NCBI RefSeq assembly: GCF_015062935.1
Contig: NZ_SUTM01000019.1
Coordinates: forward strand, 1 to 51,306
From: Methanobrevibacter sp.
GTDB lineage: Archaea > Methanobacteriota > Methanobacteria > Methanobacteriales > Methanobacteriaceae
Length of the DNA: 51,306 bases
Reading direction: 5' to 3'
The position numbers and the translations under genes are program-made. The notes beneath the pieces are model-generated. The model was not told the origin of the DNA and searched no databases. It worked only from the letters and a program-made list of their open reading frames with translations. Shown here in pieces: positions 1-51,306 of the stretch. How positions within the stretch are numbered: the first letter of the stretch is position 1; every line of letters starts with the position of its first letter.

Positions 1-27
1 GTAGCATCTGCCAGGATCAAACAGAAT
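1..27 (-). rRNA. 16S rRNA, 5' end only (runs off the window)
   Basis: Read on the minus strand, the first bases give TTCTGTTTGATCCTGGCAGA, the near-universal start of small-subunit rRNA (GTTTGATCCTGGC). The CTG/CAG bases on either side can pair as helix 1. Only about 27 nt lie in the window; the rest is beyond position 1. The call rests on this short motif, so the exact 5' end is approximate. Confidence 0.75.
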
Positions 28-626
28 TGAACACATAACAGACATAATATAATAAGTATTATGAAGTACGCTAAAAAATAGACGAGTGTAATACACTATA
101 AAATTTGATATAAAAGATTCTATAATCAAATTTCACCACATCTACAAAACTTACATCATACCCGAAAAGCTCGAGTACTCACAAAGCACATTCATGATAT
201 TAAATAATAATATAATAAATATGATAATTTATAGCTATATGCGGAAATATAGTCATCATTGTCATAATTGCCAATACAATAAAACTTAGACCAACGCCAT
301 ATAAAACATATAGCACAACTAATAAAGAGACAAATAGTACTAACAAAATCAATTAAAAAACATTGCAATATTAATTCAAATATAAAATAATTTATTTAAA
401 ATAGTTAAAAAATGTAAATAAAAATAATTATTAAAGTTTATTTAATATAAACTATTATAATATACTAAATGATATGCGATTTTTAGAAATTTTATTAGAG
501 GAACTACAAACAAAGAAAGTATTACAAAAAATATTTTAAGTAATACAATTAATTATATTATAACCTCGCCTGCACAATTAAACAAATTATATTTAAAACT
601 TTCTATCTAATTCAAATAATAATTAC
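28..626. other. rRNA leader and mer upstream region, no gene seen
   Basis: About 600 bp of very AT-rich DNA between the divergent 16S rRNA and mer genes. No reading frame of useful length is present. It must hold the rRNA operon promoter and leader on the minus strand, but the A/T richness gives many TATA-like strings and I cannot single one out. The one well-defined element is a dyad at 519-546, listed separately. Confidence 0.5.
519..546. promoter_or_regulatory. Dyad GTATTAC-N14-GTAATAC upstream of mer
   Basis: Two perfect 7-bp inverted half-sites separated by 14 bp, lying 81 bp before the mer TATA box. The architecture resembles the inverted-repeat operators described for archaeal NikR-type nickel regulators, and the same GTATTAC word recurs in the cobalt/nickel transporter promoter at 23.3-23.5 kb. 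It could act on mer, on the rRNA operon, or be fortuitous in AT-rich DNA. Confidence 0.35.
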
Positions 627-636
627 TTTATATATA
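627..636 (+). promoter_or_regulatory. TATA box of mer
   Basis: TTTATATATA lies 31-40 bp before the mer ATG. This predicts a start site near 655-660 and a very short leader containing the GGTGAT ribosome binding site at 656-661. Confidence 0.6.
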
Positions 637-663
637 GGGCAACTAAAATAATATTGGTGATAA

Positions 664-1629
<966 letters not shown>

Positions 1630-1640
1630 ACTTGCTTACT

Positions 1641-1662
1641 CTTTTCTTTTTTTCTTTTTTTT
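1641..1662 (+). terminator. T-tract terminator after mer
   Basis: Three T runs interrupted only by single C residues, starting 12 bp after the stop codon. Such oligo-T stretches without a strong hairpin are typical archaeal termination signals. Confidence 0.6.
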
Positions 1663-1723
1663 AATACTAAATTCATTCATTAACTTTTAAAACTACTTTT
1701 TATATAATATTACTATGAAGACT

Positions 1724-2644
1724 ATGAAATTCGGCATAGGAATTATTCCACAAGATAACTTAGATGAAAACATTGAACTAATTAAACTAGCTGAAGATGT
1801 CGGATTTGAATATGCATGGATTTCACATAAATCAGATATGAATATGTATCAGCTTTTAAAAGCCATTACCCTTGAAACCGAAACAATAAAAATTGGTCCT
1901 GGCGTTACAAATCCATATATTAAAAATGTAGAAAACTTCTTATATGAAATGATTCATCTCAATAACTTATCTAACAAAAGGACAGTATTTGGAATTGGAC
2001 CTGGAAACAGAAAAATTATGAAAGAATTGAACAGGCAATGGTCCAATCCTGTATCTACACTTAAAGAATATGTTCAAAAACTTCATGAATCCTTTGAAAA
2101 GAAAAAATCAAATATACCAATATATATCGGAGCTCAAAGTCCTAAACTGCTGAGGATATCCGGAGAAATTTCAGACGGCTGCATTGTAAATGCATCACAT
2201 CCCAAAGATTATGAAGAATTGCTTCCCCACATCCAAAAGGGAATTGACCATTCAAAAAAAGATATGAAAGATTTTGACATAGCCGCTTACACACCGACAT
2301 CCATTGACAATGATATTGAAATAGCTAAAAATGCATCCAAAATTGTTGTTGCATTCATAATAGCAGGATGTGCTCCGCCACTACTTGAAAGACATGACAT
2401 TCCCCAGGAAGTTAGGGACAACATATACCTCTCATTAAGTCGGGGAAATATCGGAAATGCACTTAGATTCATTGAGGATGATTTAATAGACATATTTTCA
2501 GTTGCCGGAACTTCAAAAGAGATTATTCCAAAAATTGATACCTTAAAAGAAAGTGGTGTAACACAGTTCATTGTTAGTGCACCATTTGGCAGGCAACAGA
2601 ACGAATCTATAAAATTATTCGAAGATGTGATTTCCAGTTTTTAA
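1724..2644 (+). CDS. Divergent Mer paralogue, probably not an active Mer
   Basis: 306 residues, clearly homologous to the upstream mer product along its whole length ([32 protein letters not shown]). It lacks roughly 15 residues in the middle (around 115) and has Gly instead of Glu6 and Asn instead of Asp96, two conserved Mer positions. The start is placed at the second ATG because it aligns with MKFGIE of Mer and because the TATA box (699-707 of the second kilobase, i.e. about 1699-1707) would start transcription at about 1725, giving a leaderless mRNA; an ATG three codons earlier (1715) is the alternative. A role in F420 or H4MPT binding or regulation is possible but unproven. Confidence 0.85.
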   Translation: MKFGIGIIPQDNLDENIELIKLAEDVGFEYAWISHKSDMNMYQLLKAITLETETIKIGPGVTNPYIKNVENFLYEMIHLNNLSNKRTVFGIGPGNRKIMKELNRQWSNPVSTLKEYVQKLHESFEKKKSNIPIYIGAQSPKLLRISGEISDGCIVNASHPKDYEELLPHIQKGIDHSKKDMKDFDIAAYTPTSIDNDIEIAKNASKIVVAFIIAGCAPPLLERHDIPQEVRDNIYLSLSRGNIGNALRFIEDDLIDIFSVAGTSKEIIPKIDTLKESGVTQFIVSAPFGRQQNESIKLFEDVISSF

Positions 2645-2712
2645 CAATAATTTTTAATTATAAAAAAATCCTAATAATATAATATTACATTTATTATATT
2701 GCAGGTATTATA

Positions 2713-3795
2713 ATGGAAATTGAAAATTTAACTAAAGAAATTCGGCAGAGAGCTTTTGAGCGAAAAGATCCAAAAACTCCAGAACAGGTTGGAGCAAGCT
2801 GGTACAATGATGATTTAACCTATGACGGTGTTGCGAAAACATTATTCATAATCCTGCCAACTCCAGGTTGTGCCTGGGCAGTTGGAGACAGCGGAGGATG
2901 TACAATGTGCAGTTATGTTTCCGATTGTACATTGGAGCCTATCGATACACCCACTATTTTAAAAATATTTAACGATCATTTATCCAGGCACCCCATAGCT
3001 GAAGAGGACAAGATTTCTGTAAAATTATTTGCATCAGGAAGTTTCTTAAATCCTTATGAGCTTCCAAAGGATGCCCGTGACGAAATTTTAAAGACCCTGA
3101 TGGAATTGGGAAATATCACAGAGATTATTGTTGAATCCCGACCTGAGTATGTAAAAGAGGAAATCCTAGATGAAATTTTCGAAATAATCGGTGATACACT
3201 GTTTGAAGTAAGTATAGGTCTTGAAACTTCAAATGATTATACCCGACTTAAAAAAATCAATAAGGGATTCACACGTGATGATTTTGAAAATGCAGTTAAA
3301 CTTATGCAAAACCTAAAGGACACAAAAGGATATAACTTGAAATCAAAGGCATACATTTTTGTTAAACCTATTTTAGTTTCAGAATCCCAGGCAATTGATG
3401 AAGCGATTCAAACAGCCAGATACTGCGATTCAGTAGGAGTTAACAGATTATCATTCTGTCCCGCCACCATACATGGAGGAACCGTTATTGAAAGATTTTG
3501 GAGAAAAGGAGCATATCAGCCTCCATGGATCTGGTCATGTATTGAAATCATCAATACCGTACGCGATGAGCTGGACATACCTGCACTCATGGATACTTCA
3601 GGATTCGGTTCCAGAAGAGGACCTTATAACTGTAAAAAATGTAATAAAGATTTGAAACATATGATTATAGCTAACAATTTAACACAAAGCAAAATTGAAT
3701 ATGACTGTGAATGCAAAGGAGAATGGTTAGCTGAAGTTAATAACTCAGATATGAATTCATCAACTGTTGAGATAAAACATATCCCATTATATTAA
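2713..3795 (+). CDS. Archaeosine biosynthesis radical SAM enzyme RaSEA
   Basis: 360 residues. The N-terminal third carries a radical-SAM-type cysteine cluster in the context CAWAVGDSGGCTMCSYVSDC (about residues 54-73), and the C-terminus has further Cys motifs (CKKC and CEC) that may bind metal. This pattern matches the TIGR01210 family, shown to work with ArcS to convert the lysine adduct of preQ0-tRNA into archaeosine at position 15 of archaeal tRNA. It follows the mer paralogue by 68 bp and precedes a membrane protein; neither suggests a shared pathway. The family assignment is from motif memory. Confidence 0.85.
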   Translation: MEIENLTKEIRQRAFERKDPKTPEQVGASWYNDDLTYDGVAKTLFIILPTPGCAWAVGDSGGCTMCSYVSDCTLEPIDTPTILKIFNDHLSRHPIAEEDKISVKLFASGSFLNPYELPKDARDEILKTLMELGNITEIIVESRPEYVKEEILDEIFEIIGDTLFEVSIGLETSNDYTRLKKINKGFTRDDFENAVKLMQNLKDTKGYNLKSKAYIFVKPILVSESQAIDEAIQTARYCDSVGVNRLSFCPATIHGGTVIERFWRKGAYQPPWIWSCIEIINTVRDELDIPALMDTSGFGSRRGPYNCKKCNKDLKHMIIANNLTQSKIEYDCECKGEWLAEVNNSDMNSSTVEIKHIPLY

Positions 3796-3829
3796 ATAAC
3801 ATATAACATAATATTATTAGGAGGCAATT

Positions 3830-4312
3830 ATGAAAACTAAATTTATTAGTTTACTAGCTATAATTTTCGGATTAATCATTATTATATTTCCGACAATGGG
3901 ACTGATTGGAGTTGGATCTTTAATCGGCCTGTCAGTATTGTTAATGTCAATATACCTGTTTGTTGTTGGAGTATCAATCATTGATTACAATACATCAGGA
4001 GCAATACTCAATTTGATAATGGCATTGATACTGTTATTTGTGAGTTTCGGTTTGATATTCAATCCTATGCTTCTAGGATTTTTAACTGAAATCACAATGT
4101 ACATTGCAGGAATAATGTTGATTGTTGTAGCATTGGTATCCCTAATCAATAACCGAAATTCCAGATACGGATTTTATATTGGAATTGCCGGAATTGTTCT
4201 TGGATTGTTGTACATAGTAATTGGAACTTATCTTTCAAACCCAATAATCCTAGGTGCATTAATAGGAATATGGTTAGTGATTAGTGGTGTTTTAAACTTA
4301 TTGGATAATTAA
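3830..4312 (+). CDS. DUF308-type six-helix membrane protein
   Basis: 160 residues made almost entirely of hydrophobic segments (about six, each near 20 residues) separated by short turns, with an NNRNSRYG loop in the middle. The size and the internal duplication of three-helix units resemble the DUF308/HdeD family, whose role in archaea is unknown. A strong GGAGG ribosome binding site lies 7 bp before the ATG. It shares direction with the genes on both sides but has its own 34-bp upstream gap. Confidence 0.7.
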   Translation: MKTKFISLLAIIFGLIIIIFPTMGLIGVGSLIGLSVLLMSIYLFVVGVSIIDYNTSGAILNLIMALILLFVSFGLIFNPMLLGFLTEITMYIAGIMLIVVALVSLINNRNSRYGFYIGIAGIVLGLLYIVIGTYLSNPIILGALIGIWLVISGVLNLLDN

Positions 4313-4344
4313 ATATTATCCTTTTTCTTTTTTTGGTGTTAATA

Positions 4345-5604
4345 TTGATTGGAATTAGTGCAGATTTTGACCCCGTACATAAAGGTCATGAAAAATTAAT
4401 TAAGGAAGCTAGAAAGTTAGCTGATAGGGAAAATAAAAAAGTTGTCGTGTATTTGAATAAGGGTTTTAGTGCAAACCATGCCCCATTTTTTGTTGATTTT
4501 GATGCGCGTAGTGAAATGGCGCTGTCTTTAGGTGCAGATGAAGTGAAATCATTTGAAGGCCTTCATCACAGACTGGTTTTATCATATAGTGTCCCAATAA
4601 GACTTAAACAAATGATTGATGATGGGGTGACAGATTATATAACCTCTGCAAGCATCACCCTGGATGAAATAAAACAAAAGGCACAACCGTTTATTGACGA
4701 AGGCAATTTTGTTGGAATGCCCAAAAGCTACAAAAATAGAAATGAAATCAGATGGTATGCAATAAATGAATTTTTAGGCTCAAAGCTAAAGTATCATGTC
4801 ATAAAAGAATTCAACAAAGACAAATATTCCGGAAGAATAATCAGGCAATCAATTATTGACAACGACATGGTAATATCACAGGATGTTAAAAAATTACTCC
4901 CTAAAACTACCGTTGAAATTCTTGAAAGGGAAATTGATGCAGGCAGGGTTCCCGGCGAGAGAAACTGGAAAGACATATACAAAAGAATGAACACATATTC
5001 ACGGGGGAATCTTGAAAAAATAGCTTACCTCAACGGAACTACAATAAACGAAATCATTAAAAGAAGAGTTTACAGAGACCCCGAATCCATTTGGGCGGTA
5101 TTCAGAAGATCAGATTACGGCCCTGTGATGACAAGACTGGCCATCAGCGCAATTGAAATGGACGTCAGTAAAAGAGAAGTAATGGATTTGATGAAAAGCT
5201 ATGAAGCACAGGGAGTAATTCCGGACAATCAAAAAGTTCAAAAGGTAATTGACAGAGCATGGTACGTGGCAAGCAGCGGTAAAAGTGCACGGGAAGCTAA
5301 TGAAACATTCAGAAGCCAGAATATCGAGGTAAATGCACCATTGACCCTTGAAGCGGGACTTAACTTAACAAAATTTGAAACAAAAATTACAAAAGAAGGT
5401 CTCAATACCGATTTGTATGTTGACAAGAACGGCAAAATATCTGTTCAGTTCAAAAGTGAAGGTAAAAAGATTAAAACAAATCTTAGACTTCCTGCAGTTG
5501 AAGTTACATACTTAAGATACATTATGGATTCTCATTTCATTCCGGTTAGCGGAAGCATAAAAAAAGCTAAAAAAGGTTTTAAGGTTAATGTGGTTATTGG
5601 CTGA
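4345..5604 (+). CDS. HIGH-motif nucleotidyltransferase, TmcAL-like
   Basis: 419 residues from a TTG start chosen because GGTG lies 6 bp before it and the protein then begins MIGISADFDPVHKGH; TTG at 4333 and GTG at 4336 are in frame but overlap the ribosome binding site. DPVHKGH is the HxGH nucleotide-binding motif of cytidylyltransferase-like enzymes, and the following segment (PFFVDFDARSEMALSLGAD) resembles the tRNA(Met) cytidine acetate ligase family. The C-terminal 200 residues are Lys-rich and unrecognised. Substrate unknown; tRNA modification is a reasonable guess. Its end overlaps the convergent next gene by 11 bp. Confidence 0.7.
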   Translation: MIGISADFDPVHKGHEKLIKEARKLADRENKKVVVYLNKGFSANHAPFFVDFDARSEMALSLGADEVKSFEGLHHRLVLSYSVPIRLKQMIDDGVTDYITSASITLDEIKQKAQPFIDEGNFVGMPKSYKNRNEIRWYAINEFLGSKLKYHVIKEFNKDKYSGRIIRQSIIDNDMVISQDVKKLLPKTTVEILEREIDAGRVPGERNWKDIYKRMNTYSRGNLEKIAYLNGTTINEIIKRRVYRDPESIWAVFRRSDYGPVMTRLAISAIEMDVSKREVMDLMKSYEAQGVIPDNQKVQKVIDRAWYVASSGKSAREANETFRSQNIEVNAPLTLEAGLNLTKFETKITKEGLNTDLYVDKNGKISVQFKSEGKKIKTNLRLPAVEVTYLRYIMDSHFIPVSGSIKKAKKGFKVNVVIG

Positions 5605-6328
5605 TTTTCCTTAATGCAGCTTTAACCATTACCAAATCATTTTCATCAAAATAATTAATTATTTCTTCCAATTCCTCGGATTTTCTTTTAGAATTGTTTA
5701 GGGTATTGTAAATTCTTGACATGGACTTTTCCTTAAAATCATCACCTTCAGTCAATGCCAAGATTTCAAAAAATTCAGCTTCGAGATTGCGGATTTTGGA
5801 AATTTCATAGGATTCTATTAAAAGAGCGGATAATGTTTTAGTATATGAACTTCTAAGCAATTTCAAAGTAGCAACATCACCTACATTTTCACTGATTTTT
5901 TTAGTTGAAATATACTCATCCAGAAACATCAATTCGTCGGCTCTTTTACCTGCAATATATAAAATAGGGTTTTCAGAGTCAATTTTTCCTATGATGGCTC
6001 CATCGACTAGATTTTTTACATGTTTATCGATTGCCAAGGTTGTATCTGGAGATATGTTATTTAAATCCAGGTAAATGCCCTCACAGTACCTGCCGTATTT
6101 TTTAGCAACATCCAATGCAGATTTAGGTGAATTTGCAGAAATCAGAATATCTGATTTGATAGCTACCTCCCTGAAAGTATCTAAGACCTGGATATTTTCA
6201 TTTTTAATTTGATTCAAAGTTTCACGAGACCTGTTTTCATGGGAGGTTATGAACTTAACATCAGGGGATTTTATTCTCCTTAAAAGACTTTTAGAAACTT
6301 TGCCAAAACCTACAAATCCTATAATCAT
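5594..6328 (-). CDS. NAD(P)-binding dehydrogenase-like protein with DUF1932 C-terminus
   Basis: 244 residues. The N-terminus MIIGFVGFGKVSKSL is a Rossmann GxGxxS dinucleotide motif of the 6-phosphogluconate/3-hydroxyisobutyrate dehydrogenase superfamily. The helical C-terminal part (from about residue 150, VATLKLLRSSYTKTL) fits the DUF1932 domain. It is the last gene of a six-gene minus-strand operon; GTGGTTAA overlaps the spacer just before the ATG. Substrate unknown. Tight linkage to tRNA thiolation genes is a context clue only. Confidence 0.75.
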   Translation of the reverse strand: MIIGFVGFGKVSKSLLRRIKSPDVKFITSHENRSRETLNQIKNENIQVLDTFREVAIKSDILISANSPKSALDVAKKYGRYCEGIYLDLNNISPDTTLAIDKHVKNLVDGAIIGKIDSENPILYIAGKRADELMFLDEYISTKKISENVGDVATLKLLRSSYTKTLSALLIESYEISKIRNLEAEFFEILALTEGDDFKEKSMSRIYNTLNNSKRKSEELEEIINYFDENDLVMVKAALRKISQ

Positions 6329-6340
6329 TTAACCACATTA

Positions 6341-7201
6341 TTATTTCTTAAAAAGCAACATATCATGTAAATTAACGCCGATATCTCTTGAAATGGTATT
6401 GCATTTTGCACATAACAAAAAGTAAATTTCCTTATCGGACAAATCTATTTCAGTCAATCCTTCGTAATTGCCCATTCCCTTTGATATTATGAATTTATGG
6501 CTGTTGAAAATTTCCCTGAATTCATCTGAAATTTCACTGTCGACATAACCCACTGTTCCGGCACCTATCTCAACGATCTCTCCAAATTCGTCAAGACCTG
6601 CATCCAATGCCTCGGCCATGCATGCATCGTTTAGAATAGGTTCGGATTTGACTGCTATAGTAATCTTTAATCCGTATTCACTAATTTTTGATAGAAGTAA
6701 CTTGTCAAATACTATCTCTCCGGTATTGTCCACCAAGTACAATACTTTATCATTAGCTTTAAGGGATTCTTCAAATTCTTCAATATCCTTAATAACCAAA
6801 TCCTTCTTCAGTGAACATTTGATTACACTTTCTATATCATCATCCAATGTGAATGCTCCAAAATCAAGGATATTTCCAATAATAGCTATTTTAACATAGT
6901 TTTCCAGACTGTCGTCCTCTTCCAGTATCTTTTTTACATCCGGCAAGTACTTCAAGGCAATTTCATTTCCTTCAATCTTTTCCCTGTAGTATGGATCAGC
7001 ACACCCTGTTTTTTGCTTAATCATCTTATGCATGGTTGAACCTGTGCTGTTTGAATTGGTTCCTACCTTAAAGTTTTCACTTAAAAATTTAAAGATGTCT
7101 TCCATTATTTCCATTTTAAGCATTTCATCATCAGTGGACAAATCCATTGCTTCACGTGCCTGCCTTAAAAAACATGGGCCGCATTCATAACTAATCTTCA
7201 C
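6341..7201 (-). CDS. DUF89 / ARMT1-like metal-dependent phosphatase family protein
   Basis: 286 residues with the CGPCFLRQA start (Cys pair near residues 8-11) and the DNTGE motif near residue 160 that marks the DUF89 family, whose members are metal-dependent damage-control phosphatases acting on sugar-phosphate side products. The start is GTG at 7201: it directly follows the TAA of the upstream ubiquitin-like gene, and the Gly-Gly codons of that gene (GGTGGT) supply the ribosome binding site, so translation is probably coupled. Substrate not deducible from sequence. Confidence 0.85.
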   Translation of the reverse strand: MKISYECGPCFLRQAREAMDLSTDDEMLKMEIMEDIFKFLSENFKVGTNSNSTGSTMHKMIKQKTGCADPYYREKIEGNEIALKYLPDVKKILEEDDSLENYVKIAIIGNILDFGAFTLDDDIESVIKCSLKKDLVIKDIEEFEESLKANDKVLYLVDNTGEIVFDKLLLSKISEYGLKITIAVKSEPILNDACMAEALDAGLDEFGEIVEIGAGTVGYVDSEISDEFREIFNSHKFIISKGMGNYEGLTEIDLSDKEIYFLLCAKCNTISRDIGVNLHDMLLFKK

Positions 7202-7405
7202 TTAACCACCATATATTATTTGAACTAACTGTATCTCATCATCTTCTTCAATAATTGTATCTTCAATCACCAGTTCACCGTTTTGTTTAGATACAATTGT
7301 CTGAGCGGATAATTCCAAATCGTTAAGTAAATCCTTAATGGAATAATTTTCATTTGGTATTTCACGTTTTTCATTTAAATTTTTATATATTAATGTAAAT
7401 GACAT
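7202..7405 (-). CDS. Ubiquitin-like sulfur carrier (MoaD/ThiS/SAMP type)
   Basis: 67 residues ending in YGG, the Gly-Gly tail that is adenylated and thiocarboxylated in MoaD, ThiS, Urm1 and archaeal SAMPs. The pattern fits a beta-grasp fold, with IEEDDEIQLVQII before the tail. The start is the internal ATG (MSFTLIYKN) with GTGATATTT in front rather than the longer open frame, whose extra codons overlap the upstream gene. It lies between an NcsA-type thiolase and DUF89, so its likely job is sulfur delivery for 2-thiolation of tRNA wobble uridine, as for TtuB in Thermus or SAMP2 in Haloferax. Confidence 0.85.
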   Translation of the reverse strand: MSFTLIYKNLNEKREIPNENYSIKDLLNDLELSAQTIVSKQNGELVIEDTIIEEDDEIQLVQIIYGG

Positions 7406-7410
7406 AAATA

Positions 7411-8328
7411 TCACAATCCGAATTCTTCTAAAAATGAACATGCCTTACATAATTCATTGGATGATGGCTCTCCGCATCTGACGCATCTTCCATGAGCATA
7501 TTCCTTTTTAAGTTCGTCTTTCAGTATGTTTTTTATTTTATCATAACCCCTTAAAGTGGAGTATTTGATGGTTGGATGTTTTTCATTCAGCTGGTTTATA
7601 AGCTCTGAAACTTCACCCCTGAATGATTGCATGGCATATGGACAGCTGTCAAAATGAACTTCCAGGTCCTTTGCAACAACATACAATCCGATTTCACGTT
7701 CCGGAATTTCCCTAAGCGGTTTGATTTTTGGAGTAAATTCCTCAGCCTTTGATTCTGTTTTTGCTCCGAGTTTAGTGAGATTGTCTGTATTTCCCTCAAG
7801 GTAATTCATCATGATTGCCTGAACTTCATCATCAAGGTTATGGCCTGTTGCAATCTTGGTGGCTCCCATTTCACGGGCTGCCTTATTAATGATGGTTCTT
7901 CTGAATACTCCGCAGTAGGTGCATGACCCCTTATGGTTTTCTCTCTGCATTATTTCATCCAGACTGATGCCGTAATTTTCCTTTAAAGAAACAACTTTAT
8001 GTTCAATGCCTAATCTTTCGGCATGGCGTATCGCTATATCCACACCTGCCTGCCTGTAATTGGCAATGCCTTCATCAACTGTAACGGCACAAATATCTAT
8101 AATGTTCCTTTCACGATAACTGTTCAATATTTCCAGGGTAGTTACACTGTCCTTACCTCCTGAAAGTGCAACCAAAACCTTATCCCCCTTATCCAACAAC
8201 TTTTCTTTTTTAATTGTTTGAATTACCTTTTTTTCAATAGATTCAATAAAACAGTCCTTGCACAGTATCTGGCCGGATTGCTCTTTTTTAATAATGACTT
8301 TAGGATTACCACATTTACTACACTGCAT
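7411..8328 (-). CDS. tRNA 2-thiolation enzyme, NcsA/TtuA/Ctu1 family
   Basis: 305 residues. N-terminal zinc finger CSKCG..CKDC (residues 3-26), PP-loop ATP pyrophosphatase motif VALSGGKDS at about 53-61, a catalytic-site Cys pair around CTYC (about 137-140), and a C-terminal zinc finger CVRCG..CKAC. This layout is that of archaeal NcsA and bacterial TtuA, which activate tRNA uridine by adenylation and add sulfur using an Fe-S cluster. The stop codon TGA is embedded in the ribosome binding site of the downstream sulfur-carrier gene, linking the two in translation. Ten bases separate it from the VWA gene upstream. Confidence 0.9.
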
Positions 8329-8337
8329 ATTTACTAC

Positions 8338-9492
8338 CTACATCTGTTCTACAAATTTTGCCAGTTGGTTTAAAGTATTTACTTCGAATACATGGGCTCC
8401 CGCCTCTTCATATAATGATACACAACTGTCAACAACATCCCATTTGTTTTTGTCTTCAGGATTCAATATTACAACTTTTTTAGAATCCCTTACAATCTCT
8501 TCCAAAACTCCCACACTGGCAGGAATGCCGTTTACCTTAGGTCCGGACCAATCCCTGCAATCGGATAGTATAATCACATAAGATTTATTATTTATATTTG
8601 CCATTTCCTGAAACTTGGTAAAGGCTGAATACATGTCTGATGTTCCATGAACCATCATATTCTTAACTCTCATATCCCTTACTTTAACAAAAGAATCAAT
8701 CAGATATTCCTCTTTTAATGCTTTTGTAGTTTCAATTACCTTATTGTCAAACTCAAAAGTTCTGGAGCGTTTGAATGCAGTCTGTGCTGAAAACATCAGC
8801 ATGAAAAACCAGCTACTTATCCACTCACAGGACCCGCTGATATCATTCAGGAAGAGATGTTCGTTCTTGTGTGGCCTTGGTTTTGCATTAACAAGCTCTA
8901 CAGGGACTCCACCATATTTGAGATTTGCACGTATTGTTTTTCTCATGTCAATTTTATTGGAACTGGATTTGACTTTTCGCCTTGAACGCTTATTGGCTAT
9001 TCTTTTTCCCAGTCTTTGACAAATTTCCAGCATCCTCGGATCAAATCTGTTGAGTTTAGTTAAGTCCTTGTTCATCAGCTCCCCATCCCTTTCAAGCTGT
9101 TTGACTTCTTCCAGAATAGGCTGGCCGGATAACATTTTTAACTTTTCATTGTTGATTTTTTCTTTTTGAACATTTTTAAAGGCAGTATTTTGCTTTTTAA
9201 TTACATATTTATTTGATTTTGGACCTGCTCCTCTGTAAGCTTTACTGTGTTCCAGCGGGTCAGATGCCTTTTGCTCTACCTTTTCTTTGAAAATCTTTTC
9301 AAAAATCTTGTTGAATTTAGGAATATCATATCTGTCCTTGACATAAACCGCCATTAAAGCAGTTTTTAAAAGTTGCCTGTCATCAGAACCCAAGTCCTGA
9401 TAGATTTGAACCGCAGATTGAGTACTTCTAATACTTACGGGCAGGCCTTCATCCCTTAACTGTGCGGATAAATTTGCAATTTTAGTAATCAT
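8338..9492 (-). CDS. VWA-domain protein, CoxE-like partner of MoxR
   Basis: 384 residues. The C-terminal half is a von Willebrand factor A domain: a degenerate metal-ion-dependent adhesion site (NDISGSCEW, about 217-225, where DxSxS is expected) and a later VIILSDCRDW strand. The N-terminal half is charged and helical. One base separates it from the MoxR gene upstream. MoxR/VWA pairs act as chaperone-like ATPase systems that remodel or insert metal cofactors into protein complexes; what this pair acts on is unknown. The following thiolation genes could be functionally linked or merely co-transcribed. Confidence 0.8.
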   Translation of the reverse strand: MITKIANLSAQLRDEGLPVSIRSTQSAVQIYQDLGSDDRQLLKTALMAVYVKDRYDIPKFNKIFEKIFKEKVEQKASDPLEHSKAYRGAGPKSNKYVIKKQNTAFKNVQKEKINNEKLKMLSGQPILEEVKQLERDGELMNKDLTKLNRFDPRMLEICQRLGKRIANKRSRRKVKSSSNKIDMRKTIRANLKYGGVPVELVNAKPRPHKNEHLFLNDISGSCEWISSWFFMLMFSAQTAFKRSRTFEFDNKVIETTKALKEEYLIDSFVKVRDMRVKNMMVHGTSDMYSAFTKFQEMANINNKSYVIILSDCRDWSGPKVNGIPASVGVLEEIVRDSKKVVILNPEDKNKWDVVDSCVSLYEEAGAHVFEVNTLNQLAKFVEQM

Positions 9493-9493
9493 T

Positions 9494-10348
9494 TTATCGT
9501 TTGTTCAAGACATCCTTAATGACTCTTTTCTTATCGCTTTCTGTCTTAATAGCTACGCCAATACTGCTTTCAAGTGATTCATCTAGATTTTTTGTTCCGA
9601 GATTAGTGACTGATTTTACCCAGTCAACAGTACCTCTTACGGACGGTTTTTTCATCAGATTTAAGTTACGGATATTCTGAACCAGTTTAACAACAGTAGA
9701 GACTACCTCATCATCCGCATCAGGTATTTTGGATTTGACGATTTCAATTTCCCTTTCAACAGTAGGGTATGGAATGTATAAAAATAAGCATCTGTCCTTG
9801 GTTTCATCAAGAAGTGATCTCTGTGAGTTGGAAGTTAATATAACAATTAAATCATTTTTCAGTTGGAATGTTCCGAGGTCATTAATTGTTATCTCCTGTT
9901 CACCCAATGCCTGAAGCAAGAAACTTTCAACTTCCTCATCGGCCTTATCAATTTCATCTATCAGCAATACGGAATCATTTTCATTTAAAAAAGCATTGAG
10001 AAGAGGCCTTTGTATGAAATATTCTTCATCGAATATTTTTTCTTCACTATCTGTCTCATTTCTGGCGGCTTCCAAATGAAGCAGTTGCTTTTGATAGTTC
10101 CATTCACCGACAATCTGCTCAAAAGTAATTCCTTCATAACATTGAATCCTGAAAAAATCTCTTTCAAATGCCTTTGCAATTACTTTTGCAAGCTCTGTTT
10201 TACCTACACCAGGCGGTCCTTCGATTAACATTGGTTTTCCAAGCAAAAATGATAAATATACAGTTGTTGAAATTTCATTATTTGAAACATATTCTGACTG
10301 TAAAAGTAATTCATCAATGTCTTTAATAGATATGTTATCTGATTGCAA
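9494..10348 (-). CDS. MoxR-family AAA+ ATPase
   Basis: 284 residues with Walker [12 protein letters not shown] (about 39-49), Walker [12 protein letters not shown] (about 123-133), sensor-1 Asn in ILTSNSQR, and an arginine-finger region, in the MoxR order. The start is TTG, preceded by GGAAGGTTAAATTT. It is the first gene of the six-gene minus-strand operon (10348 to 5594). ATP-driven remodelling together with the VWA protein is the expected role. Confidence 0.88.
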
Positions 10349-10458
10349 AATTTAACCTTCCTAAAAATTATTACTATTAATTATATTCTATATAATATAA
10401 GTTTTATGTAATTAATTATATATTAATCTAAATCATATATTATGTATGGAGGTAAAAC

Positions 10459-10845
10459 ATGGATAAAGGCGATGCCATAATTATAATTTTATTAATTCTT
10501 ATTGTACTAAGTGCAGGGGCATACATTGTTATTACTGGTGTTGGAATATCATTTAACCACAATAATCAAACGGACCCTGTTGTGAATACGACAAACATAA
10601 CAACAAATACTTCAAATACTAACACAACAGACAGCACTCAAGGCGCTACTAGAGATACTGGAATATATGCTCCAGATTCAAGTCAAAGCAGTTACAGTAG
10701 TAGTGACAGTGCAAGTTCCGATGGAGGATACAGTTCTGACAGTTCATATAATGCACAGCCTGCAACTTCCACTGATTCCGGAAGTGTTGATACCAGTCAA
10801 CAGGCCGGACAAAGCGAAGGAGCAAATCCGTCAGATTTTGACTGA
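10459..10845 (+). CDS. Small membrane-anchored Ser/Thr-rich protein
   Basis: 128 residues with one N-terminal hydrophobic segment (about residues 6-30, IIIILLILIVLSAGAYIVI), then a low-complexity tail of Asn, Thr, Ser, Gly and Asp, probably extracellular and possibly glycosylated (several N-x-T/S sites). A GGAGG site lies 7 bp before the ATG. It reads away from the MoxR gene and converges on the pterin gene with only 2 bp between stop codons. I do not recognise a family. Confidence 0.65.
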   Translation: MDKGDAIIIILLILIVLSAGAYIVITGVGISFNHNNQTDPVVNTTNITTNTSNTNTTDSTQGATRDTGIYAPDSSQSSYSSSDSASSDGGYSSDSSYNAQPATSTDSGSVDTSQQAGQSEGANPSDFD

Positions 10846-10847
10846 AA

Positions 10848-12452
10848 CTAATTTTTAAACTCATCAGGATTTTTGAATAATTCAAAATCCTGAACATATT
10901 CTTTACCGGTAATCATTGCTATTTCAGCTTTTTGAAGTTCAGAACCCAAATATGCTGCATGTTCCATTCGAGTTACCAGCTCTTTTGAAATTATTTCTTC
11001 ATATACTTCTTTTGCAGATTGACCTACAATGACCAAATCAGCATTGTTTTTCTTAAAATGAGTGGCAGTGATTCTGCTTTCGGCTACAGTAGTTCCGTAA
11101 TCTACATTTATTTTAAAACTTCCTGCCTTATCCCTTATGAATTTTAATGGTGCTTTCTGCCGGGTTTCTTCAACGCCATCAAGTTCATTTAAAATAATGT
11201 CATTTCTTTTATGCTTATCCTTAAAGGCAACCAGGTTGATCCCCAAATCTTTTGGAATGGATTTTCTGTGTTTTGCAAGAAACATCATCTTTGAAGCGGT
11301 GGCCAGTTCATAGACACTTCCCCTGGTTTTACCACTTTCCTCAGGAGTAAATAAAATACTGACTCCCAGCTCCATACCTATTCCTGCTAAAAGCACATTA
11401 ACACCGCCTGAATCGGCATCCATCAATTCGGTTACGTTACCTACTCCGAAAAACATTGGTGCGGGATTGGTCTTGTGAAATTCATTGCATGCAATAATTG
11501 ATTCCACGATACTTGAACTGTTTACAGGGTCTAAAATCAGGTCAGCCACATATCTTAGTCCTTCAGTGTCCTTGATTAACTGATGCATTGATTCAACTCT
11601 TTCTGCAGGAGATTTTGGAGATTTTCCCTGTGAAAAATTAGTCGGCAGCAATACTGCTGGAATATCTTTTTCCTTCAGTATTTCCTGAACTTCAGAATTG
11701 TTTCCCAAATCAAGGCTTAAAACAAAATCAATTCCATTTTCGGCAGCCACCTTAATTTCCTTGGCATTCAATGTATCGATACTTAATGGCCTATCTCCAA
11801 CAATCGGCCTTAATGTTTGGATTAATTCAGGAATCTTGTCGGAAAAATCTTCACCTGCGGCCATTCCTATATCAATCATGTCGGCTCCCGAATCAACAAA
11901 ATACTTACATTTATTGATTAATGCCTCTTTTGACAGGAATGGTGCATTAGCGATTTCGGAAAGCACCCTCATTGGAAAATCCTCACCGACAGGAAGATTT
12001 CTGATTAGGATATTATTTGGCTTTTCAAGAAGTTTTTTAATATTTTCAGTATCATTTTCAAATTCTTCAATGAATTTGAAGGCTTCCTTACGTTTTTCCT
12101 CTTCTATCAATTTGTCTGCAGGCCTGTCTTCAGACAGATCAATGCTTCCAACCAGGTTCAAAACCATTGCAAGATCGGCTCCATCGGTAGACCCCTTGAA
12201 AGTTGGAATTCCCAGTTCTTTTGTAATCTCTTTTGTTCCTTTTTTTATTAAGCCCGGAACAAGAATCATGTCAATTTCATCCAGTTGATCGGAAAAACAG
12301 GTTTTTACTTCTTTAATAATTTGTCTTGGAGTTAAAAATGCAGCTACTTGAGTATTATCTGCAATATGAACAATTATATCTTCTTTTGAATTTGAAACAA
12401 CTTCTTTGATTAAAGGATACGCTAACTCACCAGTAATTATTAAAACCTTCAT
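10848..12452 (-). CDS. Dihydropteroate synthase-like protein (TIGR00284 type)
   Basis: 534 residues. The middle (about 150-420) resembles the pterin-binding TIM barrel of dihydropteroate synthase ([36 protein letters not shown]), while the N-terminal domain ([15 protein letters not shown]) and the C-terminal 120 residues are extra and typical of the archaeal TIGR00284 family. A role in methanopterin biosynthesis is often proposed but is not proven. The start is ATG at 12452; a TTG five codons earlier (12467) is in frame, but the G-rich stretch after it is a plausible ribosome binding site for the ATG. Confidence 0.8.
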
Positions 12453-12682
12453 AAAATTTCCAACCAAATTTTTTATATTAAATTATTATATTAATGTATT
12501 ATATTAAAGTTATCAAAATTTAATTTTCATTTAAAACATTCCCCCATATCTAAAAGAATTTAAAAGTGTATAAAAAAAGAATAAGACTGTTACTATCATT
12601 TTTAAATTAATAGACAAAAAACAAATGATTAAAATTAAAAAATTTAAACAAAATTATTTAAAAACTTATTTTTAACATAAAA

Positions 12683-12690
12683 TTTATATA
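12683..12690 (+). promoter_or_regulatory. TATA box of the por operon
   Basis: TTTATATA 50 bp before the porC start, predicting initiation near 12715 and a leader of about 25 nt with GGAGGAGA as ribosome binding site. The rest of the 287-bp gap back to the pterin gene is A/T-rich and shows no further gene. Confidence 0.6.
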
Positions 12691-12739
12691 TTTTGTAATT
12701 TATAATGATTATACATGATAAATATATGGAGGAGAATTA

Positions 12740-13261
12740 ATGATTGAAATTCGTTTTCATGGTAGAGGTGGACAAGGTTCTGTAACAGCTGCTGAAATTT
12801 TGGCTAAAGCAGCTTTTAAAGACGGAAAATATGTTCAAGCTTTCCCATTTTTTGGAGTTGAACGTAGAGGAGCTCCAGTAATGGCTTTCACAAGAATTGA
12901 TGATAAGCCTATCGACTTAAGATATCAAATCTATAATCCTGACTACGTATTAGTACTTGACGACGGATTATTAAATGTAGTGGACGTATTTGCTGGAATT
13001 AAAGACAATACTGAAGTAATTATTAATACCCAAGACTTTGAAGGTAGTGGGGAACATGTGGTCCACAGTATTGATGCAACTGGTATTGCACTTGACCTGT
13101 TAGGACGTAACATCGTAAACACAATTATTTTAGGATACTTTGCTAAAAAAACCCAACTAGTAAGTATTGATTCACTTATTGAAGTGATAAAAGAAACATT
13201 CCCTGGAAAAATTGGAGAGTTAAATGCAGATGCTACCAAAAAAGCTTACGAAATGGGATAA
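12740..13261 (+). CDS. porC: Pyruvate:ferredoxin oxidoreductase gamma subunit
   Basis: 173 residues. [18 protein letters not shown] near the N-terminus is the signature of the gamma domain of 2-oxoacid:ferredoxin oxidoreductases, followed by [13 protein letters not shown], also diagnostic. In four-subunit archaeal enzymes this subunit helps bind coenzyme A. It is first in porCDABEF, with 12 bp to porD. In methanogens the enzyme works mainly in the anabolic direction, making pyruvate from acetyl-CoA, CO2 and reduced ferredoxin. Confidence 0.95.
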
Positions 13262-13273
13262 TAAGGTGAGATA

Positions 13274-13516
13274 ATGGTAACTATAGGATGTGTAATTAAA
13301 ACACCAGGAAGTAGTAAAAATAATAAAACTGGAAGTTGGAGAACTTTCAAACCTATTTTAGACAAAGAAAAATGTATTGATTGTGACAATTGTATTGTAT
13401 TTTGTCCGGATTCCAGTGTAAACAAACAACACGATATTGATTACGATTACTGTAAAGGATGCGGAATTTGTGCACATGAATGTCCTTCCGATGCAATCGA
13501 AATGGTAAAAGAATAA
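13274..13516 (+). CDS. porD: Pyruvate:ferredoxin oxidoreductase delta subunit
   Basis: 80 residues with two [4Fe-4S] motifs, [15 protein letters not shown] and [15 protein letters not shown], in the order seen in Por/Vor delta subunits. It carries electrons between the thiamine-diphosphate site and ferredoxin. AGGTGAG lies just before the ATG, and 13 bp separate it from porA. Confidence 0.95.
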
Positions 13517-13529
13517 AGAGAGTGATTTA

Positions 13530-14678
13530 ATGATAAGAGAAGTAATGACCGCAAACAAAGCAGTTGCAGAAGCTGCAAGATTAGCTAAACCACAAGTTAT
13601 TCCTGTTTATCCAATTACTCCACAAACTACAATTTCAGAGTACTTAGCACAATATGTTGCAGATGAAAAAATTGATGCTAAATATGTTAAAGTTGAATCA
13701 GAACACAGTGCAATAAGTGCTGCTGTTGGAGCTAGTTGTGCAGGAGTAAGAGTATTTACAGCAACATCCTCACAAGGATTAATGTTAATGCACGAAATTT
13801 TATTTGCTGCAGCTGGTATGAGAGCACCATTTGTTTTAGCAGATGCAAACAGAGCAATATCTGCACCATTAAACATTTGGAACGACCAACAAGATTCAAT
13901 CGCACAAAGAGATGCAGGATGGTTGCAAATTTATGTTGAAAATGCACAAGAAGCATTAGATACCACTTTAATGGCTTATAAAATTTCAGAAAATCCAAAT
14001 GTATTACTCCCATCAATGGTATGTTTAGATGGATTTATTTTAACCCACACTGTTGAGCCTGTGGAAATCCCAGACCAAGAGCCAGTGGATAAATTTTTAC
14101 CTCCATATAAACCAGAACATTCATACCTTGATCCAAAAGACCCAATGTCCATCGGTAACTTAGCAGACCCAGAATATTATCTTGAAGCAAGACATGACAT
14201 GCAAGTTGCTATGGAAAACTCTATTGAAGTAATCCAAAAAACTTGTGATGAATTTGCAGAAATTTTCGGAAGAAAATATGGTCTTGTAGAACCTTATAAA
14301 ACAGAAGATGCAGAAATTATCTTTGTTGCAATGGGATCACTTTGTAGTACTATCAGAGTAATTGTAGACCAGTTAAGAGAAAAAGGAGAAAAAGTTGGTT
14401 TACTTAAAATCAGAGCTTACAGACCATTCCCAGTTGAAGCTATTGATGAAGCTGTTAAAAATTGTGATAAATTAGCTGTAATCGATAAAAACGTAACATT
14501 CGGAATAGGTGGAGCATTATACACTGACATTAAAGCAAAAATCCACAAAGAAGCTTACGGATTTATTGCAGGTTTAGGTGGAAGAGACATCACACCTGAC
14601 TCAATCTTAGAAGTATATGAAAAAACCAAAAATGTGCCTGAAAAAGAAGTCACATGGATTGGACTCAAGGAGGAATAA
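13530..14678 (+). CDS. porA: Pyruvate:ferredoxin oxidoreductase alpha subunit
   Basis: 382 residues. [14 protein letters not shown] near residue 28 and the [17 protein letters not shown] segment (about 55-71) are alpha-subunit hallmarks (pyrimidine domain). [13 protein letters not shown] and the C-terminal [16 protein letters not shown] segment also match PorA. GTGATTTA precedes the ATG. Its last codons lie directly upstream of porB and contain the AAGGAGGAAT ribosome binding site for that gene. Confidence 0.96.
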
Positions 14679-14680
14679 AT

Positions 14681-15550
14681 ATGGTGGACATACCTGATAA
14701 AAACTTATTAGCACCAGGACACAGGGGTTGTGCTGGATGTGGTGCATCAATTGCAGTTAAATTAGCTTTAAATGCATTAGGTGAAAATACCGTAGCTATT
14801 TCCGCTACAGGTTGTCTTGAAGTTATGACTACACCATACCCAGAAACAGCATGGGAAGTTCCTTTCATTCACGTAGCATTTGAAAACTCCGGTGCTGTTG
14901 CATCCGGTGTGGAAAGTGCATTAAGAATTCAAGGAAAAGATGATGTTAATGTTATTGCTTTCGGTGGTGACGGAGGTACTGTAGATATCGGTCTTCAATC
15001 ATTATCCGGAGCCATGGAAAGAGGACACAACATGACATACATCTGTTACGATAACGAAGCATATATGAATACAGGTATTCAAAGAAGTGGAGCAACTCCG
15101 TTCGGTGCAACTACAACCACATCACCGATGGGAAGCGCAAGTTTCGGAGAAGACAAACCTAAGAAAAATATGCCTATGATTATGGCAGCACATGGAATTC
15201 CTTATGTGGCTACTGCATCAATAGCTTATCCAGAAGACTATGTCAACAAAGTTAAAAAAGCAGCTGAAACCAAAGGACCTGCGTACATACACTTACAACA
15301 ACCATGTACAACAGGTTGGGGATTCGGTTCCGATAAAACTATTGAAATGGGTAGATTAGCTGTTGAAACTGGATCTTGGATTTTATATGAAATCGTGGAC
15401 GGTAAATTTGATATCACTTACAGGCCAGAAGAAAGGAAACCTGTAAGAGAATATTTAGCACCGCAAAAAAGATTCAGACACTTAAATGATGAGCTCATTG
15501 AAAAAATCCAAAAATACGTCGATGCAGAGTGTGAAGAATTAGGATTATAA
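14681..15550 (+). CDS. porB: Pyruvate:ferredoxin oxidoreductase beta subunit
   Basis: 289 residues. CAGCGAS near residue 20 supplies Cys ligands of the proximal [4Fe-4S] cluster, and [10 protein letters not shown] with the following NEAYMNTG stretch is the thiamine diphosphate/Mg motif. The start ATG is 2 bp after the porA stop and 5 bp after GGAGG; an earlier in-frame ATG inside porA lacks a ribosome binding site. Confidence 0.96.
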
Positions 15551-15560
15551 AGGTGGTACA

Positions 15561-16061
15561 ATGGAAAAAATTTCTGTAAATAGCAACTTATGTGATGGAT
15601 GTATGAACTGTGAAAACATGTGTGCGTCCGTTCATAAAGCTAGTAGGATAAAAATTATAAACTACCATTCTTCATTTTATTCCATTGTATGTCAACACTG
15701 TGAAAGTGCACCATGTATAACCATATGTCCAACCGAAGCAGTTACTGACGAAGGCGTCAATACTGAAAAATGTATCGGATGCGGATTATGTGTAATGGTT
15801 TGTCCATTTGGTGCAATGACATTTGAAGCAAACATTGCTGAAAAATGTGACCTCTGTGCTGATAGAGACGAAGGACCTGCATGTATCAAAGCATGTACTA
15901 AAAGAGCTATTAGCATTCTTGATCCTGCAAAAGTCAAATCCAAAAATCAGGAAAAATTCTTGGCTAAAATGGCAGGATTATATGAACCTAATAAATCAAA
16001 AAGTAGCTTTGTTCATGTAATTACAAGTCAAGCAAGAGCAAGACTTGTTTTAGAAGAATAA
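15561..16061 (+). CDS. porE: Por-associated polyferredoxin PorE
   Basis: 166 residues with several Cys-rich iron-sulfur motifs: CDGCMNCENMC, CQHCESAPCITICP, CIGCGLCVMVCP and CDLCADRDEGPACIKAC. This matches the four-cluster CooF/DMSO-reductase-B-like ferredoxins. It lies 10 bp after porB, as in Methanothermobacter porCDABEF, where PorE and PorF are thought to be electron partners for the anabolic reaction. Confidence 0.9.
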   Translation: MEKISVNSNLCDGCMNCENMCASVHKASRIKIINYHSSFYSIVCQHCESAPCITICPTEAVTDEGVNTEKCIGCGLCVMVCPFGAMTFEANIAEKCDLCADRDEGPACIKACTKRAISILDPAKVKSKNQEKFLAKMAGLYEPNKSKSSFVHVITSQARARLVLEE

Positions 16062-16068
16062 TAAAATT

Positions 16069-16308
16069 ATGTTTAATTCAGGGAATTGTACAAACTGTAC
16101 AACCTGCGGAAGTTGTCAACAAATACCTAATGTTGACACTCCCATCTTATTTTGTATGCATTGCAAACCATCAGATGCCCCATGTATTAAAATTTGCAGC
16201 GAAGATGCTATAGAAGTTCTTGGCGGAGCCATAACCATAAATGGTGAAAAATGCATTAAATGTGGAGATTGTGTGCCTGTATGCCCAATCAACATTATCA
16301 AACTTTGA
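16069..16308 (+). CDS. porF: Por-associated ferredoxin PorF
   Basis: 79 residues, 7 bp after porE. It has an N-terminal CTNCTTCGSC, a central CMHCKPSDAPCIKIC and a C-terminal classical CIKCGDCVPVCP motif. The middle motif resembles the second one of PorE, suggesting shared ancestry. It ends the por operon. Confidence 0.88.
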   Translation: MFNSGNCTNCTTCGSCQQIPNVDTPILFCMHCKPSDAPCIKICSEDAIEVLGGAITINGEKCIKCGDCVPVCPINIIKL

Positions 16309-16404
16309 ACTTCACCCTTTAAAAGAAGCTGAGAATACCCGTACAATAATGTTAAATATTTCAAAATTCAAAATAAAATTAATTAATTTTAAAAGGGTAT
16401 TATT

Positions 16405-17247
16405 TTGATTACTAAAGACATTATTACAGATACTGTTTATGAACTTTACAAACAAGCGGTTATCGTTCTTGGTGAAGATGTAAAAAAATCACTTGAAGAT
16501 GCGCTTAAAATAGAAGAACATGACTTAGCACGTTTAAATATTGAAGCAATATTAAAAAATATTGAACTTGCTGAAGAAAAAGGAATTCCAATGTGCCAAG
16601 ATACAGGTCTGCCTGTTGTTTTTGTAAAATTAGGCAATGTTGAAGTTGAAAACTTACGTGAAGGAATAGAAGACGGAATCAGAAAAGCCACTAAAGAAAT
16701 TCCAATCAGACCAAATATCGTAGATCCATTAACACGCGAAAATACAAATGTCAATGTTGGAGATTACATTCCACCTATCGATATTGAACTTATTGATGAA
16801 GATTACTTGGAGATTAACATTTTACCAAAAGGTTTTGGTTCAGAAAATAACAATGCAATGAAAATGGCACTTCCTGCAGAAGGTATTGAAGGCATTAAGG
16901 AGTTCGTAGTTGAATCTGTCCTCAAAGCAAAAGGCAAACCATGTCCTCCAACTGTGGTCGGCGTCGGTATTGGCGGAACATCAGATTTATGTCTAAAATT
17001 AGGTAAAAAAGCATTGCTTGGAAAAGTTGGTGAAAGAAACCCCGACCCAGTAATTGCTAAACTAGAAGAAGAAATTTTAGAAGAAATCAATGCCTCAGGA
17101 ATAGGTCCTATGGGACTGGGTGGAAAAACAACCACCCTAGATGTTAAAATCCTAAAAGCGCATACTCACACAGCAGGCCTTCCGATTGGAGTTTGCATCC
17201 AATGTTGGGCAGACAGGCATGCTACAACAAAAATATATGACGAATAG
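16405..17247 (+). CDS. Fumarate hydratase, alpha subunit (class I)
   Basis: 280 residues, the length of the N-terminal half of class I [4Fe-4S] fumarases. [11 protein letters not shown] carries the first cluster Cys, and [16 protein letters not shown] and [18 protein letters not shown] are typical. The start is TTG with GGG at 16395-16397 in front. The beta subunit is not in this window. In this lineage the enzyme belongs to the incomplete reductive tricarboxylic acid branch fed by pyruvate, which fits its position next to por. The SD segment AAAAGGGTATT can pair with AATACCC about 55 bp upstream. Confidence 0.92.
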
Positions 17248-17298
17248 ACTTCAAAACCAACCATTACCCAATCATCTTTTTTTAATAGCTTAAACAAA

Positions 17299-18183
17299 TT
17301 ATCTGAATGATCTAGGAGTAGTAGGTCTCGGAATATTATCATGAAATTCAATAGCTACATCCATCATTTCCACAGAAATGTCGCCAATTCTTTCAAATGC
17401 TTTGATAACCCTAAATAAATAAATAAAATAATTGGAACGTTCTTTTTCATCAAATGAATTTTCAGCCATTTGTGTTGCAATTAAATTAATGGATTTACTC
17501 TGAAGGATATGAATTGAGTCCTCCAATTCCATTAAATCCTCTTTTAAATCAGTTTCAGCATCAATGAAAGATTTCATAGCTAAACTAATCATTTTTTGAG
17601 CTGTCTTATACATCTTTTTTAATTTTCTCAGCACATTATCATCAATAGTGTAAACATCATTAATTACAAATTTTGCAACATGACCGCAATAATCTCCTAT
17701 ACGCTCCAAATCATATGCAATCTCAGTATAAAGCATTGATTTTGAAAATTCGGAATGCTGGTCTATGCTTACAATTGTCTCAACAGAAGTCCTTATTTTT
17801 TCAACAAGGTTGTTGGTAGTATAATCCATTTCCAAAGCTTTATTGGCCTTATCCACATCATACTCCAAAACAGCCTGAAAAGATGCTTCAAGCTGAGAGT
17901 GAACATGACGGGCCATGTTGTTCAGCATATCATTAATTAAAACATTACTTGCAGAATTTTTTGGAGGTGTGTGCTGCTCATATGATTCTGTGAACTTCTC
18001 ATAGCTCTTTAAATCAATCATATAAGCCCTTTTTATTGTTCCGTCTTTAACTAAAGGCTGTAATAATTGAGTAACATATCTTCGGGAAATGCCTAATTTT
18101 TCTGCAATCTCATCTTGAGTGGACGGATTTTCATAGAGAATCAAATCCAATATCTCCTTTAATGTCTTATCCCTTTTACTCAT
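17299..18183 (-). CDS. HTH-PhoU fusion, phosphate uptake regulator
   Basis: 294 residues. Residues 1-60 form a winged-helix domain (STQDEIAEKLGISRRYVTQLLQPLVKDGTIKR), and residues 80-280 hold the two three-helix bundles of PhoU with E/D-rich helices (AYDLERIGDYCGHVAK, IKAFERIGDISVEMM) that bind multinuclear metal. It probably combines DNA binding with sensing of the phosphate transporter, which is not in this window. GGTGTAATA precedes the ATG. It lies 8 bp after a membrane-protein gene with which it seems co-transcribed. Confidence 0.85.
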   Translation of the reverse strand: MSKRDKTLKEILDLILYENPSTQDEIAEKLGISRRYVTQLLQPLVKDGTIKRAYMIDLKSYEKFTESYEQHTPPKNSASNVLINDMLNNMARHVHSQLEASFQAVLEYDVDKANKALEMDYTTNNLVEKIRTSVETIVSIDQHSEFSKSMLYTEIAYDLERIGDYCGHVAKFVINDVYTIDDNVLRKLKKMYKTAQKMISLAMKSFIDAETDLKEDLMELEDSIHILQSKSINLIATQMAENSFDEKERSNYFIYLFRVIKAFERIGDISVEMMDVAIEFHDNIPRPTTPRSFR

Positions 18184-18191
18184 TATTACAC

Positions 18192-19085
18192 CTATTTTTT
18201 ATATTCATCCAATAAATCATTTGATTCAAAGTGAATTTTATCTGATGATTTGTTAATACCTTTCTGATAGGCATTATCATTAGCGCCCTGATTTTTCTGG
18301 ACATCCCTTCTAAACCTGACATTTTGTACTTTTTGAGGATTCTCAGGCCTATTGCGTTTCGGACGGTATCTTCTGACATTTTGTTTTTTAGGCTTTACAT
18401 AAACATAATCATCTTCCTTATTTTGAAAATGTTCCTGAGTATTTTTATAGACCTTTTTCTGAGGTGGAACAGTATTAACTGCTTGGGATGTATTTTCAGA
18501 TTCTTTTGACAGGATTAAAATCCTAAAGATTACAAATGAAATGATTAAAAATGCTACAATAGCAATTGGCAAGTCAAAATGATTGAATATAGGACCATAT
18601 AACTCAGTTAAAGGATTTCCTAAATCTACAAATCCTCTTGCTAAAAATACCAATCCCACAAACACTAATAATAAACCATGCTCTTTTTTAACAAATTCCG
18701 GTTTCAGCACTAACGGATATGCACTGATAAACAGTAATGCAATACCTAAAATTCTATATAGGTTATTATTAGCGAAATTCTGAATTGACAGATAGAACTT
18801 TACAAAACCATACGGTAAAATTCCCATCTCAGCAATTAAAGCGAAAATTAACAATAACTGAATTAATGCAATTACCACCAATGGAAAGACATATGCAATT
18901 TCCCATTCAAAATCATGATTGAAAGTGGCATTTGAAACTGGATTTTCAAGCGCTTCGGAAAGCATGTTATAAAGAACGGATGAGATTACTGAACCTATAA
19001 CCGTACCAGCTACACCTAAAATAGAGGTTAAAATTGCAACAAATGCAGAAATTAAACCCACCAATATAAGTTTTTTATAATTCAT
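18192..19085 (-). CDS. Polytopic membrane protein with basic cytoplasmic tail
   Basis: 297 residues with about five to six hydrophobic segments in residues 6-200, followed by a 90-residue tail rich in Lys, Arg, Asn and Gln. ATG at 19085 is preferred over GTG at 19094, which lies within the AGGTGAAAATT ribosome binding site. I do not recognise a family. It is upstream of the HTH-PhoU gene in the same direction, so it could be a membrane partner of that regulator, but nothing in the sequence proves this. Confidence 0.65.
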   Translation of the reverse strand: MNYKKLILVGLISAFVAILTSILGVAGTVIGSVISSVLYNMLSEALENPVSNATFNHDFEWEIAYVFPLVVIALIQLLLIFALIAEMGILPYGFVKFYLSIQNFANNNLYRILGIALLFISAYPLVLKPEFVKKEHGLLLVFVGLVFLARGFVDLGNPLTELYGPIFNHFDLPIAIVAFLIISFVIFRILILSKESENTSQAVNTVPPQKKVYKNTQEHFQNKEDDYVYVKPKKQNVRRYRPKRNRPENPQKVQNVRFRRDVQKNQGANDNAYQKGINKSSDKIHFESNDLLDEYKK

Positions 19086-19246
19086 AATTTTCACCTTACA
19101 CTAATTTAATAAATATATAATTTTTAACCAATTTAAAGTTTAAGATGAACATATGATTTAAATTTTTTGATTGAAAAAGATTACATAATCATAAGTTATT
19201 TTAAAAAAAAGTAATTAAAAAAGAATTAAAAATAAAAAAAAAGAAA

Positions 19247-19582
19247 TTATACTATTGTAAGTGCATTAGGCACTTTTTTAAGTATGTTTTCTTTAATAGG
19301 AATCATTGTTGAAGAAGCTATTGAAAAGTCTGCATCACTGGCTGCTTTTTTATCATCAACTTCACCAATTATGGTGGCGTCTAAAGCTCCCTGTAAGTTT
19401 TCCACGGCATTATCCAATACCCATTTGTCAACATCGGAAATTATAATTTCATCTACATGTTTGTCCAATTTACTAGCTATTACCCATGAAATGAACCTTC
19501 CTCCATGCAATGCAATTGTATTTCCTTCTGCCAAATTAACAATGTCATTTAAAGTATGTTTTAATTGAATATTTTCATACAT
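19247..19582 (-). CDS. Conserved small archaeal protein, possibly DUF2124
   Basis: 111 residues, acidic, with a Rossmann-like alternation: IALHGGRFISWVIASKL (about 22-38), then DEIIISDVDKWV and DADFSIASSTMIPIKENILKKV. Recognition as DUF2124 is uncertain. No clear ribosome binding site is seen before the ATG. Its start is only 2 bp from the divergent TTG of the next plus-strand frame, so at least one of the two starts may be misplaced or leaderless. Confidence 0.55.
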   Translation of the reverse strand: MYENIQLKHTLNDIVNLAEGNTIALHGGRFISWVIASKLDKHVDEIIISDVDKWVLDNAVENLQGALDATIIGEVDDKKAASDADFSIASSTMIPIKENILKKVPNALTIV

Positions 19583-19584
19583 TC

Positions 19585-19773
19585 TTGAAATATGACAATA
19601 ACAATCCTGCAGTTGAAGAGTTAAGAGCTCAAGGAATCACAGAAAATCATTTAGTTTTAACAACTAACAAATTAATCAGAGACAATGAACCTGTAACTCC
19701 GTTTGTATTGGATGACGTTGCAAAAGTTTTAACTAAAAATGCGTTAATACTGTTGAGAGATGCATATGATTAA
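19585..19773 (+). CDS. Hypothetical 62-residue protein before UPF0254 gene
   Basis: The frame uses a TTG start and reads MKYDNNNPAVEELRAQGI at its N-terminus with a plausible helical composition. It overlaps the UPF0254 start by 8 bp, suggesting translational coupling. No ribosome binding site precedes the TTG, and the divergent gene begins 2 bp away. Composition looks coding, but I recognise no family and the true start is unsettled. Confidence 0.4.
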   Translation: MKYDNNNPAVEELRAQGITENHLVLTTNKLIRDNEPVTPFVLDDVAKVLTKNALILLRDAYD

Positions 19774-20327
19774 AATAGCCACAGCAGAATGTTTTACCCA
19801 TGGAAAAATCGGAAGGGAACTGCATGCACTAGCTCAGGATTATGAAGGTAATTTCGGGTGCGAATATATTGAAAATCCTAAAAAATATGGGGATTTTGAT
19901 TATACTGCTCTTAGTGTAACATGCAGTTTATTTATTCCAACAATTGAAGCTGTTAAAAAAATACTGAATGTTGAAAACCCCCCCTCAACCAAATACATTA
20001 ATTAAAGGAATCAAGGTTTATGATGAAAAAGGGGATTTGGAAGTTTCAAGAATCATGGCGGAATCTGTAAAAAAATTAAGTGACTGTGACATAGCTATCA
20101 GAACTACAGCAGGTGTGGGCAGAGGCGGAATAACCATACTTACCGATGAATATCAAATAACTACAACCACCGACATATACGCTGATCTTAATGAATTAAA
20201 CAGCGAAGATCTGTTCAACAGATCAGAAAACGGTATCAAAAAAACATTGAAAATATTATTACTTTTTTTAAATAAGGATTTTGAAAAAATAGAATCTTTA
20301 AAAAACATTAAAATAATTAAGCTTTAG
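19766..20327 (+). pseudogene. UPF0254-family protein, frameshifted at a C7 run
   Basis: The first part (MIKIATAECFTHGKIGRELHALAQ onward in sense, about 72 residues) and the second part (QPNTLIKGIKVYDEKGDLEVSR onward) form one UPF0254-like protein, but they lie in different frames. The switch is at seven consecutive C at 19978-19984. With six C the reading is ENPPQPNTLIKG and a continuous 186-codon gene results. GAGAG lies 6 bp before ATG 19766. The 3' part keeps the TTAGVGRGGI motif. The cause may be a sequencing or assembly slip, a real mutation, or slippage. Function of the family is unknown. The stop codon lies inside the 3' end of the tRNA-Thr gene on the other strand. Confidence 0.8.
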
Positions 20328-20392
20328 GGGGGATTCGAACCCCCGACTTCCACCTTACCAAGGTGGCGCTCTACCGGCTGAGCCACTAAAGC
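20320..20392 (-). tRNA. tRNA-Thr (anticodon GGT)
   Basis: On the minus strand a full cloverleaf can be drawn: acceptor GCTTTAG/CTAAAGC, D stem GCTC/GAGC, anticodon stem CCACC/GGTGG with loop TTGGTAA, T stem GGGGG/CCCCC with TTCGAAT loop, and discriminator T. CCA is not encoded. It follows tRNA-Leu by 26 bp on the same strand and probably shares its promoter. Confidence 0.97.
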
Positions 20393-20418
20393 AATATCGA
20401 GTAAAAAAAACAAAATAG

Positions 20419-20501
<83 letters not shown>

Positions 20502-20558
20502 ATACAATATTGATATTGTACCCCATAGTATATAAACATTACGGTATATTCCCAAAAT

Positions 20559-20912
20559 TCAAACCAAACCATTATTGAATGAATATAACCATAATGAAAC
20601 GGAAGTTAAAATTAGAATTACAATCACCCAAATAACAACAAATAACTTCTTAGGGTCTGATTCTCCTTTTGTAAAGTATTTTTCACCTTTAACATCGCTT
20701 GACCTTTCACGAGTGTTTTTATAGAAATCATCATTCCTCAAATAATTGTAGAACATTCTGGTAATCAAATAAAATATGAAAAACATTACAAGCCCTACAA
20801 CCGGTAGCAGACCGCCATTCAAAAACATGACTGATACGGATGAAAATAAAAGACCCAAAAATATAAAAAACAGCGCGGATAGGATTATTGAAATAGTCTT
20901 GTTGAAAATCAT
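20559..20912 (-). CDS. Small three-helix membrane protein
   Basis: 117 residues with hydrophobic segments at about 5-25, 32-52 and 91-112, separated by a charged loop (NDDFYKNTRERSSDVKGEKY) of about 35 residues. GGTGTAAAT precedes the ATG. No family recognised. It is a lone gene between the tRNA promoter and the divergent ferredoxin gene. Confidence 0.6.
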   Translation of the reverse strand: MIFNKTISIILSALFFIFLGLLFSSVSVMFLNGGLLPVVGLVMFFIFYLITRMFYNYLRNDDFYKNTRERSSDVKGEKYFTKGESDPKKLFVVIWVIVILILTSVSLWLYSFNNGLV

Positions 20913-21052
20913 ATTTACACCATTAATATTTTAGAACTTCCTTTATAATAAAGTTTAGGAACACCTAATAAATTATTACTAAAAAACTATATAAAGATTA
21001 AACTTATTATATTTAATTATATTTTTTTAAAAAAATTCAAATGGTGTATTAA

Positions 21053-21220
21053 TTGAAAATAGATATGGAAGAATGTGGAGTTTGTGAAGATTGTATTGAC
21101 GTGTGTATGGAAGAGGCCATTAGCAGAAAGGCTTACACCATAATCATTGATGCTGACAAATGTGATAACTGCGGCGAATGTGTTGACGTTTGTCCGGTTG
21201 GAGCTATATACGAAGAATAA
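21053..21220 (+). CDS. Small 2[4Fe-4S] ferredoxin, 55 residues
   Basis: The frame from TTG 21053 to TAA 21220 encodes 55 residues with two cluster motifs. The first, CGVCEDCIDVCMEEA, has Met in place of the usual Pro after the fourth Cys. The second, CDNCGECVDVCPVGA, is classical. GGTG lies 6 bp before the TTG, and an internal ATG at 21065 would still keep all eight Cys. It is probably a low-potential electron carrier. A gene that ends 8 bp before the next start suggests co-transcription with the DUF4330-like gene. Confidence 0.88.
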   Translation: MKIDMEECGVCEDCIDVCMEEAISRKAYTIIIDADKCDNCGECVDVCPVGAIYEE

Positions 21221-21228
21221 CGATTATT

Positions 21229-21996
21229 ATGAAAATAAAATTTACTCTAATTGACTATTTAATAATTATTTTAGTGATATGTGCAGTGATTTTTGCATTT
21301 ATACACATTACAACTGATGACTCTTCAAACATTCAAAAAACTGCTTTTGATGCATCAACAATTAACAAACTACCTGAAACTTATTTGAATTATTATAAAG
21401 ATGGATATATCGTTAAAGCCAGTGTTGATGGTTTCAATTCAACAAATGGAGAAAAAACTACTCTAAACGGTACTGTCAAATGGGTAGATGAAGGATCCAG
21501 CGTAAAGGTTTTAATTGAATCAGGAAATAAAACATACCTGGCAGGATTATATAAAAATGTCCAGAATGCAGACATTTATATAGATACAATATCCCTTGAG
21601 ACTGACGGAAGCGTTTATGACAATCTAACTGAATTTAAGATTAAACCTCAAAACATCACTTCATTAAATGATTTAAGGAAAAATCTAACCGGTAGCAATT
21701 ATGAAATTTCCACTACAATAACCGTTGATTCCATCAGCAGTGAAAAGATACAGGAAATTGAAAATAATCTATATCTACACAGTAAACGAATAGGTATAAA
21801 AACCCTAGCTACTGAAATAGATTATCAGCTGGTTATTTCAAAAGCAGATAAACAAACATTGGATGACGGAAATTCTGTTTTAGGAAACATTAACGGAATC
21901 ACCGATCCAATTTCTATAAGAATTTATAATTGCAGCGCAAGCGATATTGAAAATGTAAAAAATAACTACGAAGTTACCAATATTCGAACATTTTAA
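21229..21996 (+). CDS. DUF4330-like single-pass membrane protein
   Basis: 255 residues with one N-terminal transmembrane helix (about 7-26, YLIIILVICAVIFAFIHI), then an extracytoplasmic part rich in beta structure. The length and N-terminal layout resemble DUF4330 proteins, often found beside polysaccharide genes. ATG 21229 was chosen over an upstream frame that overlaps the ferredoxin gene. It lies 12 bp before the Wzy-like polymerase gene, which supports a role in surface glycan assembly. Confidence 0.6.
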   Translation: MKIKFTLIDYLIIILVICAVIFAFIHITTDDSSNIQKTAFDASTINKLPETYLNYYKDGYIVKASVDGFNSTNGEKTTLNGTVKWVDEGSSVKVLIESGNKTYLAGLYKNVQNADIYIDTISLETDGSVYDNLTEFKIKPQNITSLNDLRKNLTGSNYEISTTITVDSISSEKIQEIENNLYLHSKRIGIKTLATEIDYQLVISKADKQTLDDGNSVLGNINGITDPISIRIYNCSASDIENVKNNYEVTNIRTF

Positions 21997-22008
21997 GTTG
22001 TGTGAAGC

Positions 22009-23289
22009 ATGAGTGTGATTTATTCTACTTTAACATCATTAATAAATAAGATTAGTGATGAATTTCATAAATCATTTTTATTTACAGTAATATTTGCTAT
22101 TTTAGGATTCATTGAAGACCAATGGGTGAACAGCTTTTTTAAAAAATTATATCCAAGCGAAAACTTTTTAAATTTTTTAAATAAGAATCAAATCCTTAAA
22201 AATCACATTTTCAATCCATTGATAGTGCTTTTTGTCTTTGCAATTTTCTTGCTTTTGGCACTTAACTCAGTTTCAAACAGCTTAGCGATAACATTAATGT
22301 TGGCATTTGCAGGATTTTTTATAGGATGCGTAATCATTCCAAGATTTTTCTTGAAAAATGATTCAGATAATATTCTTCAATTTAAAAGAAAAGACATATA
22401 TTCAATAGGATTTTGTTTAATTTTAATAAGTATTGTATTTTTCTTCGTAAGCATTGCTTCTGTTGGAGGAATACCCCTTTTAAAACCTTCAATAAGATAT
22501 CTATTAAAACCAATATTCACAATGCCTGTATTTTTAATCATACCTGGAACATGCCTTGTTGCAAGTGCATATTTAAAAGATTTTCAGGACAATGAAATTA
22601 CCAGATCCCAGGCAAGATTCAGATTCCTATTTTTGCTAGCAATTGACTGTGCATTTTTATTGCTTCTAGGTTACAGGACACCACTACTTGCAGCATTTCT
22701 CATCATAATTATCATAGGTTTCTATGGAAATATTGTTTCTGTTTGGGAAGTTGTTATAGGTGCACTAATTGGTGTAGGTGCAATAGTCGGAATTGGGTAT
22801 TTTCGTTCACTTGGAGAACTGACAATAACATCTTCAACCAGTCCAATATACACCCTCCAATCAAGAGCCGATTTTACACTCCACGTATTGAACCTGCTTG
22901 ACTTTATCGGAGGAAACTTCGGCGTGACCCATGGAAGCATGCTAGCCAGTTCAATTCCAGGAAGCGATTTAGGCCCACGTATGATGGTAGGAAAATTAAT
23001 TGCATGGAGAACTGAAGTAACAGTCACCCCCACCCTGATTGGCCAGATGGTAGTTGATTTCGGAAAAGTCGGAGTCCTTCTCGAGATGACCTTATTGGGA
23101 TTTATTTTAGGTATTGGATTTAAAATAATGCAAAAAACTAAAAACTATTTTTATATTGCAATTTACTCACTGATTTTAACATACTCAATTTTAGGTGTTG
23201 AAACAGGAATTTTAGACATACAGGTTTTATTATACTTTGCAATAGCCATTTTCATTTACTTAATTAACATCATAAAATCAAGAAATTAA
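22009..23289 (+). CDS. Wzy-like oligosaccharide repeat unit polymerase
   Basis: 426 residues with about 10-12 hydrophobic segments. A long polar extracytoplasmic loop around 265-340 holds the GYFRSLGELTITSS and RADFTLHVLNLL segments typical of repeat-unit polymerases of the O-antigen type. Such enzymes join lipid-linked oligosaccharide units into surface polymers. Pseudomurein or surface glycoprotein decoration would be plausible uses in this organism, but no glycosyltransferase genes are adjacent. The frame is continuous with GTG-rich spacer TTGTGTGAAGC before the ATG. Confidence 0.72.
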   Translation: MSVIYSTLTSLINKISDEFHKSFLFTVIFAILGFIEDQWVNSFFKKLYPSENFLNFLNKNQILKNHIFNPLIVLFVFAIFLLLALNSVSNSLAITLMLAFAGFFIGCVIIPRFFLKNDSDNILQFKRKDIYSIGFCLILISIVFFFVSIASVGGIPLLKPSIRYLLKPIFTMPVFLIIPGTCLVASAYLKDFQDNEITRSQARFRFLFLLAIDCAFLLLLGYRTPLLAAFLIIIIIGFYGNIVSVWEVVIGALIGVGAIVGIGYFRSLGELTITSSTSPIYTLQSRADFTLHVLNLLDFIGGNFGVTHGSMLASSIPGSDLGPRMMVGKLIAWRTEVTVTPTLIGQMVVDFGKVGVLLEMTLLGFILGIGFKIMQKTKNYFYIAIYSLILTYSILGVETGILDIQVLLYFAIAIFIYLINIIKSRN

Positions 23290-23306
23290 GCTGATTTTTG
23301 ACATTC

Positions 23307-23525
23307 AAGTAATACGAAAAATAAAAAATAATACAAAAAAGTATTACTTTAATAACATTTATATATTAAAATAAGATAAATTTTTAAATATCAAGTAATT
23401 CAAGGACTTATTAACCATTATATTTAATAACACTCCCCAATTAACTTGATATTACTAAAATAAATAAAAAATAATACTTTTCAGTAATACTTAATTTATA
23501 AATTAAAATAAAAAAAGTATTACTT
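23307..23525 (+). promoter_or_regulatory. Promoter and repeated operators of the Co/Ni transporter operon
   Basis: Two matching inverted repeats, AAGTAATAC-N25-GTATTACTT (23307-23349) and CAGTAATAC-N26-GTATTACTT (23482-23525), bracket the leader. The first lies just before the TATA box TTTATATA at 23358-23365; the second ends 9 bp before the GGAGGA ribosome binding site. Between them the leader can fold into ATATCAAGT/ACTTGATAT enclosing TTATTAA/TTAATAA. A metal-responsive repressor of NikR type is the natural candidate. Confidence 0.6.
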
Positions 23526-23546
23526 TTGGAAAATGGAGGAATTAAC

Positions 23547-24179
23547 TTGCATATACCTGACGGATTCATACCTATTGCACAATGTCTTGTATACTATGTA
23601 ATCTTAATTGTTGCATTATACTTCTCTGTAAAATGGGCCAGATCCAATTTAGATGAAAAACATATCCCTCTTATCGCAGTTCTCGCTGCCGGAATTTTTG
23701 CAATCATGTCAATGAACATACCTATTCCATTCGGTACCAGCGGACACATGGTTGGTGGAGCATTAGTAGCTATTGTATTTTTAGCTCCAGAAGCGGCTGT
23801 TTTAGTATTTACAGTGGTTTTACTTATCCAAGCATTGATTTTCGGAGACGGCGGAATAACTGTTTTAGGAGCAAACGTATTGAACATGGCAATCATTGGA
23901 GGTTTTGTTGGATTATACACCTTCAAAGGATTGAACGGAACTATAGGAAAATACCCTGCAGCAGGCGTAGCAGCATGGTTAGCAACAGTAATTGCTGCAT
24001 TGGCATGTGCTATCGAAATGAGCATTGCAGGAACATTCCCAATAAACATAGGTATCCCATCTATGGTATTATACCACTTCTTTATTGGAATAATCGAAGC
24101 AGTATTGACTGTAATTGTTCTTGCGGCATTAGATAAATTTAGACCAGACCTACTTGCATGGAATAGAGGAGATGCATAA
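23547..24179 (+). CDS. cbiM: ECF transporter substrate-binding component, CbiM/NikM
   Basis: 210 residues beginning MHIPDGFIP, the conserved metal-binding N-terminus of CbiM/NikM in which the second-residue His and the free amino end ligate Co or Ni. The start is therefore TTG at 23547, not the longer open frame; GGAGGA lies 6 bp upstream. It has about six to seven transmembrane helices, with the GTSGHMVGGAL motif near residue 65. It is the first gene of cbiM-cbiN-like-cbiQ-cbiO. Whether the metal is cobalt or nickel cannot be decided from the sequence. Confidence 0.93.
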   Translation: MHIPDGFIPIAQCLVYYVILIVALYFSVKWARSNLDEKHIPLIAVLAAGIFAIMSMNIPIPFGTSGHMVGGALVAIVFLAPEAAVLVFTVVLLIQALIFGDGGITVLGANVLNMAIIGGFVGLYTFKGLNGTIGKYPAAGVAAWLATVIAALACAIEMSIAGTFPINIGIPSMVLYHFFIGIIEAVLTVIVLAALDKFRPDLLAWNRGDA

Positions 24180-24180
24180 A

Positions 24181-24486
24181 ATGGAAAAAAGAGATAAGAC
24201 TTTAATAGCAGTTGCTATTGTAATTTGCGTTATCATCTGTGTTCTTTCACCATTCATAGCATCTGGCAATCCAGACGGATTAGAAAAATCAGCAGAAGAC
24301 TCCGGTATCGCAGAAGATTTTTCAATTGAAGAAATCAAAGACATCCCTGATGCAATATTCCCTGATTACGCATTTGCAGACAATCCGGATAACCAAGGTT
24401 TACAAGTTGTAGCGCTGGCAATAGGCGTTATAATTACATTGGCATTGGCATTTGGTGTTGCATATGTTGTAAAAAGTAGAAATTAA
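24181..24486 (+). CDS. PDGLE-domain component of Co/Ni transporter (CbiN/NikN-like)
   Basis: 101 residues, one base after the cbiM stop. Two transmembrane helices flank an extracellular loop with the NPDGLEKSAED motif that defines the PDGLE domain, an accessory part of CbiM/NikM transporters. ATG 24181 is preferred because an upstream in-frame start overlaps cbiM. A T-rich stretch after the stop (about 24495-24515) may cause partial termination before cbiQ. Confidence 0.85.
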   Translation: MEKRDKTLIAVAIVICVIICVLSPFIASGNPDGLEKSAEDSGIAEDFSIEEIKDIPDAIFPDYAFADNPDNQGLQVVALAIGVIITLALAFGVAYVVKSRN

Positions 24487-24598
24487 ATTTTAATTTCTAT
24501 ATTTTTTTCTTTTTTTAAACAATAATTGAAACTTATTAAATTTGACATAACCGAATAATAATATATAATAAATTTTTAATATTATACTAGGGAATAAT

Positions 24599-25429
24599 AT
24601 GGTAGACATAACACAAATTATGAGATTTGATGATTTGGCATCAAAAGACAGTCCGATACACAATTTGGAAGGGCGCATAAAATTAATCTCAACTATTTTT
24701 ATAATATTAGCTTGTGTTATTTCAAAAGAATTATTTATTCCCATAGTGCTTGAAATATTCTTACTTATTATACTAAAACTGGCTACATTATCCTATTGGG
24801 ATTCGGCAAAGAGACTGCTGATGTTACTCCCATTCGGAGGAGCCATTATAATTTTTCAACCATTTATTCAACCAGGAAACATAATTTGGAGTTATTCATG
24901 GTTACACATTACTGACGTGGGACTTAACTGGGCAATACTGCTTTTAGCACGTATGATCGTATCCCTGACAGCAATTATCATATATTCATCAACTACACCC
25001 CTGCAGGAAATGGCGAGCTCTTTTAGAAAATTGAAAATGCCAAGGGATTTAGCTATGATTTTATCAATCATGGTAAGATTTTTATTTTTATTCGTTGATG
25101 AACTTGCAGCCATTAGAAGATCACAAAAATCACGAAATTTCAATATACATTCAAAGAACACTCCATATAAATGGAGAGTCAAACAGGTTGGATATACTAT
25201 TGGAATGATGTTTCTAAAATCATACGAACAAGGGGAAAGAGTCCATAAAAGTATGGTAAGCAGAGGATTTTCAGATGCCTCTGAGATGTTTGATGAAAAG
25301 AAATCCCCTGAAAAAAGCGATTACATATACTTAATTTCAATAGTCATCATTGTGATAATAATTGAAGTTATTCTATTCAGATATTCCGGACAACTAGGTT
25401 ACTTCGGTCAAAATTTAGCAATTAATTAG
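24599..25429 (+). CDS. cbiQ: ECF transporter T component CbiQ
   Basis: 276 residues with about five transmembrane helices and the coupling-helix motifs RRSQKSRNFN and KSYEQGERVHKSMVSRGF that contact the ATPase. The 112-bp gap after the PDGLE gene contains a TATA-like AATATATAAT, so an internal promoter is possible. It is followed directly by cbiO. Confidence 0.92.
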   Translation: MVDITQIMRFDDLASKDSPIHNLEGRIKLISTIFIILACVISKELFIPIVLEIFLLIILKLATLSYWDSAKRLLMLLPFGGAIIIFQPFIQPGNIIWSYSWLHITDVGLNWAILLLARMIVSLTAIIIYSSTTPLQEMASSFRKLKMPRDLAMILSIMVRFLFLFVDELAAIRRSQKSRNFNIHSKNTPYKWRVKQVGYTIGMMFLKSYEQGERVHKSMVSRGFSDASEMFDEKKSPEKSDYIYLISIVIIVIIIEVILFRYSGQLGYFGQNLAIN

Positions 25430-25438
25430 GTGGCAAAT

Positions 25439-26278
25439 ATGGAACAAATTCATTTAGAAACAAAAAATTTATCTTACACATATCCTGACGGAACCAATGC
25501 TTTAAAAAACGTTAACATTAAAATTAAAAAAGGAGAGAAAATTGCCATTATGGGTCCTAATGGTGCCGGTAAATCAACATTGTTCTCTCATTTCAATGGT
25601 TTAACCGAACCTACTTCAGGACATGTGGAAATAGATGGTGAGAAAATTGTTTTTGAAAGAGAAGAGCTGATTAAAGTAAGGCAAAAAGTAGGAATTGTGT
25701 TTCAGGACCCAAATGATCAACTATTCGCACCGACAGTTAAGGAAGACGTTGCTTTTGGACCTATGAACCTGGGTCTTGAGTATGATGAAGTCAAATCCAG
25801 AATTACCGAAGCATTGGATATGGTGGGCATGTCCGGTTTTGAAGATAAAACACCTCATCACTTAAGCGGAGGACAGCAAAAAAGAGTTGCAATAGCCGGA
25901 ATCATTGCAATGAGACCAGATATAATGATACTTGACGAACCTACAGCAGGCCTTGACCCCGAAGGTGTTGATAAAGTATTGAATATTTTAAATAACCTCA
26001 ATAAAGAAGGAATGAGCATTGTCATATCATCACACGATATTGAAATGGTAAACCAATTCGCAGATAAAATATTTGTCCTGTATAATGGTGAAATTATTGC
26101 TTCAGGCGATAAACATCAGATATTTTCAGATAAAGAATTATTAAAAAAAGCACATTTAAAAGCACCAATTACAACTGAAATATTGTATAAATTAAAAGAA
26201 AACGGATTAAATGTAGATACTGAAAAAATAGGAATTGACGAAACAGTTGAAGAAATATTAAAAATTAAAAAAGTTTAA
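25439..26278 (+). CDS. cbiO: ECF transporter ATPase CbiO
   Basis: 279 residues with Walker A GPNGAGKST (about 38-46), Q-loop FQDPNDQLF, signature LSGGQQKR and Walker B MILDEPTAGLD followed by the switch His of SSHD. It powers metal uptake with CbiQ. ATG 25439 is chosen because the earlier GTG is part of the GGTG ribosome binding site. Its 3' end overlaps the convergent zinc-ribbon gene by 4 bp. Confidence 0.95.
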   Translation: MEQIHLETKNLSYTYPDGTNALKNVNIKIKKGEKIAIMGPNGAGKSTLFSHFNGLTEPTSGHVEIDGEKIVFEREELIKVRQKVGIVFQDPNDQLFAPTVKEDVAFGPMNLGLEYDEVKSRITEALDMVGMSGFEDKTPHHLSGGQQKRVAIAGIIAMRPDIMILDEPTAGLDPEGVDKVLNILNNLNKEGMSIVISSHDIEMVNQFADKIFVLYNGEIIASGDKHQIFSDKELLKKAHLKAPITTEILYKLKENGLNVDTEKIGIDETVEEILKIKKV

Positions 26279-26475
26279 TTTGTTGAATTTCTTCTTCTGA
26301 ATCTATCTTTAAGTTTTGTAATAAATTCAAACTCTTCTTCTAGTTCAGGATGATTTCCAAATCCGCAGTTTGGACAATGAACCTGATTGCAGTTATCATG
26401 CTTTCCACAACTGGAACATCCACGATTTTCCAATTCATTTTCATCAAATTCAAAACCGCACATTCTACATTTCAT
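26275..26475 (-). CDS. Small zinc-ribbon protein
   Basis: 66 residues with three CxxC knuckles: CRMC (3-6), CSSC and CPNC, plus two further potential metal ligands around HDNCNQVHC, and a basic Arg/Lys tail (KLKDRFRRRN). It could bind one or two zinc ions. GGTGTTATA precedes the ATG. It lies 48 bp downstream of feoA on the same strand and may be read with it, suggesting a link to metal homeostasis, but this is context only. Confidence 0.75.
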   Translation of the reverse strand: MKCRMCGFEFDENELENRGCSSCGKHDNCNQVHCPNCGFGNHPELEEEFEFITKLKDRFRRRNSTN

Positions 26476-26523
26476 TATAACACCTGTTAAAAAAAAGTTA
26501 AAAAAATAAATGAAAAATTGAAG

Positions 26524-26751
26524 TTATTCCACTTCAATATTTCCAGCTTCTTCTTTACGAAGACAAACATCATATCCTTTTACACTCATTTCAATAGGAT
26601 CACCAAGAGTAGCTACTTTTTTAACGGTAATTTTAGCTCCTTTAATGAAACCCCTACCTAATAAGTGTCTTCTTAAACCTACATCACCGGTTTCATGGTA
26701 TTTTACCAAAGTTACGGTTTCGCCAGGTTTTACATCTTTTAATGTTTTCAT
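26524..26751 (-). CDS. feoA: Ferrous iron transport protein A
   Basis: 75 residues forming the SH3-like FeoA fold: a KPGETVTLVKYHETGD strand pair, RRHLLGRGFIKGAKITV and DPIEMSVKGYDVCLRKEEA, all standard FeoA segments. It is proposed to interact with FeoB. GGTGATATT precedes the ATG, and its promoter carries two iron-box-like palindromes. Confidence 0.95.
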   Translation of the reverse strand: MKTLKDVKPGETVTLVKYHETGDVGLRRHLLGRGFIKGAKITVKKVATLGDPIEMSVKGYDVCLRKEEAGNIEVE

Positions 26752-26782
26752 AATATCACCAGATATATAATTAAAATTAATT

Positions 26783-26838
26783 TTTAGGTATACATAACTT
26801 TGTAAAATCTAATATATAAATATTTAGTTATGACTAAA
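26783..26838 (-). promoter_or_regulatory. feoA promoter with two DtxR-type boxes
   Basis: Seen from feoA, a box TTTAGTCATAACTAAA (26823-26838) lies immediately before the TATA box TTTATATA (26813-26820), and a weaker box TTATGTATACCTAAA (26783-26797) lies 14 bp after it. Both match the TTAGGnnnnCCTAA theme found six more times within perfect or near-perfect sites in this window. Placement on either side of the TATA box is that of a repressor operator. Confidence 0.65.
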
Positions 26839-26851
26839 AATTTAAAAAGAA

Positions 26852-26872
26852 ATGATGAAAAATATCATCATC
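26852..26872 (-). terminator. Hairpin terminator after feoB
   Basis: On the minus strand ATGATG/CATCAT arms with an AT-rich loop are followed by TTTCTTTTT, 36 bp past the feoB stop. It separates feoB from the independently controlled feoA. Confidence 0.6.
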
Positions 26873-26907
26873 TTTTTAATTTTAATACCATCAATATCCC
26901 AATATCA

Positions 26908-28926
26908 CTATCCGAATCCTGCTAATAAACCTACATTGTAGATTAAGAAGGAAACGATATATGCAGTCACTAATGTAATACCGGACATGATTAACGGCCA
27001 TCTCCAGCTGTTGGTTTCTTGTTTGATTGCACCGATAGATGCAAAACAAGGTACATACAACAGACAGAATGCCATAAACGCATATGCGGATAATGGTGTG
27101 AAAATTTCTTGAACCATAGACATGGTTCCTTCTTCATCGTCTTCTTCAAGTCCACCTAATGTAGCGAAGGTAGATACTACAACTTCTTTAGCAACTAAAC
27201 CTGTGAGGATAGCGATACCTGCTTGCCAGGTTCCGAAACCAAGAGGAGCAAAAATTGGAGATATTACAGTACCAATCATACCAAGAATACTTTGTTGAGA
27301 TCCGTATTCTACACCGAATGGTAAGGAACTTAAAATCCAAATAATTATTGCAGAACCAAGAATAATAGTACCTGCTTTTCTGAGGAATCCTTTGGTTTTC
27401 TCCCAGGTATGTAATAATACACCTTTTACAGATGGGATTTTATAAGTAGGAAGTTCCATTACAAATGGAGCGGACATTCCTTTAAACATAGTTCTTTTAA
27501 GAATACCTGCAACAATGAGTGCGACTACAATACCTAACAGATATATTGATAATAAGATTAAACCTTGATTTGCTGCAAAGAATGCTCCTACAAAAATACC
27601 GTAAATTGGTAATCTTGCACTACATGACATAAATGGAATAAGCATCATTGCAAGTAAACGGTCGGATTCGTTTTCCATTGTTCTGGTTGCCATAACTGCT
27701 GGTACTCCACAACCAAATCCTAAAATCATAGGAATGAATGCTTTACCATGAAGACCAACTACAGTATGCATAATTTTATCTAAAGTGAAAGCAGCTCTTG
27801 CCAAGTAACCACTGTCTTCTAAGATACTTAAGAATAAGAACATCAGAATAATTTGTGGCAAGAACACAAGTACTCCACCTACACCGCCAATGATTCCTTT
27901 TTCTAAGAAGGAACCTAAGACTTCATTTCCAACGGCTCCAGCTAAATATTCACCTAACCATGCAAATCCTCCGTCAATTAAATCACAGAACGGAGTTGCA
28001 ATTGTAAATGTCAAGTGGAATAATAAGTACATTATAACAATAAATATGATTGGAGCTAATACTCTGTTAGTTACATATTTATCGATTTTATCAGTAGTGG
28101 ATTCTTTTTCTACAGCCGGCCTTTTAACAGCTTCAGCCATTAATCCGCCAATATATGCATATCTTGCATTTGCAACAACTTCTTCAGCACCTTCATCGTA
28201 AAGGTCATGAAGGTGGCCTGCAACCTTGTCAACTTCTTTCATTATTGCAGAACGTTGAGAAGATCCCTGAACTTTTTCTATAACAATTGAGTCTCTTTCC
28301 AATAATTTGATTGCTGTCCAAATTGAAGGAACATCCAGTAAATTGTTGTCTTTTTCTATTAAAGCCTGAAGATCACCTAAGTGTTCTCTTAATTCATCAC
28401 CATAAGCTAATTTTGCACTTGAATCTATTGGATTTGAAGATTGCTTTTCAACAGTTGTTAATAATTCATCAAATCCGTCACCAGTTTTAGCGTTAATTTC
28501 TATAACTGGGAATCCTAAAAGTTCACTCATTAATTTAATATCAATGATGTGGTCTTTTTTCTTTGCAAAATCATTCATGTTAAGTGCCATTACTAAATTA
28601 GCACCAAGTTCCATCATCTGAACTGTTAAATATAAATTACGTTCCAGATTAGCAGCGTCAACTACATTAACAATAACATCAGAGTCATCATCTACAATGA
28701 AATCTCTTGAAACGATTTCTTCCATAGAATGAGCACTTAATGCATAGTTACCCGGCAAGTCAACAACATCATAATTGTAACTGCCATGTGAAAAGCTACC
28801 TTCAGCTCTTTCAACAGTTTTACCTGGCCAGTTACCTACATGTTGGCGCATACCAGTTAACCTATTGAATACAGTAGTTTTACCCACATTCGGGTTTCCT
28901 GCCAATCCAATAATTAAATCTGTCAT
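26908..28926 (-). CDS. feoB: Ferrous iron transporter FeoB
   Basis: 672 residues. N-terminal G domain with G1 GNPNVGKT (about 9-16), G3 DLPGNYAL and G4 NMNDFAKK, a helical guanine-dissociation-inhibitor-like domain, then about 9-11 transmembrane helices with two Gate motifs ([13 protein letters not shown] and [11 protein letters not shown]). It takes up Fe2+ across the membrane. The start is the ATG giving [13 protein letters not shown]; the longer open frame adds 12 unconserved codons. No third Feo protein is seen. Confidence 0.96.
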
Positions 28927-29036
28927 TAACCATTCTCCCGTTTTTATTAACTTACAGAACAATATTCATTTTATTAAATATTATTCAATTACTAAAAAAA
29001 TTTTTTTAGTTTAAGTCTACTAATCCATACAAAAAA

Positions 29037-29100
29037 TTAGGTTAACCTAAACATATTTTATATTTGATTTTATGCTATTTAAATATTTAGGCATACCAAA
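29037..29100 (-). promoter_or_regulatory. feoB promoter with two DtxR-type boxes
   Basis: A perfect 14-bp palindrome TTAGGTTAACCTAA at 29037-29050 and a one-mismatch copy TTAGGCATACCAAA at 29087-29100. Between them on the minus strand lie TATTTAAATAG and AATATAAAATATG, either of which could be the TATA box. TTAGGTTAnCCTAA is the core of known iron-dependent DtxR/IdeR operators. The region is shared with the divergent TPR gene, so that gene may be affected too. Confidence 0.7.
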
Positions 29101-29178
29101 GAAAAAATAAAATATTTATATTAAAAAAAAGTATAGAATATTAAAGTAATTTTTATAAACATTAACTAGGTTGATATA

Positions 29179-30189
29179 ATGAGTAATGCCATTGAACAAG
29201 CCCGACAGTATATTGAAAAAGAAGACTATAAGCAGGCACTGAAATTAGCCAGAAAAAGACATGGAAAAGATGATATTCAAGAATATATTGGAATTCTGGA
29301 TTTGCTAATTGATGCCGATTATCTTCTGGCTCTTGAGGAAAAAGGGATTTACTACCAGTATTATGATGAAAATCATGACAATGGGGACTTTGGTGAAAAA
29401 TACTTTAACCAGTACCTGGAAAAACAACCTAGATCAATTAATGTAATATGTGACAAAGCCCTTTCCCGCTTCAACAAAGGCAAGATTGATGAATCAATAG
29501 AACTTATGGATAAAGCCTATGACAAATACAAATCATACTCAAAGATTGAAAAGCCAAGAATCAGTAAAAATGAAGTGTTGATGGGAAAAATTGAACTGTT
29601 AATGCAGGCAAAAAAATATGATGACGCACTTGCTTACCTCAACAAATATGAAACTTTAACAAACGGTGATGAAAAATCAGACCTGTACAAAGGAGTTGCA
29701 CTTCAAAAAATGGGAAAAAATGAGGAAGCTATTGATTATCTGGACAAATCACTGCAGAATGAAGATACACTCATGGCCCTCAACTCCAAAGGTGATGCGC
29801 TATATGAACTTCGAAGATATAAAGAAGCATTAAAATCATATGACATGTGCATTCAAAAAGAAAAGGTAGTTGAAGATGATTTGGAAATGATTACCAATTT
29901 CAATTATAAAGCAGCATACTGCTGTGTTAACCAGGGAAACGACAGTGAAGCAATCAAATACCTAAATAAGACAATCAACTTTTTAAATGAAAAGGGAAGA
30001 CTTCCAAACGACATTGAAAAGATATATCAAAAATGTTCATTTGAAAAGGAAAGAATTATGAAAACAGGAACTGTTGAGGATAAGGAATTTAGAAAAACAA
30101 AATTTTTAACCATGAAAACTTCCCTTATTATATTGGGAATAATTATAATATTATACGTAATATTAAGATTACTGGGATACGGAAATTAA
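29179..30189 (+). CDS. TPR-repeat protein with C-terminal membrane anchor
   Basis: 336 residues with degenerate tetratricopeptide repeats from about 80 to 285 (NKGKIDESIELMDKAY, MGKNEEAIDYLDKSL, LRRYKEALKSYDMC, NQGNDSEAIKYLNKT) and a C-terminal hydrophobic helix at about 312-332. Without a signal peptide it should be anchored with the repeats in the cytoplasm. GGTTGAT precedes the ATG and a TATA box TTTATATT lies at 29115-29122. It is divergent from feoB. Partner unknown. Confidence 0.8.
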   Translation: MSNAIEQARQYIEKEDYKQALKLARKRHGKDDIQEYIGILDLLIDADYLLALEEKGIYYQYYDENHDNGDFGEKYFNQYLEKQPRSINVICDKALSRFNKGKIDESIELMDKAYDKYKSYSKIEKPRISKNEVLMGKIELLMQAKKYDDALAYLNKYETLTNGDEKSDLYKGVALQKMGKNEEAIDYLDKSLQNEDTLMALNSKGDALYELRRYKEALKSYDMCIQKEKVVEDDLEMITNFNYKAAYCCVNQGNDSEAIKYLNKTINFLNEKGRLPNDIEKIYQKCSFEKERIMKTGTVEDKEFRKTKFLTMKTSLIILGIIIILYVILRLLGYGN

Positions 30190-30321
30190 GATCCATAACT
30201 GCAATCCCTAAACCATCATCACATCAACATTTCAATTTTCAAAATGAAAATATTTATATACTAAAAATAACTATTGTTATATAACGTAAGTTATTTTTTT
30301 TATCAATAGTATGTAAAAAAA

Positions 30322-30408
30322 TTTAGGCGTGCCTAAATTTTTAGAAACATTTATATACTATGAAAACAAACTTTAATACAAGTGAGATATAATTTAGGTA
30401 AACCTAAA
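30322..30408 (+). promoter_or_regulatory. Unit A promoter: box, TATA, box
   Basis: Perfect palindrome TTTAGGCGTGCCTAAA (30322-30337), TATA box TTTATATA (30350-30357) inside AGAAACATTTATATA, and a second palindrome TTTAGGTAAACCTAAA (30393-30408). The gap from box 1 to TATA is 12 bp and from TATA to box 2 is 35 bp, the same as in units B and C (12 and 34). No protein gene follows. Confidence 0.75.
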
Positions 30409-30605
30409 TTTTCACTTAAACAAAACATATTATTAGTCAAATAATAATACAATCTCCAAAATATAAATATTTAGTATTAAATTAGCTTTCCACAATTTTC
30501 TAATTTAATACAGGGAAAATTTAATCTGCCAAATTTCCCAAAAATCAACCATTGGTGTTTATAACTCTCCAAAACACATAAACACCAATATTATCTCTTT
30601 TTAAA
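30380..30605 (+). ncRNA. Candidate iron-controlled small RNA, unit A
   Basis: Predicted from the TATA position to start near 30380 and to end after a 12-bp hairpin ATTGGTGTTTAT/ATAAACACCAAT (30551-30562/30578-30589) followed by ATTATCTCTTTTTT. It contains a perfect 11-bp stem TATTAAATTAG/CTAATTTAATA (30475-30510, 14-nt loop) and a short GGGAAA/TTTCCC stem around CTGCC (30513-30539). No ATG-initiated frame longer than a few codons is present. The start and the end are predictions. Confidence 0.6.
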
Positions 30606-30618
30606 AAAAAAATTATTT

Positions 30619-31116
30619 TTAAGGCCCTTCACCATCGTAGGTTGCGGCATCATCATAGATTTCTTCATCCCAGTAGTTATACTCAATGTAATCATCGATC
30701 TGCTGGTTTAAACCCCAATGATGATTGTCATAATAAGTATAAGCATCGAAACCGGAACTTGCAGTTTTAACAGTAACATCCTTAGTTTTTGAAGCGGATT
30801 TGTATTTTTTATCCCCATCAAATTTCACTTTAACATTATAATGTCCAGGATCATATTTCAAACGCAGAAGCTTAGTGTAGGGTGCATAAGCCCACTTATA
30901 ATTCCCATTTGAATCGGTTATAGTATAGTGAAGTTTTCCACTGCTTTTTATATCCCTTCCATGGCTATCAACAAGTTTTATTATAATTACTCCTTTACCA
31001 TTCAACCATTTATCCGTAGAAATTTTTACATTAACCTTTTCCTTTGCAAAAGTTGGAGTGAGTAAAACAAAGCATAATCCAACAATTGCCAAAATGATGA
31101 TGATTTTTCGATTCAT
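30619..31116 (-). CDS. Secreted or surface protein with Ig-like beta domain
   Basis: 165 residues. A signal peptide (about 1-24, IIIILAIVGLCFVLLTPTFA) precedes a beta-sandwich-like domain (VNVKISTDKWLNGKGVIIIKL, HYNVKVKFDGDKKYKSASK) similar to the Ig-like repeats of methanobacterial adhesin-like proteins, and the C-terminus is Tyr/Asp-rich. A single domain without anchor suggests secretion. ATG 31116 was taken because the earlier GTG is part of its GTGATT ribosome binding site. Exact role unknown. Confidence 0.7.
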   Translation of the reverse strand: MNRKIIIILAIVGLCFVLLTPTFAKEKVNVKISTDKWLNGKGVIIIKLVDSHGRDIKSSGKLHYTITDSNGNYKWAYAPYTKLLRLKYDPGHYNVKVKFDGDKKYKSASKTKDVTVKTASSGFDAYTYYDNHHWGLNQQIDDYIEYNYWDEEIYDDAATYDGEGP

Positions 31117-31191
31117 AATAATCACTGTGAATAATTTGTTACAAATAATATTTAAATATATATCCCAATATATTATTATAGAGGTTGATTT

Positions 31192-31653
31192 ATGATTAAA
31201 TATGATGACATAATTAAGAATTCCCCATTTTTAGTGAATCATTTGATTTCTTTAAGCAAGACACATGATTTTTACATAAACAAGCACATTAAAAATGGAA
31301 CTGATATTTTACCTAGCCAATATTACATGCTACTTTTTTTATATTATGAAATGGGAACAAACCAATCAGATATTGCAAAAGCTTGTTTAATGGATAGAAG
31401 TGGTGTTTCAAGAGCATTTAAGGATTTTGAAGAAAAAGGACTGATTACAAGAGAAATCAATGAAAACAACAAAAGATCATACAACATCACTCTCACACAA
31501 AAAGGAATTGAAACCTCCGAATTTCTAATAGAAAAAGAAAAAGAATGGGACCATATGGTTTGTGAAGAATTGGACATAAGCCGTGAAGACCTGCTTAAAT
31601 TATTATCAAAGATATCTCTAAAGTCATTGGAATTTAACAGAAATCAATTTTAA
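31192..31653 (+). CDS. MarR-family transcriptional regulator
   Basis: 153 residues with a winged helix-turn-helix in the middle (NQSDIAKACLMDRSGVSRAFKDFEEKGLI, about 58-86) and a wing NENNKRSYNITLT, flanked by helices for dimerisation, as in MarR. The gene is divergent from the surface-protein gene, with 75 bp between, so autoregulation and control of that gene are possible. GAGGTTGATTT precedes the ATG. Confidence 0.88.
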   Translation: MIKYDDIIKNSPFLVNHLISLSKTHDFYINKHIKNGTDILPSQYYMLLFLYYEMGTNQSDIAKACLMDRSGVSRAFKDFEEKGLITREINENNKRSYNITLTQKGIETSEFLIEKEKEWDHMVCEELDISREDLLKLLSKISLKSLEFNRNQF

Positions 31654-31783
31654 TCACACCACTCAAACCACCTATCCACCTCCAACTACAATTTTACCAG
31701 ATTAATTAAATTTTACTAAAAAAGAATAATATTGCCGAATAGCTTAAACAAGATTTATATTGATGTTTAATCAATGAATAGGT

Positions 31784-33037
31784 ATGATTGAATTAGTTAT
31801 TGCTTGTTTTATAGGTATATTAATCGGAACCACTACAGGAATGATACCGGGAATACATGTCAACACTGCCGGAGCAATTCTATTTGCTTCCTCAACATTT
31901 CTTCTGACGTTCTTATCTCCGGAGTTTTTATGCGTTTTAATGGTTTCAATGTCAATTGCACATGCTTTAATAGAATTTGTACCTTCAATGCTTTTAGGAG
32001 TCCCAGAAGAGGGAACAGCAACATCAATTCTTCCAGGACACAGAATGGTATTGCAGGGAAGATCAAAAGAAGTGATAAGAATCGTTTCAGTAGGGGGTTT
32101 CGGAGGCATCATCGTAACTGTTCTAATGCTTCCTGTTTTTGCAGTCATTCTTCCGGCACTGCATGATTTTTCAAAACCTTTTACATGGATGATTCTGCTT
32201 TTTGCATCAATTTATTTGACATATAGCCTAACAAATTCCAGAAGAGATTTCCTATGGTCATTACTTCTTTTCATATTATCCGGAATTTTAGGCTGGATAA
32301 TTTTTCAAACGCCAATTTCATCAGGAGTATCATTAATGTGCACATTTTCAGGCCTTTTCGGAATAAGTACAATATTATTTAGCCTAAATGAATCTTCAAC
32401 AATACCTCATCAGAATCCTTTTTACGAACTGAATCTGGACTGGAATAAATATAAAAGCATTTTTGCAGGAGGCATTACAGGAGCCATTTTGGGATTTCTT
32501 CCAGGTTTTGGTCCTGCCCAGGGAACAGTCATAGCTCAGGCTGCAAGCGGTGCAAGTGACAATAATGATGACGATACTGTAAACTTTCTGCTGGCCACTT
32601 CAGGATTGAATGTTTCGGATTGCCTGTTTTCCCTGATAGCAATCTACATCATTGGAAACCCCCGAAGCGGAATAGCCGTTTATATGTCATATTTAATCTC
32701 TCAAATGAACATGAACCATTTGGCAATATTCATTTTTGCATCATTGATTGCAGTTTCTGTTTCATTAGTGTTATCTTTAAAATTAGGAGATTCCTTTTCA
32801 AAATTAATGAGCCGTGTTGATTACAAAAAACTCTCAATTGGAGTGATTTTGCTTCAGATTCTGATATTGTACATTTTTATTTTTTATTACAATGCACCAA
32901 TAGGATACATGACATTGGCTTTAATTACCTCAACTGCCATGGGAATGCTGCCCCACTATCTGGGCGTCGGCAAGTCACATCTGATGGGAATCCTGATTAT
33001 TCCAGCCATCGTTATTTACATGCAAATGTTTATTTAA
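31784..33037 (+). CDS. TctA-like (DUF112) permease
   Basis: 417 residues with about ten to eleven hydrophobic segments. The N-terminal GTTTGMIPGIHVNTAG and the internal repeat GAILGFLPGFGPAQGT are the paired glycine-rich motifs of the tripartite tricarboxylate transporter permease family. The partner TctB and TctC genes are absent, as usual in archaea, so the substrate cannot be inferred. A TATA-like TTTATATT lies 30-35 bp before the start. Confidence 0.8.
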   Translation: MIELVIACFIGILIGTTTGMIPGIHVNTAGAILFASSTFLLTFLSPEFLCVLMVSMSIAHALIEFVPSMLLGVPEEGTATSILPGHRMVLQGRSKEVIRIVSVGGFGGIIVTVLMLPVFAVILPALHDFSKPFTWMILLFASIYLTYSLTNSRRDFLWSLLLFILSGILGWIIFQTPISSGVSLMCTFSGLFGISTILFSLNESSTIPHQNPFYELNLDWNKYKSIFAGGITGAILGFLPGFGPAQGTVIAQAASGASDNNDDDTVNFLLATSGLNVSDCLFSLIAIYIIGNPRSGIAVYMSYLISQMNMNHLAIFIFASLIAVSVSLVLSLKLGDSFSKLMSRVDYKKLSIGVILLQILILYIFIFYYNAPIGYMTLALITSTAMGMLPHYLGVGKSHLMGILIIPAIVIYMQMFI

Positions 33038-33076
33038 AATGTTTGGTGCCATCAAAATATTGAAAAATAAGAATAG

Positions 33077-33970
33077 CTAGATAATTACCACATTATCAGC
33101 TATTTTTTCAGCTTTTTTAGTAATTTCAGAGATATCTACACCAGGAAATGCATCTATAACACACAAATCAACATGCCCAACATCCAGATTTTCAAATGCC
33201 TCGTTGAATATTTCAAAATTATCAACGACATCATTCAATTCCAAATTGTGTTTCAATGCATCTATCATCTCCGGATTGACATCATTGAAAATAACTTTTT
33301 CAAATCCGTATTTCAATAAATAAATACCCAAAGCCCCAAGACCGCACATTGCATCTATAGCTACGCCTTTTTTAATGCCATTATTCTTTAAATAATTATG
33401 CAATCTCAGCAGTTTTTCTTCGGTAGTCATTGCAACTTCAATATGGTGTTTTGATTGGTTTTTTGCTAAAATTACCTTATCCCCAAGCAGGGTTCTCATC
33501 ACATTTATCTGAGTGTCATCCCCTTCAAGTATCTCAAAATGATTAATAGTTGAATCCTTATCCTTTTGACCGGCGAGATTTTGAGGGCTTCCTTTCAATA
33601 CGCATTTGACTTCAGGAACTTCTGAAATTAATCTTGAAGCAACTTCAGGTGTAAAATCATTATGCAATAATATTAAAGTATTTTTCTGAATGAATTGAGG
33701 ATTTAAATTACTGTAATAAAAATCAGACAAAGGAACTGGTGAATTGCGCCTAAGTGTTGCTTTTTGAGGAACTATTTCTGATTCTATCATGATTTTTAAG
33801 ATATGGCTCATTACAATATCCAGTGGCCTTTTTCCACATTCACATCTCATGTATTCCCCATCATAATCTTCAAAGTTGATTAACTCCCTTAGCGGAGAAA
33901 ACTTTTTAATTTGAACATCACTGCATTTTTCACATTCATTCAGTGATTTAATTTTTTCATCCACATCCAT
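33077..33970 (-). CDS. SAM-dependent methyltransferase with Cys-rich N-terminus
   Basis: 297 residues. The C-terminal half holds motif I AIDAMCGLGALGIYLLKYG (about 205-223), motif II FNDVNPEMID and an INVMRTLLG segment, the layout of class I methyltransferases. The N-terminal half has Cys pairs (CEKCSD and CECGKRP) that may bind zinc. GAGGTG lies 8 bp before the ATG at 33970. The substrate is unknown. A tRNA or protein substrate would be expected from the zinc-binding part. Confidence 0.72.
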   Translation of the reverse strand: MDVDEKIKSLNECEKCSDVQIKKFSPLRELINFEDYDGEYMRCECGKRPLDIVMSHILKIMIESEIVPQKATLRRNSPVPLSDFYYSNLNPQFIQKNTLILLHNDFTPEVASRLISEVPEVKCVLKGSPQNLAGQKDKDSTINHFEILEGDDTQINVMRTLLGDKVILAKNQSKHHIEVAMTTEEKLLRLHNYLKNNGIKKGVAIDAMCGLGALGIYLLKYGFEKVIFNDVNPEMIDALKHNLELNDVVDNFEIFNEAFENLDVGHVDLCVIDAFPGVDISEITKKAEKIADNVVII

Positions 33971-34106
33971 AACAAAACACCTCAAAATTACTTTTATAAT
34001 ATTGAATTGATTTTAATTAGATATAATGCTTTCGATTCAAATAAAAACTTTATAAATGAGCATTACAAATCTTATAATGCCATTATAATTCTTTAAAGGT
34101 GAAAAT

Positions 34107-35534
34107 ATGAGCAATAATGATATAATACCACAATATAATACAGTTAGACAAAATTACAGTGCTGAGGAAAAAATTCTTTTAGGGGAACTTCGTGAAAATT
34201 TAGTGGATTTAGCCATATCCTCCGGTGAAAATTTCCAGCCAAACGAAAACAAAATGTTAAATGACATAAAGAGTTTCTTATTTTTAAGGTTAAATAAAAA
34301 TAATGAAAATAATCACATCTCAAATGAATATTTGGACAATCTTGCAAACAAGCTACTCAGAGACATAATCGGATACGGTGAAATCGACCCCCTAATCCAG
34401 GATGACAACCTAGAAGAGATAATGATTAACGGAATTGACAAACCAGTATTCGTTTATCACAGACAACATGGAATGATGAAAACAAACATTGAATTTGATG
34501 ATGAAAAGAAATTAACTGATTTAATCGATTCCATTGCAAGACAAATCAACAGAAGAATAGATCAGGAATCACCGATTCTAGACGGCAGACTGATTGATGG
34601 GTCCAGAATCAATGCGACAATACCTCCCGTATCACCCGATGGCCCATCATTAACAATCAGAAAGTTCAAAAAAGACCCATTAACCATAATCGATTTGATA
34701 AATTCAAAAACAATATCCATTGAGCTTGCCGCTTTTTTATGGCTGTGCATCGACGGGCTTGGAGTGAAATCCGCAAATGCAATCATCTCCGGAGGAACAA
34801 GTTCCGGAAAAACAACAACATTGAATGCATTATCATCATTCATCAACCCAAAAGAAAGAATAATAACAATTGAAGACACATTAGAACTCCAGCTTCCACA
34901 TGAACACGTTATTAGAATGGAAACAAGACCTGCAAATGTTGAAAATAAAGGGGAACTGACAATGAATGACCTTGTTAAAAATTCCTTAAGGCAACGCCCC
35001 GACAGAATCATCGTGGGTGAAGTGAGGTCAGATGAAGCAATAACTCTTTTTACCGCATTGAACACAGGCCATTCAGGATTCGGAACACTTCATGCAAATG
35101 ATGCCCGTGAAACAATAACTCGGCTTACAAATAAACCAATGTGTGTTCCGGAAATAATGATTCAAGCTATAGATTTTATCATTATGCAAAACAGAATTTA
35201 TACCCCTTCAGGAGTGTCCTACAGGAGAATCAGTGAAGTGGTTGAGATTGTCGGAATTGAAGAGGGAGTTGTCCAGCTCAATAAAATATTTCAATGGAAT
35301 CCTGAAACTGACCAAATCGAAAATGTAAGCATTTCAAGCAAAACATTATCACAAATTGCCAAATTAAGCGGACAATCAATCAATGAACTTCACAAAGAAA
35401 TCGAGAAAAGGGAATTAGTACTCAAACATATGATTAAACAGAATATACATTCCGTCAATGATGTCAAGCAGGTATTGGATTTGTATTCTCACGACAGTGA
35501 TGGAGTGCTGAAAAGAATTATTTCCAACAGGTGA
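34107..35534 (+). CDS. CpaF/GspE-type pilus assembly ATPase
   Basis: 475 residues with Walker [14 protein letters not shown] (about 230-242), an Asp box [11 protein letters not shown], Walker B-type [12 protein letters not shown] and a His box [13 protein letters not shown], in secretion ATPase order. It is the motor of a type IV pilus-like or Tad-like system. Its TGA is 4 bp before the start of the TadC-like partner and forms part of the GGTGA ribosome binding site. No pilin gene is adjacent. Confidence 0.92.
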
Positions 35535-35538
35535 TTTG

Positions 35539-36453
35539 ATGTTAGACAAATTTTTCATTTTTATCGGTGAAATGGCATTATCTCCAATCAGTTTCATTAG
35601 AAGTCTTTCCTTAAAAAAAACCGATGACAAAAATAAAAATCAGAACATGCAAACAACCAATAAAATATTTTCACGGATTAACCTGGAGGCTGAAAACAAG
35701 ACCTCCAAAAAAGAAAATTCACTATTGGACAGACTAAGGGAAAGATTGCTGAAAATACTGTTTAAAAAACAAACAGTTATTCTGTTACTGTCCTTAACCT
35801 CAATTTTGATAATCACATCACCGTTAGAAATTGCAGGAATATTTCTAACCGTCATTGCTATGGTTTACATATTCACCTTATATTATCCCCAAATTAAAAA
35901 TCAGCGAAACTACTCTGATTTGAATCAGGAATTACCCTATGCTTTAAGACATATGGGAATCGAATTGAAATCAGGGAAAGGACTTCATGACACGTTAGTG
36001 ACAATCAAGGATGCGGATTATGGAACATTCTCCCATGAATTAAATAGGGTTCTGGAAGAGGTCAAATATGGAAAGTCAACAGAGGACTCGCTTTTGGAAA
36101 TGTCAAAAAGAGTAAAATCCGAAGGTCTTACAAGAGCAGTCCAGCAGCTTATAGGTACATTACGGGTTGGGGGAAATCTTGCAAACAGTTTGGACATAAT
36201 CGCACAGGACATATCCTTTGACATGCAGATAAAGTTAAAGGAGTATTCCCAAAAATTAAATTCGTTTATATTAATCTATACTTTCATTGCAATTTTAGCC
36301 CCTGTTATCAGTTTAATAATGCTGATGGCAAGTTCCACAGTTATGGGAGATTTGATTTCAACAAATTTGTTAATGTTATTATATGGTGCAATATTTCCAA
36401 TGATTGTGATGTTTATGGGAGTTTTCATGAAAAAATTAGAGCCAAAAATTTAA
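35539..36453 (+). CDS. Type II secretion F/TadC-like membrane platform protein
   Basis: 304 residues with hydrophobic segments at about 77-120 and 240-300 and a T2SSF domain between (ELPYALRHMGIELKSGKGLHDTL, GGNLANSLDIIAQDISFDMQ). It anchors the ATPase at the membrane. The pair CpaF-TadC is complete as a minimal motor. The start ATG 35539 has GGTGA only 4 bp upstream; TTG one codon earlier is possible. A poly-A/T stretch right after the stop marks the convergent end. Confidence 0.88.
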   Translation: MLDKFFIFIGEMALSPISFIRSLSLKKTDDKNKNQNMQTTNKIFSRINLEAENKTSKKENSLLDRLRERLLKILFKKQTVILLLSLTSILIITSPLEIAGIFLTVIAMVYIFTLYYPQIKNQRNYSDLNQELPYALRHMGIELKSGKGLHDTLVTIKDADYGTFSHELNRVLEEVKYGKSTEDSLLEMSKRVKSEGLTRAVQQLIGTLRVGGNLANSLDIIAQDISFDMQIKLKEYSQKLNSFILIYTFIAILAPVISLIMLMASSTVMGDLISTNLLMLLYGAIFPMIVMFMGVFMKKLEPKI

Positions 36454-36470
36454 AAAAAAAAAGAAAGGAA

Positions 36471-37190
36471 TTAACCGAAGAAGGTTTCAATTCCTTTTGA
36501 AGCAAGTAAACCTACGAATGCACCTTGCTGATCCATTACAATATTTCCTTTAGAGTATTGGTCAATAGCTGCATTTACCATAGCAGATTTTATTTCAGGA
36601 TCTTTTGCTGCTTTAGCTGCTGCTTTCACTACATCAAGTACTGCTTCACCTCTGGAAACACCTTGGCCCCAATCTTCCTCACGGATTATATCAATACCGC
36701 TGGCAGTAGTGTTTGTTCCGTTGATGTCTAACGGACCTGCAGCTGCAAGTACAGCATCAAGTGCCTGACTATTAACCGCTACAACAGAATCAATAGAGAC
36801 TTTAGTGTTGTATTCAACTATCTCTTTTGCAAGTTGCATACATTTTGCATTATCTGCTTCCCAGAATGAATCGTGCAGCAACAATTTTGATCCGGCTCCC
36901 TGAGATTGTGCTTCAGCGGGTTCAGCGGCAGTTGGGTGAGTTAAACCTCCTGGATAAACTGCAGTATAATTCATTAAAGTTCCATTTTTCAATGTAACAA
37001 TAAAACACATGTCACATGCACCCATTCCAGGCCTGTTTTCACTTTCATCAATAGCGCACACCAATATATTTTTAGTTCCTTCTGAAAGTTCAGTGTCATG
37101 GCCAATGAACAGTGCTCCGGCAATTATTGCTACAAGACCAATAAGAACGATAATCAATATAGCAACAATAATTTTTCTTGTCCTATCCAT
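36471..37190 (-). CDS. DUF4012-like membrane-anchored protein
   Basis: 239 residues with one N-terminal transmembrane helix (about 6-28) and an extracytoplasmic domain. Segments such as KNILVCAIDESENRPGMGAC, CFIVTLKNGTLMNY and the SKLLLHDSFW region with an Asp/Glu-rich neighbourhood fit DUF4012, distantly like LytR-CpsA-Psr proteins that attach polymers to cell walls. ATG 37190 is preceded by GGGTAATATT. It lies downstream of small-RNA unit C on the same strand. Confidence 0.68.
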   Translation of the reverse strand: MDRTRKIIVAILIIVLIGLVAIIAGALFIGHDTELSEGTKNILVCAIDESENRPGMGACDMCFIVTLKNGTLMNYTAVYPGGLTHPTAAEPAEAQSQGAGSKLLLHDSFWEADNAKCMQLAKEIVEYNTKVSIDSVVAVNSQALDAVLAAAGPLDINGTNTTASGIDIIREEDWGQGVSRGEAVLDVVKAAAKAAKDPEIKSAMVNAAIDQYSKGNIVMDQQGAFVGLLASKGIETFFG

Positions 37191-37299
37191 AATATTACCC
37201 ACATTAAATATGTTAATATTATTTTTTAAAATTAATAATACTTAAACATTATCAAATATGAAAAGAATTAAGGAAAAATGAAGAATTTCTTAAAAATAG

Positions 37300-37490
37300 T
37301 GAAAAGATAGGTGAAATTAAATATGATAGACATATTTAATTTCGTGAGAGTAGTTATATGCTTTTTTACTAAATTAGAAAAGAGAGTTTAAACTAATTTA
37401 GTATAATCGGAGTGTATTAGTATGGTTTTTAAACCAAAAATACGACAGTAATTAAAATTAGATTTTTAGGTAGACCTAATTTTTATCACT
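37300..37490 (-). ncRNA. Candidate iron-controlled small RNA, unit C
   Basis: Minus strand. Predicted to start near 37490 and to end at about 37300, after a perfect 13-bp hairpin GAAATTAAATATG/CATATTTAATTTC (37313-37343, 5-nt loop) followed by U-rich sequence. The family hairpin is TACTAAATTAG/CTAATTTAGTA (37367-37403) with a compensatory C-G pair where A and B have T-A. The end lies about 110 bp before the DUF4012 start, so it might instead be a long leader of that gene if termination fails. Confidence 0.55.
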
Positions 37491-37549
37491 ACTACTAATG
37501 TAGTTGGAAGAGATATATAAATGTTTCTATTTTTTTAGGCATACCTAAA
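37466..37549 (-). promoter_or_regulatory. Unit C promoter: box, TATA, box
   Basis: On the minus strand: palindrome TTTAGGTATGCCTAAA (37534-37549), TATA box TTTATATA (37514-37521) in AGAAACATTTATATA, and box TTAGGTCTACCTAA (37466-37479). The gaps (12 bp to TATA, 34 bp to box 2) equal those of unit B and nearly those of A. Confidence 0.72.
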
Positions 37550-37574
37550 TTTGATGAATTTATGGAAAATATAT

Positions 37575-37830
37575 GGAGAAAAAAAATAGTGAATTTACAT
37601 CCACTATTTTCAAAAAGAGAGTATAATGAAATAATGATGCTTAATTTTAAGGGGGCTGTAAACATCATATTCGCTTTGGAAAATTTTTTGGCAGTGAAAA
37701 TTTTCGCAAAATATTAAATTAGAAAATTGTGAAAACTAATTTAATACAAATATTCATTTTGGAGACATACTATATAACTAATAATATGTTTTAAAGTGGA
37801 AATTTAGGTGAACCTAAATTTATGTCACTT
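37575..37830 (-). ncRNA. Candidate iron-controlled small RNA, unit B
   Basis: Minus strand, closest relative of unit A: about 70% identity over the first 150 nt, including GAAAACAAACTTT, ATACAAGTGA and CATATTATTAGT. It carries TATTAAAATTAG/CTAATTTAATA (37711-37746, one bulged A) and CTGCCAAA as in A. It ends with a 9-bp hairpin AAAATAGTG/CACTATTTT (37583-37610) running into TTTTCTCC on the minus strand. No conserved frame: the GTG that opens a 20-codon frame in A meets a stop after two codons in B. Confidence 0.6.
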
Positions 37831-37888
37831 GTATAAAAGTTTGTTTTCATAGTATTTAAATGTTTCTAAATTTTTAGGAATGCCTAAA
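37803..37888 (-). promoter_or_regulatory. Unit B promoter: box, TATA, box
   Basis: On the minus strand: palindrome TTTAGGCATTCCTAAA (37873-37888), TATA box TTTAAATA (37853-37860) in AGAAACATTTAAATA, and palindrome TTTAGGTTCACCTAAA (37803-37818). Gaps are 12 and 34 bp. The upstream neighbour is the 3' end of the EF-1beta gene, so this promoter restarts transcription in the intergenic space. Confidence 0.73.
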
Positions 37889-37968
37889 TTAATTGAAAAA
37901 AATATATAAAAAATAGAGAAAGAGAGTTACGAAATAACTCTAAAATTAAAAAAAAGAAAGGATTAAAT

Positions 37969-38241
37969 TTAATCCATTAATCTTCCAACGCCAGTAATTT
38001 CAATACTAGCTACGCCTTCAATAGCTGAAACCATTTCTTCAACAGGTTCAGATCCGCCTTCACCGTCATCGGTGATGAAGCTTATGACAATTGCAACTAA
38101 ACCAAAAGCGATTGGTTCTTCTTTCATATCATGAAGTTTTGCTCCTTCAGGCATTGAATCTTTAATGGTTGCTTTAATAGCTTCTAAATCTACATCAGGA
38201 CTATCTGGCATAATTTTCATAGTTGTTAATACTTCACCCAT
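37969..38241 (-). CDS. Elongation factor 1-beta (aEF-1beta)
   Basis: 90 residues, the usual length. MGEVLTTMKIMPDSPDVDL and the C-terminal VEEMVSAIEGVASIEITGVGRLMD are family hallmarks. It is the guanine nucleotide exchange factor of aEF-1alpha. GGAGGAATTAGA precedes the ATG. It follows a Zn-ribbon gene by 22 bp, an arrangement conserved in archaea. Confidence 0.95.
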   Translation of the reverse strand: MGEVLTTMKIMPDSPDVDLEAIKATIKDSMPEGAKLHDMKEEPIAFGLVAIVISFITDDGEGGSEPVEEMVSAIEGVASIEITGVGRLMD

Positions 38242-38263
38242 TCTAATTCCTCCATTTTAAAAT

Positions 38264-38425
38264 CTATGGTCCTTCAAATCCGCATTCGCATTTGTAAGCA
38301 TGACCAAAGGTACGGCATTTTTCACATCTTGATATTTTTGCTCCACATTCTGGACATTCAAATTCAACAAAAGGCCCAGTTAATGGAATTTCTTGTTTAC
38401 ATGAAATACATTCTACAGTTTTCAT
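38264..38425 (-). CDS. Zn-ribbon RNA-binding protein (COG2888 type), 53 residues
   Basis: The frame runs from ATG 38425 to TAG 38264 and encodes 53 residues with four CxxC-type knuckles: CISC, CPEC, CEKC and CECG. This fits the small predicted Zn-ribbon RNA-binding protein linked to translation (as HVO_2753 in Haloferax), which is often encoded next to aEF-1beta as here. The start overlaps the stop of the upstream kinase gene by 4 bp (ATGA), so the three genes are coupled. Confidence 0.88.
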   Translation of the reverse strand: MKTVECISCKQEIPLTGPFVEFECPECGAKISRCEKCRTFGHAYKCECGFEGP

Positions 38426-39084
38426 TTTAAATCACCTATTATTTGTGTGTAATCGAAGTTATAATCATTTATATTATCATCTATTAAAGATAAAACCCTT
38501 TCAGGGCACTTCCCATTCACAACATAACAATTAGTCCCAAACTCTAATAAAAGAGACGGTAACATTACATCAATCGATGACTCTTGAAAAGTTAGTAAAG
38601 TTTTTGCATCAATTTTACTTATGAATGTTGAACCTGGCTCTTTCGGTTCTTGGGTATATATACCATTTACATTTGTTACTATTAAAAGGTTTGCATTTAG
38701 AAGGTGTGAAACATAAGCTGCAATTGAATCTGAAGTCACATCCCATGAACATTCAAACGGATCTTCTTTTTTTAAAAATTCGGAAACTACAAATATTGGA
38801 GTGAAACCTTCATCAGCAATTTCATTAATCTCATCAATAGAATATGCAAGTTTTGTAGAGTCAACCTTATCATTAACAAGTTTTGCTATTATATCCATGC
38901 AGTCAATGGCAGTCCAGTGATTCACCTCTTCAGAAAAGCTCTGCTCATCATCATATTTCCTAATCAGATTCGCAAACTCTCCCCCTCCAAGAATAATAAC
39001 TGAATCTGTATTTTTCAGTTGTCTTGCAAGTTCAATTGCATAATTTGGAAATAGACTTCCCCCTATTTTCACAACCTGTTTCAC
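38422..39084 (-). CDS. mfnE: Amino acid kinase-family protein, methanofuran pathway MfnE-like
   Basis: 220 residues with N-terminal VVKIGGSLF and VIILGGGEFANLIR, the nucleotide-binding loops of the aspartate kinase fold, and LIVTNVNGIYT further on. In methanogens this small member is MfnE, which phosphorylates 5-(aminomethyl)furan-3-yl methyl phosphate in methanofuran synthesis. The start is GTG 39084 because GTGATTATT before it is the ribosome binding site; GTG 39096 is the other in-frame option. It heads an operon with the Zn-ribbon and EF-1beta genes. Confidence 0.78.
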   Translation of the reverse strand: MKQVVKIGGSLFPNYAIELARQLKNTDSVIILGGGEFANLIRKYDDEQSFSEEVNHWTAIDCMDIIAKLVNDKVDSTKLAYSIDEINEIADEGFTPIFVVSEFLKKEDPFECSWDVTSDSIAAYVSHLLNANLLIVTNVNGIYTQEPKEPGSTFISKIDAKTLLTFQESSIDVMLPSLLLEFGTNCYVVNGKCPERVLSLIDDNINDYNFDYTQIIGDLK

Positions 39085-39140
39085 GATAATAATCACGACC
39101 TAATTTAATTAAAAGTAGAGTTCATTAAATAATAATTAAA

Positions 39141-39479
39141 CTATAAAAGTTTCAAATCACCAGTCACTTCATCAAGGATTTCATCTTCATCAGGACCAAG
39201 TGCCAAAACTGTAACGCTTGATGTAGGTATCTGAGTCCTTCCAGCATCAACTACCAAATAATTAGCAATTCCTTTTTTATCAGCCAATTTTTTAAGCTCA
39301 GTTAACTCCTCCAAAGTCTTGACTTTTAAAACAACCTTGGCATAAGCTTCATTTTCCCATTTCCTGATTTTATCCTGAGGAGATTTTTTATATGCTCCAA
39401 TAGCACCATGGCAACACTGTGCAGCGATTTTTCCTTTTTTCATTTTTAAATCTGTTCTTACAATCATTACCTGTTTCAT
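39141..39479 (-). CDS. pth2: Peptidyl-tRNA hydrolase, Pth2 type
   Basis: 112 residues. MKQVMIVRTDLKMKKGKIAAQCCHGAIGAYK is the diagnostic start (seen here in two parts, ending in the catalytic His region), and VVDAGRTQIPTSSVTVLALGPD gives the C-terminal signature. It recycles peptidyl-tRNA. The ribosome binding site is weak (TTGATAAA). It lies upstream of mfnE on the same strand with a 56-bp gap. Confidence 0.95.
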   Translation of the reverse strand: MKQVMIVRTDLKMKKGKIAAQCCHGAIGAYKKSPQDKIRKWENEAYAKVVLKVKTLEELTELKKLADKKGIANYLVVDAGRTQIPTSSVTVLALGPDEDEILDEVTGDLKLL

Positions 39480-39590
39480 TTTATCAATTATTAAATATTA
39501 AAATTAATGATTAAAAAGTTTTTGATAAGTTAATTTAATTAAATAGTAATAACAAAATTATTAATGATTATATTTTTTAAGGAGATTATA

Positions 39591-41369
39591 ATGACTCGTA
39601 TTTCAATTTTAGACAAAGACAGATGTCAACCTAAAAAATGCGATTATCTTTGTATACACTATTGTCCAGGAGTCAGAATGGATGAGGATACAATCGTGAT
39701 CGATGAAAGCACTAAAAAACCGTTGATATCTGAAGAATTATGTGAAGGATGCGGTATATGTACTAACCGATGTCCATTTGATGCTATTACAATTATTAAC
39801 TTGCCTGAGGCAGCAGGCGAACCTATTCACAGATTTGGACAAAACCAGTTTGAATTGTTTGGACTTCCAAGTCTGGAAGAGGGAACTGTTTTAGGTCTTT
39901 TAGGTCAAAACGGTATCGGTAAATCAACAATAATGAACATATTATCCGGAAACCTGATACCTAACTTCGGAGACTATGAAAACAAGCCTGAAAACTGGGA
40001 TGAAGTTATAGAATACTATAAAGGATCAGCACTTCAAAAATATTTCAAAGATTTGTCCGAAGGCAACATCAAGACTATCTTAAAGCCCCAAATGGTAGAC
40101 AAACTTCCGAAAGTTGTAAAAGGCAAAGTTAAAGACTTGCTTACAACCGTGAATGAAAGAGACAAACTTGATTACGTTACAAAAGAACTGCAACTTGAAA
40201 ATGTATTGGACAGGAAAATGGAAAACCTGAGTGGTGGAGAACTTCAAAGAGTTGCAATAGCCGCAACTGTATTGAGGGAAGGTGATTTCTACTACTTCGA
40301 CGAACCTACATCATGGCTTGATGTGTCCCAAAGATTAAATGCCGTCAAAGTAATCCGTTCACTTGCAGAAGAGGGCAAAAGCGTACTTGTTATTGAGCAC
40401 GACCTTGCAACTTTGGACGCATTATCCGACAACATTCACATATTATATGGTCAGCCTGGAGGATATGGTGTAGTTTCAGGTAGAAAAGGAGTTCGTTTAG
40501 GAATAAATGCATACATCAAAGGATTCTTAGCAGAAGAAAACGTTAGAATCAGAAGAAATCCAATCGAATTTGCAATCAGACCACCAACTCCAGAAGATGA
40601 AGGAGATGCGCTTGCAAGTTATACAAACTTAAGCAAAGACTACGACGGATTCAAACTAACTGCAGATGAAGGAGAAATCTTTTATGATGAAATTGTAACT
40701 GCATTCGGTTCAAACGGTATCGGTAAAACCACCTTTGCAAAAATGCTTGCAGGAGTTGAAGAACCAACAAACGGAGAAGTTGACGATGAAGTTACAATAG
40801 CTTACAAACCACAATATATCGTTACAAACTTCGAAGGAAGCGTGAGCGACTTTTTATATATGAATGCACCAAGTTTCGGAAGTAAAATCTTTGAAAGCGA
40901 AATAATGAATCCCCTATCCTTGAACGAAATGCTGGACAAACCGGTTAAAGGTTTAAGTGGAGGAGAACTTCAAAGACTGGCTATTGCAGCAACACTTTCA
41001 AAAGATGCTGAAATTTATCTTTTCGACGAACCTACTGCATTCCTGGATGTTGAACAAAGACTTATCGCAGCAAGAGTTATACGCAAGATGGTTGAAAGCA
41101 GAAATGCAGCATCATTGATTGTAGACCACGATATCGTATTTATCGACTACATTTCAGACAGGGCAATGGTATTTAACGGAACTCCCGGTTTAAACGGTCA
41201 TGCATCAAAACCTACTGATCTTAGAAATGCAATGAACGAATTTTTAGGAAACTTGAACATTACATTCAGAAGAGATAAGGAAACAAAAAGGCCAAGAGTA
41301 AACAAACTTGACAGTTACAAAGACCGTGAACAAAAAGAAAAAGGAGAATATTATTACCTATCCGATTAA
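39591..41369 (+). CDS. RLI/ABCE1, ribosome recycling ATPase
   Basis: 592 residues. N-terminal iron-sulfur domain with [14 protein letters not shown] and [12 protein letters not shown] (eight Cys for two [4Fe-4S] clusters), then two ABC domains: Walker [10 protein letters not shown] and GSNGIGKTT, signatures LSGGELQR in both, Walker [10 protein letters not shown] and FDEPTAFLD. It splits archaeal ribosomes after termination. GGAGATT lies just before the ATG at 39591; an upstream in-frame start lacks such a site. Confidence 0.96.
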
Positions 41370-41403
41370 ATATGAAATAATGACAAAAAAAAGAATTAGA
41401 CAA

Positions 41404-41781
41404 TTAGATATTTTCTAATTCTTTTAAAATATATTTTTTTAACACATCAACTGCTTTTTCACCATCACTGTCCAAACGAACCGCATCCAACGGATTTAAA
41501 TCATAAGTTTTAACAACAGCATCTGCAGATATGTTTTTTATTGAATTTACATCTTTATCATTTAAAATTACTGACGCACAGTCGTCACTGCAACCTGTTA
41601 TTGTAACTATTTTTGCATCATCAAGAATAGGTGAGCAGTTATTCGGTTGAGCAGAGTATTCGGTTATACATGCCGCAACAATGTTTTCATTTTCAAGAGC
41701 AAGTTCAACAGTAGCTGCACGAACTACCAAACCTAATGGACTTAATCCGCTGCAAGACACTAAAGCTATTTTTTCTTTCAT
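41404..41781 (-). CDS. DGC-domain zinc-binding protein
   Basis: 125 residues with the CSG motif at residues 10-12 and GCSDDCA near residue 60, corresponding to the conserved Cys/Asp positions of the DGC family (putative zinc binding). Length is typical. GAGGATG precedes the ATG, and the start overlaps the end of the upstream Fe-S protein by 4 bp, so they should be co-translated. Function unknown. Confidence 0.75.
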   Translation of the reverse strand: MKEKIALVSCSGLSPLGLVVRAATVELALENENIVAACITEYSAQPNNCSPILDDAKIVTITGCSDDCASVILNDKDVNSIKNISADAVVKTYDLNPLDAVRLDSDGEKAVDVLKKYILKELENI

Positions 41782-42494
41782 TTTTTCATCCTCAAATATC
41801 GTTTTTTAACTTTTTCATAACCTCTTTTATAAAACGGACATAAATCAATGCACCTGCTGCATCCTTCACGGTGTGCTGTGCATAATTTTCTTAAAAATTT
41901 CCCATCCTCATCAAATGCATTTTCAGGGCACCTGTCAATGCAAACACCGCATGTTGAGCAGTAATCCTCAACCCACAGCATGTCATTTTCACTTTTGAAC
42001 GGCAAATTTTCTATTGATGTTTTAATCATGAAAAATCCTAAATTCAAACCTTCCTTAAACATGCACATGTTGCTTCTTGTAATTACCGCATCATTTGACT
42101 GAAGTGCAATTGCCCGTAAGCTTACACGGTCATCTAATGGATTGATTAAATCGGCCTGAAAACCGTTTTTTCTTAAAATGTCCGCAAGTTCGAATGTCTT
42201 TTTACCCACTTGCTGAAATTCCTCATCCATTAATTTGCATTTTTCCTTTGAGGGTTCCATTTTAAGGATTTCATCAGACATTCTGTATTTTAAAATGATA
42301 ATATTGTCCCAGTCAATATCCCACTCCTTTTTAAACTCTTCATTTAATTTGGAATAGCTTAAACCTTCAAATTGATAGTCAATGACTAATTCGTTGAATT
42401 CATTTAAAAAATCAGCAGATATAGTGGTTTGGGGATGGTGAGGGTTTTCAATTTTATAAAAATTAGGAATAGGTTGATGATATCTGAATCTCAT
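41778..42494 (-). CDS. QueG-like 4Fe-4S protein
   Basis: 238 residues. The C-terminal CSTCGVCIDRCPENA and CSRCIDLCPF motifs form a two-cluster domain like that of epoxyqueuosine reductase and reductive dehalogenases. The preceding segment with ITRSNMCMFKEGLNLGFF resembles the cobalamin-domain region in short form. True QueG is unlikely because archaeal tRNA has archaeosine rather than queuosine. ATG 42494 is chosen over TTG 42500. It shares an operon with the aminotransferase and DGC genes. Confidence 0.65.
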   Translation of the reverse strand: MRFRYHQPIPNFYKIENPHHPQTTISADFLNEFNELVIDYQFEGLSYSKLNEEFKKEWDIDWDNIIILKYRMSDEILKMEPSKEKCKLMDEEFQQVGKKTFELADILRKNGFQADLINPLDDRVSLRAIALQSNDAVITRSNMCMFKEGLNLGFFMIKTSIENLPFKSENDMLWVEDYCSTCGVCIDRCPENAFDEDGKFLRKLCTAHREGCSRCIDLCPFYKRGYEKVKKRYLRMKK

Positions 42495-42501
42495 ATGCAA
42501 C

Positions 42502-43677
42502 CTATTTTGTTCTTAAAGCCTCAACGGCTTTAGGGAACTCTTCACAGAATATTTTAATTTCTTCTGTTGGAATTGAGAAACTTATACGAAGGTATTTATC
42601 TCCAAAGTCTTCGGAGGTATATTCCCCTTCACGTGTGAACAATTTTTTCTCAACCAGATAATTTGACATAACTTTCGGATCTATTCCTGCACCTGACAAG
42701 TCAATTACCATCATATTTGCGTCTGACGGATAAACCGGCAGGAAAACTCCTTCAATAGGTTCAATCATTTCATTGATTAACCTTTGGTTTTCAAAGCAGG
42801 TTTCTCTCATGGAATCATACCATTGAGGTTTTGATTTTAAACCTGCAATTGCACCGTACTGGGAGATGATGTTTACACCTAAATCATTAACAACCGCATT
42901 TTTGATGGCGTCGATTATCGGTTTTGTGGATATGACTCCTCCGATTCTTAAACCTGCCATTCCGAATATTTTTGAAAAGCTGTAGATTGTCAATGTCTGT
43001 TCAGGAGCATAATTCTGTGCATGGAAATGCTCTCTTGCGAAATCCTTGTAAGTCACATCATGTAATAGATAAATATCATTTTCCTTTGCAATTTCTGCAA
43101 ATTCCTTAAGTTCGTCTTCAGTGTATGATGAACCTAACGGGTTTAAAGGATCAATTAGAATAACCATTCTTGTGTTTTCATCCATATTTTTTCTAAGTAA
43201 ATCCGGAGTCAATTTGTAGTTGTTTTCTTCATAATAAATTGGAACGTATCTTATTTCATTAGCAAACCTGTTTGCAAAGTCTCCAATAATAAAGTAACCC
43301 GGATCTGATAAAATCACATTGTCTTCAGGCTCAAGTAATGCCTGCATAACCAGATATAAAGATTCTGTTGCACCTGAGGTCAATAACACTTCCAAATCTT
43401 CGAAACCTAAATCATCTAAAATTAACTGTTTAAGTTCACTGAATCCTTCAGGAGCAGGATATTTACAGAATGTCTTTTCCTTTATCGCTTCAATCATGGC
43501 ATCGGAGATTGTATCGTCATGTAAATGATTTGTATTTTGACCCATCCAAATCATATCTTCGTCCATATACATATCTTCAAAAAAGTCATTTGCACTGTCA
43601 TATCCTTCTGGAGGCACCCTTTCAGTTTTTTGAAACTTCTTTTTAGGGTGTTTAATATCAAAATCACTATCTCTCAT
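42502..43677 (-). CDS. PLP-dependent class I/II aminotransferase
   Basis: 391 residues of fold type I. SFSKIFGMAGLRIGG carries the PLP lysine (about residue 237), with IDPLNPLGSSYT and the ISFSIP C-terminal segment. Substrate cannot be told, but the long acidic N-terminus (FFEDMYMDEDMIWMGQN) is shared with histidinol-phosphate or aspartate-like aminotransferases in archaea. ATG 43677 with GTGATATT; an upstream in-frame start is less likely. It is the first gene of the aminotransferase, QueG-like, DGC operon. Confidence 0.85.
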   Translation of the reverse strand: MRDSDFDIKHPKKKFQKTERVPPEGYDSANDFFEDMYMDEDMIWMGQNTNHLHDDTISDAMIEAIKEKTFCKYPAPEGFSELKQLILDDLGFEDLEVLLTSGATESLYLVMQALLEPEDNVILSDPGYFIIGDFANRFANEIRYVPIYYEENNYKLTPDLLRKNMDENTRMVILIDPLNPLGSSYTEDELKEFAEIAKENDIYLLHDVTYKDFAREHFHAQNYAPEQTLTIYSFSKIFGMAGLRIGGVISTKPIIDAIKNAVVNDLGVNIISQYGAIAGLKSKPQWYDSMRETCFENQRLINEMIEPIEGVFLPVYPSDANMMVIDLSGAGIDPKVMSNYLVEKKLFTREGEYTSEDFGDKYLRISFSIPTEEIKIFCEEFPKAVEALRTK

Positions 43678-43734
43678 AATATCACACAACAATTCCAAAA
43701 TAATTATATATTTTTTATAAGTAATAAAATTATC

Positions 43735-44439
43735 TTATACAATTCCCCTGGAAGTAATTGAAAAAACGGCCTGATTTCCTTCAGGGAGGCTTCTGTGACG
43801 AATCAAAGTTGCAATTCTCTTATTTACCTCATCGCCCCGTTCCAGTTGGATTATTACCTTGCTCCAGTATTGCAGGATAGTTCCTCCAACAGCGCGGATG
43901 TCATTGTTTCCTTCATCATCAAAAGCATTGTAAATCTGATTTGTAAGCACAACGGCCACATCATATTTCCTTGCAATCTTGGACAGTATTCCCATCTGCT
44001 TACCTAACTCCTTATTGAGTTTAGAGGATTTCATGTCATCTACACGATAAAGTGCGACTGCTGAGTCCAGAACTATCAAATCAACATCGTCATGATTTTT
44101 CCTGAGCCATATTTCAATAGCTTTAAGGTTATCATTCTGTTCAAGGAAATTGGTTGGTTCAAAAACAATTATGTTATTGGCCACATTTTGAAAATCTGAA
44201 CCTGAAATCTGTTTGATTCTGTCAATTGAGATTCCACCTTCAGTATCCATATAAATAACTTTCTTGCCAGTTTTGGCTACATTTACCGCCAATGTTAATG
44301 TTATATTGCTTTTACCTGAACTAGGCGGTCCGAATATTTGAGTTATAACTCCCTTTTCAAATCCTCCCTTTAAAAGAGCATCCAGAGAAGAGTTAGATGG
44401 AATTTTTTGATTATCTTCAAAGTTAGCCAATACTTTCAT
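43735..44439 (-). CDS. radB: RadB, archaeal RecA-family recombinase paralogue
   Basis: 234 residues. Walker A GPPSSGKSNITL (about 40-51) and Walker B DLIVLDSAVALYR, with the ILTNQIYN-like VVLTNQIYN loop. It lacks the N-terminal helix-hairpin-helix domain of RadA, which distinguishes RadB, a mediator for RadA-driven recombination. No strong ribosome binding site is visible before the ATG, suggesting a leaderless message. Confidence 0.92.
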   Translation of the reverse strand: MKVLANFEDNQKIPSNSSLDALLKGGFEKGVITQIFGPPSSGKSNITLTLAVNVAKTGKKVIYMDTEGGISIDRIKQISGSDFQNVANNIIVFEPTNFLEQNDNLKAIEIWLRKNHDDVDLIVLDSAVALYRVDDMKSSKLNKELGKQMGILSKIARKYDVAVVLTNQIYNAFDDEGNNDIRAVGGTILQYWSKVIIQLERGDEVNKRIATLIRHRSLPEGNQAVFSITSRGIV

Positions 44440-44532
44440 ATACTAACTTTTGATTTTTATATGATATATATTTAACAAAATTATTATAACTATGAATAAT
44501 TATATTAAGAAATAACTTAAGGAGAGATTAAC

Positions 44533-45459
44533 ATGACTAGGAAAATAATCCCTTTATTGATACTTTTAATTATTTCTGTCAGTTGCCTGAGTTTTGTTTC
44601 AGCAGACAACAACACTACAGTGACTGAGGAAATTGAAGATTTGACAAATTACATAACCGTCAGTTCAATTAATGGAGATAAAATAGAATTTAGCGATGGA
44701 TTTATTGGATTTTGCCTTGATTCTGCCAAAATAGGTGCAGACAGCAAATTCACATCCAGAAGTACAACAAGTAATGAGAATGCAGTCAAACTAGCAATTA
44801 TTGAATGTTACAAACAAAACAAAGTAAATGAAATGGGAATCATCATTTCAAAAGTTGTTGCCAAAGATACAAGCGATTCAATTGTCCAGAAGGTTTTAAG
44901 TTCCGGTGAAACTATCGGCGACAATGCACTGGTTGAAATCAACAACACTACAGAAGGCAATTTTAATTTTGAGCTTTTAAAATCATCAAACGACGGCTCC
45001 GATTGCATAGCTTATAAAGTTTCATTACAGACCATAATACCTGAGGACACCCTTGCTGCAGGCGAAAATAGTACAGACAGTGAAGGCGTAAACGAAAGCG
45101 GCGACACTTCCAAAGACACCACACCACAAAGTCAAAATAATTCCGAGGAAGAAACAACTCCTACTCAAAACAATGAAACCAAAGACGTTAAAACTGCAGA
45201 CGATGAAAACAATGGCGAAACTACAGTCAATGAAAAAAACAAAACAATAATCAACAAAACAAAAACAGTAATCGTTAATGAGACAAACACCACCATCATT
45301 AACCAGAACAATACCAAAATAATCAATAAAACAAATGAAACACCGCAAAATGCTACCGTTCAGGACACAATAATGAAAGCAGCGGGAAATCCAATATTCA
45401 TTTTGGTAGTAGTTATTGTAGTTATTGCAATTGTCGCTGTGGTAATGCGTAAAAGATAA
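44533..45459 (+). CDS. Surface protein with signal peptide, Asn/Thr-rich stalk and C-terminal anchor
   Basis: 308 residues. Signal peptide (about 1-24), a folded domain of about 150 residues with one notable FCLDSAK segment, then an Asn/Thr/Glu/Lys-rich low-complexity stalk with repeats of NKT and INKTN, and a hydrophobic C-terminal helix (about 285-304) ending in RKR. This is the layout of cell-wall-crossing proteins tethered to the membrane. GGAGAG precedes the ATG. No family recognised beyond the architecture. Confidence 0.7.
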   Translation: MTRKIIPLLILLIISVSCLSFVSADNNTTVTEEIEDLTNYITVSSINGDKIEFSDGFIGFCLDSAKIGADSKFTSRSTTSNENAVKLAIIECYKQNKVNEMGIIISKVVAKDTSDSIVQKVLSSGETIGDNALVEINNTTEGNFNFELLKSSNDGSDCIAYKVSLQTIIPEDTLAAGENSTDSEGVNESGDTSKDTTPQSQNNSEEETTPTQNNETKDVKTADDENNGETTVNEKNKTIINKTKTVIVNETNTTIINQNNTKIINKTNETPQNATVQDTIMKAAGNPIFILVVVIVVIAIVAVVMRKR

Positions 45460-45465
45460 TTTTTA

Positions 45466-45486
45466 AGAGATTAATTTTTAATCTCT
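45466..45486. terminator. Bidirectional hairpin AGAGATTA/TAATCTCT
   Basis: Perfect 8-bp stem with a five-nt T-rich loop, immediately after the surface-protein stop and at the stop of the convergent Sua5 gene. The plus strand continues with T-rich sequence. It can serve both converging genes. Confidence 0.55.
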
Positions 45487-46066
45487 ATTTTCTTATTATT
45501 TTTGGCTTTATTCTAGTCAAATCAACAATTCTTGAAGCATGATTAGAATCCAGCTTTCCCACATCTATAACCAAATCAACCTCTCGATTCAACTGTTCCA
45601 GAATCTCCTGAGGAGTTGACAGGACTTCATCATCTGAAAGATTTGCACTGGTTGTTGTTATTGGAAATATACTGGCCAATCTGCAGGCGATTTCACATTT
45701 TGGAACTCTAACGCCAACATAGCTTGATCCGCTTGTAACTGCTCTGGGAACTATATTTTTTCTATCCAAAATAAATGTGTAAGGACCCGGCAGATACTGC
45801 CTAATCGTATTTTTCTGGCTTAAAGAAACTTTAGCAACCAAGTCAATGGCATTGATGTCTGAAACTAGAATTGAAAGCGGTTTAAGTAAACTTCTCTCCT
45901 TAATATCAAAAACCCTTCTGACCGCTTTATTGTCAAATATATTGGCTCCCAAACCATAAACAGTGTCAGTAGGATACAATACCACCCCACCATCTGCCAA
46001 TACATTTATAGCTTCATTAATGATATCTTCATCAATTTTATCAATGCTAGTTTTCAATATTTTCAT
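45485..46066 (-). CDS. Threonylcarbamoyl-AMP synthase (Sua5/YrdC/YciO)
   Basis: 193 residues with the family signature GGVVLYPTDTVYGLGAN (about 27-43), a KxR-type motif (IKERSLLKPLSIL) and TTTSANLSDDEV. It makes the threonylcarbamoyl adenylate used for t6A37 tRNA modification. No C-terminal Sua5 domain is present, so it is the short YrdC-like form. AGGTAAG precedes the ATG. Confidence 0.93.
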   Translation of the reverse strand: MKILKTSIDKIDEDIINEAINVLADGGVVLYPTDTVYGLGANIFDNKAVRRVFDIKERSLLKPLSILVSDINAIDLVAKVSLSQKNTIRQYLPGPYTFILDRKNIVPRAVTSGSSYVGVRVPKCEIACRLASIFPITTTSANLSDDEVLSTPQEILEQLNREVDLVIDVGKLDSNHASRIVDLTRIKPKIIRK

Positions 46067-46111
46067 TTTTCTTACCTAACAATTATATTAGATAAAAATT
46101 TATATATAATT

Positions 46112-46678
46112 ATGCTTCAATCTTTAAGACCATTATTAACAAGAATTTTGAATCCGCTAGCGAAGAACTTGAACATCAATCCGAATATTGTAACAGTGAT
46201 TTCCCCATTTGTTGCTCTTATTGCAGCTTATGGTTTTGCAAATAAGATGTTACTGTTAGGAATGCTTGCAATATTGGCATCCGGATTTTTGGATGTTGTA
46301 GACGGTGCTGTTGCAAGATACCATGGAAGGTCATCTAAATTCGGCGCATTTCTAGACTCTACAATGGACAGGTTTGCTGATGCAATAATCTACATTGGAA
46401 TCATATTTGGAGGCTACTGTGACTGGTTTGTAGGTGTTCTTGCAATTCACTCAGCAATAACAGTTAGTTATGTAAGGTCAAGAGCAGAATCACAGGGAGT
46501 TGACTGCAATATTGGAATTGCAGAGCGAGCAGTTCGTATGATTATTTTGATGGTTGGAGCAATAATAGGATATTTCGCAGGAGATATCTACTTTACATAC
46601 ATTATTTACATATTAATAATCTTATCATACTTTACAGTAGCTCAAAGAGTAGTACACGTTTGGAGGCAGTTAAAATGA
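46112..46678 (+). CDS. Archaetidylinositol-phosphate synthase (CDP-alcohol phosphatidyltransferase)
   Basis: 188 residues with about six transmembrane helices and the family motif DVVDGAVAR...GAFLDSTMDR (about 61-89), which coordinates two metal ions and the CDP-lipid. It joins myo-inositol phosphate to CDP-archaeol. TTTATATATA at 46099-46108 is too close to ATG 46112 to be its promoter; an ATTATATT a little further back (about 46082) would start transcription near the ATG, giving a leaderless message. The stop overlaps the DUF357 start (ATGA). Confidence 0.88.
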   Translation: MLQSLRPLLTRILNPLAKNLNINPNIVTVISPFVALIAAYGFANKMLLLGMLAILASGFLDVVDGAVARYHGRSSKFGAFLDSTMDRFADAIIYIGIIFGGYCDWFVGVLAIHSAITVSYVRSRAESQGVDCNIGIAERAVRMIILMVGAIIGYFAGDIYFTYIIYILIILSYFTVAQRVVHVWRQLK

Positions 46679-46917
46679 CTGAACTGGAAAGTCCCGAAAA
46701 AATAGCAAAGGATATTACAAAACTGGAAAGAAACCTGAATCAGGTAGCTCACATTGAGTTTGTTGGAAAGGAAAAAGAAGTTTATGACCGAGCCATTGAT
46801 TATTGGAACGATTCAAAATATTACCTTGAAAAGGAAGATATGAGGACTGCATTCGGTTGCATTGAATACAGTCACGGGCTTTTAGATGCATTAAGGATGA
46901 TTCACGGAATTATCTAA
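46675..46917 (+). CDS. DUF357 family protein
   Basis: 80 residues, all helical, with AIDYWNDSKYYLEKEDMRTAF and EYSHGLLDALRMIHGI, the DUF357 core. The ATG overlaps the AIPS stop, and GGAGG is 8 bp upstream. It is found beside CDP-alcohol transferases in related archaea. Function unknown. Confidence 0.85.
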   Translation: MTELESPEKIAKDITKLERNLNQVAHIEFVGKEKEVYDRAIDYWNDSKYYLEKEDMRTAFGCIEYSHGLLDALRMIHGII

Positions 46918-47155
46918 CTGATTTTCTACTTTTGTAAATTTAAATAAATTGAACATAATTCAGCTGTCAAAATTTATTTGACAGTTCAATTTATCTGAAA
47001 TAATCAATTAACACAGATGTTCGAAATTTTCGAACAACTTAATGTTAAATAAAATACAGTTATTTCCATATGGGAAACAGGTGATTCGTAAATTAATTTA
47101 CAAATAACACCAAAAATATCCCATTACAAAAAAAAAAGAGTAAGTAAAATTGAAA
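46918..47155. other. Convergent intergenic region with hairpins and palindromes
   Basis: Between the ends of DUF357 (plus) and the ABC ATPase (minus). It has a hairpin CTGTCAAA/TTTGACAG (46964-46984) stacked inside AAATTGAA/TTCAATTT (46946-46992, with a 10-nt 5' bulge), a perfect 19-bp palindrome TGTTCGAAATTTTCGAACA (47018-47036) and GTAAATTAATTTAC (47088-47101). Terminator roles fit the first. The other two look more like protein-binding sites. No gene seen. Confidence 0.5.
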
Positions 47156-47854
47156 TCAAACATCAATTTTACTGTTTATTAAAGAATCATCACCTGCAGA
47201 TATTATCTCACCATCCAAAACTTCGATAACTCGGTCTGCAAGTTTGGCCACATCCATATCATGAGTAACAATAATCAATGTTACATTCTTATCTTTATGC
47301 AAATCGATTAGTTGCTTAAGAATTTTGCTACTTGTCTTTGAATCCAGTGATCCTGTTGGTTCATCTGCCAATATTATTGAAGGATTGTTTGCAAGTGCAC
47401 GGGCAATAGCTACCCTTTGACGTTCACCACCGGACAGCTTGTTAGGCATTATGTCAGCCTTGTCTTTCAAACCAACATCATCAAGCAGTTTCAATGCATT
47501 GGCCCTCATCTCTTTTGAAGACATTTTTTGAGTAAACATCGGAATTTCAATGTTTTCAACTACAGAAATGTTTGGAATTAAATTGTGCAGCTGGAAAATG
47601 AATCCTATTTTTTGAGCCCTGAACTCGTTGAGTTTTTTGGAACTGCTTAAATCATGACCTGCAACGTTAATGCTTCCGGAATCAGGCACATCCAATGCTC
47701 CAAGCATATTCAATAATGTTGATTTGCCTGATCCTGACGGACCGATGATAGATACAAATTCACCGTCTTTTATTGTGAGGTCAATACCATTCAGTGCCTT
47801 GATGTTTCCATTTTCATAGCTTTTGTAAACGTTTTTCATCTCAACTACATTCAT
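47156..47854 (-). CDS. ABC transporter ATPase, MacB/LolD type
   Basis: 232 residues with Walker A GPSGSGKST (about 38-46), Q-loop FQLHNLI, signature LSGGERQR and Walker B IILADEPTGSLD, the sequence style of the MacB/LolD subfamily. It pairs with the permease gene 9 bp upstream. GGTGATAAT precedes the ATG. The exported substrate is unknown. Confidence 0.92.
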   Translation of the reverse strand: MNVVEMKNVYKSYENGNIKALNGIDLTIKDGEFVSIIGPSGSGKSTLLNMLGALDVPDSGSINVAGHDLSSSKKLNEFRAQKIGFIFQLHNLIPNISVVENIEIPMFTQKMSSKEMRANALKLLDDVGLKDKADIMPNKLSGGERQRVAIARALANNPSIILADEPTGSLDSKTSSKILKQLIDLHKDKNVTLIIVTHDMDVAKLADRVIEVLDGEIISAGDDSLINSKIDV

Positions 47855-47863
47855 ATTATCACC

Positions 47864-48973
47864 TCACTCATACCTCAATGCCTCTGTCGGAGGCAGTTTC
47901 ATCGCCTTGATTGCAGGATATATTCCGCCGATTATTCCAACCACAATAGCTATTGCAAATGCCTGGATGAAGATTTTTGGAGTGAATAAAGGTTCAATTC
48001 CCATCTGCGGACCCAAAAGTGTGCATGCCAAAAATCCTATTAGTGATCCAATTATTGCTGAGACTATTGTAATTACCAGAGATTCACCGACAATCATTGT
48101 CAGTATTTTTCTGTTTGACCATCCGACAGCTTTCAGAACACCAATTTCACGAGTTCTCTCAAAGACTGACATGAGCATTGTATTGATAATGCCTAAACCT
48201 CCGACAACAATTGCCAGAAGTGAAATCGCCCATGTTGAAGCCTGAAGCATATTAAGCATGTCTGCCATCTGGGACATTTCCATTACTGATGTTATTGTTG
48301 TAATGTTGTCTCCGTATTTCTCATCAATACGGTCAGCAACAGTCTGAGGGTCTGCACCTTTTTCAACCTTGACATAAATGTTTGAAATTGAATCCTCATC
48401 ATCCATCAGCTCTCCGACTTTGGAAATTGAAGTAAACACTCCCCCAGCCATATTCTGGTCACCGGTTTCATAGATACCGACAACTTCAAAGTCTTCTCGG
48501 TCGATTTCAATATTGTCACCAACAGAATAATTATTTTCATCGGCATAGATTTCTCCCAAAATAACTTCTGATGAGTTATCCTCAAAAATTCTACCTTCCT
48601 TCATTGAAATATCTGCAAGAGTTGTTCCGTTAGGATCTATTCCGATTAAAGTATTCATATAGTCATCACCGACCGATGTCAGAACAACATAAATCGGATA
48701 TGCCTCCTCCACTCCGGAAACATTTGCTATCTTGTCCGTCCATGAAGCGTTTATGGTATTTGTCCCATATGCAGAATCCCCGGTTTCCTTTCCTGAAACC
48801 TGAAAATCAGCACCGCCCGCATGAATCGTATCTTCAAACGTGTTGACCAAACCGTCTGTGATTCCACCAAGAGCAACTATAACTATTATTCCAATTGCAA
48901 TTCCGACAATTGAAAGAATTGCACTTGTCTTTCTCCTGAATGGATTTTTAACAATGAATTTTAAAAATGACAT
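47864..48973 (-). CDS. ABC transporter permease, MacB/FtsX type
   Basis: 369 residues. One N-terminal transmembrane helix (about 17-37), a large periplasm-like domain of about 220 residues (MacB_PCD type, with GIDPNGTTLADISM and GEIYADENNYSVGD), then three C-terminal helices with the conserved VFERTREIGVLKAVGWSNR loop. ATG 48973 starts MSFLKFIVKNPFRRK; the longer open frame upstream is unconserved and overlaps the divergent gene's promoter. Confidence 0.9.
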   Translation of the reverse strand: MSFLKFIVKNPFRRKTSAILSIVGIAIGIIVIVALGGITDGLVNTFEDTIHAGGADFQVSGKETGDSAYGTNTINASWTDKIANVSGVEEAYPIYVVLTSVGDDYMNTLIGIDPNGTTLADISMKEGRIFEDNSSEVILGEIYADENNYSVGDNIEIDREDFEVVGIYETGDQNMAGGVFTSISKVGELMDDEDSISNIYVKVEKGADPQTVADRIDEKYGDNITTITSVMEMSQMADMLNMLQASTWAISLLAIVVGGLGIINTMLMSVFERTREIGVLKAVGWSNRKILTMIVGESLVITIVSAIIGSLIGFLACTLLGPQMGIEPLFTPKIFIQAFAIAIVVGIIGGIYPAIKAMKLPPTEALRYE

Positions 48974-49046
48974 ATTACTAAATAGGTAAGTAATATATAA
49001 ATAACTAATTACACTATTAATTAAGATGCAAAAATCAGGTGTTGAA

Positions 49047-49286
49047 ATGCACAAGGAAACTTTAATTGAAAATATTGACAAAATCCATACAACTGAAATG
49101 GGTGTCGGAAGAATACAGAGAAATTTGGAAATTAGTGAAGAACCTGTAAGCTACTGCATTTCCAAATTGAAACAGGAAAATGCAAGAGTTACAAAAGAGG
49201 GAAAAAATTACTATATAGAAGTCGATGATTGCAGAATTACTGTCAATTCAAGCAGTTTTACAATAATTACTGCACACAAAAAATAA
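49047..49286 (+). CDS. DUF3781 family protein
   Basis: 79 residues, divergent from the ABC permease with 73 bp between. TLIENIDKIHTTEMGVGRI and the C-terminal ITVNSSSFTIITAHK are recognisable as DUF3781, a family of small proteins of unknown function. GGTG lies 6 bp before ATG 49047. The product is charged and could have a helix-strand fold. It might regulate the divergent ABC operon, but that is only context. Confidence 0.8.
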   Translation: MHKETLIENIDKIHTTEMGVGRIQRNLEISEEPVSYCISKLKQENARVTKEGKNYYIEVDDCRITVNSSSFTIITAHKK

Positions 49287-49375
49287 TTATTTATATATGA
49301 TTGTTCGGCACATCGAATAATCATGGAAAAAAAAACATTATTGTTTAAAACATTTTACAAAAAAAGTAAAAAAAG

Positions 49376-49394
49376 AAGAGATAAAAAATCTCTT
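49376..49394 (-). terminator. FBPA terminator hairpin
   Basis: On the minus strand AAGAGAT/ATCTCTT arms are followed by CTTTTTTTAC and a second T run, starting 5 bp past the FBPA stop codon. Strong hairpin-plus-U-tract. Confidence 0.65.
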
Positions 49395-49398
49395 AAAC

Positions 49399-50493
49399 TT
49401 AATCCATATCTTCAAATCTGGATTCTAATTTGCTCATTACACCAGGAAGTGAAGTGTATTCCATTTCTTCAGCAGGTAATCTGTGAGGTTCGAATGGACC
49501 GTGTCTTCTGATGTAAGTTGCGATTTTAGCAGCTTGTTCACGGGTTGGGTCGAATGCAGGGTCATCGAATAAATCGACTGGTCCGATTAATTCACCGTTT
49601 GCTACTTGGAATCCTAAACCGATTACTCTAGGTGGTCCGTCGAATCTGATTGGGTTTGCTTCTGCTTCTGAAACAGGCATCATTGGACCGTTGTGGGATC
49701 CTCTCATCCATCCACTTACCATGTGTGGGAATGCAAATGGATCTACACATTCACCGTTTGCAGGGAAACCGGATTGTGCTCTTACGATACATGCTGGGTC
49801 GTCTTTACCGACGTATTCTCCAGCCATTAAGTTTAATCTTTCGGTACTTATTGCAGCTGCGATTTCACCGTTTTTCTTCCATACTCTTTTGATTACGTAT
49901 CTTCCAGTGGAACCGATTAATGCGAGTAAGTCGTACATTTCTTCAGGACAGTTTAAGATAACTTTTTTGTGTTCGATTACATCAAATACTTCAAATTTGA
50001 ATCCATCGTGTAAAGATGGGTCGATTACAAGACCTGCAGTGTTAAATGGGTCTGCAAACATTCTAAATACTGGTAAGTTGAATGCACCAGGTTCAGTTTT
50101 GTCACAGCAGAATACTAAAACAGGATCAGATGGTCTTTCTTCGAATTCCATTTCTGCTACACCAGGACCCATACCTTTGATGTTTCCGGAGAAAGTATCA
50201 GATAATAAGTCTTGACCTGCACCGTATAATTTTAATTCACGTGCTCTTTCAGTAGCTTTCATGAATGCATCATATGCGGTTTTGTGTACTTCTTCGTTTT
50301 CTTCCCCTTTGTCGTGGGTCATAATTAAGTCAATATCGTCTCCGCAACGGGAGATATAGTAATCTTTTAAGATACCGGTTTCTAAAGCTTCGTTTAAAAC
50401 TTCATCACAGATATCCATTAATTCTGGGTGTGCGACACAGTGTCCGGACACACTTCCAATATCAGCTTTAATTACACTAACAGTAGTTTTCAT
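49399..50493 (-). CDS. fbp: Fructose-1,6-bisphosphate aldolase/phosphatase
   Basis: 364 residues, the usual size of the archaeal bifunctional enzyme. It starts with KTTVSVIKADIGSVSGH and has the acidic metal-binding stretch RCGDDIDLIMTHD near residue 50, GAGQDLLSDTFSGN and GPVDLFDDPAFD, all typical. It turns triose phosphates into fructose 6-phosphate for gluconeogenesis. Codon bias resembles mer and suggests high expression. GAGGTATTAAA lies before the ATG. Confidence 0.96.
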   Translation of the reverse strand: MKTTVSVIKADIGSVSGHCVAHPELMDICDEVLNEALETGILKDYYISRCGDDIDLIMTHDKGEENEEVHKTAYDAFMKATERARELKLYGAGQDLLSDTFSGNIKGMGPGVAEMEFEERPSDPVLVFCCDKTEPGAFNLPVFRMFADPFNTAGLVIDPSLHDGFKFEVFDVIEHKKVILNCPEEMYDLLALIGSTGRYVIKRVWKKNGEIAAAISTERLNLMAGEYVGKDDPACIVRAQSGFPANGECVDPFAFPHMVSGWMRGSHNGPMMPVSEAEANPIRFDGPPRVIGLGFQVANGELIGPVDLFDDPAFDPTREQAAKIATYIRRHGPFEPHRLPAEEMEYTSLPGVMSKLESRFEDMD

Positions 50494-50654
50494 TTTAATA
50501 CCTCGAATTAGTAAATTATTATTTACTAGACATTTATTATTTTTGAGTTGTATACTATTTAATTATTATGATTAACTGTGTTAATTTAAGGGTATTTTTA
50601 GAAAAAATAGATAATTATTAAAGATTAATATGTCGAAACATTTATTAATCATGA

Positions 50655-50700
50655 TTAAATGACTGCAATTTTGTTAAATGACTTCAACAAGCTTTAAATA
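50655..50700 (+). promoter_or_regulatory. Upstream element and TATA box of a leader transcript
   Basis: Direct repeats TTAAATGACT at 50655-50664 and 50674-50683 (19 bp apart, about two helical turns), right after a perfect palindrome TTAATCATGATTAA (50644-50657), then TATA-like TTTAAATA at 50693-50700. Transcription would start near 50725, just before the first GGAGGTGAT. Confidence 0.4.
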
Positions 50701-50734
50701 GTATATTAAACAAAATAAGTTCTAATTAAGCCTC

Positions 50735-50959
50735 AAACGGAGGTGATATGTATTAAACTTGTTTTAAGCAATCATTACATACCAATCATTGCCATTCATT
50801 ATGAATGTTTTGATGACTCCGTTCTCATCAATTCAACGGAGGTGAAGTCCTTGGAGATGATAATGCTCCTGATGGTAACATATTTTTTTAATGTGAAAAC
50901 CATATTGGAAATCTTATTGATTGCCACATTAAGAGCATAATCTCTCAGAATTCACCTCC
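50735..50959 (+). other. Foldable leader with two Shine-Dalgarno sequences
   Basis: AACGGAGGTGA occurs at about 50736-50746 and again at 50834-50844. CTCCGTT at 50817-50823 can pair with either copy (7 bp), and TTCACCTCC at 50951-50959 can pair with the second (GGAGGTGAA, 9 bp). Thus each ribosome binding site can be either free or masked. The first precedes ATG TAT TAA, a two-codon frame; the second precedes a 27-codon frame. Confidence 0.45.
50857..50940 (+). CDS. Possible 27-residue hydrophobic peptide
   Basis: From ATG 50857 to TAA 50940. The product begins MIMLLMVTYFF and continues with a second hydrophobic half (ILEILLIATLRA), long enough for one membrane helix. GGAGGTGA lies 12 bp before the ATG and TTGGAG directly before it. 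An in-frame GTG at 50743 would give 65 residues but sits inside the first ribosome binding site. Without conservation data this remains tentative. Confidence 0.3.
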   Translation: MIMLLMVTYFFNVKTILEILLIATLRA

Positions 50960-51006
50960 AAAATTAGAGGCAATCGGAAAAAATCAATTTCAATGATGGA
51001 CTTTTA

Positions 51007-51071
51007 GAAAACACCAACCAATGTTTTCGCCGAGGCTTTTTGCCTAGAAGAACACTAACCGATTACCTCCA
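51007..51071 (+). other. Stem-loops between the two leader transcripts
   Basis: GAAAACA/TGTTTTC (51007-51028) with loop CCAACCAA, followed by AGGC/GCCT around TTTTT (about 51034-51045). The loop hexamer CCAACC is complementary to the GGTTGG bulge of the hairpin at 51161-51213. Confidence 0.4.
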
Positions 51072-51082
51072 ATATAATTACA

Positions 51083-51213
51083 TTTATATACAACATCATC
51101 GATAATTATTACACAAGAGTGTTAACCTCGCCGAGGATAACCTCAATGAATTGATGAGATATTAATGTCTAAGGTTGGTATTGTAAGAGAAATCTTACAA
51201 TATAGACATTAAT
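51083..51213 (+). ncRNA. Candidate structured RNA with bulged 21-bp hairpin
   Basis: TATA box TTTATATA at 51083-51090 predicts a start near 51114. The transcript would hold GTTA-CCTC/GAGG-TAAC (51121-51141) and then a near-perfect hairpin: outer arms ATTAATGTCTA/TAGACATTAAT (11 bp), a 7-nt bulge AGGTTGG on the 5' side only, inner arms TATTGTAAGA/TCTTACAATA (10 bp) and a GAAA tetraloop at 51189-51192. No frame of note. The 3' end is unknown; a T-rich stretch follows at 51254-51270. Confidence 0.45.
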
Positions 51214-51306
51214 TAATTAAACTATTTTTAGGGAATTCCCCATAATTCTGTAATTAACTTTTTTTAATTATTTCATTAGATTATTGTTATTATGATGTTG
51301 GATTTT

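Follow-up and report, generated by a model that had tools for sequence, protein, structure and literature searches.

Unit C, located on the minus strand of the analysed Methanobrevibacter contig, is, as judged from the comparison of orthologous sequences, a free-standing structured non-coding RNA gene and a member of a multi-copy sRNA family conserved across Methanobrevibacter, a genus of gut methanogens. We consider it fairly probable (about 0.6) that this is a DtxR-type iron-repressed family which spares iron by blocking the translation of iron-enzyme mRNAs. In the window, i.e. the whole stretch of 51,306 nucleotides that was analysed, unit C comprises the following features:

37307..37490, minus strand: unit C RNA, with predicted ends, supported by the 30-orthologue alignment, the consensus fold and a covariance model
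37534..37549, minus strand: upstream palindromic operator TTTAGGTATGCCTAAA, accompanied by its partner in 30/30 orthologues
37514..37521, minus strand: TATA box TTTATATA between both operators, TATA-like in 28/30 orthologues
37465..37480, minus strand: downstream operator, which also lies within the 5' hairpin of the RNA
37447..37490, minus strand: 5' hairpin with covariation, made up of two helices (15 pairs in total)
37403..37426, minus strand: unpaired segment C1 ACCATACTAATACACTCCGATTAT (unpaired probability 0.81), with predicted pairing to the ehbB start
37368..37402, minus strand: middle stem-loop (300/300 cells paired), whose loop holds ACTCTCTTT, segment C2
37344..37361, minus strand: unpaired, near-invariant segment C3 GCATATAACTACTCTCAC (unpaired probability 0.92), with predicted pairing to the ehaC start
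37313..37343, minus strand: invariant 13-bp hairpin GAAATTAAATATG-N5-CATATTTAATTTC, with zero substitutions in 30 species

The body of unit C is 184 nt long and contains three conserved hairpins; its predicted 5' end lies about 25 nt past the TATA box and its predicted 3' end beyond the last hairpin. Two TTTAGGNNNNCCTAAA palindromes bracket the TATA box, and the same palindrome precedes feoB. A sequence-only reading of this DNA had described unit C as keeping the promoter layout of the related units A and B and as having lost most of its primary similarity to them. Both descriptions were borne out: palindrome, TATA box and palindrome follow one another at the positions listed, as they do in A and B, and the likeness to A is restricted to the promoter third. 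The start-to-start distance of the palindromes is 69 nt in unit C and 70-71 nt in units A and B. In all orthologues of unit C (30/30) both operators were found around the TATA box, with a spacing of 59-72 nt. The relatives of the source genome are all Methanobrevibacter.

The consensus fold, derived from the alignment of the 30 orthologues, consists of 38 pairs, and 99.4% of the cells were paired across these orthologues, in comparison to at most 48.6% in the slid-partner control. Moreover, the cells changed on both sides outnumbered those in all 500 shuffles. The 11-bp middle stem (37367-37377 with 37393-37403) was present where it had been noted, and its ten core pairs were formed in all 30 orthologues (300/300 pair cells). 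The third pair, C37369-G37401 in unit C and T-A in A and B, indeed differs in both arms, and it had been taken as evidence of selection on structure. Among the 30 orthologues this pair is C-G in 7 and T-A (U-A) in 23, and the swap represents a single change on the DUF4012 protein tree. Since it is one event, the third pair is weak by itself and we rejected its covariation as proof of structure. Selection on the RNA structure is nevertheless supported by the whole stem of unit C together with the richer covariation of the A-type paralogues, whose stem was 99.2% paired and showed double-sided changes in five pairs.

The same reading had offered a leader function towards the DUF4012 gene as a competing idea, according to which unit C would act in cis as the 5' leader of that gene, either a riboswitch or an attenuator. 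DUF4012 lies downstream of unit C on the same strand in 25/30 loci. However, in the other five (L076, L078, L086, L095, L098) unit C abuts a convergent type-II-secretion-F-like gene and DUF4012 is absent, so unit C does not always precede the gene it would control and the idea fails as a general function. In addition, the spacing between unit C and DUF4012 ranges from 48 to 398 nt, the A and B units are located elsewhere, and no Rfam riboswitch was matched; we therefore regard a leader function as very improbable. The conservation of the fold among orthologues and the five loci without DUF4012 downstream are among the grounds on which unit C is considered a free-standing RNA gene.

Coding capacity was weighed as well. 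A short protein gene could be read on either strand, and opposite to the RNA there is an SD-like start (AGGTGA-N8-ATG, peptide M..IFNFVRVVIC) with a peptide kept in most species. Against this, one-base changes in loops or linkers truncate the peptide in L077, L079, L097 and L099, the reading frame at its 3' end changes with A/T runs, and the core is devoid of synonymous changes. Small ORFs of either strand were rejected on account of the single-base changes that break the frame, and we give this explanation hardly any weight. It seems just as improbable that the locus is a DNA-only regulatory array of paired operators with an incidental remainder: the operators and the TATA box are the parts common to A, B and C, but the downstream 184 nt are conserved genus-wide and show compensatory changes in pairs as well as unpaired blocks that do not vary.

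The 13-bp hairpin had been called terminator-like. Its arms (37313-37325 with 37331-37343) pair perfectly, as was claimed, but they are invariant, and a U5 run occurs within 60 nt in only 17/30 orthologues; with an invariant sequence and no consistent U-run, an ordinary intrinsic terminator was rejected. The length of the loop varies while the arm sequence stays fixed in the 30 species. The invariance is uninformative on pairing and implies, as far as can be judged from conservation, recognition of the sequence; the hairpin may perhaps be a protein site or an additional pairing segment. An antisense match of the terminal arm to fdhA codons 2-6 (13 nt in this genome) was discarded, as these codons vary synonymously across the genus. 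The mtrB start (L114) emerged from a biased search as a weak candidate partner of this arm.

Unit C shares its promoter and a stem with units A and B, which are located in the window together with feoB:

30322..30605, plus strand: unit A, A-type paralogue, operators at 30322-30337 and 30393-30408
within 30322..30605, plus strand: segment A1 of unit A AATCTCCAAAATAT, with predicted pairing to the fdhA and fwdF starts
37640..37888, minus strand: unit B, A-type paralogue, operators at 37873-37888 and 37803-37818
29036..29101, strand not assigned: unit-C-type operator pair upstream of feoB, two near-copies in equal arrangement
26908-28962, minus strand: feoB

A fourth unit of the A-type with its own operator pair was observed on contig C7 (101762-101994; L108), beside a gene which we take to resemble thiamine thiazole synthase (Thi4). 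In the relatives L054 and L055 two units stand in tandem in a hybrid arrangement, with a TATAACTACTCTCAGAAATTAA tail of the C-type behind the A-type body. A DNA search of 67 genomes of the genus detected unit A in 65 and unit C in 64, at times the promoter part only. The covariance model, built on the final 108 nt of unit C and used with strict filters, found unit C in 55/67 Methanobrevibacter genomes and in 0/72 genomes representing 16 further genera of this family. An Rfam search of the window returned two tRNAs only, and unit C was above the gathering threshold of no family.

Palindromes with up to 2 mismatches were overrepresented in the window (14 observed vs 3.9 expected), a number reached in 0/100 shuffles, and genome-wide there were 16 exact sites vs 1 for the reversed control. 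A palindrome at a metal-uptake gene, which is expected of a DtxR/IdeR operator, is found here at feoB, and the operator pair is common to unit C and feoB in a genome that carries a single DtxR-family gene (L109:1279-2016). We infer from these sequence patterns that the palindrome is bound by a DtxR-family protein. In Methanococcus voltae, FeoB responds jointly with a DtxR homologue in an iron-linked manner (PMC8516115, where the part drawn on here concerns proteins only and no RNA). The position of the operators on either side of the TATA box is the layout expected for repression. Given this layout in 30/30 orthologues, the one DtxR-family gene and the iron link of DtxR and FeoB in methanogens, the unit C promoter is likely iron-repressed via a DtxR-type regulator, although both the regulator and the iron signal are putative. 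Two imperfect palindromes lie directly 3' of feoB (window 26783-26838). An exact operator palindrome was also observed at contig C2:109588 (L010, L192:9588). It lies some 330 nt ahead of the HTH-ferredoxin gene located immediately before fwdF, so that transcriptional control of the fwd genes may exist alongside control by RNA.

While the stems are paired, three C/U-rich segments of unit C stay unpaired (probabilities 0.81, 0.99 and 0.92, the middle value being that of C2 in the loop of the middle stem). Read backwards, these segments resemble SD-spacer-AUG words. A search with the unit A segment matched fdhA and fwdF at their translation starts, as well as two ORF-less copies of the fdhA leader; the search with C3 matched ehaC, and the ranking of stretches gave ehbB for C1. 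Of 719 ranked translation starts, covering about 32% of the genome, the best for each segment were fdhA and then fwdF for A1, ehbB for C1 and ehaC for C3; the segments were delimited by eye, after their conservation had been seen. The target proteins were identified via NCBIfam (Fdh-alpha, FwdF) or operon context (eha, ehb). The mean duplex energies over species, with 9 to 24 different leaders averaged for each gene, were -17.4 kcal/mol for A1-fdhA, -16.5 for A1-fwdF, -19.8 for C1-ehbB and -17.5 for C3-ehaC, and for each of the four pairings 0/200 shuffles were as low in energy. The neighbouring gene fdhC, used as a control, showed no pairing with the segments in this cross-species energy test. 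In A as in C, conserved unpaired segments show predicted complementarity to the starts of fdhA, fwdF, ehaC and ehbB in several species, beyond shuffled controls. Conserved unpaired complementarity to the SD/start region of iron-protein mRNAs is expected of an iron-sparing sRNA; it became less sharp with the whole RNA, since with all unpaired positions used together ehaC ranked 8, ehbB 13, fdhA 15 and fwdF 24 of 719.

The sites in fwdF and ehaC overlap with the coding region, and the ehaC pairing contains a mismatch in most species. In the fdhA and ehbB leaders conservation is limited to the region adjoining the start codon. The SD region of fdhC, which is not among the predicted targets, is likewise conserved, and leader conservation alone is therefore weak evidence. 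An enrichment of eha/ehb as a group among the pairing partners was dropped, because shuffled segments also yielded low p values; this confounding is probably due to strong SDs.

These observations bear on another explanation, namely that the units encode a real metal-regulated sRNA that chiefly partners with a protein or with mRNAs other than those predicted, the fdh/fwd/eha/ehb matches reflecting a generic anti-Shine-Dalgarno composition. Many SDs can be paired by C/U-rich segments, eha/ehb as a group are also preferred by shuffled segments, the whole-RNA ranking is less sharp, and the invariant 13-bp hairpin suggests sequence-specific recognition outside the predicted targets. On the other hand, the four specific pairings each gave 0/200 against shuffles across species, each stand at the top of the 719 starts for their segment, and belong to four related iron-rich systems. 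We consider this explanation unlikely, though it deserves serious attention.

According to the iron-sparing reading, in iron-replete cells a DtxR/IdeR-type repressor on both palindromes around the TATA box would close the promoter. Under iron scarcity it would dissociate, allowing the production of a structured RNA, about 185 nt long, whose hairpins would present the unpaired C/U-rich segments CACUCCGAU, ACUCUCUUU and AACUACUCUCAC. These would anneal to the mRNAs of iron-costly enzymes around the Shine-Dalgarno sequence and the start codon: unit C would target the energy-converting hydrogenase operons eha and ehb, and unit A formate dehydrogenase (fdhA) and the formylmethanofuran dehydrogenase polyferredoxin (fwdF). 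The blocked translation of the targets would spare iron. Both the transcription of the units and the repression of the targets are predicted here.

Near 7955 and 8222 on contig C8 (L160, L161, L314, minus strand), a tandem pair of intergenic elements was observed, each about 130 nt long. Both begin G-rich, contain a hairpin and repeat the fdhA leader perfectly (TTTTGGAGATTATAAAATG), and neither has an ORF; their predicted pairing with units A and B amounts to about -15 to -18 kcal/mol. These fdhA-leader mimics are candidate sponge RNAs. A bolder and rather doubtful extension is an archaeal iron-saving network in which several paralogous sRNAs, all controlled by a single metal repressor, share out the iron-rich enzymes of methanogenesis, A taking formate/CO2 entry and C the energy-converting hydrogenases, with the mimics at C8:7955/8222 acting as sponges.

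Iron-sparing sRNAs are a standard bacterial solution: RyhB, PrrF and FsrA are iron-repressed trans-acting sRNAs that reduce the synthesis of iron proteins, FsrA has C-rich pairing segments, and such bacterial sRNAs use Hfq or Fbp partners. The family proposed here would likewise be an iron-repressed trans-acting RNA with C-rich pairing segments, as in FsrA, whereas those RNAs are bacterial, with Hfq or Fbp as partners, and unit C has no Rfam match. The nearest in design, by analogy, is IsrR of Staphylococcus aureus, whose promoter has two repressor boxes and which has C-rich unpaired regions and binds fdhA at the SD (PMC9410917). SD/AUG pairing and iron-enzyme targets including fdhA are common to both, the pairing being a predicted one in our case. 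Unlike the present family, IsrR is bacterial, Fur-controlled and a single RNA, with no sequence relation to unit C; ours is archaeal, probably DtxR-controlled, and occurs in several copies with divided predicted targets that include energy-converting hydrogenases. As there is no sequence kinship with the bacterial iron-sparing sRNAs, the resemblance is functional and not membership by descent. Among archaea, the trans-acting sRNA162 of Methanosarcina mazei masks a ribosome binding site with an unpaired linker (PMC3510493); it resembles unit C in this respect but differs in sequence, is a single RNA and, in the part of that source used here, is not described as iron-regulated. We found no archaeal iron-regulated or iron-sparing sRNA in the open-access literature that was searched.

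Beyond the sequence-only reading, the analysis adds an iron-type operator, a genus-wide family and complementarity to translation starts, and the exact segments for mutation are now defined. Hydrogenotrophic methanogens rank among the most iron-demanding cells. If the iron-sparing reading is true, the same design would have evolved separately under a DtxR-type repressor, and an RNA family would connect the iron supply of the gut with how methane-producing archaea use hydrogenase and formate.

Follow-up and report, generated by a model that had tools for sequence, protein, structure and literature searches.

Comparative sequence analysis of a 51,306-nucleotide stretch of Methanobrevibacter DNA (the window) identifies the site considered here as one of many copies of a dispersed, ~600-nt Methanobrevibacter module, in which it probably represents the mRNA half of a type I toxin-antitoxin-like system in archaea, with a predicted transcript encoding a putatively toxic membrane peptide. 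The module begins with a promoter block, followed by two Shine-Dalgarno sequences (SDs) and two ORFs, then by a structured 3′ core and another TATA box, and finally by a structured small RNA that ends in a T-run. In the peptide mRNA, SD1 belongs to a leader ORF and SD2 to a conserved hydrophobic peptide of 25-31 aa, with the 3′ core behind them; the small RNA, called RNA2, has a TATA box and a T-run to itself (Table 1). This antisense RNA, encoded downstream at the same locus, was overlooked in an earlier note on the DNA, which had described a switchable SD leader before a membrane peptide. An mRNA-encoded small hydrophobic peptide and a complementary RNA encoded at the same locus are two features of type I systems that the module shows; repression by a transcribed small RNA and toxicity of the unrestrained peptide, two further ones, are predicted for it.

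Table 1. Positions of module features in the window copy
Feature	Position	Strand	Remarks
Promoter box GCAATTTTGTTAAATGACTTCAACAAG	50665..50691	+	Directly 5′ of TATA1; aligned in 68 copies
TATA1 TTTAAATA	50693..50700	+	Putative promoter of the peptide mRNA; TTTAAAT or TTAAAT in 55/65 copies
P1 5′ arm AAGCCTC	50728..50734	+	Predicted mRNA 5′ end; pairs with 51032-51038
SD1 AACGGAGGTGA	50736..50746	+	Motif search
Leader ORF	50748..50756	+	From SD1-linked ATG; M-Y-stop, 2 codons in the window copy
Address segment TCTCATCAATTCA	50823..50835	+	Perfect complement of 51147-51159
SD2 AACGGAGGTGA	50835..50845	+	Motif search
Peptide ORF2	50851..50940	+	TTG start, 29 aa, MEMIMLLMVTYFFNVKTILEILLIATLRA; aligned family start
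Distal anti-SD TTCACCTCC	50951..50959	+	Pairs with SD2 across the peptide frame (helix 5)
3′ core	50969..51067	+	Outer stem 50969-50977/51059-51067; hairpin 51007-51028; P1 3′ arm GAGGCTT 51032-51038
TATA2 TTTATATA	51083..51090	+	Putative small-RNA promoter; TTTATATA in 53/65 copies
RNA2	51110..51229	+	Predicted antisense small RNA with predicted ends; R2 match 51080-51220
RNA2 parts		+	5′ hairpin; SD-complementary AACCTC 51139-51144; address 51147-51159; terminal hairpin 51162-51212; T-run 51222-51229

Module architecture and distribution

Related loci in other species of the genus were recovered by a 411-base DNA search, with the best similarity downstream of the originally noted site, and inspection of the loci revealed a uniform module anatomy in differing gene neighborhoods. 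Covariance models of the core (R1) and of the small RNA (R2) match 40 and 43, respectively, of the 67 genomes of the genus, the R2 search leaving 24 of the 67 without a match, and an order-wide R2 search returned 46 of 150 genomes, of which only three, all of a second genus (g23), lie outside Methanobrevibacter. The window's own genome carries five R2 matches, four of which are full modules. All 93 core matches, together with one RNA2-only locus (G000:C10), were taken into the locus collection, and 68 full-length copies were extracted for comparison; many of the genomes are draft MAGs and several loci stop at contig ends. RNA2-only copies are common and peptide-only loci few, a scarcity that is partly a sampling effect because most loci came from the RNA models.

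A pattern scan of named genomes yielded five loci, four of them Methanobrevibacter MAG contigs with full modules, while the match in a Clostridia MAG (L174) and the single viral match (L177) fall inside coding genes and were set aside as chance. No phage or plasmid record matched one 596-nt module query, and no Rfam family scored above its gathering score, the best hit (E 0.13) lying far below it. Three modules stand in tandem at one locus (L101, L102 and L106; G075:C15 67.6-70.3 kb), one of them with a short tandem duplication within its core. At the RNA2-only loci L181, L183 and L188, message promoter-like sequence is found directly 5′ of the small RNA, an arrangement that a deletion of the message would leave.

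The ORF2 peptide

The small hydrophobic peptide frame described in the earlier note is present and its peptide is conserved across the family; the start assigned to it, ATG 50857 with 27 residues, turns out to be an internal codon. The conserved start is TTG 50851, which opens a frame of 29 codons whose stop ends at 50940, and other copies carry ATG, GTG or TTG at the aligned position. An ORF2 of 24-36 aa is found in 59 of the 68 full-length copies, the other nine having an ORF2 outside this range or without a start codon, and the ORF2 profile matches all 68, two of them weakly (E about 0.03). Among the 59, starts are GTG (34), ATG (19) or TTG (6), placed 8-9 nt 3′ of the SD core in most cases. 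The peptide consensus is MELIIFxIGTYxFNIxxIxK, usually with a basic tail: a hydrophobic 19-aa window is present in 49/59 peptides, and the last ten residues are net positive in 49/59. Codon position 2 is the most conserved (0.80) and position 3 the least (0.58), and the peptide HMM alone matches 41 of the 67 genus genomes. Searches of Pfam and NCBIfam with 36 peptides gave no match at useful E-values. An origin of the frame as the remains of a longer membrane protein disrupted by a frameshift was rejected because conservation falls on the short ORF and not on the joined one.

Shine-Dalgarno sites and the leader ORF

The two identical SDs reported for the site are indeed present, and AACGGAGGTGA occurs nowhere else in the window on either strand; the remaining motifs of the earlier note, namely CTCCGTT (50817-50823), TTCACCTCC and the TATA element TTTAAATA, likewise lie where it had placed them. 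Besides its very short ATG-initiated leader ORF, the window copy has an open frame of 65 codons that starts at GTG 50743. In the family at large (66 copies examined, of which three lack an ORF2 start, leaving 63 measured), the ORF starting at SD1 extends beyond the ORF2 start in 56/63 copies, the window copy being an exception, and the leader ORFs of all 63 are distributed over all three frames relative to the peptide (37/17/9). Such overrun of the ORF2 start in any frame fits ribosome passage through SD2 rather than a conserved leader product, and leader coupling is doubtful, and may be lost, in the window copy because its leader ORF has only two codons.

Folding of the peptide message

To describe the message fold we used averaged single-sequence folds, which replaced an RNAalifold prediction on the first 12 core sequences that gave a poor structure, aligned over 66 copies (the 68 without L107 and L106). 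The masking of SD2 by the distal TTCACCTCC across the entire peptide frame, as the earlier note had envisaged, is borne out as a conserved hairpin with compensatory changes: the pairing is kept in 86.0% of alignment cells, both sides have changed at 6 of 11 pairs, and SD2 pairs with the distal segment at a mean probability of about 0.7-0.8. The core outer stem is paired in 94.4% of cells, with both-side changes at 11/13 pairs. Over the whole mRNA structure, 82.3% of cells are paired versus 38.8-47.5% when the structure is slid by 1-3 columns, a control that somewhat favors the proposed fold because the fold was derived from the same sequences. Cells changed on both sides number 461 versus 200.9 expected in shuffles of the 66 mRNAs, an expectation that ignores the relatedness of the copies, in which cell counts are not independent events. 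The pattern that the earlier note had named as refuting, in which flanks are conserved and the pairing segments are not, was also looked for, and the pairings proved conserved.

The internal CTCCGTT had been proposed as a switch capable of masking either SD. It is not among the recurrent helices of the averaged folds, where SD1 pairs with this stretch at only about 0.16-0.19, and in the window's own minimum-energy fold it does not pair with an SD. Conserved beside it is instead the 13-nt segment 50823-50835, which is complementary to the downstream small RNA.

A further predicted pairing, P1 (helix 1), joins the 5′ terminus of the message (AAAGGCCTC-like) to the core (GAGGCCTTT-like) and crosses the core stem, which would give the mRNA a pseudoknot. 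P1 comprises 7 bp in the window, and across the copies it is paired in 82.6% of cells with both-side changes at 7/9 pairs. Its arms covary, with five copies (L108, L138, L103, L117 and L023) keeping a long pairing with different letters, and the mean score is 23.2 for a copy's own arms versus 17.5 for crossed ones (best of 20 reshufflings, 18.2). P1 is absent from the nested fold, in which the GAGGC stretch of the window core pairs locally instead, and it is mispaired in 27/66 copies at one position and in 23/66 at another.

RNA2 and its private address

Across 65 RNA2s, the terminal hairpin carries both-side changes at 12 of 17 pairs, and five T are found within 45 nt of it in 63/65 copies. 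Behind AACCTC, RNA2 carries a spacer whose sequence is the reverse complement of 10-16 nt lying directly 5′ of SD2 in the same copy. In most copies, the best predicted duplex between RNA2 and the message covers the leader together with SD2 and the initial codons. In the window, this address is a perfect 13-nt match (best of 500 shuffles, 11); it is shorter, 5-9 nt, in 32/65 copies.

Address and duplex tests were performed on 65 of the 68 copies (without L107, L004 and L106), which contain 56 distinct address strings. The exact address run averages 9.7 nt for own partners versus 5.3 nt for crossed and 4.8 nt for shuffled ones, and the leader-RNA2 duplex energy is -50.8 kcal/mol for own versus -39.2 kcal/mol for crossed partners, the best of 10,000 permutations reaching -42.0. 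Ranked by energy among all 65 partners, a copy's own RNA2 comes first for no more than 18 of the 65 leaders, which we attribute to close relatives sharing addresses. Because the copies are related and the counts are not independent, comparisons within a genome are the better control: in 122 ordered within-genome comparisons, the own address run is longer in 116, tied in three and shorter in three, and the own duplex is better in 106 of the 122 ordered pairs.

None of 23 orphan RNA2 addresses, several of them from mis-cut sequence windows, matches a resident module over more than 7 nt. Longer matches, which serve only as a lead, link some orphans to modules found in other genomes: 12-13 nt for L010, L183, L187 and L190, and 10-11 nt for L022, L105 and L139. 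The first four may be remnants or a form of antitoxin-only protection.

A second peptide family

The same order of parts is found around a second peptide (family B; MSIQrKFWIGvLIYTII..., with a relative in genus g23) that bears no visible sequence resemblance to the first and, judged by sequence comparison, is an independent replication of the module design. For 17 of 22 family B loci (five were omitted because the module was only partly matched), oriented before the test, the address run averages 12.5 nt for own versus 7.8 nt for crossed partners, with the own value above the row mean in 17/17; without orientation, no contrast is seen (12.3 versus 12.1). In two g23 genomes the run reaches 17 nt and ends at the SD. 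The window's genome itself contains a family B match (G000:C6:106965-107276). At L214 (G002:C73; 1-620 and 1040-1401), a promoterless fragment of a family A module is followed, after a few hundred bases, by a module of family B.

Proposed mechanism and alternative explanations

From the arrangement of these elements we infer an order of regulatory events. An mRNA driven by TATA1 would carry the leader ORF and the small hydrophobic peptide ORF and would by itself be quiet, with SD2 locked in the long frame-spanning hairpin and the 5′ end docked in the 3′ core through the P1 pseudoknot. A ribosome on the leader ORF crossing SD2, or 3′ trimming of the message, could then open SD2, in a manner comparable to mok translation and hok processing in bacteria. 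RNA2, expressed from its own downstream promoter, would pair through the private address and AACCTC over SD2 and thereby block the peptide, which would enter the membrane and slow or harm the cell once RNA2 runs short. The earlier note's reading of the site as a type I toxin message is strengthened, since its SD masking and its hydrophobic peptide are conserved together with a cognate antisense RNA in many species; its CTCCGTT switch and its ATG 50857 start are not supported.

The same RNA mechanism could act on a small membrane peptide that is not a poison but serves, for instance, in envelope stress or in modulating a transporter. A conserved hydrophobic peptide and antisense control would fit such a role equally well, and the promoter box is common to apparently ordinary genes, including a permease; we nevertheless regard this as unlikely, since the many scattered copies, some in tandem and some decaying, the remnants with RNA2 alone and the private address of each copy are more reminiscent of addiction modules than of a housekeeping peptide.

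The dispersal of the element, and the highly similar elements found across genomes with unmatched flanks (for example L110/L120, 94.7%), would suit a non-autonomous, MITE-like mobile repeat with only incidental genes, and the module itself may be mobile. However, coding-pattern conservation, compensatory RNA changes and intermolecular covariation require selection on both RNA and peptide, which argues against incidental genes and leaves this explanation very improbable. Attenuation of a downstream gene by a leader peptide, also entertained in the earlier note, draws on the window site's combination of a short ORF and SDs that can pair in alternative ways but strikes us as exceedingly improbable: the element ends in its own self-contained small-RNA gene with a T-run rather than in an operon, no conserved gene lies directly downstream, the copies recur in many gene contexts, and RNA2 covaries with the leader.

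Relation to known systems

The hok mRNA is characterized by 5′-3′ pairing, and the antisense gene of hok/sok overlaps the toxin gene on the opposite strand. As outlined in one account, hok/mok/sok of plasmid R1 combines a peptide message that has an overlapping leader ORF, mok, with an antisense RNA at the leader region, and folding of the hok mRNA conceals translation until 3′ processing (PMC4147584). The module is similar in its predicted translation-hiding fold and its leader-directed antisense RNA, and may be so in its leader ORF, which runs past the peptide start in 56/63 copies but not in the window copy. Unlike in hok/sok, the RNA2 gene follows downstream in tandem, on the same strand and without overlap; RNA2 is only locally complementary, has an address specific to each copy and covers the SD of the peptide itself, and the host is an archaeon. 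The module peptides, 36 of which were searched, are not assigned to the Hok family, having no Pfam or NCBIfam match at useful E-values. In the same account, tisB/istR-1 and zor/orz place a small peptide (TisB, 29 aa) under repression by a separate, non-overlapping small RNA with short complementarity to the 5′ leader, as in the module; their genes are divergent and pair away from the SD, whereas those of the module are in tandem, with pairing that reaches SD2 and a putative 5′-3′ pseudoknot (PMC4147584). Because peptide and antisense layout differ, we do not file the module under hok/sok or tisB/istR-1; by analogy, it is functionally beside hok/mok/sok and tisB/istR-1 and a member of neither family.

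RNA-based toxin control in archaea is represented by CreTA, as described for a toxin that is itself an RNA repressed through CRISPR-Cas (PMC8501985), whereas in the module the predicted toxin is a peptide, whose mRNA is the target of base-pairing. MsoT1/MsoA1 of Microcystis extends the type I design beyond the classical phyla but is bacterial, and according to the background given with it, type I systems were known only from Proteobacteria, Firmicutes and Tenericutes before that 2025 paper added a cyanobacterial case (PMC12390103). In the open-licence PMC literature, searched mostly by title and the start of the abstract, we found no archaeal type I system. The case for a wider interpretation appears evenly poised: the modules could form a native archaeal type I superfamily, convergent with hok/mok/sok, in which the copies of one cell are mutually insulated by co-evolving private addresses, one RNA chassis serves at least two unrelated peptide families across two genera, and orphan small RNAs whose addresses are intact may immunize against the modules of other species. 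If the module works as proposed, it would extend type I control logic to archaea, make gut methanogens a source of dozens of orthogonal RNA pairs of natural origin and provide a handle on inducible growth control in organisms relevant to methane reduction.

Upstream elements

The peptide mRNA is predicted to start near 50725. The promoter-box pattern, with at most one mismatch, is found in 40/67 genus genomes, versus none for the reversed-pattern control. The box CAATTTTNNNNANTGGCTTCAACAAG before TATA1 (window 50665-50700) is also located 5′ of other genes of the genus (L193-L197, L200-L211), among them those for a small protein (MPYDYYD...), a permease, a GNAT-like protein and an ATPase, as named from their translations, and it looks like a site for some regulator. 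A second TATA-like element, TTTATATNNGATGTTT (window 50639-50650), lies ~50 bp 5′ of TATA1 and is kept in many copies.
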